DNA from: Loxodes magnus
Lineage: Eukaryota; Ciliophora; Karyorelictea; Loxodida; Loxodidae
DNA length: 64,000 bases
Assembly: GCA_946699065.1 (NCBI GenBank)
Contig: CAMPDV010001035.1
Location: 1 to 64,000 of the forward strand
Reading direction: 5' to 3'
How positions within the stretch are numbered: the first letter of the stretch is position 1; every line of letters begins with the position of its first letter. A model generated the notes under the pieces. It saw only the letters and a program-made list of their open reading frames with translations, had not been told where the DNA came from and made no database searches. Position numbers and translations under genes: made by a program. Of the stretch, positions 1-64,000 are shown piece after piece.

Positions 1-1026
1 TATTAACCCATAATCTCATAGTAAAGACATGATTCTTCTATTTTGAGCTAGATAATTAAATGTCTTTGAGTAGTAACACCATAAGCATTTTAAAATTAAA
101 AGCAATTTATAGTTCTATAGACAGAAATAACCTTAGTAAAGAGTCTAAGTTTACTAAAGATCTAATTGCTTATAACTCTTAAATTCAATTAAGAGATTGT
201 AAAAGTAATTGATTAAACTACCTAAATTATAATTGAAAGCTTAATAAGTATTATTATACAAACCTTTCAAGTTACTATATTCATAATAAATATGCATTTA
301 TCTTAATAAAAGAAGCTATTTCTTTTAATTTGTCTATAAAAAGAGGCTTCTATGTTTATGCTAATGAAATATCATTATTTTAAAATTTAAGTTGTATAAT
401 TTGGAAGGAAATTAAAGCTATAAATTTGGAAAATAGAAGATAAAAGTTTTAGGTGAAAGAAAGCATTGTGTTTAGCCACCTAAAAGCAACTAAATATTAT
501 GTTAGAGAAAAAGATTAAATCAAAAATAGCTTAATAGACAGCTATAGAAAGATATATTAAAAAGCAACCATTTAGAATAAAAATATCTATAAGTAATTAC
601 TTACTTATAATTGATAGGCATTAATAATAAAACTATCCTAATTCTTTTAAGAAGGGTTAATCTTAATCAAGCAATTAAAGTATAATTCAATCATTTTAGT
701 TATTTTAAAAGTAAAGGCAAGGATAAAAATAGTTTATCGCTATTTTTTATTATTATTAATATATACAATTTTAATAAAAAATCTATTAAATAGTGATTAC
801 CTTTAAGATACTAAAGATAAATTAACATAATAAAGTTAAGTGATTGATATTATAAAGATGCTAATTCGTTTTATACAAAAGAAAAACTTATTAGCAAGGA
901 AATTATAAAAATAACTAAAATACACGAATCTATTGCTATTTATATGCTAGATCAAGAAAACATTTTAAGTTATTTAATAAACTTAATGTTAAAGTTAGAA
1001 ATAAAAAAATATGTAAAAAATATTAA
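1..1026. other. AT-rich region without a recognised gene
   Basis: The plus strand is A-rich between about 400 and 700, which could hide a decayed coding stretch, but no motif, start or family was recognised. Nothing else is supported here. Confidence 0.4.
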
Positions 1027-1613
1027 ATAAAAGGAGCAATAAGGAAAGAGATCTTAATGCCTTTTGGAATATCTCACAAAGTCAGATTAACGAATCCTAA
1101 AACTAGCTTTAGAAACAGACTAACTGGATAACAGACTCGTAAAAGCAGAAGAGAAATTGTAAACTTTTAAGAAAGAGTAAAGCGAAACTGGAGCTATACA
1201 AATGGAAATCGAAGCCTAGAAAGAGCAAAAAAATTAAGGAAAATAATTCAAAATAAAAAAGAAATGTTTCTGCTGTGGAAGCGTATGACATTTTTATCGG
1301 AAGTGTTAGAAATTCTAATAGAAATAAAGAAACTATTGGATTAAAGAACAACAAAAGAAGAAAAAAGAAGAAGCAAGAATGAAAAGAATGTATTGCAACC
1401 CGGATGGTTCAATATACAAGATTAAGATGGAACCAAGGCGAGTTAAAGAAGGGAAAACCTGGAAAAATCCGAGTTCCCAATCTTGCTAAAATTGGGCGAC
1501 CCGAACTCTTTTATTTAACAGCAGGGAGTATGAATTGCTGTCTTCCTGACGGGGTTGGAAATCCCTAAAACGGAAAACTTAAAATTAATATTATTATTAT
1601 AAAAGGAGCAATA
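1027..1613 (+). mobile_element. Short retroposed copy of a coiled-coil/CCHC ORF with target-site duplication
   Basis: The 15-bp sequence ATAAAAGGAGCAATA occurs at 1027-1041 and again, exactly, at 1599-1613. It brackets about 557 bp that encode a coiled coil plus zinc knuckle and end in a TAATATTATTATTAT tail (about 1586-1600). A perfect direct repeat with a simple-sequence 3' tail is the signature of target-primed reverse transcription. A related element at 61.3-62.1 kb on the minus strand has the same layout and a longer A/T tail. The copy holds only this ORF, with no endonuclease or reverse transcriptase, so it was mobilised in trans. The exact duplication suggests a fairly young insertion. 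Confidence 0.75.
1043..1575 (+). CDS. Coiled-coil/CCHC zinc-knuckle protein, LINE ORF1-like
   Basis: Read with TAA/TAG=Gln and TGA=Trp, the plus strand gives a heptad-like stretch (LETDQLDNRLVKAEEKL, about 1105-1160) and then a zinc knuckle C-x2-C-x4-H-x4-C at about 1267-1310. The residue just before the knuckle His is a TGA (1286-1288), here Trp. Downstream is YCNPDGSIYKIKMEP, which parallels LYCTAEGRIYRRKMY in the copy at 61.4-62.1 kb, so both belong to one family. By family logic the product would bind nucleic acid and trimerise through its coiled coil, as LINE ORF1 proteins do. No clear ATG is seen and the N-terminus may be cut by 5' truncation. Confidence 0.65.
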
Positions 1614-2787
1614 CATAAATTTGGTTTAAAATCTGTGAATACATAGATATTTAATAAGAGCAAAGATAAATACATCAAATAATTTAAGACAAAGTTCTAG
1701 TAAGCTATTAATCCTCTGAAAGATAATCTTAACTAGTTAAAGTTAATTTAAAAATATGATTGAAAATTAGCTATAATACAACTCATTAGCACTTTACTTT
1801 TTTCATTTATATAGGCTCTGCAATAAAAGCAGCTTGCTCTTAGTACCCATTTAATTGAATGCAAGATATTAACAAAGTAATCTCAAATTAATCTATTGAT
1901 ACAGAAGTAGTTTGAGATCAAATTTTTAAAGTTATAACGACAATAAAAGTTTGAATAATGTATAAAATAAGGCAGAAGTTATTTTTTATAAAAGGATTAC
2001 TAAATAAACAAAGACTAGACATTTATCTAAAATATAGATTATATGATAACAGTATTGAAAATACTACATATAATATATAAAGGGAATAAGTGCTATCATA
2101 GAAGTTTAAAATTAAATTATTTATTTTTAAAAGTAAAAGAACGAAGTTAAACTAGCCAAAAGTATATGGATTACCCACAAATGAAGAATAAGAAATAATA
2201 TTTATAAATAAATGATATTAATAAAAATTGTTATTATTGTCTATACAAATCTAAAACTTTAACATTGTGCAAGTACATTGTTCTGAAAATTGAACCTCAT
2301 ATTTTAGAAAAGACTTATATAAAAAAGGATTTATAAACCTTTGCGAAGAATCTATACCTTAACAACGAGTTGATATTTAAAATTTGTCTTTCATAGTTTA
2401 TGTTTATATAGGGATTTTTTTACAATTCAAGATCTTTTCAAACTAAAGTGCTATAGAAGATTACTAAAAATACAGGGATTAAAAATATGTTTAACACATT
2501 TCTAAAACATTAAAAATTTATTATTAGTCGCAGATTGACTAAACAAATACTATATAACCTTCAAATATTTTAAAGATCTTAAAATTTAGTAACTTATCCA
2601 TAATTACTAAAATTACTAAGAATTTAAAGTATAGTTTAAAATATTAATTTTGAAGTATTTCTTGTTTATCATTTTTATTAGCTTCCCTCTAATGCTTGCT
2701 CATTGTTTCATTATAATTGTAATGTTCTAATTTTTGATATTGTTCTATATCTTTGTTGAAGTATTTTAAATAAAGATATATTTAAAA
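1614..2787. other. AT-rich spacer
   Basis: No coding stretch, RNA gene or repeat was recognised between the retroposon and the left arm of the inverted repeat. Confidence 0.4.
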
Positions 2788-2999
2788 ATAAAGGTTTGAT
2801 TAAAATAATAATAATGAGACTTAAGTTTAGATAAAGAGAGTTAGTATTATTAAATAATAAAGAAGATAATAATTAGTAGACTATTAAACTAAAAGTATTT
2901 CTATTATTAGAATATTAATATATCTTTAATTTAATATATATCTTAATTAAATTAAACTAAACTTACTATTTTACTTTAATTACAAATCATTAATTCGGA

Positions 3000-3733
3000 G
3001 TAATCTAAGTTTTAATATCTTAGAAATTTTAATTAAAATCTTATTTGCATCTAAACTAACTGAGAAACTGTTCGGAAAAAGAAAGTTTAAGTCATAAAGC
3101 TAAAAGAAATTAATAGATATTAGAAAGTTAAAATCTTAAGACTTTAAGGATTTACTGAAGGTATTGGAAGGTATTTTAATTTGAAAGAAAAAAGGAATTA
3201 ATTGAGCAGAATAAATATAAAGCACTAAAAATATTCGATAAAAGCAAAATCTAAGATGTATAAATAAACAAATAGAAAGTGTTACAAATATTTTGAATTT
3301 TAATTAGAGATCCAAAGGAATCATCATAAAAAGAAAAGAAATAATTCATTAAATAATTTAAAAAATTAGCAAAAATAAATAAATTAAGCTAACTTAAAAC
3401 CATAAAATGAACTAAAACCTTCAATTTTATAAATAGAAAGAAAAAATAGAATTTAAAGAAAGATATTTAATGTTAGAAAAAATATAGGAAATAAGACATA
3501 GAAAAAGATAGCTAAATGAAATCAATCTAGAAAGCCAATTTTAATTTTCTCTAGTAAAATTCTGTTAGCATCTACTCATAGAAAGTGACTGAAGGATTTT
3601 TAACAATGATTTCACTAAATTATTTAAGATATCTTAAGTTTAAATTAGGAAATTATAAAAATTACCCTTGGATCTTGCAAAAACTGAAGAAATGTAAAAA
3701 GATAAATGCCAGAATATAAATTTTTAATTTAAC
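3000..3733 (+). CDS. Coiled-coil protein of unknown function (left-arm ORF A)
   Basis: The frame reads about 240 codons of Lys/Glu/Gln-rich, helix-forming protein with internal stretches such as KLTEKLFGKRKF, FKERYLMLEKIQEIRHRKR and LPLDLAKTEEMQKDKC. TGA falls where Trp is plausible (ILIW, ESDW). The right arm carries the same ORF on the minus strand (18395-19190), and parts such as QFYK.KEK and EIRHR.RQL are kept. I see no convincing ATG, so this may be an exon of a longer gene. The family is not recognised. Confidence 0.45.
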
Positions 3734-4740
3734 TATATTTAAATTATTATTCTTACCAATCTTTAAAATATAAATTTTATAAATAATAGATAAAAGAAGT
3801 ACTAAATAATCTATAACTACTAAATACATTTAATTATAAGGAAATGTCTATGGCTTAAATAATAAAGTATTAAAACTAAATAAAAGAAATTAATAATAAA
3901 ATTAAAGTTAAAAATAATAGCATTAGTAAGCTTATATATGTAATTTAGCTAAAACTAAATAACTATTATTAAGAAGCTTAGTATTTTAAAAGTAACTAAT
4001 AAATTAAATATTCCTTTCTTAAGTTAATCTTAATCAATAGATATCTTATATCACTATTATTACTATTTATTTTATTAGCATATTATATTTTACTTATAAA
4101 CTATATTTCCATTAAAATAATTGAATGAACTACATTAGCTGATAAATATCTTAAAATATTAGAAAGATACTAAATATTTTAAAATAAAATATATGAAACA
4201 CTATGCTTGATACACAATTAGAATAATTAAATGAAATAATGATAGATATAATTACTAATATAACAAACAACTAAAATTTATTACCTAAAGTATTTAAATA
4301 GTGTCTTAAATTCGGATATAAGATTGATTAATAGAATCTACAGTTAAGCCTAATTATTTATGTGGTTGACTCATAAGAAAGAACTTAAATAAAAATAAGA
4401 AATACTATAAATTTAGAATAAAAAACACAAAAATAAAACTTAGAATATTAAAACTAGATTGGTGATTATTATTTCTATAAAGCTAATATCTTCCTTTAAT
4501 TTTAAGATTCTTTTTTATTCAAATATATAGTAATTCAACTAAATAACTTTAATTATCTCTTAACTTTAATATTACTCTAAAAATTTGCTTTAGATGTTAT
4601 CTAGCTTAATAACTTTTTTAGTTTGAGTTAATTTTAAAATTCGAAAATCAAATAAAATGGATATTATTCAAATTACAACATAGAAACACTAATCCACAGA
4701 AAAAATAAAGACTAGCAAATATTTAGAAAATAAAGAAGAG

Positions 4741-6640
4741 ATGAAAGATTAATCTTTCTATTTAAAATAACTAAATTGATAGAGGATTCTTAATCTATAG
4801 TCCATCTGATAGTTTTGCAATTAAATATATTAGAAAGACCCAATCTAAGTAAAAAGAGCTGGAGCTAAAATAGAATTAGGAAATCAAGAGATGTTTTCAG
4901 CGTATTTGCTTCTGATTAATAAAAGATTAAATTAGCTTTGATCTCCAAGAAAAAAAGGAATCTCCTTAAAATTATAATATTTATAGTAATAAAGAGTAGC
5001 AAAAGACATTAATTCTGGAACTATATTTCAATCAAAAAATAGGAATAGGTAAAAAGGATAAGATCTGAAACTTCTAATATGAGCAGAAATAGTTCAGTGA
5101 CAAAAAGATGAGTTAATCTTAGCAAACATTGAAAATGCCTAAAATTTTATCAAGCTTTGAGACATTTTTAGAAGAGTCTGAATTTTTCATAACAGTCAAA
5201 ATTTCGAAAAAAAACTAAGGTTTCTCACAAATACTAAATTAAACTGAGTCACATTTAGTTCTTAAAAAGTAGAGTTTATGCATATCTTATAACAAAAGAA
5301 TACTGTAAGTATTATTTATTTAGACGCTAGAAAAATCCCTTTTTATTATAGAACATGCCAAGCTTTTAGATCTTAAAAGTTCAAATGACTTAGCTCTATA
5401 GCAAGCTGAAAAAAATAGCAGCTATTCAACCTAAAAAGCAATTACGAACTTTAAAGCAGATTCTAAGAGATAAATATTACTTGGCAGCTAAATTTTAAGT
5501 ACCTATAAATAGATATTAGAAATGAAGCTTTTTCTTTTAACAGGCTCGACTTCAAGTGTTCTTAATTCCTCACAATTAATTTTAGAATTTGTAAGATAAT
5601 ATATAGAGTCCAGCTCTAATTAATAAAAGAGAGAAGCTTAGCAAGTACTAGAGATAGTAATGCTTGAAAGGAAAATTATAAGCTTAAGTGAAAATCATAA
5701 GTTTCTTAGTCAATTCTGAAGAATTAAAAAAGCAGATTCACGGAACTGAGTTCTAGAAAGAATAGCGATAGTTTTTAAAAAGTTAGATTGATTACTTTAG
5801 AACATTTACCGACTGAAAATAGTCCTTATATAAATATGAAGAAGACCCTATAGTTTCCTAAATAAACTTTAGAAGCATCTGGATTATTTATTTAGCATAA
5901 AAAATTAACTTCTCCTGAATAATATTGAGTAATCAGTAGCTCTAATTGAGCACCCAAAAATTAAAGTAGACTGAATTGGAACTTTTAGGATTCAAACTTA
6001 AATGAAAGTTAAGTTTATGCAATTCTTAGAAGCTTTGATTTCAGATTATTGAGAAATAAAATTAAGAAAAATTGTAGAAAACTACTTTAAATAACTTAGT
6101 TGGGCTTGGGAGTTTATCTGATAAAAGATATCTGAAACTATATTAGGAAGAGACATAAATATCTACAAAATTTCACTTAAAGAAAAATTCACAGTTCCTA
6201 ATATATCTTGCTAAAAAATCTAAAACAAATACTCAGCTTACTATAAGAATATTCTGGCTAGGTGGATGCGTGCCAATTAGTGCAAATTTAATAAGTATTG
6301 CAGAAAAATTTGCTAAATTGAAGCAAAAAAATAATAATAAACTGTTTTAGCGATTTTTAAACCCCTGCAACTAAAATAAAGACTAAATTGGTAGGAATTG
6401 AAAAAAATTAGACACCAACTCCTTAAAATATTTGGAGGATTCAAGAATATTAGAAATAAATAAATATAATAAACAAGAGTAAAAAACAAATCACATGAAA
6501 TAATAAGATTTTTTAATTATTAGTGCCTAGTTACTTATGAGAACTCAGGGATATTTTTGAAAAAGTTCTTCAAAAAAATAAGGAGATATAGTCACTTAAT
6601 TAAATAGACCTTAAAAAATATCTTGATTTAATTTAAGTCA
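4741..6640 (+). CDS. Unrecognised coiled-coil protein (left-arm ORF B)
   Basis: An ATG at 4741 opens a frame beginning MKD.SFYLKQLNWQ.IL. The right-arm copy starts at the matching ATG (17391). Both keep LWSPRKKGISLK, SSQKVEFMHILQQ and NTVSIIYLDA, with TGA as Trp at shared positions (LNW, LW). Later parts share N-Q-x-K-F-N-K-x-C-R-K, which in the right copy sits in an Asp-rich loop (NDDNQDKFNKG) recalling an EF-hand loop; that resemblance is weak. Length is about 600 codons, with likely frame changes near 5400 and 5990. Function is unknown. Confidence 0.5.
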
Positions 6641-6895
6641 TAACTTAAATTAATCAAGGGGTGAAGAATATAAAATTAAGTTTATCATTTTAATTGAATA
6701 AAGCAAAAGCTTTAAAAGATATAATATCATGCCAAAAATTCCTAAATAAAATCTTTAAAGTTGCTTGAGAACATCTATTGGCTTTAAAACTTTAGGACTA
6801 ATTCCTTTTGATAACATCACGAGAATATCAAATTATTATAATCAATTATTGGCTAGTTATCATGATTAATAATAATCTATATCTATTCTCACTAA

Positions 6896-8039
6896 GTTAA
6901 CTAAAACATTAATAGATAGAAATCTGCTAATTCCTTGTCTTAAGATAGTTTAATATCAGAACAGTACTAATATGTTTCTATGCTTAATAAATCTTAATAT
7001 CTTTCTACTTTTAAGAGCTTCTTAGCATGTATCTTATGTTTAAAAACTTTTAGTATCTAAATTACAGCATATTTACCAGTTTTAGTATCAATAGCAGAAC
7101 ATATTAATTAATATACCACTCTACTCATTATATCTTATATTTACAACCTTCTATCGAATCTGAAAGAAAAGTCTAAGATAGCTAAATTGATAGTCTTAAT
7201 ACCTTAGGGTACTTCAATTTAGATGATAGTATATTGATTTTTTAGGCTAGCAATTGAAGAAGTTAGAGAAGTAATATTTTGTTTAAAGATGATATCAATT
7301 TATTAAAACAGCTCTATAATTACTTGGTAAGCAAATATTGATAATGAATATCTATAAGTAATTATCATAAATCTACAAGCTGTAAATGTTAATAAGATAG
7401 GATTTAGTTTAATTATATATAATAGAAGTCATTGAGTTAATAAATGCTAATATATGAAATATAACTTTCTAAGTCTTTTTAAATAAGTAGATTATTATTA
7501 AATATACACTCGATGGATATTAATAATACTAAGATAAATTAAAGATCTCTTCATTGAAAATAAGTTTTAATATACTAAAGTGTCTATTTTATAAATACAA
7601 TACTTTTTAATTATTTAAGAGTATAATAGAGATACTAGTGTTGTAAAGTCAGTCCTAAATATATAAAGCGTCACTTAGATCTTTTTATTTAAAGTGACTT
7701 ACTTATTTTATTATGTATTAATGACAGTTAAATGATAACGAATTATTTTATTGTAAAAATGAAATCTAACTATAGGACAAGCTAAAATACTTAACTAGGT
7801 GAAGGGTTAATATCGAAGATATTAAAGTTAGAAAGATTACTTAGTAATATAATTCAATAATGAGACAAAGAATATTAAATTTAAATCAAATATTAAAGAA
7901 TCTTCACAGTTAAGTAATAACGACATAAGATACTTTTGATACGAATTTAGTTAAAGTTAGTCACTTCAAATCCTCTAAACTTATTTTATTATAGTGTCTT
8001 TTCATGTTTAACCATTTTAGTTGGAGAATATCTTTAATC
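6896..8039. other. AT-rich spacer between left arm and minus-strand gene
   Basis: The composition resembles other intergenic parts of the window. No coding stretch was recognised. The end of the minus-strand gene could extend a little way in from the right. Confidence 0.35.
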
Positions 8040-9952
8040 GATTTTATAAAATGAATAAGAAAAATAAAGAAAGTTTACTCTTTAGGTCGTCTCTACTGTA
8101 ATATTTATTCTTTTTCTTTATCTGAAGAAATTTCAATGCTAGATTTATTTAGCTACTTTGTAGAATACAAATAGCCATTTCTTGAAGTGCTTCTGTTTCT
8201 TTAAGAGTATTTGATTTACTTCAGAAAATCTCTAATTATCTCCCCGCTTCCTTGTACTTTATCATTTTCACAGCACAAAAGATAGTTTGGAAATCTTATT
8301 ATTAGACAAGTTACCTTCTTTTTCTTCTAGACATTTAAAATACTCTTTACACTATACTTAGTTGCTACGATAAATTTCACTTTCTTAAGTATCCCATAAA
8401 CAAGACCTCGTTCAAGTTTACTAATAGCCTAGTTTAAAATAGGCTATAATGTTTTAAATTACTAATTAGTCACTAAAGATCTCAATAGTATCTGAATCTA
8501 GTTGCATGTCGTATTAAGAGAAATCTATTGGAATTGACTATAACCTTCTATATTCTTTTCTTCCTAAAAGAATCTTATTTAATTGAGTCTAAAATAATTA
8601 TTCAAAGGGTGAATGCTTTATGCTTGCTGATAAAGATTGCCAAGATTAGATTTTACAATTATCCTGACTTCATAAAGAGTAATTACGGATTCTCTTATTC
8701 TGATGGCATTTTTTTAGTAAATATCTTTTTCTCGCTTATGATTAGTTAATTCCTACCAAGGATAATTTGAAGATATTTGTAGAGGATTACTTTAAATGTT
8801 CTTTCTAAGTAAGTTTGCTTTTTCCTTAATTCTTCAATTGCTTCGCTATTGTAAGACTTTGACTTATTAAGGTTTTATTTTGAATTACGTTGATTTGTTT
8901 CTTGTTACCTTAAGGAGAGAATGCATTAGGTTACATTCTTTAGCAATACGATCAAAAAATGTTATTTTAATCCTAAAATAATCTATTTATTTCCCTGAAA
9001 ATTTTCTTTCTATTTGTAAAATAAATTTTGATGAAAATTAGCTCTTCTTCTAAGGATTTAGAAAGTTTTGCTAATATTATTAAAGGTTGCCCTTTCTGCT
9101 TTAGAATAGGGAAAAGTTTCTATAATTTGCACTTGAAATATTTGTAATATGGGTTGGTATATCATCACTCCTCTTTTACAGCTAGAAAAAAATAATTTTC
9201 GGAGTCTTGTTAATCATATATCTCTATTATTTTCAGCTTCATTAATCAGCTCTTAAAAGAATTTGAGCCATCATTTGATTCAATACTCAGTTTAGTATCA
9301 ATGCAGCGTATTATTGATATATAGTTCAGAGTTCTCCTCATAATTTCTGCGTTTTGCTTTTTAGAATTTATTCTTTTCTCTAAATTCATTGTTAATTAGA
9401 ATCGCATTTTTCTAGCAATTAAAAGGTTTTATTTACATTTATTAAGCGTTCTAAATATTTCTAATATTTTTTAACTTATAAAGGCTACTCAGAGGTTCTT
9501 GTCGTGACAAAAATCCTATAAGTGGAGATCCATTTTAAGAAGATCTTTTAAGAAGTGTACTTTATTGAAATGATGTAAAGAATTTAGTCCTAGATAATTT
9601 GTATAAACTTCCATTTTTTACGTTTTAAGATGTTAATTTATTTGCTCAGCTTGTATATTTCATCCTTTCTATTCTATGAGAATTGATTTATCTTTTCCTC
9701 AGTTCCAGAGTCTTAAAAAGATCTTCTAAACATTTACTCAATTTTTTAAACTTTTAAGATGATAATGTTCGTTTTGGATTAATATAAAGTTAATTCTAAA
9801 TTGACTAGTTTTGCAAATGTGTCCTATTAAAAATACATAATTTATTTTCCTATTTTTCCTAATGTAGTAGTTACTTAAGAAGCTATATTCCTTAGAAAAT
9901 AATTATAACGTCATATTAGTTTATTTTTATTTTAAGGTCTCATATCAATCAT
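8040..9952 (-). CDS. Long unrecognised protein, about 600+ codons
   Basis: The plus strand is T-rich here and the minus strand gives one frame that reads as natural protein for about 1.9 kb. It starts at ATG 9952 (MIDMRPQNKNKLIWRYNYFL). Further landmarks are KINYVFLIGHICKTSQF, LWNWGKDKSILIEQKG, VKEEWWYTNPYYKYF, MQPNAFSPQGNKKQINVIQ and a Cys-containing end (CKEYFKCLEEKEG). TGA recurs at Trp-like positions (LIW, NWG, EEWW, SLW). The C-terminal 150 nt may change frame. It is basic and helix-rich with no membrane segment. It lies between the inverted-repeat arms and diverges from the gene at 10.9 kb. I do not recognise the family. Confidence 0.55.
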
Positions 9953-10928
9953 CTGAAAAAATAAACTTTATAAAGACATTAGCTGGATTTACTATGTTTT
10001 AGTAATTAGTCTGTATTTCTTTAGAAACTCCAGTTAAATTATTACACATTATATTTAAGTTCACTTTAACATAGTCTTATTTTCTGTAGCCGAGATAAGA
10101 ACTTACTTTAAGTTCAAGGAATATTCATACTAGAATTTATTATCCTTATAACGTAATGATAGATCTAAGGAATTGACACGTTTCTTTTATCTTCTTTATA
10201 ATTACCTCATTATATGAAGATAGTTTTTACCTAAAACTAGGCAAATTTCTTTCTCAATCTATCATTAAGACATTCTATCACTATGATATACAGTCTAGAA
10301 TTATCTTAGTAGGTAATCTCTCTATACTACGAAGAGGTATAAATCTTAATGATATAAGTTGAACTAAGAAGCACAAATAGAAATCTTAATTTTAGAAAGA
10401 AATGTAAATAAGCAAAATAATAGCTTCATAATAGTAAGCTTACAATAATTAAACTATCTATACCTTTTAATATTTTAATAGATGTCATTTTGAAGACTGA
10501 GAGATTTATAATGTATTGGTAAGATTTTAGATGATAATGAGAGCAGTATAATAAAGATGTGTTAATCTTAAGTTTATGATAGATTGTAATTTGTAATATA
10601 GTAGTATATAATAATGTAATAAGAAGGGTGTATGTATAAAGATATTAAGGAATGAAGTAATAATATAATTAGTTAGGTACTGTGTTTAGTTATAGGTAGT
10701 ATTATATATCTATATATGCTAAATCTATTTAAAATTCTTAACTCAATGTGTTCAAATTATTTACTATGTAGCTACTTCTTTAATTTATTAATTTAATGAC
10801 TATTAGTGAAGGTATTAAGCAAAACGCTACTAAAAATTAAAGCTAATTTTTTAATTGTAACTAAATAAATTGAAATATCAACTTAAGCCTAAAAAAATCT
10901 TTATACAGATATACCAAATACTTGGTAA
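9953..10928. other. Intergenic region between two divergent genes
   Basis: Roughly 1 kb of AT-rich DNA separates the minus-strand gene (start 9952) from the plus-strand gene (start 10929). It would hold both promoters if both genes are live. No motif stands out. Confidence 0.4.
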
Positions 10929-12661
10929 ATGCTTAGAAGCGCAAGAGAAGAGAAGATTAAATAATTAGAATTAATAGATTTCTAGACTCTAAAAAACTTT
11001 GGACAAGAGTTATCTGGGATTTTTTCTTCTGAAATAAAAAAGTGATATGTCATGCTACAGAATAGAAACGGAAATAGCAATAGAATTAATAAACAAGTAT
11101 CTTCATTTTAAGTTTCTCAAGCCTTTGATTAACTGTTCCTTAGTTTCTCTTATTCCAAATAAAATGGAAAATTATTTTCTTATAAAAGGATTCTTTAGAA
11201 TAAGGATTTTGGATAAAGAAAGATTCTAATTAATTTTAAAATAGTCTAAACATATAATGGTAAGTTTAGGTAAGCTAAAATGGTTTCTAATTAATGTAGA
11301 AGTTTGGTAACTAAAAAGGAATAATCTCAGCTTACGCTAGAAGTTTCTAAATTTTTACTTAAAGATGAAGTTTAGAGAAAATCTAGTCTTTCTGTAAAGA
11401 ATAAGCTATAAAGTGATCAAAGGTATTCTTGCTAATTACTACTTTAAATTGGAAATATTTAAGCTCTAAAAGAAATTTTAATTGACTCAATCCAATAATA
11501 AAAATCTAATATATGATCAACTGCTAACTCTTTTAGGTACTTTGATAGAAGTTCCAAATATTTTAGAATACTAAGAAGCATTAAGAACTTTGATTATTTT
11601 AGCTTAGATTTATTAGTAAGAATATACAAGAATTTAAAGTGTCTCAACCAACCAATGAGACGAGCTTGGCATGACCAGCAGGGAAAGAAGACTCTGTTGA
11701 GTTTGATTTTTGTCTGGCGTGTAAAGAGAGTAGAAGACATAGAAAGAGGTCGCTGTCTTGAAACAACACTACTCTAAATGTCGCTTTGCTTATCCTGTCG
11801 TGAAGTAAGTTTCTAACAATGCAACTGGATAGAAGAAACCGCATTGAAGAAATCAGTGATTAGTGAATTCACCAAATAATAGAAAGTATTTTAGCTTCAT
11901 AACAAAAAGAGAATAAATATTCCATTTAACAAAATTAGATGCATTAGAAGTTAAAAATTACCAGTAAACTTGTTCATTCAGCTCTACATTTTATAATAAG
12001 ACTTCTACCTGCTGATTTATAAAATTAGCTAGATTTGATCGACTATTATCTGTCATTAAGTATGGTAGAAGAATTTTATAAGCAAAGAGAAATTTTGACA
12101 TTAACACTACTGAATTATCTTTTTCTTTTAAAAAATCCTAGCTGGAAAAAGATTACAAAGCTTAGATAAAGATTCATATGAAGTAAGAAAGCTTTTAGGT
12201 AAAATAGCAGTAACATACAGTTTTAATAGTAGAGAGTTCTTGAAGGAAATATTCAAATAGGTTTAAAATTTAAATTATCGTAGTCATTGTTTTAAAAATG
12301 CAGCTAAAAATAATTTAAGCTATTCCAAGAAATAAACTAAGACTTGCAAAAAAGTCTAATGCATTCAAAACTCAGTTTATAAGTATACTTGATAATTTTA
12401 CGTGTGATTAGCTTACAAAAATTGATTTCCTATTATTAGGAAATGAAAAGCCAGAAAGAATATTAAAAATTCTAGCACTTTATCAGATAAATGTAGCCAA
12501 TAAACACTTATTAAAGGTTTTAAGATTTTCCAAATTTCTTGATTTCTATATAATTAGCACTAGTCTTGAAGTAAAATTTAGAATTTCAAACGGTTAGTTC
12601 TTCAGTTATTTTCTTAGATCAGCCTGAAATCTTCTAATAAGTATAGCAATAGCATTTTTGA
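10929..12661 (+). pseudogene. Unrecognised gene interrupted by a 28S rRNA fragment
   Basis: ATG 10929 opens a frame (MLRSAREEKIKQLELIDF) that reads well to about 11650, ending ...VRIYKNLKCLNQ. Protein-like sequence then stops and a 28S rRNA fragment follows. Coding resumes near 11858 in another frame (IIESILASQQKENKY, LVHSALHFIIRLLPADLQNQ, FLLKNPSWKKITKLRQRF) and reaches TGA at 12659-12661, a plausible stop. TGA serves as Trp upstream (IKKW, NIW). The two halves have the same Gln/Lys-rich style and strand, so one gene split by an insertion of length 2 mod 3 is the simplest reading. Unless the insert is removed from the RNA the gene is broken. Family not recognised. Confidence 0.5.
11650..11800 (+). 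rRNA. Fragment of nuclear 28S (LSU) rRNA, domain V region
   Basis: The stretch GAGCTTGGCATGACCAGCAG then GGAAAGAAGACTCTGTTGAG matches the near-universal 28S segment ...GGGCTTGGCGGAATCAGCGGGGAAAGAAGACCCTGTTGAGCTTGAC as I know it. TCTGGC follows at the right distance, and further on CACTACTCTAAATGTCG matches the conserved CCACTACTCTGATCG part. Mismatches are many (GAAGACTC for GAAGACCC, GTTTGATT for GCTTGACT), so it is a decayed or divergent copy and not a working rRNA. It is far less AT-rich than its surroundings. Flanking sequence on both sides is protein-coding, and the end near 11800-11855 is uncertain. Confidence 0.8.
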
Positions 12662-15244
12662 TAAATATTCCCTTGTAGTTTACCTCTTTTTAACTAAATT
12701 CTTATATATAAATTATGTAGCAAGAGTCTGTTATATGCTAAATCTTAATGATGAATGCTTGCTATACAATAAAGTTATTCATAGAGTTGAATCTTTTCAT
12801 ATGTTTATGATATTTCTTTTACAATTAGCATAAAATAAGCTTCTTTTTATAATTTGAAAATAGATTAAAAATGTAGTAATAATAGTAGGTACTACTGAAT
12901 TGAAATTTGAGTGTTAAGGTTAGTTTGAGTAAGGTTAGTTAGGAAGTAATGATTGAAATAAGGAATAAATATGTATAATAAATAGAGACTAGTAAATGAT
13001 GAACTGTAATGTTGTTATAAGTATAATTAAGAAGCATTATTAATAAGCCATATAGATTTAGTTTTGAAGATAATTTGAATAATTGGTATAGTTGATATAG
13101 CTGGAAGTTATGGAATAATTAGAGAATAATAAAATTGGATAGATTTAAGTATACTAGAATATTAAAGATATGTTGATATAATAATAATAAATTGATTAGC
13201 GCTGTTGATTTAATAACTAGTTATATGGCTTTTATATAATATGATTGTTAGATATAAAAGAGTTAATAATATTATGTAGAGGATCTATATAATTAGTAAA
13301 ATTTTAATAAGTTTTATCTAAAATTAATACTAAGCAAACTATAAGATTATTTAAAATTAATTAATAGCAATAACTTACATTAAAAATACTATTGTATAAA
13401 GAAAATATTTACTAACCTTTTAAGAAAATATCAATATCACAATATTATTAGAGAAAGATAAGAGTCAAAGTCTTAGTCAAATAGATGCAAATTTACTAGT
13501 ATTATTGTGAGAATACTAGAATCTTAAATAGAATGTAATAAAATGGACTTACAATGTTTAGGTTGTAATATCTAGTTGGGTTTATAAATCCACAAAGATA
13601 ATTGCATATTACCTATTATAACTTTTATATCCATCGACTATTTTATTATTTTCGCCCTTAATAATTATTAATTCTTTTCTATTAAGCATGCTTTGTAATA
13701 TCTTGGAAACAAATAAAAGTTTATCTAGATTTGTTTGAAGTAAATTAAGGATGATTCTAAAGAATTTAGCACTTATATTAATAAATCTTAATCTTAGAAA
13801 TTTGAGGAGAAGTTAAGAAGTAATAAAGCTATAATGAAGGATTAATATTAACAAGAAAGAAGTTACTTAAGTTAAAAATTATCTTCTATTAGCATGTTAT
13901 TTAAATTAAATATTACCTTAAACAAAAATCAAAAGATCAAGGGGAAATTGTTAAACAGCTAATATCATTAACAACTATTTTATTATTCATTATCTTTAAT
14001 CAATACAAACCTACTATATTGTAATTGTTTCTAAAATTTCCCTTAAATCAAATAGCTGTAGACTTTAAGATTAATTCATCATTTATTTGTATCTTATAAG
14101 CAGATTAATATTTAATTCTTATCAACAGTTTATAAGCTATACAAGATAGGATATTATTCAATAGATAGATATTCTAATTTATTACCATAAATAAACCTAA
14201 ATATACCTTTATCATAATACACCTATTTATTTATTCTTTAATCTTAATCAATTTTCATTCATTCCAAAAGAATAATACTCTCCTATCTACTCTTCATCTA
14301 ATTCAAATCTTTTTGCTAACATTTATTATTCCCTATTTCTAAAATTTCTTATTTCCATTTAGCTTCTATTTTTATGCATAAAGTAGAATGGAATTTAAGA
14401 CTAATAAACTATAACCATTTTTAGTGAATCATTCTTTCTTTTGCATTATAGTCTATTTATTTTAGTAACTAATTCACATCTTTTTTGCTTATAATGTTCA
14501 AATTATTCGCTTTAGCATCATTGATTTTTTAACAAGCTTGCGGAATTTTTCTGATTTTAGGATTATTTTTTAAACCAAAAACTAAATTAAATAATACTAA
14601 AGATTATTTACTTTTTTATTAGTTTTATGATATAGAATTTATATGCCAACTTAAGAAAGCTTATTCTAGTTAAATCTATAAAGATACTAATATCTATAAA
14701 TCTAATTGATTAACTGCTTAAATAGAGTATAAAAAGGGTATGTTTGTATTAGGAAGATAATAGATAAATTTAAAAGAATGACTGTAGTATTTTAGTAGTT
14801 AGTTATTATTATAGTTATTTCTTTTAAGGTATATTTGATAAGTAGCTTTATAATATCTTAAGTTAATTTATCTTACTAACTAGAAATTATCTTACAAATA
14901 TACCAATTATATCTTTAATATTAGACTGGAATTATTTAAATACCAAGATAAAGCTACTAATATCAAATAAATCTTAGATTTATATGAATAACTTTAATTA
15001 AATCAGTAAGTAAAATAGTTATAGACTTCTATGTTTAGAATCTAATTTAGTACATACATTAATAAGCAATCTTAGTCATAGTTAGAAGTAATTAACTAAA
15101 TATTAACTTTATTTTTATTATCACTTATTAAATCATTAATAGAAATACTTTAAATCTACCAATTAAGTAATATTTAACTAATCAAATAACCAAATGTAAC
15201 CCATCTATTATAACTCAATCAGTCTATAATTTAAAATTATGTAA
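12662..15244. other. AT-rich spacer with one small coding stretch
   Basis: Apart from the minus-strand ORF at 14.2-14.6 kb, listed separately, this 2.6 kb shows only AT-rich intergenic-type sequence. Confidence 0.35.
14235..14580 (-). CDS. Small basic protein fragment, unknown
   Basis: The minus strand reads about 115 codons of natural protein: FEHYKQKRCELVTKINRL, MHKNRSQMEIRNFRNREQQ and LAKRFELDEEQIGEYYSF, ending GMNENWLRLK with TGA as Trp. It is Arg/Lys/Glu-rich and probably helical. The plus strand is markedly C/T-rich just here and nowhere nearby. Start and family are unknown. It may be one exon of a longer gene. Confidence 0.4.
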
Positions 15245-15489
15245 TAATTTAGCTTAAATAATAAGCAAAGATAGAATTATTCATTTATGTTTAATAGCTA
15301 ATCAAGATTTTATTATATGTTTTGATATACTCCTATTAATTTATCCAGGAATTGATTCTAAATGTTAGCAAAAGCCAAAAATTGCTTTCAATGACTCTTT
15401 TGAGAAGTTCTCAAGCAACTTTAAAAATTATTTTTAAGAATTTTGTTAAGACTACTATTTTTTGTAGCTTTATTCAATCAAAATGATAA

Positions 15490-17391
15490 ACTAATTTTGC
15501 ATTTTTAGCCTTGATTTAATTTAAGCTAGGCTGAAATAATCAAATATTTGATAAGATCTATTTGATTAAATACTACGCTTCGTTAATTTCTTGAAAATTT
15601 TTTCTAAAGTATTCCTGAGTTCCCTATAAAAACCGAAGCGCCAGGATAATTGATTTTATTATTTCATAGGATTTATTTTTTACGCTTTTGATTGGATTTA
15701 ATGACTACTAATTTTCTTGAGCTCTTCAAATATTTTATAAAGTTAGCGGCTAATTTTTTTCCACTCCTAGTAATTAGGTCTCTATTTTAGTTGCAGTCAT
15801 TTAAAAATCTCTCAATTTGTCGTTTCTAAATTTTTTGATAAATAGTTTTTTTCTGCAGCCTTTATTAAATTTGTCCTAATTGTCATCATTTATAATGCTA
15901 TAATATTCTTATAGTAAACTGAGCACTTGCTTAGATTTTCTAGCAGGATATGCTAGAAACCATACACTTTCCTCTTAGTGAAATTTTTTGTTATTTATGT
16001 CATTTTTGAGTAAAACTTCAGATATCTTTTAATATATAAGCTCTCAAGCCCTACTAAATTATTTAGAGTAATCAATTGCTTTCTTTTTTTGTACTTTTAT
16101 TTCTATGGAATGTCAATCAAAATTTCTTAGAATTAACTTGCATAAAATTAGCGCACGTTTGAGTTTGAATGTTAAAAGCTCCAATTTAGTTTAATTTAAT
16201 CTTTGGGTGCTTTTTTAAAGCTACTGACTATTCCATATTTTTACAAGTGAAATTTTATTTTTTATACTAAATACATAATCCTGATTTTTCTAAAGCTTAT
16301 TAAAGAAACAACAGAGTTTTCTTCTTCTTATTTATAAAGGGAATATTTACATTCGGCAAATGTTCTAAAGTAATTACAACTTATCAATTCTATCCCTCGC
16401 ACTCAGACTCAAGAATCTGCTTTTCTTAATTCTCTAGAATTTACAAAGAAACTTACAAGTTTCACTTGTGCTTACAATTTTTCCTGTAAAGCTTTAATAT
16501 CTCTATCTTTACTAGGCTTTCTCTACTTTATTAATTAGATCTGTACTTTATAAATTATCTTAAAAATTCCAAAACTACTTGTGAGGAATTAAGAACACTT
16601 GAAGTCTAGCTTGTTAAAAAAAGAATTGCTTTTCTAATCTCTCTTTAAATTTATTTAAATTTTGCTTCTAAGCTATAAATTATCTCTTAGAATTCGTTTT
16701 CAGCTCTTAATTGCTTTTTAGATTTTATAACTGCTATTTTTTCAGCTTTTATAAAACTAAGCCTCCTTAACTTTTAAGATCAAAAAGCTTAGCAAGTTCA
16801 AGAAGCATCTAAATAAATAATACTTACAGTATTCTTTATTTGCTATAAGATATGCATAAACTCTACTTTTTATGAACTTAATGAGATTCAGTTTAATTTA
16901 GTATCAACAGGAAGTTTTAGTGGTTTTCAGAATTTTAATTGCTATGGAAAATCCAGACTCTTCTAAAATGTCTCAAAGTTTGACAAAACCTTTGACTCTT
17001 TCAATGTTTGCTAAGATTAACTCATCTTAAAGTCCTTAACTTAATTCTACTCCTATTAAAATTTTCAGGCCTTATCACCTTTTGCCTTTAAGTATTTTTT
17101 GATCGAAAGATAGTTCCAATCTATTTGCTTTCCTAATCTTTAATACTATAAATAATATACTTTTAAGGAGATGCCTTTTTTTCTTGGAGATCAAAGCTAA
17201 CTTAATCTTTGATCAATTAGAAAAAAATACACTGAAGAAGTCTCTAGATTTCCTAATTCTATTTTAACTTTTGCTCTTTAACTTAAATTAAACTTTCCTA
17301 GTATTTTTTCAGTGTAAAAATATCAGATAGGCTATAGAATAAGAATCTTCTATCAATTTAGTTATTTTAAATAGAAAGATCAATCTTTCAT
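15490..17391 (-). CDS. Unrecognised coiled-coil protein (right-arm ORF B)
   Basis: ATG at 17391 opens MKDWSFYLKQLNWQKIL. The frame holds a long helical centre (KSKKQLRAENEFQEIIYSLE, FKQIQREIRKAIL, ILENQEKQILESECEG) followed by a part with scattered Cys (TCKNMEQ, TQTCANFMQ) and an Asp-rich NDDNQDKFNKG loop. Codon 4 is TGA here and TAA in the left copy, a Trp/Gln difference that shows both codons are read as amino acids. About 600 codons, possibly with a frame change near 15900. It reads more smoothly than the left copy and may be the working one. Confidence 0.5.
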
Positions 17392-18394
17392 CTCTTCTTT
17401 ATTTTCTAATTGGTTGCTAATCTTTATTTTTTGATATAGATTAGTATTTCTATGTTGTAATTTGAATATTATCCATTTTATTTGATTTCAAATTTTAAAA
17501 TTAACTAGAATTAAAAAAGTTATTAAGCTAGATTAAATCTAAAACAAATTTTTAGAGTAGAATTAAAGTTAAGAGATAATTAAAGTTATTTAAATATATC
17601 AATATACTTAAATAAAAAAGATTCTTAAAATTAAAGGAAGATCTTAGCTCTATAGAAATAATAATTACCATTCTAGTTTTAATATTCTAAGTTTTATTTT
17701 TGTGTTGTTATTCTAAATTTATTATTATTTCTTATTTATATTTTAATTCTTTCTTATGAGTCAACCACATAAATAATTAAGGTTTAACTGTAGATTCTAT
17801 TAATCAATCTTATATCCAAATTTAAGACACTGCTTAAATACTTTAGGTAATAAATTTATAATTATTAGTTATATTAGTGATTATATCTATAATTATTTTT
17901 ATTTAATTATTCTAACTGTGTATCAAGCACAGTATTTCATATATTTTATTTTAAAATCTTAAGTATCTTTCTAATATTTTAAGATAACTATCAGCTAATG
18001 TAGTTCATTCAATTATTTTAATGGAATGTGGTTTAATAAGTAAAAATAAATAATATACTATTAAAATAAATAGTAATTATAGTAATATATATCTATTGAT
18101 TAAGATTAACTTAAGAAAGGAATATTTAATGAATTAGTTACTTTTAAATTACTAAGCTTCTTAGTATTAGTTATTAAGCTTTAGTTAAATTACATATATA
18201 AGCTTACTAATGCTATTATTTTTAACTTTAATTTTATTATTAATTTCCTTTATTTAGTTATAATACTTTATTATTTTAGTTATAGACATTTCCTTATAAT
18301 TAAATGTATTTAGTAGTTATGGATTATTTTAGTGTTTCTATCTATTATTTATAAAGTTTATATTTTAAAGATTGCTAAGAATAATAATTAAATA

Positions 18395-19190
18395 TAGTTA
18401 AATTAAAAATTTATATTCTGGCCTTTATCTTTTTAACATTTCTTCAGTTTTTGCAAGATACAAAGGTAAATTTTATAATCCTAATTTAAACTTAAGATAT
18501 CTTAAATAATTTTGTGAAATCATTGCTAAAAATCCCTCTTTCACTTTCTATCAGTACAGACTAACAAAATTTTACTAGAGAAAATTAAAATTGGCTCTCT
18601 AGATTGATTTCATATTAGTTGCCTTTATCTATGTCTTATTTCTTATCTTTTATTACAATAAATATCTCTCTTAATTCTATTTTTCTCTTTCCATTTATAG
18701 AATTGAAAGCTGTAGCTCATTTTTATGGTCTTAAATTATTTTTCTTATCTATTTTTGTCACTTTTGTAATTATTTAAGGAGGCATTTCTTTCTTTTTGTG
18801 AAGATTTTTCTGAATCTCTAAATGAAATTTAATCTGATTATAATATTTTCTTCTTTTTTATTTTATATTTCTTGATTTTGCTTTTAGCGAATATTCTTAG
18901 TGCTTTGTACTTATTCTGCTCAATTAATCTTTTTCTCTTTCAAATAAAAATAGTTTCAATTACTTCAGTAAATCCTTAAAGCCTTAAGATTTTAATTTTG
19001 TAATATCTGCTAATTTCTTTTAGATTTATGCCTTAAACTTTCTTATTTGTAAATTATCATAATCATTCTTATTTAATAAGCTAAGTCGCCAATTCTAATT
19101 TTGGAATAGTTTCTCAGTTATTTTGGAGGTAGATAAGATTTTAATTAAAATTTCTAAGGCATTCAAACTTTGATCGCTCCCTGTTAAGTC
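18395..19190 (-). CDS. Coiled-coil protein (right-arm ORF A)
   Basis: The minus strand reads about 260 codons of Lys/Glu/Gln-rich protein, for example NKYKALRIFAKSKIKKYK, RDSEKSSQKERNASLNN and SYSFQFYKWKEKNRIKRD. It parallels the left-arm ORF A at 3000-3733. It lies on the same strand and just upstream of ORF B, so both may be exons of one gene; about 1 kb of AT-rich sequence separates them in both arms. Confidence 0.42.
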
Positions 19191-19589
19191 TTTTATTTTT
19201 TAATTAAAGTGAAATAAGAAGTTTTCTTTTATTTAATTAAGATGTATATTAAATGAAAGATATATTAATAAATTATTAATAGAAGTACTTTTAGTTTAAT
19301 AACCTATTAATTATTATTTTCCTTATCCTTAAATTATACTAACTCTCTTTATCTAAACTTTAGTCTCATTATTATTATTTTAATAAACCCCTTATTTATA
19401 TTAAGATGATACTAGTATTTGAATCTAATGCTTATGGTTAGAAGATTTAAATTTAAATAATGTTTGAAAGATAATCAAGCAAGCTAATGATCTTATTCTA
19501 AATAATTAAATAAATTAAAAAATTATTAGATAAATCAAATTTAACTTGTAAGCTTAAGACAATATTTCATATCTATATTATGATCTTAA

Positions 19590-20120
19590 ACTTTTCCTTT
19601 TTCCACTTCTACTCCCTTTTAGTTATTTTTAATTTTTGAGTTCTTGATATTCCGGCCTATTTAGATTTCACAATTATAAAATCCTTTAATTTAATTTAAA
19701 ACTTTCAAATTAATTCCTGTTATTTTTAAGGGTCAATTTTCAGCATGATACCATGTAAAGAATCCTAAGAGGAGCTTGAAATTTATGCCTTTAAGTTTCT
19801 TTTCAATTAGGTTATAAAGGCACATATTAAGGGTATTAAAGTGTTCTTATCTTAATCTTCACTTGTTACTTCTAATGTTTATATTATTCTATTAAGAACT
19901 AAATCTCTTTTTTCAATCTTATAAACTAACTGTCACAACTTGCTTTTGAATATAATATCACAAAAAATAGAAGACTTAACTGATTCTATAGCTCTCTTAT
20001 AATAACATTTATTCTCTACAGCTAATAAGATCGTTTAGTAAGTTTTATTAAGAAGATAATTATTTACCATGCTTTTATAAGTTAAGCTTCAGCTTTTCCT
20101 TTTTTTTCTTTTTTAATAAA
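19590..20120 (-). CDS. Small unrecognised protein or exon
   Basis: The minus strand reads KKKEKLKLNLQKHGKQL, ISQVFYFLWYYIQKQVVTV, RLRQEHFNTLNMCLYNLIEK and GINFKLLLGFFTWYHAENWP, with TGA as Trp in FLWYY, QDWKK and NKWRL. It lies outside the inverted repeat but in line with, and upstream of, the right-arm ORFs. It could be an upstream exon of the same gene that the left copy never received. No start codon is evident. Confidence 0.4.
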
Positions 20121-20363
20121 TTTAATTTAAAAATTTAAAAAATGTAAGTGTCTATTTATTAAAATAGAGCTTAGGAAAAGAGTTCATAAGTAACCTTCAT
20201 TACAGTGAAATCTTAATTTATTAAAAATTTAATGGGGTGATTTTAAGCTTTTCAAGTAAGCAGAAAATAGATATTTGAAGACTTTATTTTCCAAAAAGAA
20301 TTTAGCCTGAATATTTACATATACAATTAAACATTCCTATTGAAATATCTTATTAAAGTTAAA

Positions 20364-20960
20364 ATGAAGAATAAAATTTATGAAAGATGGAACAATATAA
20401 AAAGTATAAAAAAGATGAAAGACAATCTATATAGCATGATTCTTCAAATAATAAAAGAGTAAGTATTTATAAATTTAGAAAAATTAGAAGCATAAAGCTA
20501 AAAGAATCTTAATTGCTAAGATAGTAAAAATAATGAATCCATCAATTTAGGAAAGTTTTAATAAAATGATTAAAATTTATAATAAATCAGAGAAAACTGA
20601 ATTGTCAAAATTTTAAGTAAGTAAATAAATATCTATAGGTACTGGAAGATAATAACCTATTTATATAATTTAGTCTTCATTGGCTCACAAATATTAATAT
20701 CTTAAGAGTTATTCTTAGATATTATATTTCTTCAGCTGTTGGGATTTTTTAATGTAAAACTTACAATGTTAAGAAATAGAAGAACTATGAGAATGTACAA
20801 ATTGGAAAGGAAATCACTTAAGAATTAAAGAAACGCATAATTAGCTTTTTGATAAAAAAGGAAAAATTAAATTAAAATTTAGGTTTGAAAAACGCTAAAG
20901 GCTTAAATAAACCAAAGAAACACACTCAAAATTATCATAACTTCTTTAGAAGTCCCAAAT
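20364..20960 (+). CDS. Small unrecognised protein with one hydrophobic segment
   Basis: ATG 20364 opens MKNKIYERWNNIKSIKKMKD. A hydrophobic run (LYNLVFIGSQILISQE then LFLDIIFLQLLGFFNV, about residues 105-135) is followed by a basic tail (RNRRTMRMYKLERKSLKNQR). That layout fits a small membrane-anchored protein. It converges with the minus-strand ORF that ends near 20960. The end is not defined by a clear TGA. Confidence 0.35.
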
Positions 20961-21450
20961 AGATCTAATTCCTGTGCTAATTTATTTTCTGCGAATTTCT
21001 ACAGCAATATAATAAATGCTTATTGTACTCATTTTAAACTTTTATTACTTGATTTTGAAGTTTTTCAGCCTTTTTTTCTAGTTTTCTATTCATAGTCATG
21101 TTAATATTCAGCATTTAAAATTTCTTTCTTCTTTTAGCGCTGGTATCTAGCTGAAAATTACTCAGAATAACTTTTCAATAGATTTATGTATTCTTTTAAT
21201 TTTGTAGCAACTTAATTATCTCTAAATTATTATTTTCATTATTGTTGTCCCTCTCATGTAATCTTTTAATTCTATGCTATTTATCTTTCCTAAAATTTAA
21301 TTATTAATTAGTTTCTTCATATAACTTCTCAGCTTTTGAAGGCAATTTCTTCAGAACTGTCTTCTCAAATTTCAGCTTTAACTTAAATATTTTTACTTTG
21401 CTTGAATTTTCTAGGTATAATTATTTTGGTCTATTTAATGAATTCCTCAT
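20960..21450 (-). CDS. Small coiled-coil protein, unknown
   Basis: ATG at 21450 opens MRNSLNRPKQLYLENSSKV. The frame continues as helical, charged protein: FEKTVLKKLPSKAEKLYEE, RIKRLHERDNNNENNNLEI, MNRKLEKKAEKLQNQVIKV. TGA reads as Trp in IYWKV. About 160 codons are seen. The plus strand is T-rich exactly over this stretch, supporting minus-strand coding. Family not recognised. Confidence 0.42.
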
Positions 21451-22981
21451 TTTATTAGCTTTTAGGATTTAAGATTATCATCTAGTTTTAATCATATTAG
21501 TCATGCTAGCTTATCTTTAATAATTTTAACTAGCTTCAATTTTATTTTCTAACAGCAACATCTAGCATTATTAAGAATTAGCTTTAATTTTATCTACTAA
21601 AATACCTTATAAATAAAGATAATTCTTAGTCTTAAAATCCTAAAGACATGTAACTAAGTAAAGCTAAAGGCTTATAATTAATTAAGATAAATTATAACAT
21701 TTTTGATTAATAAATGTTTAGCTTTATTTTATTCTTATTATATAAGCTAGCTTCTTTATAGTTATTAGAGCTTGTCTTAATTTTAGTTTCAAATAGATTT
21801 ATTAAAATAATTAGAAACTTAATTTTTCTTTAGTTCATTAAGACATTTTATTATAATTGCTAAATTTAGTGAGTATCTGAATAGTAGAAATTAGATAATA
21901 CATCTAATATAATTTAAATAAAGTTAACTAGTTAAAATAAGTTTTTCTTTTATCTTATGCTTTACTTTTTATTAAATATAATATATATAATCTTAATTAT
22001 TATTACCTTAATTATAGAAATTATTATATTTTATTATATTAGATATATGATTCTACTATTATTAAAAGCTTATTTTATTAGAATAATAACCTTCTTTTGC
22101 TTATTTATTTAATTTTTATGATTAAGAAATTTTAGTGAAAATAATATATTAAATAGTAATCATTTTCCTTATTTAACTAATAAAAAGCTTTTTTAGTTTA
22201 AATCTATTTTTTGAGCTTAATAAAAGACTGTCTTCTTCAGATTTTTCTTTTTTAGGGAAGAATTTGTTATGAAACTAATAATTTAATTTAATTATGTAGA
22301 ATCTCTTCAATTAGCATTACAATTAGTATCTTAATTATATTTTTCAGTTAGAAACTTAAAATACTCTCAGTAAAATAGAAAATAAAAGCTTTTAGACTTA
22401 ATTATTAGATTTATTTTAAGCAGTGTCAAAAATAAGTAAATTTCTGTTTATTTTATAAGTTTATTTGGATATCAAATAGGATGCTATCAGCAAAACCTAT
22501 TAAAATTAATAAATTTAATGCTTACCATGTATAAATTAGCTGTTTTTCAATTTGATACTTTGTTACTTATCTATTTATTAGCTTTTTAATTGTGATTCAT
22601 TAGATTCTTTTTCTTTTTTCTATATTTAAGAATTAAATCTATTTAATATACTTAATTTAAAGCTAGCTGATTTTAATTAGTTTTAGGTTTATAGAGTTAG
22701 AGTATAAAATGATTTAATTATTAATTATTTAGACAATTAGCTTTTACAGTTATAGAAGATAAAGCTAATATTAATTGATTTTATTTAATGTTTTATATAA
22801 TTTAAGGTATTTAAGAGAATTTACTCTTTAAAATAATAAAATGTTTACTGGAATTTGCAATTCCAATTGCTATCTTTTCAGTTAAATTCTGAGAAACTAT
22901 CAAGGTTTTCAGTAATAAAGCCAGACAAATGAATTCTTAAAGTCACATGTTCTTTTAATCTGATTTGGTTCACCTTTTTTT
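21451..22981. other. AT-rich spacer upstream of the NACHT gene
   Basis: No gene or repeat recognised. The stretch from about 22800 on should include the NACHT gene's promoter. Confidence 0.35.
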
Positions 22982-25660
22982 ATGAAGACGATTAATAGCA
23001 ATCAAAAGACACTAGAAAAGGATGAACGCTAAACTTCAAGTAATTAAATGAATGAATATGAATACAAGAATCATAAAGAGAGTTAAACTTTCCTAGATTC
23101 ATAAGATGAACAAGTTTTTGGTAATAAGGAACAAAATATTTATCAAGAAGGATTGTAGCTTTTAAAAGAAGGTTTGAATGAATAAAAGATGGATAAAGTT
23201 CTACAAGGAATTCAAACAATTCAAAAGAATAAGTTTTCCAACATCAATGATCCATTAGTTCTTATAAATCAATTCATTGAAATTATTTCCCATAAGTATG
23301 CTGAAGAATGGTCTTTGCTTTTGAAAGAGTAGCTTGTACGAAATCTTCCTGAGTTATTGGCTATGTTGCTTTAGAAGAACGAGTAAAACTCCTTTATAAA
23401 TAAAAAAACAAAAGAAGAGCTCATTTTAAAAATAAATGATAGCTTAAAGTTAGTTAATAAAAATAAAAATAGGATTGGAGGTCCAGAACTAGATTATTAC
23501 TTAAGATTTAGTTTGATGATTCTGGAGAATATTCCAGATAGCAAAGAAACCGAATATTTTGGAATTCTATGTAAGATTTTAAAAGTTGCTTAATGAATAA
23601 TTGCCTTGACGTTTGGAGTTGGAGTTATAGGGTCAGAAGCGATCTCTATTATAAAGGAGTTTTTCTTATGAGGAAAAGGTTGGGTAAATTAGAAGCTCAA
23701 CTATAAAAAGATTATTAGATTACGAATCTTAGATGCTCTTGCATGTGATTTATTTAGACAATACTCAAAATAAAATTTTTACCAATTTTGAGATGTTGTT
23801 CTTAAAGAAAAATAGACTTAAGATTTAGAGCGTGCTTTCTTTTGAAGCACATGATAATAAACTTTTAAGCAAATAAAGAATTGATAGAAGACTCATGTAA
23901 GCTTTTAGAAAAACTATGTGACGACAAGGATTGGTAGATAAGGTACTATGCAATGAAGACATTTTTGGAATTTACTTTAGAAAAGAACCAAATAGCTTGC
24001 ACTTATAAGGAAAGAATATTTAAGTTAAAAAAGAGAACTTAAGCAAGAATGTAAAAGAACGTTAGATAATTCTAGAATTATTAATGGATCCAGAGCATTT
24101 TGTTTTATTTACTTAAACAATAGAAGAGAATTGGTTGGCACTTAAGGGCATTAGCAGTAGTATATATTAAAATATGATAAGGACTTTAAAAGAAGAGGTT
24201 TCGGAGAAGCAAGAATATTACGTAAGCTTACTTTGCGCTCCTAATCCTAATTCATAAGCTGAGGATGATCTTGACCTTGAAATTTTGAAATTTTTAGAAA
24301 ACGATACTAAGACAGGATTTTTACTTCTGGGAGATTCCGGTTCTGGAAAGTCCTTGTTCCTGAAGATTTTAGCCTTAAAATATCTAGACTAGAAACATGA
24401 ATACTTATCTATATATGTATATCTCCCAACTATAAAAGCATTCGAAGACAAATTAATAGAATCTGCTTTAGATAATTATTAAATAGAAAGAAATGAGACA
24501 TTGAAATTTAGAAAGATTCTGTTCTTATTTGACGCGTATGATGAGTTGGGAGAATGCAAGGCTATTATCAGTAGTAATAAATTAAAGCAAAAGTATCCTC
24601 AGGCAAAATATATAATAACATGTAGGGTAAATTATGCATTAAAAGAAAAAATTACCAACATTATTTTTCACCATACAGTAGCGAAAGAGTCTAATTATAA
24701 GAGTTATAGGAACTGTATATAAAGCCATTCGATATCGTTTAGATAGAAAAATATATAGAAAAAGTCCTAGTTAAGAAGAACCAGTAATAATAAAGTGCAA
24801 GTCAAGTGGAAGCATCTTAAATATAAGAGATGATGGCATTAATATAGAGAATACCTGGTCTGAAAGAAATTATCAGTAATCCCTTTCTGCTATATATTTG
24901 TTTGAGTGAGGAAGAGATATTAGATTATTTAAAAAGTGGTTAAGTAGTTTAAAAGTCTAGAATATATGAGATTTTCATAGTTTAGTGAAACAAAAGAACC
25001 TAAGAAAAATTGTAAAATCAGGGTTTAAAAAGTAAGGTGCTCAACTAGTAAATAAAGTTGTTTGAAAGTATCTAAGTGAATGCGGCATGGGAGATGTTAC
25101 AGGGTTCGGTGGAGATATCAAGCTTTGATGAAGTGAATCAAAAGTGGATAGAGTAGTTTACGGACGATTAAAACCATATAGAATGTCTGATATAGACAAA
25201 GGAATAGAATAATAAAAAGAGGTTTGAGTTTATTCATGCATCGATAAGAGATTAATATGTGGCAAAGAATATTATAGATTTAGTTTCATCCGCTAAGGCA
25301 TAAGCAATAGAGGCTCACAATATAAATAAATTTTTGATAGTGGACAATCTGGAGATACTATAGTTTGTGAGAGAGATTTATAATTCAAATTCTGCAAATA
25401 ATAATTCAAGTGTGTAATAAAATCTATTTGAGATAGTAAGAATGTCCAGTACTAATGTTTCTTTATAAATAGCGGCAACTAATAGTATAACGATATTGAA
25501 TTGGATGAATTACTAATTTACATCTTTGGATCTATCGGGTATATGTGTGTCCGAAATTAAAAATTCTAGCCAGATGAGCTTGGAGTGGCTGATTAAATAG
25601 TGATAAACCACCAAGCAGAGGTTAGGAAACTGAGAAAGGATAATGAGAAGCGAATGGTAA
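22982..25660 (+). CDS. STAND-class NACHT NTPase, C-terminus incomplete
   Basis: ATG 22982 opens MKTINSNQKTLEKDER. The N-terminal ~350 residues are helical and HEAT-like (LIEDSCKLLEKLCDDKDWQI near 23900). The NACHT core has a P-loop GDSGSGKS (24329-24352), Walker B LFLFDAYDELGE (about 24515-24550) and the sensor TCR (about 24617). A winged-helix-type part follows: IPGLKEIISNPFLLYICL (about 24850), IYEIFIVQWNKR with TGA as Trp at 24986, and FIHASIRDQYVAKNI (about 25240). Such proteins act as ATP-driven molecular switches; in ciliates they often carry WD40 or similar sensor repeats after this point. Here the frame fades out after SLDLSGICVSE near 25560. The reading frame changes near 23835, 24015 and 24690, always in the same direction (one base short). 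Introns, assembly indels or decay could each explain this. Confidence 0.75.
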
Positions 25661-26734
25661 AACTCAGCCTAGTGGAAGGAATAAAATTGATCTTATGACT
25701 TGAGAAAGAGAACTAAGACCATCATGAAAAAAATTTAAAAAACATAATAAAAAATTCCGAAAAAAAAAACTAGCTAAAAAACAAAAAGATCAAAAAAATA
25801 GACTGGAAAAACTAAAAAGAATCTAGACAAGAGCAGAAAGTAACATTCTATAAAAAAAATAAGTAAAAGAAAAAGAAGATAAAACAAAAAAAAAGTGAAG
25901 AAATTATACTTTCGCGATTCGAAAGAAATCTAAGTGAAGAAACTGCAAAAAATTCTATGATCAAATAAGTACAAAAGAAAAAGAAAAATAACATAAGAAT
26001 AAGGAGGAAAAAAAGGCAACTGAGAAAATAAAGAGAAAAAAGTTTCTGCGATAAAGGATTTTATAAAAAAGATAAACACTTAAATGAACAGAGAAAGATT
26101 AAAAAAAACGAAGAAGAAATAGAAGTAAAACCCTAAAATGTATTTAAATAAAAGTTATTTCAGCAGTCACGAAGGAAGAGGGAAATTGATTTAAAATTAA
26201 AAAAAAGTTAGTACTCAAATAAATTAATTAATTACTTTAAAGAAAAGAAGTATTTACTCATTAGCGCTTAAAAACACAAAGAGAAAAAAATTTAAAATCA
26301 AAAAAAGCTACATGTCTTAAAAGTTTTAAAATCGGAAAAATTTATGAAAAAACTAATCAGAAAACAAAGCCAATAAAAAAAATAAAGGGCTAAAAAAAAT
26401 AAAGGGCTAAAATAATATGTTGAAAGTAAGCTGGAAGAGATATGAGACAGTATTATAAGAAAAAAAATTAAAAAAATCTGAATATGTAATTGAAAAAATT
26501 CTAAAATTAAAAAATTAAAAGGCGTGAAAAAAAGAAACATACTTAAATAAAAATACCTTAATCTTGATGAAATATTTTAAAACTAAAAATTGTTTTCTCT
26601 TGTCATTGCCTACTCCTCCCATTTCTGCCTTTTCCAATCAGAAATTCCACATACAACTCCTACAAAAACTTATAAACCTCCTTTTACCCTTAAAAATCGT
26701 TTTCACTTGTCAAAAAGTTTAGATTTATATGAAA
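25661..26734. other. A-rich tract followed by a short pyrimidine-rich tract
   Basis: From about 25700 to 26585 the plus strand is extremely A-rich with G (runs of AAAAAAG type). At about 26590-26715 it turns C/T-rich. If coding, the first part would be almost pure Lys/Glu/Asn. It could be low-complexity coding sequence after the NACHT gene, or simple-sequence spacer. No domain is visible. Confidence 0.4.
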
Positions 26735-28132
26735 TGGAAAAAGTATAAAAGGAAGACATAAAAGAGAGACTGAAACAAGAATAATTAAAAATTGATGAGA
26801 TCAAGATTATTATTAAAAAACATTAAAAACATTTATTAGAGTCTCATTAAAGGAAGCAATTCTTACAGTCATAGATGTTTTTTATTTTAAATTTAAATTT
26901 AAAAATAAATAAATAAACAGTTTCTTACAATAACTATTTTATTAAAGTGAAATATTATTACTAAATAGCTTTAATTTATACCCTTTATTTTTATAAATAA
27001 ATATTAAAATTTAAGTTCTAAAAACTATTTAAATTACTAACGAATTCATTTAAAGAACTCTTTATTTAACTTTAATTAATAAAACACGAAGAATATAAAG
27101 GAAGAAATACCTTAAAGAAATTTTAGTACTAAGTAAAGCAAACGAAACATTAGCTTTATGGCTTTAATAATATAAAATTCTAAATGATAGCAAAATATAG
27201 TTAAAATAATACTTTATAATAGTAAGATATTAATATTAAAAATACTATATCAAAAATATAAAATTATATAATAATTATATGTTTAGCTAGAATTAATTAT
27301 CTTTGTATCAATTAAAAATTAATAAAAAGGAAGCTTTTCATAATTTTGATATGAATTTTTAATAATTGGTTAACAATAAGCATTTGATTACTATATTATA
27401 AAAATAAAAAGGTTCACATTTAATAATTAATGACTACAATAATTAAAACAATAATTTCGTGAAATAAAAAGTAAATATAGTGAAACATATCTTCAGAAAA
27501 AACTGTATAAAATAAATCTAATAAAGAATTATAAATATTTATAAATTTAATTAATGTATAACTTTTAGTTCCAAATAATATAGGCAATTATAATAATAAT
27601 CTTAACTTACTTATAATATATTTTAAAGTTTAGTATAAATTATTAATTTAAATATAAAAATTTAATTAAACTTATTAAAATTATAATTATGTAAAATGAA
27701 TTATTTTATCATTGCCAGTTAAAGATATTTAACTAAACTTTATTAATAATTTGTAATAATAAGAAAATTATACTTACATAGAATATTTCACTATAATTAA
27801 ATTACTTTATTTCTTTTATTTAAAACATATTTTAACTAAAACAATTCTTTAATATTATAAATACTAAAAGTCAATGTTTTTTCAATCTCTTTTATTACTT
27901 ATATATACACATTTATAAGAAAATACATATATTTAAATTAAAAATAACAAAATAAATAGTAATTATTAAAATATAATATTTTAATTTTTTAAAATTAATA
28001 ATTTTATACTCTTATTCAAGGTTTAAAAATTAAAAAAATAAGTTATAATAATAAACATATAAGAGATTAAATATTTTAAATTTTGAGAATCAATTGTATA
28101 ATTAATGGCATTTAAATTGCAAAATTACGCTA
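26735..28132 (+). mobile_element. LINE 3' end, 5'-truncated copy, split by ~670 bp
   Basis: From 26735 the sequence matches the last part of the plus-strand LINE at 58730-59431, including the C-terminal coding end (GAATAATTAAAAATTGATGA against AGTAATTAAAAATTGATGAG) and the 3' UTR with AAATGATAGCAAAATATAG. Homology breaks near 27367, resumes near 28036 (AAGTTATAATAATAAAC) and stops at AAATTACGCTA (28132). Only the 3' ~700 bp of the LINE is present, as expected for a 5'-truncated insertion. Confidence 0.75.
27368..28036. other. ~670-bp extra segment within the LINE 3' UTR
   Basis: Present here and absent from the copy at 59350, where the sequence runs straight through. It is very AT-rich with no recognised gene. 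It is either an insertion (transposon or germline-type eliminated sequence) or a deletion in the other copy. Confidence 0.5.
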
Positions 28133-31100
28133 GCTTCATAATTATTTTATGAAATATCTTTTGCTTATAAATTTTATAAAAATAACTAAAGAATATTCAG
28201 GTTAAAATATTCATCCTTCAATATTTTCTTACATTTTTATCTATAAATTTTTTATGTTTTTTTAATCTTTTTAAATGCTTTTTTGAATAGTATTTTTCTA
28301 TCTTAGTGATAAATTATAATTTATTTTTTATAATTATTGCTTAATAAGATTTCTTTAATCATTAAAAATAATTTAATAAAAATTAAAATGATGATTATTT
28401 TTCTTTAAATTTAAAAAATTTCACATTTTAAATATGTTTTTCAAATTTTATAAAAATTGGAAAAAGATTTATAAATAATTAAGATAAACTTTTTTGTTAT
28501 TCCATATTTAAGATTTTGTTAAACATTTGTAATTGTTTGTTTAAAAAATACTTTTCTTATTATTTATAAATATTAATATGTTTTTTATTACATAAAAATA
28601 TTGTGAAAATAATGTATTTATTTGTTTAAAAAAATAAAATTTTTATTCTTTTAATTTAAGTTATTTATAATCTCTTTTAATTGGATTTAAATAAAAGTAA
28701 TTCATTAATTTTATTTACTGTATTTTTTAATTTAAAAGTTCGAAGAAATAATTTATCAAAATACAAGAAATTTTATAAAAATAATTTTGCATTTATATCA
28801 AATAAAAATTAGGAAGCATTTATTTTTTAAAATAGTTTTTTTCTAAATTTGTAATTATTAATTTCTCAAGATGAAAAAAGAGATTAAGAATTACCTATTA
28901 GAATTTTTGTTACTATCAAAGATAAAAATGCTTTTTCTCATTTTAAGTTTAAATAAAGTGTAAATAAGAATCTTAAATGATATTAAAATAACTAAAATAT
29001 TTATTATAAATAAATTTAATTTTTTAAATAATTTAAAGTTACAATAAAAAGATAATATTTTTTTAATTTCTATTGATTGCTTAAGCTTTTTTTTAACTAA
29101 AAAGATTTTCTTTTATGAGAAAAGCTGAGGCATTTTTTTATGCGCCGTACTCAAATCAAAGTTTAACTTTTACATTTATCTAATTCAACTAAGTTAGATT
29201 TACTAAGTGAATTATTCAAATAATTACTTTTATGACTTCATTTTAAGTTTAACAGATATACATTTTAATAAATGTTTCATTCTTAAATCATTTATATCAT
29301 TTGTAGAGTGATTTAAAAACTGAGTGTTTCGGCCCAGGAAAAAAAACTACCGCGTTTACTTCAAATGTAATTTCTTAAATAAATTTAATATCTCTGATAA
29401 TTAGAATATCTTTGAAAACATTTATATTATTGTTTTCTTCGCAAGAAAAATTTGCTAGTTTGAATAAATAATATGAGCTAATAAGGCTCAAACAAAATAT
29501 TTTATAAACAAATGTCCCTAAAATAGTATTCTGCTATCTTTAGGACTAAAACTTAAAAATAAACTTAAAAGCTAACTATTCTTACTTTATCAAGAATTTG
29601 AAAATTTTTTTATTAAATTTTTTACAATAAAAAAAAATATACATTTAATAATTTTGTATGCTTTTACAGTTTTTTTAACTCTTAACCTACTTTGTTTTCC
29701 TTTTCTGTAACAAATACTATACAAATAATTTTTATTGCTCCTTTTCGATATTATTTAAAAAAAATATACGTGATGTCGATATTTTCTTTATTAATTAAGA
29801 AGTTTGATTATTTATAGACTAATTTCAGAAGAAAAATTATGATGTAATAATTTTTTTAATTTTAAATTGATCTTTAGATAAACTGTATAAATAGAAAGCA
29901 GAACAAAAATGTTTATTTTAATCTGTAAACATTTTTACAAATATCTAAAAAGTGAAAGAGGTCAGAACGTCTAAAATTTACCTATGTAGAAAAGAGTTAA
30001 AAATTATTAAAATTTTTTAATAATATTTATAAATTTAAAAGGTACGAGCATGTCAAAAATAATTTATTTAGAAAAAATAGCAGTATTTTATTATAATTAA
30101 AAAAAAGTACATACGCAAAGGAAAATTTTATTAAATTTATGTAATTTTTTTTGCTAATTTTTTTTTTTCGTTTACTTTTTTTTATCTTCTTCAACTAATT
30201 TTAGATACTAATTTTTTTCGAAATTTATTTTTCTTATCTAAGATAAAGAAAATTATTTTCGATCATCAGTTTATTAAATAATTAGGATAATTTAATTCTT
30301 ATTATTTGCTTTTTTTATTAAATTAGTTTATATATTAAAACGAATTTTTAAATTAGATTAAGATTTTAAGTTATAGATTTAAATAAAAATTGATCTTAGT
30401 TTTACTTAAAATTAATTCTATAAATTCTGATCAAGATATAATTTATTTTTTAATAATTTATCAAAATTTTGTTAAATACTCTTTTTTAATAATTTCATTT
30501 AATTTTGATGAATTTTGTTCGAAAATTATTTTTAATATACTATTTATTTAGAGACTGGTTTTATATTATTTGTTATTACTATTATTAAATTTATTTAAAT
30601 AGAGTTTAATAATATTTTAGATAGCATTAATTAAATGTTTTATTTATGATTTAATAATATTTATTTATAGCTATTTTAAATAAATTTATAAAATTAATAT
30701 GAGAAAATACTTTTCGAGGTTATGTTTTCATTATTAATATTTCTGTAATACTATTCTATAAAAAGAATACATAAATGATTATTATAAAAAATGTACTTCT
30801 GATTAATTAAATGTTAATTAAATTTCCTATGAATATTCATTGATTGCCTCTTTTTTAATTATAGTTTAAAGTTTTATAATGAATTTAAAGATTTTATTTG
30901 ATAATTTTTTTAATTATATGTCTCTATTAAGTTTTAAAACATTACAGTAGTAGAGTAAGACTTTTATAAATAAATTGGAATTTATATTTCAGTCAAATAT
31001 TTAAATTGTAAAAATTTAGTACATAAGAATCTTGATTAAAAGATAAAAAGATTATTAAATATTTACCTTAGAGAATTTAACTGTGAACTAATTTTCTTCT

Positions 31101-32100
31101 ATTAATCTACCTTTATCAAAAATAGATATATGATTTTTTATGAAAGATTAAATTAAAATAATTTTATGCTTAAACTATGATTAAATCAATAGTTTCTATT
31201 ACATTTAGGATTTTTAATATATTACTCTCATCTAAGTCCATTATAAGAAACTTAGAACATTTTATTAAGTAATTTATTTGTTTTGAGAATTAAGTAAATT
31301 TAAATCTTTAACGATGTTTTATAATATATTAGATATAATAGATTTAATTAAGATACATTATATTTTAATGAAAAATTTCAATTAAATTCAGGGCGTTTAG
31401 ATTTTTTACCTTTAACTTAGTGGTTTATAGTTAAATGTTAATTTTTTTATGACGAATTTAATAAACTATTTTTTTAAAGTAACTATATCTAAAATGTTGT
31501 AAGCGTTTTTAAAGATTAGCAAAATCTTATTTTTAAATAGCTATATATATAACAACTAATGTCTTTATTTTTACTTCAACTAAGATTCTAATTTTGTTTT
31601 ATTTTTTATTTTCTATATAAAGTTCTTTTTGTATTTAGTTCTGAATATTTTCAATTTAAATTAAGTAAGAGCAATATTTTTATTTTAGATAGATTCAGAT
31701 TTTTTATGCTTTAGTTTTTAACTTATTTTTCAGATACAGTTTTTTCTATTTACTTAATTATTAAATCTTTTAAAATTTATAATTTTTTTATTTTTATTTT
31801 CAAAAACAGAGTACGTATTTTTTTTAAACTAGATCTTAAATTTATTTAAAAAAAATAAATAAAAAATCTAAGAATATTATTATTTCTCATTCGAATTCTT
31901 TTTAAAATTAGGTAAGCAAAATATATTTTATGTAAATTTAAAACTCATTGAAAACCATTCTAGATATTTTTAAGATGATTATGCTAAAAATTGCATTTTT
32001 TTTAATATTTATCAACCTTCTAAATATATTTTTTATCTTTTAAGTTGTTTGTAAAAAAAAATATTTATTTTTCATCTTTTCTAAAAAAAATTTAAATTTA
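28133..32100. other. Very AT-rich, apparently non-coding block
   Basis: About 4 kb with long A and T runs, mixed strand composition and no protein-like frame that I could find. No RNA gene was recognised. Confidence 0.4.
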
Positions 32101-33050
32101 AATTTTTGAAAAAGATTTATTCCGTCCCGAAAATCTCTTGCAGTGTAAAACGCTGAGCAAAAAAACAAAAATAAAATTTTTGCTTTTATGTCCAAAAAAT
32201 TAAGCTTTGCTTTTTATATAAATCCGAAAAAAAATAGCTTTGTATTGAAAAAAAATAGACTGAATCCAAAAAAAAAAATTAAATTAAAAAAATTGGACCT
32301 TTTTTAAATTTTGAGCTGCTTATAAAAACTTTTTTCTACAACTTTTGTCCTAAAATTACTTTATTCCGTTTTTCCTTTGAAAAACTATTTAAATAAAAAA
32401 AATCTTTTACACATTATTCAGTTCTTATTAAAAAATATCAATAAAAATACCTTTTTACATTACCCTTATTCACATTCCAAAAATTTTATCCCGATTCACG
32501 CAAGTTTGTTCCGTCCCGAAAATCTCTTGCAGTGTAAAACGCTGAGCAAAAAAACAAAAATAAAATTTTTGTTTTTTTAATTTATATCCTTTTTGAATTT
32601 ATGACAAAAAAAAATTAAAAATTTTTTAATTTTAAAAATCCGAAAAAAAATGTTCGTGTTAAAAAAATCAAAAAAAATTTGAAATTAAAAACAAAAAAAT
32701 TATGGAAATTTTAACCGATTATTAAAAAAAAAAATCCATTTCTAAATTCTCTTTCGAAAAAAAATTTTTTGTATAAAAAAAATTAAAATTTTAAAAACTT
32801 TTTCTAAAAAAATCTCTAAAATAACTTTTATTCCGTTTTTCCTTTTTAAAAAAACTTTTTAAATAAAAAAATTCATTTACACATTTTTCAGTCCTTATTC
32901 TAAATTTATCACCAATCATACACTTTAATTTTTTAAATTTCCCTGGTTACCATTCAAAAAATTATCCCAATTCACGCAAGATTGGTCCGTCACAAAAAAT
33001 CTCTTGTAGTGTAAAACGCTGAGCAAAAAAACAAATATAAAATTTTTAGA
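32101..33050 (+). repeat. Tandem repeat, three units of ~390-475 bp with a conserved core
   Basis: A conserved core (TTCCGTCCCGAAAATCTCTT, GCAGTGTAAAACGCTGAGC, then AAAAAAACAAA) occurs at about 32120-32182 and 32508-32571, nearly identical, and at 32984-33046 with a few changes. A second landmark, ATTCCGTTTTTCCTTT, recurs at about 32364 and 32829 (465 bp apart). The core is GC-richer than anything around it and much better conserved than the intervening A/T runs. An inverted copy lies at 54330. Confidence 0.75.
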
Positions 33051-34039
33051 AATTTTGGATACTTAAAACAGAAATTCATATAATAAAAATAATAAAAGAA
33101 ACAAATACAATTAAAAAAAAAATTAACATAATACTAAAAAAAAATACTCAGACACTTTAAAAAATTTCCTTTTTACTTTTTTAACGTGATACTTTGATTA
33201 AACAAAACTTTCTAATAGAACAAAATCTAAAAAAAAAATTGAAACCAAAATTCAAAATTTTTCGAACAAAAATTCTTAAATAACTTAAAAAAAATTCAAA
33301 CTTAATTCATAAAAAAAAAATTTTAAGCTTAATTCATAAAAGAATTTTTAAACTTAATTCTTAAAAAAAAATTAGAAAAATTGTCTACCCATAAAATTCA
33401 AAATTAAAAAAAAAATATTAAGTAACTTACAAAAAAATAAAAAATAAAATTTTATATGCCTAATACTCCCCAACACTCTTTTAAAATTAAATTCTGCGAA
33501 ACTCTGAAAACTCTTCTAATATTAATTTTACTTAATACTCACATTCTAAAATATATAAAATACTTCAAACTAAAATTATTCAAACTAAAATTATTTACAT
33601 ATTGCATACTTACAAACTAAAACCTAATAAATAAATTTTTAAAAACTAAAATATACACTTTTAATAATATTCTAATTCAAACTTTATCCAACTATACTCA
33701 CCTACAACACAGTCATTTTACAATATTTATTTATTTTAACTCTCTAAATTAATCTTTAACAAACTCTCATTAAGGTTAAACCTACTTCTGGATATTTATT
33801 GAATATACAATAATATAATATCCAAATACTTAGAAACTATCTAATTATTATAAACTTATATAAATTATTATTATTATTTAAAAACATATACTTATAGAGT
33901 AAACTTATTAATACCTACTCTATAGTATATTAGAAAATAATAATTATAAATATAGATATTTTTTAATTCTTAATTAAGTAAAGTTTTAATAAGTTCGTAA
34001 AGTCCTTCACTCTCATTTCATCACTACATAACAAAATAT
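33051..34039. other. AT-rich spacer, weak continuation of the intron-like pattern
   Basis: On the minus strand, several GTRAGT...TAG segments occur between about 33480 and 33720, but the spacing is less regular than in the array at 34040-35058. Nothing else is recognised. Confidence 0.35.
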
Positions 34040-34228
34040 TATTCCCTTACATCCTAAATATTTCCTTAAAAACCTCATTACCCCCTTATAATGTTAAAAT
34101 TACTTACATTCTATATTAACAATTAAATTACACTTACCACCTAAATCAATATTAAACCCATTACGATCTGAAAATAAACTATTAAAAAAATACTTACAAC
34201 CTAAAATAGACCATTACGATCTATATGT

Positions 34229-34728
34229 AACCTTAAACTTTAACTTACTTTCTTCATTTTCACCTTAAACTTTAACTTACTCCCTTCATTTTCACCTTAA
34301 ACTTTAACTTACCATCTTCATTTGAACCTTAAACTTTAACTTACATGCTTCATTTTCACCTGAAACTTTAACTTACCATCTTAATTTTCACCTTAAACTT
34401 TAACTTACTACATTTTCACCTTAAACTTTAACTTACATTCTTCATTTTCACCTTAAACTTTAACTTACTCCCTTCATTTTCACCTGAAACTTTAACTTAC
34501 TCCCTTCATTTTCACCTTAAACTTTAACTTACTCACTTCATTTTCACCTTAAACTTTAACTTACCATCTTCATTTTCACCTGAAACTTTAACTTACCATC
34601 TTCATTTTCACCTTAAACTTAAACTTACCATCTTCATTTTCACCTTAAACTTTAACTTACATTCTTCATTTTCACCTTAAACTTTAACTTACATTCTTCA
34701 TTTTCACCTTAAACTTTAACTTACATGC
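34229..34728 (-). repeat. Minisatellite, ~16 copies of a 32-bp unit
   Basis: On the plus strand the unit reads CTTCATTTTCACCTTAAACT then TTAACTTAC plus three variable bases. Copies differ mainly in those three bases and by T/G in CACCTTAAA versus CACCTGAAA. One copy is shortened. On the minus strand each unit is one intron-like module of the larger array. Confidence 0.9.
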
Positions 34729-34893
34729 TTAAGTGTTAATTATTAAAATGAAACTTACATTCTTAAGTGTTAATTATTAAAATTTAACTTACCTATATTA
34801 AGTGTTAATTATTAAAACGAAACTTACATTCTTAAGTGTTAATTATTAAAATGAAACTTACATGCTTAAGTGTTAATTATTAAAATTTAACTT
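34729..34893 (-). repeat. Minisatellite, five copies of a ~34-bp unit
   Basis: The unit contains CTTAAGTGTTAATTATTAAA followed by ATGAAACTTAC or ATTTAACTTAC. It abuts the 32-bp array and shares the terminal ACTTAC, which is the GTAAGT donor on the minus strand. Confidence 0.85.
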
Positions 34894-35058
34894 ACCATCT
34901 AAATATTATAATTAATCCTTACCCCCTATTATTGAAATTATTTAAGACTTACATCCTTTTAAATAAATTAAATCTTAAACTCACCTTTCTCTTTTTTAAA
35001 GTTATAAAATCTATTTACTGTCTATATTATTATTTAAGAAAATTAAATTTGAACTTAC

Positions 35059-36079
35059 TAAATTCCATTTGCAACCTCTCACCATTCAACAACTTCTAAC
35101 TCGCTACTGTTTAACCGTCATCCAAGATAACCTTATTCTAAACGATACTCAAACCGTCAGGCAATAACTAAGTTTAAGCTTAGATCTATTTCTTTATCTA
35201 ACCGATAGTAGTCTCTTGTTTTACTGATAAAGTTGCTGTTTTATTGTTTGGCGATACAATAGTTATCTTGATGTCCTAAAGCTTAGTTTGTTTAGGGATA
35301 TTTTGAGGTTATTGAATTTGTTAAGGCTATATCACCTAAGGCTTTACTTGTTACTATTCGATTTACTTAACTTGCATAGATGATAACTGCTATTACTGAT
35401 TTTAGATTTAACTACTCAAGTTTTACATCTCATTCTTCAAGTAACTATTTTCCTATGTCACTTAAGTTAGATTAAACTTGCACGAGTCTAGCTCCTCAAA
35501 AACTTTAACCGATACCTGATTGCTCTTCTAGATGATTCTTTAAACATCAGCTATCAATTTTGAAACTTATTGCTCATTCTATGGATATTCTTAACAAATG
35601 ATCTACTACTAGCTACTCCCTTTTTTGTCCATCATCTATTTCTAGATTTTGAAAAACTTCAACTATTATTAGATTTACTTATCTTGCTAAACCAACTGTC
35701 TTTGTAAGCTGATATTCTCCTTAAACAAATAAGTACTCACGTGCTTTATCAACTACTAGATAAAAAGACTGTAAACCTTGGATAATTAAGTCTAAGCTTG
35801 ACGAACTCTTGACGATTGATTCTATAGCATCATTATATTTCCCATGAGATTCTTTTGTTCAAGACGCTTGAGTAACTAAGTGTCTTATTGTAAATTTATA
35901 GGATGAACTTTATGAACTTTTTAGCAATTTTAAATAACACATGTGATTGCCTAACTTTTCTAAAACTAATCCTGGACACATGTATAACATATGTTATGTT
36001 TGCAAGGTAACAACATTGGGATTTTAATCTACCCATTAAAATCTCCTTGACACTAAAGACATTTAGCAGTCTAGGACAT
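35059..36079 (-). CDS. RING finger - coiled coil - ubiquitin-like domain protein
   Basis: ATG at 36079 opens MSQTAKCLQCQGDFNG and one unbroken frame of 340 codons. The RING finger lies at residues 7-52: C7-x2-C10-x15-C26-x-H28-x2-C31-x2-C34-x12-C47-x4-C52 (LPCKHNICYTC in the middle). The last pair has x4, not the usual x2. Helical, Gln-rich sequence fills residues ~60-265 (QQQQLSSMQVKQIEQQQ). A ubiquitin-like fold closes the protein: IKITIVSPNNKTATLSVKQE, TTIGQIKKQI, NKVILDDGQTV, LNGERLQMEF. By family logic it is an E3 ubiquitin ligase or scaffold. No Trp occurs. The frame runs into the intron-like array with no TGA for roughly 110 further codons, so the true end is unsettled; this is the best supported host gene here. 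Confidence 0.8.
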
Positions 36080-36444
36080 TTCAGATTACATTATTATTTT
36101 TTTAAAAAAACTTTCCCTTTTAAACAAAATCCACGTATATATACGTTAAATAATAATAATATGAATAAAATAAAAAAATATTATAATATAATTATTTTTA
36201 TAGAATTATTTTAAATTAATATTTTTTTAAATTAACTTTAATAAAATATGAAATTTAATTAAAAAAAAATAATAAATTTTAATGTGCTTTTAACTGCAAA
36301 TTATATTAAAAAGTAATAAAGTATAAACCTTTTAATGATACTAAGGAACAGTAACTGATCTTAATTTTTTTCATGATTTATAACGCAAATCATAAGATTA
36401 CAACCTTAATACCTAAAAGAATTAGAGCCTTCTACTATCTTAAA
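36080..36444. other. Intergenic, between divergent RING-UBL and beta-helix genes
   Basis: About 365 bp with poly-T and AT-rich sequence. Both flanking genes are transcribed away from it, so it should hold both promoters. No motif is recognised. Confidence 0.4.
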
Positions 36445-39100
36445 ATGGCTTTCTTTTCACTTATTTTGCTAATGATATTACTATCTCCTAAGTAGCTTTT
36501 GATAAAAATAAGATCGTAAATCGCTTCTAAAATGATTAATGTTGTAGTGATCAAGCTTTTATTTATTTATATTATGTAACTAGTATATTATTCAAGGATT
36601 GTATCTTTAGTAGTAACTTGACATGGAACGGGAGATTATATTTATTAGTACGTTCTTACTAAACAAATTTTAGATCTGACTGTAAATGTCGAGAATTGTT
36701 CATTTACTAATAATTTCGGTGGATAAAAAGATCAGAGCTCAAGATACATTATTTCCTTATAAACTAGTTCAGACTCTATTATTTCAAATGTTAATATAAA
36801 GAACTCGACCTTCAAGGAAAACACTTGCTTCATGTAGTAAACGAATTAAATCCAAAACATTAATTATATTCTTCTGTTCGGATTTTCATAATAGTAAAAT
36901 AATCAATAAGGAGGTAAGTGGAAAGATGATTCCTGATCTAAATTTAACTTAGATAAAAAGTTACTCATTCAGAATGCTAACTTTATTTCCAACTTATGCT
37001 CCACAGTTATCAGCATTGAAAACTACTTGTAAATATCTCTACTTCAGGTAAAATCCAAGGGTAATTCTTACTTCGAAACTTAAAAATTTGCAAAGTATTT
37101 TGGAGTCTCATTAAACTACTAGCCAGATGGTAGTTAATATTTCCTAGACCATCTCTCAACAAGCGAGCTTTCTTCTTTTTAAATAGAGATATCTAGAATC
37201 TAGCGTTGGAAATAGACTTGTAACTGAACTTCTCTCTATGGCGATAACAAGATTTTCTTAGAAGTTATATGACTGCAGGTCTTTACCTCTCAAGGCTTTG
37301 ATATTTTGATAATAGATAGCCTTAATAGTAATAAAATTCCTAAGATGTATTCTCTTTTTGATAATCAACTCCTAGCATACTACTATATATAAAGGAAACC
37401 TAATTCTCCCAAAATTATATAAATGGCTATCAGAATAATGCTTCATTACTATATCTCCAATATTTTAAAAGTGTTATTATATAAATTACGATATTCTCTG
37501 ACATTCAAGCATTGGCTAAGGTCCATCAATTATTTAACTAGACTTTGGCATTTCTCTCAGTATTTTCAATTCTGTTTTTTCTAGTAATACAGATGAATAT
37601 TAAGCTATAATATTTGCAACTAATGACAATGTACTTATAGATACCTTCTATATCATTGCCAACCCTAGTTAAATATTAAGCATCAGAAGCTGGCATTCTC
37701 TCTTTACTGACTCTAAATTAAACTCAAACTAATAAAAATATTTAAATGGTCAATTCTTTTTTCAACTTGAACTGGTTAATAAAAGGAAGGCTAATCTTCT
37801 TATCTAGCATGGATAACAATATCTAGTTGATTTACCTGGTAATAAATAGCTGCATCTTCAGTGACTCTTATAGCAGTTTCTTGAAGTTGACTAACATATT
37901 ATAACGGATTACAATTAAGCGACTTCAGATAGTAAATCGACCAAATCTAAAGAAATAGCTAATTAAATTTCAAAGGTGATCCTTAAAAATACGATAATTA
38001 GCTATATTAACTATAGTTAGCATTTACTCAATCTGTCTCATAAAGGTGTTCTGATCTTTGATAAAGTAACCTTTGAAGGTAATAAAAAATAGTTTCAGTA
38101 AAGAGTTTATCTGATAAATGTAGAAGGAATGCAGGGTTTCACTTTCTTATGCTTGATGAACAGCGAATTTTAGAATAATATTATAGTCTCTTCTCAGGAT
38201 TTAGGAAGTATCGTATATGCAATGGATATTTAATTTAGTCAAAGAAAAGTTACTCCCGTAATCTTTTTATATCGCTGCTAAATCCTTAACAATAGGGGAG
38301 GTGGTTTCTGGAAACGGATTCAATCAATTTGATAGAGGACGAGCTTAAATTTACTCTGGAAATGCTTTTACTTTTGTTGCGTTTTTAGTGATTAAGCCTC
38401 AAATATTATCTTTGGTAATACCACAATTTAAAGCAATAAAGCAAATTAAATATCTGCTGGGATCTATTTAGACTCTCTCAACACTATTCTAATAGAAAAC
38501 CTATATTGTTCAGATGACAGCGCGATTAGTGCAGTTTACATACAAACTAAGAACAAATAAGTTAGCTTTATAGTAAAGAACTCGTACCTGGTAGTAAAGG
38601 TACAAGTACCACTTAATATGGTGGTGCTATTATATTATAGCAAATCAATTACACTGAAATCCACAATTCTACGTTCTATAGCAATAAGGCTCAGTTTGGA
38701 GATACTATTACTAAAATGAGCGATGGAATTCTCGTCTTTTATCATCGCATATTTACTAAAAATACAGGAGTAGAGTAAGGCGGTTCAATATACTAGTCCT
38801 AAAATACTGTTTATAGGAGTATAATTTAGTCATATTACCTTATTTGATAAATATATACCTTTTAAGACCCTCCGCTCTCCAAAAATAAATCTCTTATTTA
38901 ATTACAGTTTAATACTAAGGTTTTAGATTTATTTATAATCTTAATCACTCCCATCTTTGACTCTCTCTAGCAGTTATCTAATTGAATCTACTTTACACTA
39001 AAAAACTTCAACTTTCTATCAACTTCTATTTAATCCTTTTAAATGTATTTATTCTACTTATTATACATTTTTTGTATCATAGAGGGACTGAATTTAATCT
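36445..39100 (+). CDS. Secreted/surface right-handed beta-helix protein
   Basis: ATG 36445 opens MAFFSLILLMILLSPK, a good signal peptide. The frame then shows repeating beta-helix rungs with N-x-F or S-x-F turns: NVENCSFTNNFGG, IKNSTFKENTC, IQNANFISNLC, LSIFNSVFSSNTDEYQAIIF, FDKVTFEGNKKQF, LMNSEFQNNIIVSSQDLGS. Toward the end it has YGGAI, NSTFYSNKAQFGD and VEQGGSIY, then a hydrophobic segment (MYLFYLLYIFCIIEGLN, about 39040). Such GG.I/F..N repeats are typical of pectin-lyase-like or Pmp-like surface proteins, which ciliates have in large numbers. TGA is Trp in TWHGTGDY and DDSWSK. Frame changes occur near 37400-37550, 38290 and 38600. Confidence 0.6.
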
Positions 39101-40479
39101 AAGATCTTTAGTCTTAAAATAAAGTTTTGAAGCTTTATTTAAATAACATTAGTTAATTTAGTTTCAGCAATTATCTTAGACACTCTACTTTACTATTAAG
39201 ATTTATTTTCTTTGTAATATTCTTCAAAAGCAGTAAAAAATTTAGATTAGAGTTTAGCCTTTTTGTGTAAGTTTGTTAAAAGCTTGATTGATTACTATTG
39301 AAATGAGAGTAAAAACTTAGACTGGTATATATTTAATGTTAAATATAAAAGAATGATATTAGAGGTAAAATATTAATAAGCAATAGAAGTATTATTAGGA
39401 TTAAATAGCTTTATAGCAAGTAAGGCTAATATTAATAGTGTTAGGACTACAATTTAAAGATTGTTCTTATAGCTAATCTAGTAATACTAGTATTAGCATT
39501 TAGTTATTTAATCTCAAGCTCTAAAAAATCTATTTTATATTCTCAATCTCCTTAGATATGTTTATCTTAAGATCTCCCATAATATAATCTTTTTAAAAGA
39601 CAGTTATGCTTAATAGAAACGTTACTAACTGAAACTTGTTTATAATGCTGGCAGTGCTTGATGGGTTAGTTATTATATATTAGTAAATAACTAAAGGAAT
39701 AATTTAAGAATAGTGAATGAGTAAATTATTAATCCTTCTAATGTTCTAATTCATTTAAGCAAAACACCAAGAGAAATACTATTCCCTTTTGAAAGCTTGA
39801 ATGTAATAGTTTAGTATCTTTGTATGCTTCTCTTATGGAATTTAATTAGCTTTTATAAGTCTAAAATTGTTACATTAATTAGCTAAAGATACTTTGAAAT
39901 AATAGATTGAAAAATTATCTAAAAGATATTATATAAATATAAGTAATAACTAGGACACTAATAACTTATGCCTTTATTTGTTTAATTTAAAATCTAAATG
40001 TACATTCTTTTAGTAAGCTTATCAATATTTAAAGCTAGATGTTCAAAGTAGATACTAATTATTAACTTATCAATTACTAGTATAAAGCTTATTTCAGTTA
40101 TATTACAGTTATTAGTAGGATACTAATAATCAGCAATTTTTATTACTTCCTATTTTAATATTCAATAGTAATTAGATAGCTAGTATCTATACTTAAACCT
40201 AGGGTGTCTTAACTATGATAAAGCTATATTAATATTAAGTAAATAAAAAGAAGAAATTTAATCATTAATCGATACTCAAAAAATACAAGTTATTCTAGCA
40301 CTACTAATTGTCTCATAATTCTAGTTCAATAAACTAAGAGAATGCTTTACTTTAGTAAAAAGGCCTATGCACTACTCTAGTTTTTAAAACATTTTCACTT
40401 CAAGGTTGTTGATCTTGATTAACCTTTACTTGAGTAACTGGCAATCCCATAAAAATTAAAATTTTTTCCTTTTAATTTA
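39101..40479. other. AT-rich intergenic region
   Basis: No gene, RNA or repeat recognised. It separates two convergent genes. Confidence 0.4.
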
Positions 40480-43400
40480 TTTTTATCCTAAGAAAGCGAC
40501 TGAGGACAAGTCAGAACCTTATTTGCCAAGTAAATTATAAACATATGAAGATAATTTAATTATTTTAAACCCATAACAAAGAAGAGTATTATAGAAAGTG
40601 CTTAAGCTGATATATAAGAAGAATGTCCATTTGTTTAGAGCTTGCCATGCTAATCAGATTTAAGAATAGAAAACTGAGTTAACTCTCTTTGTTGGAAAGA
40701 AAATAGATTTAGCAGCCTGGAAGAAAGTTTTTCTCAATGAAGTTTATATATTTCTTCTCTTTACAATTATTGAAGCTTAGTAGTTCATTTTCTCATGTTT
40801 CCAGGCAAGATTATCTAGTAAATACTTCAATGAAAGAATTTACTATTCCTTTGCCAAAGAAAATTAGTTTAGGTTTATGTCTTTCTGCTATAATTGATTC
40901 CTTAATTTGCTTTAAGCTATCGTAGCACAAGGGGCTTCCGTGAAACGTTGAATCCATATTAAGAGTTTATTATTTGCTCAAATATTCTGAAATTTTCGTA
41001 AACAGAAGCAAAATTCAGTTAGCGTTTATGTTAATCAGTTCATATAATTTATAAGTGTAGGCTTTTATTACCCTGCTAAGCTTTTTTTATAATTAAATAC
41101 TTTAAAGACTGAGTATCGTTCAATTCTTTGCTATTTTACCTATACAATAAGATATTAAATTACTCATATTTAAAACCTTCTTGTAGATATCGTTGATAAA
41201 GAAATCAAAGTGCTTATAATTTCTTAATCCTACATATAAAAATTTACGATGCATACCAAATTATGCTTAATTCTCAGCAAGCTTTAACAGCTTGATTATT
41301 GAAAGAGAATATGTATAAAGTCTTTATTTGTGATTTATCGATAGTTTAAATTATATTGCTTCACTTCTAAATCTATAAAGGCAGAAATTTACCTTGTAAT
41401 ATAAACATATTTTGATTCAGAAAATATTTCTACTTTAGTTCTTTTAATTAGACGAGTAAATCTACTATTTGATCGTGTTTGATGACTATCACTTCATTTT
41501 TTTAATTAACAACTAGCATCTTTATTCAAGACCTTCTCTGAATTTAAAAACTTTTTAGGCTCTTTTTATCTAAACAAATTAGCTTTTAGTACTCATCAAT
41601 CTATTTTTATTCCAAACAGTTTAGAACATCTTGAAGTGCTAAATAAATAATCTAATGATCTGTGAATTTAAACTCTACTACATATATCTCTACAATCTAG
41701 AAAGCTCTTTTTTCTTTTATTTCCTTTTTTCCTTAGTAGATATCTCGATTTTCTTTCTTTAATAAACAGCTGTTTAATATTTTACTTTGATAATTTTAGA
41801 TTTTCTTAGTATTTTATGCATAAATCCTTACTTTTTTAATTCAACCAATATACTTTGATATTTTTTCTAGATACTGAAGTTTCTTTTAAAGTCATTTGCT
41901 ATTACTTTTTAGCTTTTTTTTCAAGGTTCTATTTGAACAAGGTAGACGAGGAACTTTTCATACAAGACATTCTTATTGATATTGTATTCTTAAGCCAAAG
42001 TATGCTTCTTTACCTCTTTCTTATTATCATTTCTTTTATCTTAGCATTTGTTAAATTTCTATATATCCCTAACTTCTTGGATGTTTAGCTTAAGCTAATA
42101 GAATAGACTGATTTTTTCTGAGTAATTTAATCATATAGCATAAATTGAATCCCTTTTTGCTCTAATATTGTTATAGGCTTTATAAAACTTAAGGAGTTTT
42201 TTATACTAGTATATCTGTTTTGTAAATAAGAATTTAAATGGCTTTCTAAATTTAACTGAATCTGAGAACTTATTACTGAAACACTCTTGAAACAACATAA
42301 CTTTTTGATTATTTAAATTTTATTATTTTTTATCATATCTCCTTTTACTATTCAACCTGTCGCTTATATTTTGATTATCATTATTTTTTTCTAAATTTAT
42401 TGTTTTACTTTAATTAATATCTCCAATTAGATCTGGAGATAGTAAAGAAAAATTAAAAATTTTCTGTCTTATCCTCATAATGCTTCTAATTACAAACGTT
42501 TGACTACTTCTCTATTATTACTCTTTTTAGTTTAATTATTTTGAAACTCGAAATTTTATAAATTTTAAAAGTTTTCTTTTACTTAGTTCTTCCGGGATAG
42601 CAGAGCTTAATTTGTCTATATCTAGCTGCTTTACCTCACTTACTTTTTCTATATCTACTCATTAGTTTAATTTTATCTTTCAAGATTGGTTAAACCTTAT
42701 TTATTCTTAAATTGCTCTGTTGAAAAAATGTTAGAAAATCTTCCTAGCGATAAACTTAAGTTGAAAATCTTCAGTTTATATCTTTGATGATCAAACTGCA
42801 TCACATTAAATGCCAATAGTATTCTAACTTGCTTGTTGAGAATAAGACTTAGATTTTTCTGTATATGTCTCTTTGATGCTTTTAAACAAATATCTAATGG
42901 AATTTAGCTTTATTTCATTGAGTTCTTCTTTATATTTTAGAGCTACTATTTCATTCCAATCTTAAGTCTGTTCAGTTATGCTTTCAGTTATGATAGTGTT
43001 AAATTTTGATAACCATGAAGCTTTAAAAATCCTTAGTCTTTTTAATTTCTTAATAAGTATGGATGAAATGAAGATCTCCATAGGTGAAACAGATCTTAGC
43101 TTTCTGAAAGGATTTAAAAGAATCTTACCCATCTCTTGGAATTAGTCTAATTTTCGGCTATAAGTGATATTAGCCTTTTGAAAGCTACTAATTAGCATAC
43201 TTTAAGTTATTTAACTTTTACTAAGAATTTTCTTAATAGCTTGCTATTTTAATTTTCTCACTTAGTAGATCAGCAAGATTTCCAGCCATAAATTTAAGTT
43301 CTTGTTTTCTTTTCATCTACTTAATCCGAATCTAAGGTTTTAATCCTTTCATACTATATTATAATTTAGTTACTCTAACTTGTTCTTAAACTAGATTTAT

Positions 43401-44480
43401 TAAAGCTCTAATTTTTATTCTGTTACTCATACTTTTCTAATTTTACTGTCTCTTAACTGACTTTCTGTTTTAAGAGCTTTAGCGTCTACTTTAAAATTGG
43501 TAATACTTACGATAAAAGTGATTTTATCGTAAGTATATCTTTTCAAGGAAAGTCAAACTTTACATCTTAATGGGCATTTTCTCTTAAGATTCACTTTTAT
43601 AATATGAAACTTTAAGCACTACAACTAAGTATAACTATCCAGATTTTTCAGAATTTTTAATTAGTTTAAGGAAAATTCAATTTCTGACAACTTTAAAGAT
43701 TTAGTTTTGTCTAACTATCAGTTTTATCAGCTTCTTGGAGTTGATAATGGGAAATCTTAGATGTGATTTTGATTTAAGTTGAGATTCTGCAAAGTTAGAA
43801 AATAGCATTATTAGATATCTATCTCATATATTCAGATATGCGATAGCTTTACCTTTGCTTCTACTAAAATAATGATCAGGTATCATCTATCTATTATATT
43901 AATCTTCTATTAAGTTTGTACTTAATAGGTTTGTGATATTTCCTATTCAGTTCATCTTCTTCAAGCAGTTCTCCTTCTCAGATTGGATAGTAAGATCTAT
44001 AGCTTTTTACTAAAACTCCAGATGGCTCACATTATTTGATCAAAATTTTAAGACTTAAAGCCTTAGGCAGTTTAAGTTAAGACAGTTAATTCTAATTTAT
44101 ATTAAAATCTCTAAGCTATCTAGTCTTGGTAATAATTAGGGTATGGTCTCTTTACTACTTAAATCATTGCAATTAATTAAATAACTTCATCTGACTAAAA
44201 TCTTTGAGCTGGTCTATCTAGTTATCACTTTAAATTATAGCCGAGATACGGCTCTTAAAACTTTCAAAATTAATGGGCTTTGTCTAAATAAATAAATCAG
44301 ATTAAGTTCATTTGCAGCCTAATAAGTGAGTCTGAAATCAAACTTATTAGAAGGATAAAAGTTAACTTGCTATTCTGAGATAAAGCACCTCAAGATTTTA
44401 AGGAATCTTAGTAGAGCAGAGTTTAATCTAATTACTCTCTAAGAAAATTTCTCAAATGCTACTAGGAAGTGAGTTATAGT
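40480..44480 (-). CDS. Long unrecognised protein, helical
   Basis: The plus strand is T-rich over most of this stretch and the minus strand reads as protein for some 4 kb. Landmarks in order: a Leu-rich start (LPRLDSLEILIQIRINCLN, about 44100), SLLSQVLPILKQTLKLLKQK (about 43500), YSRKLDQFQEMGKILLNPFR (about 43170), IRYLFKSIKETYTEKSKSYS (about 42900), KLSSAIPEELSKRKLLKFIK (about 42600), FTKQIYQYKKLLKFYKAYNN (about 42200), IYAIWLNYSEK with TGA as Trp, LYVGLRNYKHFDFFINDIY (about 41230) and MDSTFHGSPLCYDSLKQIKE (about 40955). It is Lys/Leu-rich with coiled-coil character. The first part may be leucine-rich-repeat-like. Frame changes are needed in at least three places. No family is recognised. 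Confidence 0.5.
43503..43536. repeat. Perfect inverted repeat, 15-bp arms, 4-nt loop
   Basis: ATACTTACGATAAAA, then GTGA, then TTTTATCGTAAGTAT. The arms are exactly complementary. It falls inside the minus-strand gene and would be an in-frame part of the protein, so a regulatory role is not implied. Confidence 0.85.
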
Positions 44481-45736
44481 CTCAATGATTAATAGGATAT
44501 AATTACAAATATTAACTCCTAATTTGATAATTTTAAAAGGAGTCTCTTATATTTTAAAACTAGAGTTAATATAAAGTAAAAAGAGTATTGGACTAACTTA
44601 GGTAATGTAAATTAAAGAGAAAGGAATTTTAAAATGTAAGAGAAAATAAGAATGATTAATAAGAATGTTTATAGCATCTTTATAACAATGCTTAAAAAGA
44701 ATTAGATTTATAGTAAATTAATATAAGAGAATGTTGATTGAAAGCTTAAATATGATAATTAATAAATTTATTATTAAAGGGTATAGTTAAAACGTTGATA
44801 ATACAGAAATGATAAATAGATTGAAAGAAGTAGGATTGTAGATGATTGGTAGTAGATATATTAAATTTAATAATGTACTAGTTCATAAGCTATAAGAATT
44901 AGTGCTTATTAGGTAGATTAAATTAGTTTTTATTTACTTTAGAATAACTTAGAGTTTAATATATAGAAACTTAGAAGCTGAATGAGATAGAAGGAAAATA
45001 TCTTAGTAGATGATAGTAATAATAGATAAAATGGTAAGTTGATAAATAATGAAAGTAATGAGTATAAGTAATGATGTTTAGAATTATAATGCTATATAAT
45101 AGAATTAATAAAAAGTAATTAATTATCTCTATATATCTATTAACTAAAACTTAAGTTACAATATTATTTTAAACTTTCTTTTATTAGGCAACCATTACAG
45201 CCAAAAATTAGTTTATTTCCACTTTTGTTAGAATAATTATTAGATAATTAGATGAGCTTAAGTTAAAGGGCAAAAATGATATGAAAATGTTAGTATGTCA
45301 AAGAATGTTTTAAAGTAATATAGTAGTTTGCTTTTACACAACTCAATATCCATTTTCATACCTTTTAACTATTACTAAAAGGTTAGCATACACTTATCAT
45401 CTGTATCACACCTATATATAACTCTCTAATCCCTATTCTTTATTATTCACTTTATATCTTTTCACTAAACATACTAATATATTAAAGTAAATAATTGCTA
45501 CTTAATTGTAATGAATAATCAGATTGAATAAATAGAGAATTGGGATAAAAATAGATTTAAGAATCTATTCCTTAAAATTGTCTAAGAATTTTACATTTAA
45601 CAGAAAGAATCTTTTTAATTAAAAAAATCAGAAACTTGACACTTAAGTGTTAAAGTAGATATAAAAGGATGGAAAAATAGTTAAAAAAGCTTAGTTTAGT
45701 TAATAATATTATTTTTAATTTAAAAACTATCAAATC
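44481..45736. other. AT-rich intergenic region
   Basis: About 1.25 kb with no recognised feature between two divergent genes. Confidence 0.4.
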
Positions 45737-46966
45737 ATGACGACAGGAACTAATTTAGGCGGGATTATATTAAGCTTAAGTTTATTTATTTACACAGCTT
45801 TAATATTTTATGGCTTTTTGAAAGCTTTAATTAAATTAGATATAGAGTTTATTAATATATTATATAGTTTAATTGAGTAACATATCTTACGCATTGATTT
45901 TATTTCTCTTTTAAAATAATTAAGATAAAATGGCTGTAAAAATCAGATAATTTTTCCTTTCTAAGTTTGAGCCTTGTCTTTAAGTACTTACATCTCATAA
46001 TATACCTCTTTCTCTCAGATCCGCATATCATAGTCTTTAAAACTTCATCATTTATTCTTGGTTTAGGTTTCCTACTTTATTACAAGAAAAATTTTTTAAG
46101 TAAAGAATCGAATTTTCTTGTGATTGCAGCTTTTATCGGTTTCTTTTATCCGCTTTAGCCAATTAATTTTACAGATTTAACAACCTTTAATGAAAAGTGA
46201 GTCTAATTTTGAAGCTGCTCTAATTAACCCATTCTAAGTTTTAATTACATTTTTTAGATTATTAGTCTGATAAGATATCATAGAGTTTTTTACCTAAATA
46301 GGCACTTAATTGCATTAAAACTAATTTAATGCAAAATGGCATGCCGTTCTATTAGATTTCCTGCCTAAAGTTTATTTCTTGCATTTTCAATTTGAAGAAA
46401 GATAGAAATAAGTTAGACAAATTTTTCCTTTAGAGGTCAATTTCCAGAGATTTAACCTTACATTTTAAATAAGATAAGTTGATCTCATGAATTTGAAAAA
46501 AAGCCTTTGTTTTTCAATCCAGATGCTATTATAAGGCAAAATGAATCAAACTTTTTTGTTATTTAATAATAAATTGCTATAGTCACTAATACATCATAAT
46601 ACTAATTCTTTCCATAATCGAAATATTTTATAAGCAGAAAAGACTGTGTAAGTTTTGAAGCAGCTTACAGATATTTTTATGTTTTATTATTCATATTTCT
46701 TGAGTAGTATACTAGCTCAAACTTAAAAATATAATTGGCTTAATGAAAGTAGAAAAACATTTAAAATAGTAAATGAAGGAAGTTCTTGAGGTAATGATAG
46801 CTTAGATCAAATAAGATTAAACATCTCAGTTCTTATAGAAATTATCTTTTTTAGAATTAAGCAAAGCTTGAATGAAGATCAATTTTGATGTAAATAAATG
46901 AATTCGGTAAATTAGATTGTTATCAGAGATGGATAAGAAAGATAAATTAAATCCCGATAATTTTGA
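45737..46966 (+). CDS. Multi-pass membrane protein, unknown
   Basis: ATG 45737 opens MTTGTNLGGIILSLSLFIYT, the first membrane segment. Two more hydrophobic stretches follow in a shifted frame (KYLHLIIYLFLSD and TSSFILGLGFLLYY about 45975-46080; FLVIAAFIGFFYPL about 46120-46160). A soluble, helical second half holds WHAVLLDFLPKVYFLHFQFE, LMNLKKSLCFSIQMLLQGK and TDIFMFYYSYFLSSILAQT, and it ends near TGA 46964-46966. TGA is Trp in VWQD and GSSWGN. Frame changes lie near 45955 and 46200; the second has a GTGAGT donor and a TTTTTTAG acceptor about 55 nt apart and may be an intron. The family is not recognised. Confidence 0.5.
46310..46334. repeat. Short inverted repeat, 10-bp arms
   Basis: TTGCATTAAA and TTTAATGCAA flank a 5-nt loop within the membrane-protein gene. 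Such short palindromes are expected by chance in AT-rich DNA, so significance is low. Confidence 0.6.
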
Positions 46967-49900
46967 GGATAAGAAAGTGAAATTGATGTTATGACTGTCT
47001 TAGGATATAAATTTAAAATTTTTGACTTAATTGAACAAAAATTGTAAGATTTTTTATATAAAAAATAATAAAAAACTTTAAATAAGCGAATTGTCAGTCA
47101 AATCTGCCTATAATCTCAAAAATGAACTATTAATCCTAGTCGAAAATACAGGTTAAATTGAGCAAATAAGTAATTAGAAGAGGAAAGGATTAAATTCATT
47201 TTTACAAGATCAAAAAAATTAAATTATATTTTACTTAATTTTAATAAATATATTTAGTTAAGATATATCACTCAAAGTTCTCTTATCTTAAAAAGTAGAG
47301 ATAATTATTTAAAATATAAAAAAAGATAACTTAAGCCTTTTACAAGATGATAGAATAAATAAAGAAAATAATAAAATAAAGCTAGTGAGCATTTAAAATA
47401 ATTAAAAACTGAAAAATATTAATATTTACTTTTAATATTTGTAAAAGTATTTTATGATTTGATATTATATTTAAATCATTTATAATATAATATTTAATTA
47501 CTTTAATTCGTTCAAAAGATATTATAAATTGCGGTTTAAAAATTATAGAATTATTATATAAATATTAATAATTTATAAGAAAGTTACTAGTTCTATTAAT
47601 ATGTTTTATTAGTAGTTTAATTAATAACAAGATAGATAACTAATTAATCAGAATTAGTCTTTTATCTTTTATTTTAATTTTAAAGTTATGAGTCTAAATT
47701 AAAAAGTGTTAATTTTTTTAAATGTAAAATTAATTAAATCTGACTAGAATTTAATTATCATATAATATAAAGCAATATATTATTTCTAGGTTAAGTATCT
47801 ATGTTTTAGCATAATAATCAATCAATTTTTATATACTAGCATATTTATTTTTTCTTTCATTAATCTTTAAATAAATCTGGAGAAAGAAATAAGTTGAAAG
47901 ATTAACTATAAGACATGTAAAATAATTAGGAGGGTAAATAATTAAACTAACAAATCAACTTTTACTTTTAAATAAAAAGGCAAATTATATGAATGATTAT
48001 TAAATTTACATTCCATTTAATCTATGAAACATTGTATTTTAAATATAATATAATTAAAAGTGATAAAGTTTATAGCATTTATAAACTATAATTTTTAAAT
48101 AAATTATTTTTGTTTATGAATATAAAGTGTATATATATATAATATTTGTGATATATTGCATATAGTTAAAAATTAAAGTTAATTATCTTTAATGGTAAAA
48201 AGAATTATTATATATTTATACTATAATAAAGTAATATAAAATTAAAATTAATTAAATATAATAATTTAAATCTTATTAATATCTTCTTTTTTAATACTAA
48301 GATTTACTTTATTTCCTCACTCATTTTTTTGTATTTTTATTAATATAATAAAGCTAATATAATTTATATTTATTTTATAATATAGATAATTATAATAATA
48401 AAAAATTAGCAGTTATTGTAAATTCTAGTTTAAAATTAAGTAACAAGTAACTATCATTTTTAAATAGGATACATAAATTTTATACTTTCTTTAATTTCTA
48501 ATTATAGCTTAAAATAATATTATAGTTTTATTACATTTTTAATCATTTTACAAATTAAGTATTTTAAATTTGATATCTAAATATTTTTTAATTTATAAAG
48601 ATTTTGCTAAAGTTTAATGAAAAATTAATTAAAACTATTTTGTAAAATATAAAAATATATTATTTTAATATATAATAAGACATTAAATATTTTTATAATA
48701 GATAAAAAGAATCCATCCATGATGTAAAATTATTTATTATATTCTTTATTTACTTTATAGTTTACTGTTTAAATTAATTTCTATAAAATACATTTTTTTA
48801 TAATGCAAAGACTTTAAAATGCTAGTCTCATTTATATTTAAATTTTTATATATATTTGAAAGTATGATAACCACTTGCTATAATATAATTAGAAAGAAAT
48901 TATCTTCGATAAAAGTATAAATATTACTTATCAACTTGATAGAGTTTTTAATTGATTCAAAAAGAGATTTTTATAATTAGTTTCGTAGAAAATGTTTAAA
49001 AAATATTTTTAATAAAAAGGGATATTTTAAACTAAAAATAAGAAGGGATTTATACTCTATTAATATAATTTATTTTATAAATAAATAATTTATCTTATTT
49101 TAATTTCCTATTTTAATCAAAAACAATTAACATTTTCCTATCTCTTAAACCTATAATTAGACAAATTTGATTTTAATTATAAATTAGAAACAATTGCATT
49201 AATTATTAAATACTAATTATTATTAATTATTTTTCTATGAAATTAAATTTATAAAAATAATAAATATAAGATACATAAATAAATTATAAATATTATTATT
49301 ATAATAATATTATTTTAGCTTATAATTTGTAATCATAAATGAGTAAGTTTTATAAAATTTAATAACAACAAAATTTTGTTTTAGATTCAAAATATTTAAA
49401 TAATATTAAATTTTAAATAATCAAGAATGATATTCAAATTTACTATAATTTATAATTTATTTTTTTAATTAGAAATTTATCAACAAATTTAATCTTATTT
49501 TATTTGTATTTCTATTGTTCTTAAATAAACTTTAAATCTTCTTTTAATAGAAAATGGTCCTAGTTTCATATTTTTTTAATTTATAGGTATATTTGAATCA
49601 ATAAAATTAAAAAATAAATATGTTTTTAATTCAAAATTTTAATTAATTTTGCTACTTTACTTAATATTTAAAGTTAGAATCTTAATATTGATATGGATCA
49701 AATTATTTTTAAAAACATTTTACGGGATTTCATATTAAGTTTAGAAAATAAAAAATTAAATAATTTGTTTACTTATTTATTCAAATATTTAAAAGTTTTT
49801 ATTTAAGCTGAACTTAAAATTTTAGATTAGTAAAATAATTAGTACTTTTACCATATATACATCCATAATTGATGAAAAATAGTAAAAATAAACTATCTTC

Positions 49901-52608
49901 GAATAGGCTGATTATAAAAATCTGAGAATTAGAGAATTTTTTAGCATTTTTAACATTTTTAATTTTTTATAGTTTTTGTTGAATTTCTTTATTTAAAAAG
50001 TCAATCGATGCTATATTAATAAAATTTTTATTCTTTAATATTTATCTTAATCACAAATATTGTTAAATATAAAATTTTAAATTATTATTTTTTTAATTTT
50101 TTTAATTAATTAATTTATACTTTATTTTTTTCTTTTAGTAATATTTTTAAATAATTTAATAAAACTGATAGTATCAATTAAATAATTAGTAAATTTTATA
50201 TTCATTTTTTATAGAAAAATTTAATTTCTTAAGTTTTCCTTATAATTTTTAATTTAACTTTTAAAAATATTTTACTACGTTTGTAAGTTAAAATATAGAT
50301 TACATAATTTATTATATGTTTTATCTAAACATTAATAAAATATTTAAATATTTATTTATAATATCATTTAGAATTATATATTTTCTTAATATTTTTTAAA
50401 TTATATTTAATTAATTATTTTGTATTTACTTTGGTTTTTTATAAAATATTAAGAGATTTTATAATAAATTATTTTAAATATTTATTAAACATAAAGAAAA
50501 ATATTAATTTTCCTTATTTTAATTTAAAATATTATTCTTCATTAATAAGAAATGCAATCACAGTTTTATTAAATATTTTATCTAGAGGATAAGAAAATTT
50601 CTTATTAGTCTCTAATTAAACCTATCTTTAACTAGTTAAAGTACTTAGAATATTTGCTGTACAGTTAAAGTAAAAAGGAATTTTCTTTTAAGTTTTTATG
50701 AATTAATATTACTAAATGAGTTAGTAAAGGAGGCTATAAAATATTAAACACTTAATTTAAAGATAAATAGAGGATTTTAGATATGTAAATAATTGACTCT
50801 ATAGAAGATTTAAGCTAGCTTTTCTTTATTTAATTATATAAAAGAATAATGTTTTCTTTTGATTATTTATTTTAGTACATATAATTACCTAAATGTTTAG
50901 AACTAGTATCATTAATACTTTAAATTTAATATATTCTTATACTCAGAAAAATTTTTAAACTTAGATAAATTAAGACTAAATATTTTACAAAATGTATCTT
51001 TTTGTCAGTTATCCAAACGAAAGTTTATTACAAAAGATAGTTAATAAAAAGGATATATATAAATATAATTTAAATTTAGGAAAATTATAAATAATCTAAA
51101 ATTAAAACTTATTTTAATGCCTAAGTTTCAAATAATTCTATAATTATCTATATTTCTTTTTAGGTTTAAATCTTTTGTAATGTATAATTAATAAATGAGG
51201 ATATGCTATAAAGCAAAACATGAAGAATTGTTGATTAGGAATAATAAGATATAGAATAATAGTAGGCTAATAAAATGTATTAAGAGTACATAATAATCTT
51301 TTAGATTAGTTTTAAATAACTTATATTAGCTAATCTAATACTTATATTATCTAATACTTATTGCAAAGAAGGATATTATGTTAAGTTTACTCTTTCTATT
51401 AATTCAGAAAATAATAATAGAAGATAGTAAAAATATGCTTTCTTTCATAAAAAACTTATAATTTTCTTAATAGCAAACAAGTTATTTTAATAAAGAGAGT
51501 ATTAATAGTGTTAGCAATATAATATAGATTTGTATAGAATAATAGAATTAAGCTTTTATCTTTAAATAATCTAGAATAATTTAGGTATTATTAATTTGAA
51601 ATAATAATTCTAATAATAACATAAATAATAAATATAATATTAGTTTGCTATAAAAAGAGAAAGTTATCCAAATATATTAATTATAACTAATCTAATATCT
51701 AAATTAAAGAGAAATTAATTAATAACTAATAAAGCTAAAAGGATAAAATATTAAGTATTTAATAGACATAATTAAACATATTAAAGCTTATTTTAATAAT
51801 AAAATTAAATATTACTATTTAATAATTGTAAGATTAAATTAATGATACACCATTTATAGTTAGTTTAAATATTTACTTTCTACTACTTATATTTATTACA
51901 TTTATATATTTTGCTTAGAATCGACACTAAGATAAATTATATTAGTTTATTATTTTAAGAAAGACCTTTATAAATAAAAAGTTTTAATGAAATAGTAGTA
52001 AGAAAGTGGACGATTAAAAGAGTTTATCTTATAAATTCTAAAAATACTTTTTTTTTAATAATTTGATGTTTTTTAATATTTATTTAAGCTAATTAATAAA
52101 AAACTTATTTTATTTCATTTCTTTTAATTAGTAAAAAGCTTAAATAAATAATTTTTTTGATTAAATGTAAGTGAAAAACAACAATTAATAATAGTAAAAT
52201 CTAAAAGAATTGTAATATTTTATTTATCATTTAAAGGGTCTACAACGAAATAAGGTTTTCTTATTAAAAGTCTTTGATTTAAAACACAAATAAGTTGTAA
52301 TTAAATGCATATTAAAGTTATTATAATAAGGATATAATTCTTCATTATAAACTTTTGATATAATAATTTATCCTTTTATTTAAAAGTAAAAAAAATAAAA
52401 TAATTAAAATTGTAAAAGTTTGTACACTATTAGTTTAATATCTTGTCTTGCTTTAAGACAAAAATAGAAAAATCAATGTTTAAGAAATGAGATATTTATA
52501 AGTATGCTTAATAAATAATTAAATTGTTTAATTGTATTGAAATTAAGTAAGTAAAATTCATTGAGTTATTTTATTTAAATATTTATTGAAGTAAGTTATA
52601 AAATTAAA
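46967..52608. other. Long AT-rich block without recognised genes
   Basis: About 5.6 kb. From 47400 to 50600 the sequence is extremely AT-rich with balanced strands. From 50600 to 52600 it resembles the intergenic sequence seen elsewhere. No coding frame, RNA gene or repeat was recognised. Confidence 0.4.
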
Positions 52609-53693
52609 ATGGAGAAAAAAGAAACGGAGAAAAAAGAAAAGCAATTAACTAAAAGTATTTTTAAGAAAACTCTTAAGAGCGAGAAGCCACATTTTAGGGA
52701 AAATATCTCTACTTCATTTTAAGTATGAAATTCTGCCTAACTTATGCTACTAAAAGTTAATAAATAAGATCAGTTATGACCAAAGTAAAGGTATTTCTTT
52801 AATATTTTTTAGACTAAATCCTTACTGGTCACATTTCACGTATTTGGTCGGTAGCCACATCAAATGACCTGAATTGAATTGTATCAGGTTCAGAATATCC
52901 TGAAAATTCCATAAAAATTTGAAATTTCCACAATGGAACTCTCTAAAGAACTATAACAGGACATACTTCTGATGTTTTATCGGTAGTAATCTCCTCAGAC
53001 TCTAGCTACATTGTATCAGCATCTGGTGACTAAACCATAAAGATCTGAAACTTATAGACTGGTGCTCTCATAAGAACTTTAACAGGGCATACTTCCTCAG
53101 TTTACTCGGTAGTAATCTCTCTAGACTCTAGCTATATAGTATCAGGATCTAGAGATAAAACTATAAAGATCTGAAATTTCCAAAATGGTGATCTCGAAAG
53201 AACTTTGTCGGGACATACTGACTGAATTTGATTGGTAGTACTCTCCTATGACTCTAAATATATTATATCGGGATCTGGTGATACAACTATAAAGATTTGG
53301 GATTTCTAGACTGGTCAGCTTGTGCGAAATCTTACTGGGCATTCAGGTTCTGTTTTATCGGTAAAAGTGTCTAAGGATAATAGGTATATAATATCAGGTT
53401 CTGGTGACACTACTATTAAGATATGGGACTTCTCTTCTGGTTAGTGTATTCGTACTCTTTAAGGTCATACAGGTGCTGTATTAAGTATACAGTTAAGTGT
53501 TGATTAAAGTGTTATCTTTTCTGGTTCTTTCGATAAAACAATCAAGATATGGAACTTTGATAAGGATGAGTGTATATAGACTTTAAAAGGGCATAAATAT
53601 GGAATAAATTCTATAGCATTGAGTGTTGATAATAGATGGTTGGTATCGGGAGGATTTGACAGGACAATTAGAAAGTGGAGAGTTTCGAGTTGA
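52609..53693 (+). CDS. Seven-repeat WD40 beta-propeller protein
   Basis: ATG 52609 opens MEKKETEKKEKQLTKS. After ~70 residues seven WD repeats follow (about 52818-53690), each with GH, SGS/SAS and the IKIWNF-type W-D position: GHISRIW, GHTSDVL, GHTSSVY, GHTDWIW, GHSGSVL, GHTGAVL, GHKYGIN. Seven repeats make a closed propeller. In-frame TGA stands exactly at Trp positions: 52875, 52920, 53046, 53172, 53223 and 53229. The last three repeats use TGG only, and TGA at 53691-53693 is the likely stop. TAA/TAG are Gln throughout (DQT, LQTG, FQTG). The N-terminal frame joins the WD frame after one change before 52821. It is probably a scaffold; it could also be the C-terminal part of a longer NACHT-WD type protein. 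Confidence 0.85.
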
Positions 53694-56519
53694 GTAACTT
53701 GCTATTTGACTTAATTAAATTTTACGATTAAATATAAGATATTGGTAATGCATTTAAATGAATGCTTAATGATAACTATGCTTTTGTTTTATGAAGTGTT
53801 TGTTTTTTATTTATTAAAAAATTGTATATTCTTAAATGTTGTGGCTTAGAAAAAGGTTGAGTAATATAGGTTATAGAAATTAGTGAGATATGTTGATTTA
53901 AAGTGGTAATGTTTAAAAATATTTAAAATATAATTTTGGTAAATGAAGACATGAAATAAGTTTAAGTTTAATTTTATTTAATTTTATTGATTTATTTTTA
54001 GATTTTGTAAAAATTTCAAGTTAAGTATAAATTTTAATATTTTTTTGTGAAGTAGTTAAAATATTATTTATAAGGTTAAAGTTACTTTATAATTTTGATT
54101 ATTAATTAAAAAATTTAATTAAGTATTTTATTTATTTTATTTTAAATTAAATTTTATTTTTTATTATTAATTATTATTAATTATTATTAATTATTTATTT
54201 ATTATTCTTATAAAATTTTAATATTTAAGTTTAATATTTTATGTTTACGATTGGAAAATAAAATTTTCTGATGGTAAGTTTTTATTTTTCAGGTTTAGAG
54301 CTTAAATTTCATGAAAACAAAAAATTTGTTTTTTGGCTCAGCGTTTTATATTACCAAAGATTTCTGGGACGGAATAAATTTTTTGATTTCGGGATAAAAA
54401 ATTTAAAAATTGGAATAAATTTTCAAGAAAAAATTCCAAATATAAAAGATTTTTGAGAAAAAAATAGGAATAAAAATTTTTTTTTATTAAATAGAATTTG
54501 GAAATCTTTTTTGATGAAATGGTATTTTGTAAAAATAAAAACATTTTTTTGTTAGGAAAATTTTTTGATTTGAAGAATTTTTAACAAAATTGTTTTGTTT
54601 TGATTTAAAAATATATTTTTGATAAGGTAAATTATTTTTGAATTATAAAATAATTTATTGTTTATGCTTTGGAAAAAATAAAATTTTTGAATTTGAACTT
54701 CTTTTCGAGTAAATGAAAAAATTCGCTTTAAAAATTTTTAATGCTATAAAAATTTACTTAAATGAAAAGGATCTCAAGAAAAAATGAAATATAATTAAAT
54801 AAACCATGAAATCGTGAAAAAATTATCCTTTTTTCTCTCTGGGTTATACGCTTCAAAAGATTTTTGGAATAGATAAATCTTTTTCTTAAAAGGATAGAAT
54901 TTTAAAAGATTTGAAAAGTTTTTTAAATTACTTTTAAGAAGTAAAGATAAAAAAATAAATGACAATTTTAGGAAGAAACAAAATCAGTAAAAAAAATTTT
55001 CTATAAGAGGGCTTAAAACTACCTTTTTAATATATATTGCGAATTTTTTAAAATAACTAATCAAAAAGAACTAAAAAATCTCTTTATAAAAATATGATCA
55101 ATCAAATAGAAAAAATGAGGTTCAATACATCTGTAATAATAAATTTTAGGCCAATTTACAAAGAATCTAAAAAAAGTAATTAAACAAGGATCTAAATAAT
55201 ATATCTAACCTAACTATATAAAATATAGAAACAAAAATTTATTAATCAAGTTTAAAAATATTCTGCTTTATTATAATAATTAGAAAAACATTAAAAATCG
55301 AAAAGATGAGTAAAAGAGTTTTGAAAAGAGCTTACTACGATTAATTATCTGTTTTTATTTTGCGAAAAGATGTTAATTTAGAAGAGAAAAATTAGTTTTT
55401 AAGAAAAATTGCTATATTAAGTATTTTTTCTCTTAAAATTTTTTCTCATTTCGTAATATTAAAATGAATAGCTTTAAAGATAAGCTTTCTGATTTTAAGC
55501 AACTTGAATATATCTATTATGTATATAGAAAATTTATTTTATTTATTAATCTTAAAATTTGAATTTCTAATGAAGCTATTTTATTAAAGTTGAAAACTTT
55601 TAAAAAAAATTGAATAATTGTTTATCATTAAGAAACATTTGTTAGTAAGCTTTATAAATAATTTGAATATATGCAAAATTATAAAAATCTTCACTTTCTT
55701 GTAAATTATCTTATATTTCCATCTAAAATAAGAATAAAATTATATTCTAATATTAAATAATACGAATTACCAAAATGAAAGTGTAAATAATTAAGAAATC
55801 AATATAGTTTTCATTATATCAAAAAAGGCTAAAAGAAAAACTTTAATCTTTTGTATTAATTAAAATAATATACAAAGTGTAGTTTAATAACTATTATAAT
55901 TATATCTATAAAAAATGGCAAATATTTCGTACAATATAAAAAGAAACATATATAGCATAACAAAAAGCAAAGTTTCTACTAAGCCGATAATGCTAATAGC
56001 CCACAATTTCATAAATAACCTTAATAATGAGCATTTTTTGTTTTATTCTAAATTATTAGAAAACTAAATTATAATTTATAATTTCATATTCCTTTAATAA
56101 ATGTTTGATTTATTATATAATATAGTATTTTTTAATTTAAATACTAAATATTCTTAAACATAAAAAAATTTAAAGTGGTTTAATAAATATGATTTTTAAA
56201 AGATTAAGCACTTATTTTAATTTAAAATATCTTATTAAGAAATTAAATTAAAATGCTTTAATATTCATTTTCTAATTAAATAGTCATTATTTTTTGCTTA
56301 TTTATCTATTTGGTTGATATTTTAAAGATTGTAATTATATTTATTCATAAAGTATGATATCAACTGAAAATTGCTAGATATTTAAAGATAAAAACTTAAT
56401 TCTTAAAACAATTCTTTTATAAGATAAAAAGTATTAAGATGATATTATAGTTCAAAAAGAAAATTTTTTCCTGCAAATTGATTTATTAAAAAACTTAATT
56501 TTATGTGAGATTAATTGAA
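53694..56519. other. AT-rich block with an inverted copy of the 32-kb repeat core
   Basis: Apart from the core copy at 54330-54395, listed separately, only AT-rich sequence with long A and T runs is seen. A second, much weaker match may lie near 54840-54890. Confidence 0.4.
54330..54395 (-). repeat. Inverted copy of the conserved core of the 32-kb tandem repeat
   Basis: GGCTCAGCGTTTTATATTAC then CAAAGATTTCTGGGACGGAAT is the reverse complement, with about eight changes, of the core found three times at 32.1-33.05 kb. It lies 0.6 kb past the WD40 gene. Confidence 0.75.
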
Positions 56520-59431
56520 GATGAGCAAGAATTTGAGGAAATATAAAATAAATAGGTTATAAGATGCAATATATCATCAAAAATATTAAGAATCTTTCCT
56601 GCAAACTTATCTAGAGTTCTTTTAGATAGATTAAGATAATCTTGAAGTTTAATATAAATTTATCAAAAATAACATCTAATACAATGCTGATTAAACATTA
56701 TGATCCTTTATTCCAGACTCAAGTTATAACAAATTTCCTCGAGATCTTACTAAGAAATATGAAGGTTTAAAAGGGCTAACTCAGTATATAAAGAAGCATG
56801 CATTATATCTGGAAGAATAAAATAATAAGTAATTAATCTTCATGAAACAGCGAAACGACTTTGGAAAGACTTCAAGTCTAATTAGTGAAAGTTTAAAAAA
56901 ATAAAGCAAAAAGAAATTTTTGCTTCAAAATGGAGATGCTAAAGAAATATTTTCATATACTAAGAAAATTAAAAAGCCTAAAATAATAAATTAAATGAAC
57001 TTTGATTAAGAAATCAAAAGAAAATCCGATGATCCATGGAAAAATTGTACTTTTAACAAACATTCTAATCTAATTAAATAATATAATTCTCAGTAATTAA
57101 AAAATAGATAAAATATAAGATAGTATTTAGGAAATTAAAGATTATCAACTCTCATATTTATTAGGATTTTATCTTTTTACCATACAAGAAATACAAGAAA
57201 TTATAAATGAAATTACGAATGGAAAAGCAGCTGTTTCAGCTTGAATAAAAGGTGAACTACTGAAATATGGTGGATAATATTTGTTAATAATTCTTCACTA
57301 TTTTCTGAATAATATGTTAAGATTTGGAAAAATCTCTTAGGAATTATATGCATTGGTAAAATTCCAATATTTAAAAAAGGAAATAAAGATGACTGGAAAA
57401 ACTGACTACCTATTTCTCTTATTAATATTATTATAGAACTATATGATAAAGCTTTAACAAAAAAACTATACAATCTGATTTATTAGATAAATTTGATTCA
57501 CCCTACATAAATGGGATTTATGAAAATTAGATAAACAACTTAATAAATTTGAATAATATAACAAATAATTGATAACTATCGGAAACGTGCTAAAGGTAAG
57601 CATTTTTACATAAACTCAATTAAAGATCAATGTTATCAAATCTGAATGCATCTAAATTTGAAAGAACATTATAAATAATAAAATTTAAATTTATGATTAG
57701 ATAATTAACCAATTATTTAAAAGGAAAAAGTATCATATTTAGATGTAATGCTACATTAGAAGAAGAATTTTAATCCTCATTGTAAAGAAGTCGCGTTCAA
57801 GTATTTAGCTGCAATAAAAAAAACTGTTTTTTAACTAATTAGATATAAGAATGTGATTTCTTGGCATTTTAGAACTTTATGCAGACTTTTTACATTACCT
57901 AAAGCAGAATATGGAGAGAACTAGTACCATGGTGTATTCAGAAAGGAATAACTGGAGTTTTGAATAGAATTGAATCAAGTATGAGGATGATTTAAAGAAA
58001 AGCATTTTAAGCAGCAACTCCAAAATCAACAAGTTATATTTCATAGATTTAAACTGGTTATCTTTCAAACACATTATGGCAATAAAGTTTTTTAAACTCT
58101 ATTATAAAATTAAATAAGAAAGTATTGATTTTCCAACATCGACAATAGACTCTCTTTTCATTACCAACTGAAAAATTTGATTTCAATGCTATGACCAAAT
58201 TTAGCAATTATCAGACCTCTATAGTATCGAACTGTAGAATTCCAAGATTAGTACAAATTAAAAAATGTTTACTAAATATAAAAGAGACAAAATACAATAA
58301 TATTTCTATAATACAGCTACTCAAAAGTTTAAGAGAATGAAAAAAGTTAAAATATATACTGAACAATTTCGTATCTTAACCAATTTCTAGTAATTACTTA
58401 CACTAAATTGAACAAATAATTTAGACAAGAAATTATCAGTATATATAAACTAGAACCCAATCTTATAATCCCCGAAAAGATCTTTAAGATCGTCATTATC
58501 CTATTGATAAACCCTACTGTAAGTATGGAGAGTATGATAAAATTGATCACATTTTTAGATGTATATACTATTCTAATATAAGAGATTGAGAATTATGACT
58601 AAGACGCTTTATATTATATGATTAAATACTTATAAAATTCTTTCCAAAGTCTTATTTGGGATATTTAGATTTATAAATAAAAATTATTCACAAGAAATTT
58701 ATATCAAGAAGATTAGAATTATTAGAAATGGAAAAGGCAAAAAGGTTGAAATAAAAGATGAGACTATAACAAGAGTAATTAAAAATTGATGAGTTCAATA
58801 TTATATTAAAAAACATTAAAAACATTTACTAATGTCTATAATTGAAGGAAGCAATTCATGCAGTTATAGATGTAAAAAAACTCTTTTAATTTAAAATTTA
58901 AATAAATAGTTTCATACAATAACTCTATTATTAAATTTAAATATTATTACTAAATAGCTTTAATTTATACCATTTATTTTATAAATAAATATTAAAATTT
59001 AGGTTCTAAAAACTAATTAAATTGCTAATCAAGCCATTTAAAGAGCTCTTTATTTAACTATAATTAATAAAACATAGATAATATAAAGGAAGAAATATTT
59101 TAAAGGAGTTTACGTTCTAAGTAAGCAAAAGGAAACTTTAGCTTTATTACTTTAATAATATAAAATTCTAAATGATAGCAAAATATAGTTTAAAATAATC
59201 CTTTATAATAGTAAGATATTAATATTAAAAATACTATATCAAAAATATAAAATAATTCAATAATTATATGCTTAGCTAGAATTAATTATCTTTGTATCAA
59301 TTTAAAACCAATAAAGGGGATGCTTTTCATAATTTTGATAAGAGTTTTAAATAATAAGTCATAATAATAAACTATAAGAGTTTAAATATTGAGACATAAT
59401 TATATAATTATTGGCATTTAACCATGCAAAT
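56520..59431 (+). mobile_element. 5'-truncated non-LTR retrotransposon (LINE)
   Basis: The element begins inside ORF2, in the linker between endonuclease and reverse transcriptase: RKYKINRLQDAI and YQESFLQTYLEFFQIDQDN match the minus-strand LINE at 62.1-62.4 kb. It then has the reverse transcriptase, the C-terminal zinc motif and a ~550-bp 3' UTR shared with 26735-28132. It ends at AAATTACGCTA (59431), directly against a minus-strand LINE fragment. No endonuclease is present, so it is a dead 5'-truncated copy. Confidence 0.8.
56530..58890 (+). pseudogene. LINE ORF2 fragment: linker, reverse transcriptase, C-terminal zinc motif
   Basis: The reverse transcriptase fingers read IPIFKKGNKDDWKNWLPISL then INIIIELYDKALTKKLYNLI and HPTQMGFMKIRQTTQQI (about 57360-57550), with TGA as Trp in KNW. 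These match the LINE pattern I.P.FKKG...NYRPISL...Q.GF. I could not find the palm YxDD box, so part of the catalytic core seems lost. The C-terminus has TRTQSYNPRKDLQDRHYPID then KPYCKYGEYDKIDHIFRC (about 58450-58565), a C...H...C motif typical of LINE ORF2 ends. It closes with RRLELLEMEKAKRLKQK. Frame changes occur near 57350 and later. Confidence 0.75.
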
Positions 59432-59439
59432 TACGCTAA

Positions 59440-60240
59440 ATTTAAAAGTTTGTATATTTCATTCATGGTTCTTTTTTACTCTATCTTGATAAAGAATTTT
59501 TTAGCTCATTAAATCTGTTTATGGGTTTTTAATATAATCTATTTTTCTCTTCACTCTAGTTCTTAATAATCAATGGTCTTCTAAATATTATTGATGAAAT
59601 ATTTTTATGTACTTATCTAATTTAATTATCTTATCTTTTGTAAGCTATTTATTAATATAGTTTTAGCCATATAAAACAAGTTTTTTACATTATTTTCATT
59701 AATTATTTTAAGTTTATTAAAAAAATTTTAAATATTTGTAAAAAGATTACACTTGAAAATGTACTCAAATGTATCAAATTCCTATCTACTTAAGCAAAGT
59801 TTATTAAATTGAATTTGATATATCGATGATTCAGTTCATATTTAAAATTATAAGTATAAGTAATTAGTTTTTAGATTGAAATAGTTTCTTAAATTAGATG
59901 TCTATTGTATTTAGCGTATATTATTAAAGAGTAAACGTTTTATATATTTTTGATTAAATCAGCAAATCTTTTTGCTGTTGATATGACTTTATTTCTTTAA
60001 AGGCAATCTTAGGATAAACATTTTTATTTAAATATTGCTATGCTTATTAAACTCTTTGAAATCATCAATTATAATAACTATTTGCAAATATTCATAAGTA
60101 AGCAAGGTTTCGATTATCTTGACAATTCTTAATTTTTAATAAATAGATATCTTACTTCAGATTTATTTCTTTGCTCTGATTTTGAGAATAAAGATTAAAT
60201 TGTGTAATTTTTATCTTTTTATTAAGTAGAATTATTTTTG
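59440..60240 (-). mobile_element. LINE ORF2 C-terminal fragment
   Basis: The minus strand reads TISIQKLITYTYNFKYELNH (about 59860), parallel to IISIYKLRTQSYNFRKDLQD in the neighbouring LINE, then CLSRQEFDTFEYIFKC (about 59770), the same C-terminal zinc motif. Upstream, LRIVKIIETLLTYEYLQIV fits the part just after the reverse transcriptase. It abuts the plus-strand LINE tail to tail. Confidence 0.65.
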
Positions 60241-61302
60241 TTAAATTGGAGCTAGCATTGCTGATATTATAATGAAAGGTAAAAATAAACTATTATTCCC
60301 AACACTAGTGCAATATTTAATGAGTTATAGATAGCTAATCTAAATCTTTCTCTTACACATGTTGTTCTTAAATTTAAATTTAACTAAAAGAGTCTTGAGA
60401 CATATTTTCATTGTTGGAATTACTTCCTTCAATTAAAGATGTTATAATGTTTTTTAAAAGTTTTTCAACTCAAACACTTTCTAATTCATCTTCTTCTTCA
60501 GCTTTATTATCTTCGTTATCAGTTTATTCATTCTAATCTTACACTTGCTCATCTTTTTCTTCTTGTTCTTCTTTTCCTTCCTTATTTTCATTATTCTCTT
60601 CATCTTTATCTTGCTCTTTCGCTTCTTTACCCTTAGTCTCAGAACTTTCTTATTATAAGTTTTTTTCTAATTCGAATAATTCTAATCTCCTTTTAAGTAA
60701 CATCCTATGGAAAATTTTAATTTACATATCAATGTATTCTAATTTGTTTTTTGGAAATTAATTGATATAATTTGGTCATAGGTTATTAATTTCTAATGTC
60801 GCATTTTCCAATTTTTGCTATTAACCATTCTCACATATCTATATAGCAATCGCATTCCAGAATATGTTCAAATTAATCAAATCTCCACACATACAATGGG
60901 AATTCTCAACTAAATAATGTCTGTCTTAAAGATCCTTGCGAAAGTTGTAACTTTAGGTTCTGAGTTTGTATATACTAATTATTTCTTTTCGATACTATTT
61001 ATTTAGTTTTGGATAGGTAATTTACGGGAATTATTATGATTATTCTAATTATTCTATAAATAACTTTGCAGTGGGCCTCCTTTTAGTCTTTTAATAGTTA
61101 CTTCATAAAATTAATGTTGAATCTTACTTTCAATATATTTTGTAAAAGTATTAAAGCTACTATTATATTCCTAATTATTAATATCTATTTCGTAACATTC
61201 AGATAGTCTTGTTACTTAATCTCTATATTAATATCCATCTTACAAATTGTTCTTAAAAAGGGAATTACTTATTAATTAATTCTTCCAAACTACGCGTGAG
61301 TT
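60241..61302 (-). pseudogene. LINE ORF2 C-terminal part
   Basis: The minus strand resumes LINE sequence at TATATAAAGAAACTCACG (about 61300), aligning with TATATAAAGAAGCATGC at ~56788 of the plus-strand LINE. It soon jumps to the C-terminal domain: SIYKLRTQSYNFRKDLQDRH, HCMCGDL and HILECDCYID (about 60870-60980). It ends with an acidic tail (KEEQEEKDEQVQDQNEQ) and IEGSNSNNENMSQ. The reverse transcriptase core is missing, so an internal deletion lies near 61200. Confidence 0.7.
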
Positions 61303-62095
61303 TCTTTATATAATAATAATAATTATAATAATTAATTATAATAATTAATTATAGTGATCCCACCTATCAATAAGGTTCGTCACTTTTTAAAGTTTAATAG
61401 TTAAGTTAAAATTTCCATTTCCAGTCTTCTTCTGGGTCTTCTTCTTGAAGCACATATCTATCTGTACTGTGTTCTCCCTTTTTTATTTTCATAATCTTGC
61501 TTCAATCAATCTTCATTCCAAGCATTTGTTCATTTCTTCTTTGTCCTGCTATAATCACGTCTTCTAGAATTTCATGCCCTGCGTACATCTTTCTTCTATA
61601 AATTCTTCCTTCCGCAGTGCAATATAGTTTACTTATGGTTCTTCATAGCTTTAAATTTTCTGCTTTCTGTTTTTATTGGAATTAGAAGCAGTTTCTAACT
61701 TTGTGTCCTGGTCTCTTGCAGTATCAGCATCGCAGTATTTTCCTATAGGGAATATCTTTTATTGCAGGCTGTTTCTCCACATCCATAGGATCATTCCCCT
61801 GTATATTTTGCAAAAATATGCTTTCAGTTAGTTCTGCGAATTAGTCGAATTTTTTCTCTAGCTCTTCTATTTTGTTGTTTCCTGTCTATTTATTTTCATT
61901 TTTAATTTATTCTTATTAATTGTAAATCAGGTGCTCTATTTTTCTTTCTAGTTCTTGAACTGTTCTTAGGAGGTTGAAATTTTCTTATTACAGCAATTGG
62001 AGTGCTTAAAATATATTTTATTGCTCGTAAGATGAATCCTTTTGAGAAGAGGTTTTTTACAAGAAGTTTTCCATTTTTTCGTATAAAATTAACTC
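61303..62095 (-). mobile_element. CCHC retroposon inserted in a LINE ORF2
   Basis: LINE linker sequence runs to about 62100 (AATCAAGTATATAGAG) and resumes at ~61300 (TATATAAAGAAAC). The plus-strand LINE shows these are contiguous in an uninterrupted element (CTCAGTATATAAAGAAGC). Between them sit a complete coiled-coil/CCHC ORF and a tail of ATAATTAATTATTATAATT type followed by ATT repeats (61303-61350). The repeated TATATA-AG-like bases at the joints may be a short target duplication. The 1.0-1.6 kb copy has the same content and tail type. Confidence 0.7.
61367..62074 (-). CDS. Coiled-coil/CCHC zinc-knuckle protein, complete
   Basis: ATG at 62074 opens MENFLQKTSSQKDSSYEQQ and the frame is unbroken for 235 codons to TGA at 61369-61367. 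A coiled coil (LLRTVQELERKIEHLIYNQQ to IEELEKKFDQFAELTESIF) covers residues ~30-100. The zinc knuckle is CWYCKRPGHKVRNC (C-x2-C-x4-H-x4-C), whose Trp is TGA. Two more internal TGA codons fall at plausible Trp (KLWRT, IDWSK). Acidic C-terminus (QEEDPEEDWKWKF). LINE ORF1 proteins share the coiled coil plus nucleic-acid-binding layout. The host LINE carries a different ORF upstream of its endonuclease, so this ORF seems to belong to a separate element. It looks intact. Confidence 0.85.
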
Positions 62096-62099
62096 TATA

Positions 62100-63170
62100 T
62101 ACTTGATTAGCTCTTTTAACTTCAATATACTTCTTTATGAGGTCTTTTGTAAGTTTATTATATTTAGAGTCTGGAATAAATGAACCTAATATTAATCTGC
62201 ATTATATTATATATTGCCTTTAATACATTAGTATTAATCCTCTAAATTATTCCTATCAGATTAAAAAAATTCATTATAAGTTTCAAAAAAAGATTCTTAA
62301 TATTTTTATCTGTCAATAGGGTCTTGCAGCCTGCTAATTTTATATTTTCTTTAGGTAATTATGTCCAAATAGAGAATTGTGTTGAAGAGAAAATTTACCG
62401 TAATTGGTATGTGATCAGTAAATAGTTAGTTATAATGAGCCTAGAAGTTTTCAAATTGATTAATATTCAGGTAATTATTTATTACAATATAGTCATTGCA
62501 ATACATAAAATCTGTTCCTTTATGTATGCAAGTGTTGCTGTTCATATTATTTACTATTTCAAGATACTTCTGAATAATAAATTCCTAGAATCTATTATAT
62601 TATCATAGTCATTATTAGGATTATCTCCATAATCTTATAGAGGAGCATTGAAATCTCCCATTAGAATATGTGGGTTATTTGGGAATTGATTAAGTAGCAA
62701 ATTAATATACTCATACGCTTGGTCTTTTATGTTCTCATTTTAGCTATTATCTGACATGTAGCAGGACGTAATAAATACATTATCTAGTTTGGCTATGATA
62801 AATCGATTCTAGGATATATCAATTATATTAGTTTCTTCAGTACTACTGAGTTCTTCTTTAATAACTAGACATACACTTCTCCTTTTCCTGAATTTTTGTA
62901 ATAAGTTCTATAACCTTATATTAATATTGGATAAATATCTTGTTTTTACCAAGTTTCATTAATTGAAAAAATTTCAATACTATTTTCTCTTATGAATTCT
63001 TCTACTTTATATAGTTTACTTGCTAATCCATTTATGTTGACATATCCAATCTTAATTTGATTGACGCTACTTCTTTTTTAGTAGTTATCTTGATCTAAAA
63101 TAATATGCTTTCCTTGTTGATTTAGTTAAGAGCCTCCTTGCCACCCAGGTTCATAAATTAAAATTTATTT
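62100..63170 (-). pseudogene. LINE ORF2 N-terminal part: APE-type endonuclease and linker
   Basis: The minus strand reads IGYVNINGLASKLYKVEEFI then SIEIFSINETW (about 63040-62930), the first two endonuclease motifs, with catalytic Asn and Glu. GFITSCYM-type sequence, HILMGDFNAPL (about 62665-62640; the D and N of GDFN) and FTDHIPITVNF (about 62425-62395; catalytic DH) follow. This is the apurinic-endonuclease fold of LINEs, which nicks target DNA. One frame change occurs after KNSGKGE near 62880. The linker RKYKISRLQDPIDRQKYQES ends near 62100, where the CCHC retroposon is inserted. Confidence 0.8.
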
Positions 63171-63229
63171 TTTTGTCCACTGATTTCAAGATGAACGTGT
63201 TTTTTTAATGTTATTTATTTTAGTCATAA

Positions 63230-63990
63230 AATTAAATTATAATATAGAGATATTTTCTGCTATATATCTTTAATAATCTCTTATCAATATTAATTTTAAC
63301 TACTTGACAGTCAATCTATCCTTTATCAAGTTCTTAGTCAAGTACAACGTATCTGTTTTAAATTATAGTTTAGAAATTAGTTCTTTTTCAAAAGTTAGAT
63401 AATATAAAGTCTCTTAGCTATTTTGAATTAACATTGTAATTTTTTATAAAAATCTAATTTTCTTCCATTTTATTGATATGTTATTTAGTAGATGGAAAAT
63501 TTGGATCTGGATATTTTCTCTTTAATTAATTTATAGAATCTTATCCCAAAGAGATTCTTAAGTATCCTATTTTAGATTTTATGAATGAAAGTTGTTGAAA
63601 ATCTAAAAAGATTATTCACAGAATTTTATGGATAGAAATGTTAAATTGGAAGAAATTTACTATTTTAATATTTGGTTCTATTTCAGATTTTCCATTAAAG
63701 TACATTTTTTTGATGCTACTTTATCAAAAGCTTTAAATTGATTAGTTGCTAATTTAGTTTATCATATTATTTCTACAATTTTATGTATTTAGAATCAATA
63801 AAGTCGCACTAGGAAATTTAATCCAAATATAGTAGGTCTGTTCCAGTAGCAGTATCTAAATTCAAAATAATTGTTTTTTTTTAATTTTTTAATCACTGGA
63901 TTAAATTTCAACCTGTGTGTAATCATTCTATAGTTAAGGTATTTTTGTTTATCTGAAAGCATCTTTAAATTCTTGGATATACTTATTTTT
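63230..63990 (-). CDS. LINE upstream ORF (ORF1-like or ORF2 N-terminal extension)
   Basis: The minus strand reads about 250 codons upstream of the endonuclease: MYFNGKSEIEPNIKIVNFFQ, FIKSKIGYLRISLGQDSINQ, KRKYPDPNFPSTKQHINKME, SKQLRDFILSNFWKRTNF (TGA as Trp), NRYVVLDQELDKGQIDCQVV. It has no CCHC knuckle or coiled coil like the ORF at 61.4 kb. The layout (folded domain, then basic part, just before the endonuclease) suits a LINE ORF1. The start lies beyond the window edge or is missing. Confidence 0.45.
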
Positions 63991-64000
63991 TACAAATGTA

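Follow-up and report, generated by a model that had tools for sequence, protein, structure and literature searches.

The locus described here raises the question of whether a run of very small GT..AG units at the end of a gene is a chain of introns or a DNA repeat that resembles one. The run lies on the minus strand of the window (the whole 64,000-nucleotide stretch of Loxodes magnus DNA that was analyzed) and directly follows an open reading frame (ORF) with a RING and a ubiquitin-like (UBL) domain. On balance, the array probably consists of real, ultrashort spliceosomal introns, about 32 in number, with one-codon exons between them at the 3′ end of this RING-UBL gene.

The RING-UBL ORF (35059..36091, minus strand) is the predicted first exon of the gene and encodes a C3HC4 RING and a C-terminal ubiquitin-like domain. 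Its start codon is the ATG at 36091 or 36079. The ubiquitin domain scores 25.7 bits against the Pfam ubiquitin family, just above the cut-off of 25.4, and the RING scores 23.5 against zf-RING_UBOX, just below the cut-off of 25.2; the product also matches ubiquitin entries in PDB. The array is in the sense direction of this ORF and starts at the end of the UBL domain, as a sequence-only reading of the locus had stated. Specifically, the last complete codon of the first exon is TTT, which is followed by one further base and then by the first donor, so that the first intron would be in phase 1.

Long ORFs appear in the window only when TAA and TAG are read as sense codons. A protein with WD40 repeats (52812-53690, plus strand) has TGA at tryptophan columns and as its final codon. 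An alignment of its repeats by eye puts TGA at the IKI-W position in three cases, where TGG stands in other repeats; further TGA codons occur at places suited to tryptophan. This suggests that the window uses NCBI code 27, in which TAA and TAG encode glutamine and TGA serves as both tryptophan and stop, although a pseudogene in which TGG has decayed to TGA may be an alternative source of TGA at the tryptophan columns. According to passages of PMC11441545, code 27 is used by karyorelicts such as Loxodes, and the Loxodes magnus genome is rich in retrotransposons and in tandem and interspersed repeats.

Self-comparison of the window, with matches of at least 60 bases shown, reveals a 4-kb element in two inverted copies (2783-6776, plus strand; 15403-19400, minus strand) that are about 82% identical and differ by 66 short indels, 43 of them of 1 nt. 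Both copies contain GTAAGTATTATTTATTTAG, a possible 19-nt intron. An interspersed repeat pair (26710-27366 and 58704-59355) is 86% identical. Stretches for Pfam scans were chosen via codon-model output, which served this purpose only and not as gene calls, and were scanned mostly on one strand, with both strands covered in 36.5-44 kb. These scans found a LINE-type endonuclease remnant (62557-62775, minus strand; Exo_endo_phos_2, E 1e-05, just below the cut-off) and a NACHT-like STAND gene (22982-25600, plus strand; Pfam NACHT 6.6e-05, below the cut-off). The reading frame of the STAND gene shifts several times; tiny introns could account for some of the shifts and indels for others. Among 47 GTAAGT/GTGAGT sites outside the array, the first TAG or CAG lies at 15-19 nt in 11, compared with 6.5 expected from other GT sites, which is only suggestive of ordinary short introns elsewhere in the window. 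Base composition and the LINE-like remnant had made Tetrahymena a candidate source, but TGA at tryptophan columns counts against it. An approximate query for the Tetrahymena chromosome breakage sequence had no match in the window with up to 2 mismatches, a weak result given a chance expectation of 0.4.

Parsed base by base, the minus strand from 35058 to 34024 contains 33 GT..AG units after the RING-UBL ORF. The chain noticed in the sequence-only reading is thus real, and its count of about 29 modules was too low. Five sequence-unrelated intron-like units form the 5′ flank (34896..35058; 37, 28, 29, 27, and 24 nt in the gene model), with the linkers ACA, AGAAAG, GAT, GGG, and ATG and an ambiguous acceptor in the second unit. 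A 34-nt unit (34725..34895), composed of a 31-nt intron and 3 nt, follows in five tandem copies, one of which has no linker and produces a 0-nt junction before donor 34792. A 32-nt unit (34218..34724), composed of a 29-nt intron and 3 nt, comes next in sixteen tandem copies. One of these, copy 34436, is shortened by 4 nt and overlaps donor 34408 (TAGTAAG), and another, copy 34248, has diverged in its 3′ half. Seven further sequence-unrelated units make up the 3′ flank (34024..34217; 17, 30, 24, 27, 23, 28, and 27 nt), with the linkers GTT, ATC, GTG, AAT, GGG, and GAT. The two tandem sets have the sixteen and five copies that were first counted, and the unrelated modules, initially put at eight or more, number 12. 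Within the 64-kb window, the 34-nt and 32-nt units, allowing up to 3 mismatches, occur inside the array only. Just past its end, two further AG-NNN-GTRAG sites (33613 and 33542, within 33400-33760, minus strand) are perhaps a decayed continuation.

The spacing between units is highly regular. Of the 32 junctions, 29 have AG exactly 3 nt ahead of the donor, and in these the other distances from 0 to 7 nt are free of AG. The three irregular junctions are at donors 34984 (AG at 0, 4, and 6), 34792 (AG at 0), and 34408 (overlap). Linkers of 3 nt are therefore present nearly throughout, as had been claimed, but the single 2-nt linker of the same claim was not found. Strong donors (GTAAG, GTAAT, or GTGAG) have AG exactly 3 nt upstream in 28 of 35 cases in the array; elsewhere, the figures are 12 of 174 for the minus strand (with 34000-36100 excluded), 15 of 194 for the plus strand, and 27 of 368 for both together. 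Donors elsewhere in the window have AG at spacings of 0 to 10 without marked preference. On the antisense strand of the array, no strong donor was found.

The flanks weigh more than the 28 of 35 figure because that figure is inflated by the tandem repeats. The 3′ flank (34020-34217) contains a chain of 7, and 2000 dinucleotide shuffles gave a maximum of 3, reached 5 times. The 5′ flank (34896-35058) contains a chain of 3, interrupted by an irregular junction, and this was reached in 2 of 2000 dinucleotide shuffles. With the array removed, the minus strand was shuffled 30 times, and the longest chain obtained was 3. The real plus strand of the window contains two chains of 3, so a chain of this length carries little weight alone. 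As a natural-DNA control, 120 viral loci totalling 1.0 Mb were examined, chosen from at least that many because they contain a 3-chain. Their longest chains were one of 8 in a short tandem repeat, one of 7 in a repeat with a constant linker, and then three of 6; all five of these longest-chain loci were inspected and are repeats. The same script applied to the window finds a chain of 13 with 3-nt linkers alone, and a chain of 30 if 0- and 6-nt linkers and introns of up to 60 nt are permitted. Since the loose three-donor pattern is common in the viral contigs, only chain length and diversity are informative, and short chains are not. No exact match to the 29-nt unit occurs in these contigs. The pattern of the array is real and more than chance.

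A regular pattern may nonetheless arise from a minisatellite with no role in splicing, in which GT, AG, and their spacing are accidents of the founding unit and the flanks are decayed copies. TRF detects both tandem families, and the 4-kb repeat pair, which has decayed through substitutions and its 66 short indels, leads one to expect old copies at the edges of such an array. The viral contig L062 contains a chain of 7 that derives from a DNA repeat: its minus-strand match near 190-380 has seven GTAAG..TTAAG-CGT units of varying length. In L062, however, the linker is constant (CGT), as part of the repeat, and the body is variable, which is the reverse of the 32-nt family, whose linkers are the variable part. 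Decay should also not spare GT, AG, and the 3-nt gap in the 12 flanking units, whose bodies show a mutual similarity no higher than that of shuffled sequences (67 of 200 shuffles score equal or higher). The earlier argument that minisatellite growth does not account for the unrelated modules agrees with the 3′ chain of seven, which exceeds all 2000 shuffles. A minisatellite without a splicing role is very improbable as an account of the whole array.

Variation within the 32-nt family points in the same direction. Comparison of 14 of its 16 copies, with the shortened and half-diverged copies left out, places 23 letters off the majority among 42 in linkers and only 7 among 406 in bodies (Fisher P 3e-21, a descriptive value only, as the copies are not independent). 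The mean pairwise difference is 0.67 in the linker and 0.03 in the body, and the AG-GT gap is exactly the most variable three-column window of the 32. A simple minisatellite is expected to vary evenly along its unit, and these 14 copies do not. The border of variation coincides to the base with the predicted exon/intron border, which is taken here as the best indirect evidence that the borders are real. This exon-bound variation is absent from the 34-nt family, in which the differences among the 4 of 5 copies compared fall in two columns of the body and one of the linker, a pattern not distinguishable from a simple minisatellite. Over the array, linkers (93 nt) are 28.0% G and 24.7% T, and intron bodies (667 nt) are 14.4% G and 42.4% T, in copies that are again not independent.

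How the chain grew must account for near-identical bodies with unlike linkers. Along the 14 copies of the 32-nt family, 8 of 9 linker changes affect two or three letters and thus replace whole words. The bodies look duplicated, in agreement with the early proposal that the introns spread by tandem duplication, but plain duplication of an intron together with its codon does not fit linkers that differ as strongly as those of the 32-nt family. Plain minisatellite growth does not explain this linker variation either. Alternatively, copies may have been inserted one codon from an existing intron, for example through reverse splicing displaced by 3 nt; the linkers would then be the pieces of an older coding tail, once continuous, that the introns have divided. 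Insertion into unlike sequence is expected to yield near-identical bodies and different linkers, as seen in the 32-nt family. As a coding tail, however, the linkers are too repetitive: the 31 linkers include 14 distinct forms, whereas windows of the same size and register drawn from parts of three genes have 21 to 22 on average, and none of 799 such windows is as poor. The joined linkers are also not coding-like in the expected frame, and the 3-nt displacement of re-inserted copies is conjectural. Multiplication by such insertion is very doubtful. Target-site duplications of the kind sought in introners would make the linkers on either side of a copy identical; 5 of 30 neighboring linker pairs are identical, one of them across the 0-nt junction, compared with a permutation mean of 2.5 (P 0.09). 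Plain duplication leaves some of the linker facts unexplained, and so does insertion into an old unique tail. It is conceivable, but on the whole unlikely, that every codon is its own exon, and that the introns have multiplied while the single-codon exons were kept different, through selection favoring tail diversity or through a copying process in which each new intron lands one codon further on.

In the ultrashort-intron explanation, the array would have grown through intron duplications of differing age. The middle would be young and homogeneous, and the edges would be old, with diverged bodies that keep GT, AG, and the 3-nt exon. The corresponding gene model takes 6 nt at the junction of donor 34984, which has an alternative length of 4 nt, and fuses the overlapping pair at 34408. 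Its 32 introns, which all begin with GT and end with AG as the model requires, alternate with 31 exons that are 0, 3, or 6 nt long. The internal exons would thus mostly have the length of one codon, with all introns in phase 1. The predicted last exon (34013..34023, minus strand) reads TG-ATG-AAA-TGA and reaches an in-frame stop, the TGA at 34015-34013, within 11 nt; an additional in-frame TGA follows at 34009-34007. Because the modelled linkers are all 0, 3, or 6 nt, any inclusion or skipping would stay in frame to the TGA of the last exon.

Splicing of the array is likely, judged from the arrangement of its units, and would proceed 5′ to 3′ during transcription. Excision of one intron would attach the long upstream exon to the next NNN, which together with the following GTAAG would form the next complete 5′ splice site. 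Since each 5′-to-3′ step rebuilds the next 5′ splice site in this way, recognition of the single microexons as exons would be unnecessary. A recursive-splicing track, which the sequence-only reading also offered, is a close relative of this scheme. In such a track, 35058 to 34024 is a single 1035-nt intron that is removed stepwise or at once, and the linkers are seldom-retained ratchet remnants. Joining the first donor to the last acceptor of the gene model stays in frame to the same TGA, and at donor 34792 AG stands directly before GTAAG in the form of a ratchet point. According to passages of PMC8605326, ratchet points are juxtaposed acceptors and donors, but in the array three nucleotides separate acceptor and donor at 29 of 32 junctions, and an acceptor abutting a donor is found at 1 of 32, with a second possible. 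A track of throw-away steps also offers no reason for variation in the linkers, and not the bodies, of the 32-nt family. Such a track is therefore unlikely, although less so than the two repeat-based and insertion-based accounts above.

The least secure step of the ultrashort-intron explanation is translation of the tail, because codon usage ranks the expected frame last of the three and does not set it above shuffled linkers. The fully spliced tail is predicted to have 34 residues in the frame of the first exon. Its codon-usage score in this frame is -15.9, compared with -5.7 and -11.3 in the others, and is equalled or beaten in 87.9% of cases when the bases are shuffled and in 84.8% when the order of the triplets is shuffled. 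The translated tail has no family match in Pfam and resembles no known protein; a PDB match with an E value of 1.1 was rejected as chance, as it was lost with a slightly shorter query. Without splicing, the RING-UBL frame enters the array and stops at the TGA at 34642, and an unspliced product ending there is possible. The negative codon test and the 34-nt family both agree with a minisatellite.

Intron length is a further point on which the array departs from its host. Passages of PMC11441545 describe Loxodes magnus introns as having a mean length of 19.3 nt and a mode of 17 nt, with 93% up to 25 nt and lengths divisible by three depleted. Only 4 of the 12 unrelated units, and 4 of the 32 modelled introns, are 25 nt or shorter, which is long for Loxodes magnus, and 6 of the 12 unrelated units have lengths that are multiples of three. 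The array units consequently do not follow the Loxodes magnus length distribution, although one of them, at 17 nt, equals its mode. Intron length modes are 25 in Paramecium and 56 in Tetrahymena, as given in passages of PMC5014332, and the Paramecium value is nearer to the array lengths than are the introns of Loxodes magnus; the apparent use of TGA for tryptophan is the one feature that counts against Paramecium.

The codon score of the tail, the 34-nt family, the intron lengths, and the unexplained linkers of the 32-nt family all count against the ultrashort-intron explanation. Its support comes from the sense orientation of the array, its start at the UBL end, and the 12 flanking units that keep the spacing rule. 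Like ciliate-type spliceosomal introns, the units are GT..AG on the sense strand, with spacing beyond chance and an antisense strand without strong donors. Ultrashort introns with codon-sized exons thus appear to be the best fit among the options first proposed, given the strand-specific units, the start at the UBL end, and the apparent genetic code of a group with ultrashort introns.

If spliced as predicted, the array would come near the highest intron density possible, with one intron per codon, and would test the minimum exon size for the spliceosome and its strict 5′-to-3′ working. If every codon is indeed an exon, all splicing choices would be in frame and one gene could give rise to very many tails. 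Near-identical introns with unlike linkers would also be a local and fresh record of how introns multiply, which is an old question.

In schistosome micro-exon genes, small exons follow one another in chains, and their lengths are multiples of three, which allows the frame to survive skipping; these exons are larger than 3 nt and lie between long introns. Symmetric exons are common to these genes and the array, in which all 31 modelled exons have lengths of 0, 3, or 6 nt, but those of the array measure 3 nt and are flanked by introns of mostly 17-37 nt.

The ultrashort introns of karyorelicts and heterotrichs, as described for Loxodes magnus in passages of PMC11441545, resemble the array in that they have GT..AG borders, are roughly 16-30 nt long, and belong to an AT-rich ciliate that uses TGA as both stop and tryptophan. 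These passages contain no mention of chains with 3-nt exons, and the array introns are longer than most. Likewise, among the matches listed in a literature search on intron chains and tiny exons, as far as their text was available, there is no report of such an array. Recursive splicing at Drosophila ratchet points, as portrayed in passages of PMC8605326, also rebuilds the next 5′ splice site with the splicing of each segment, as proposed here, but differs in that 29 of 32 steps in the array leave three nucleotides. The 90-bp exon arrays of Tetrahymena LRR genes (passages of PMC6564038) are, like the array, repeated exon-intron units that have grown in a ciliate with one strongly preferred intron phase; their units have 90-bp coding exons, whereas the intron takes up almost all of each unit in the array. 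Introners (passages of PMC9860276) and sister stwintrons (passages of PMC8469720) are near-identical introns that have multiplied in a genome, as the array introns appear to have done. They occupy separate insertion sites or are nested, whereas the introns of the array are serial and lie one codon apart.
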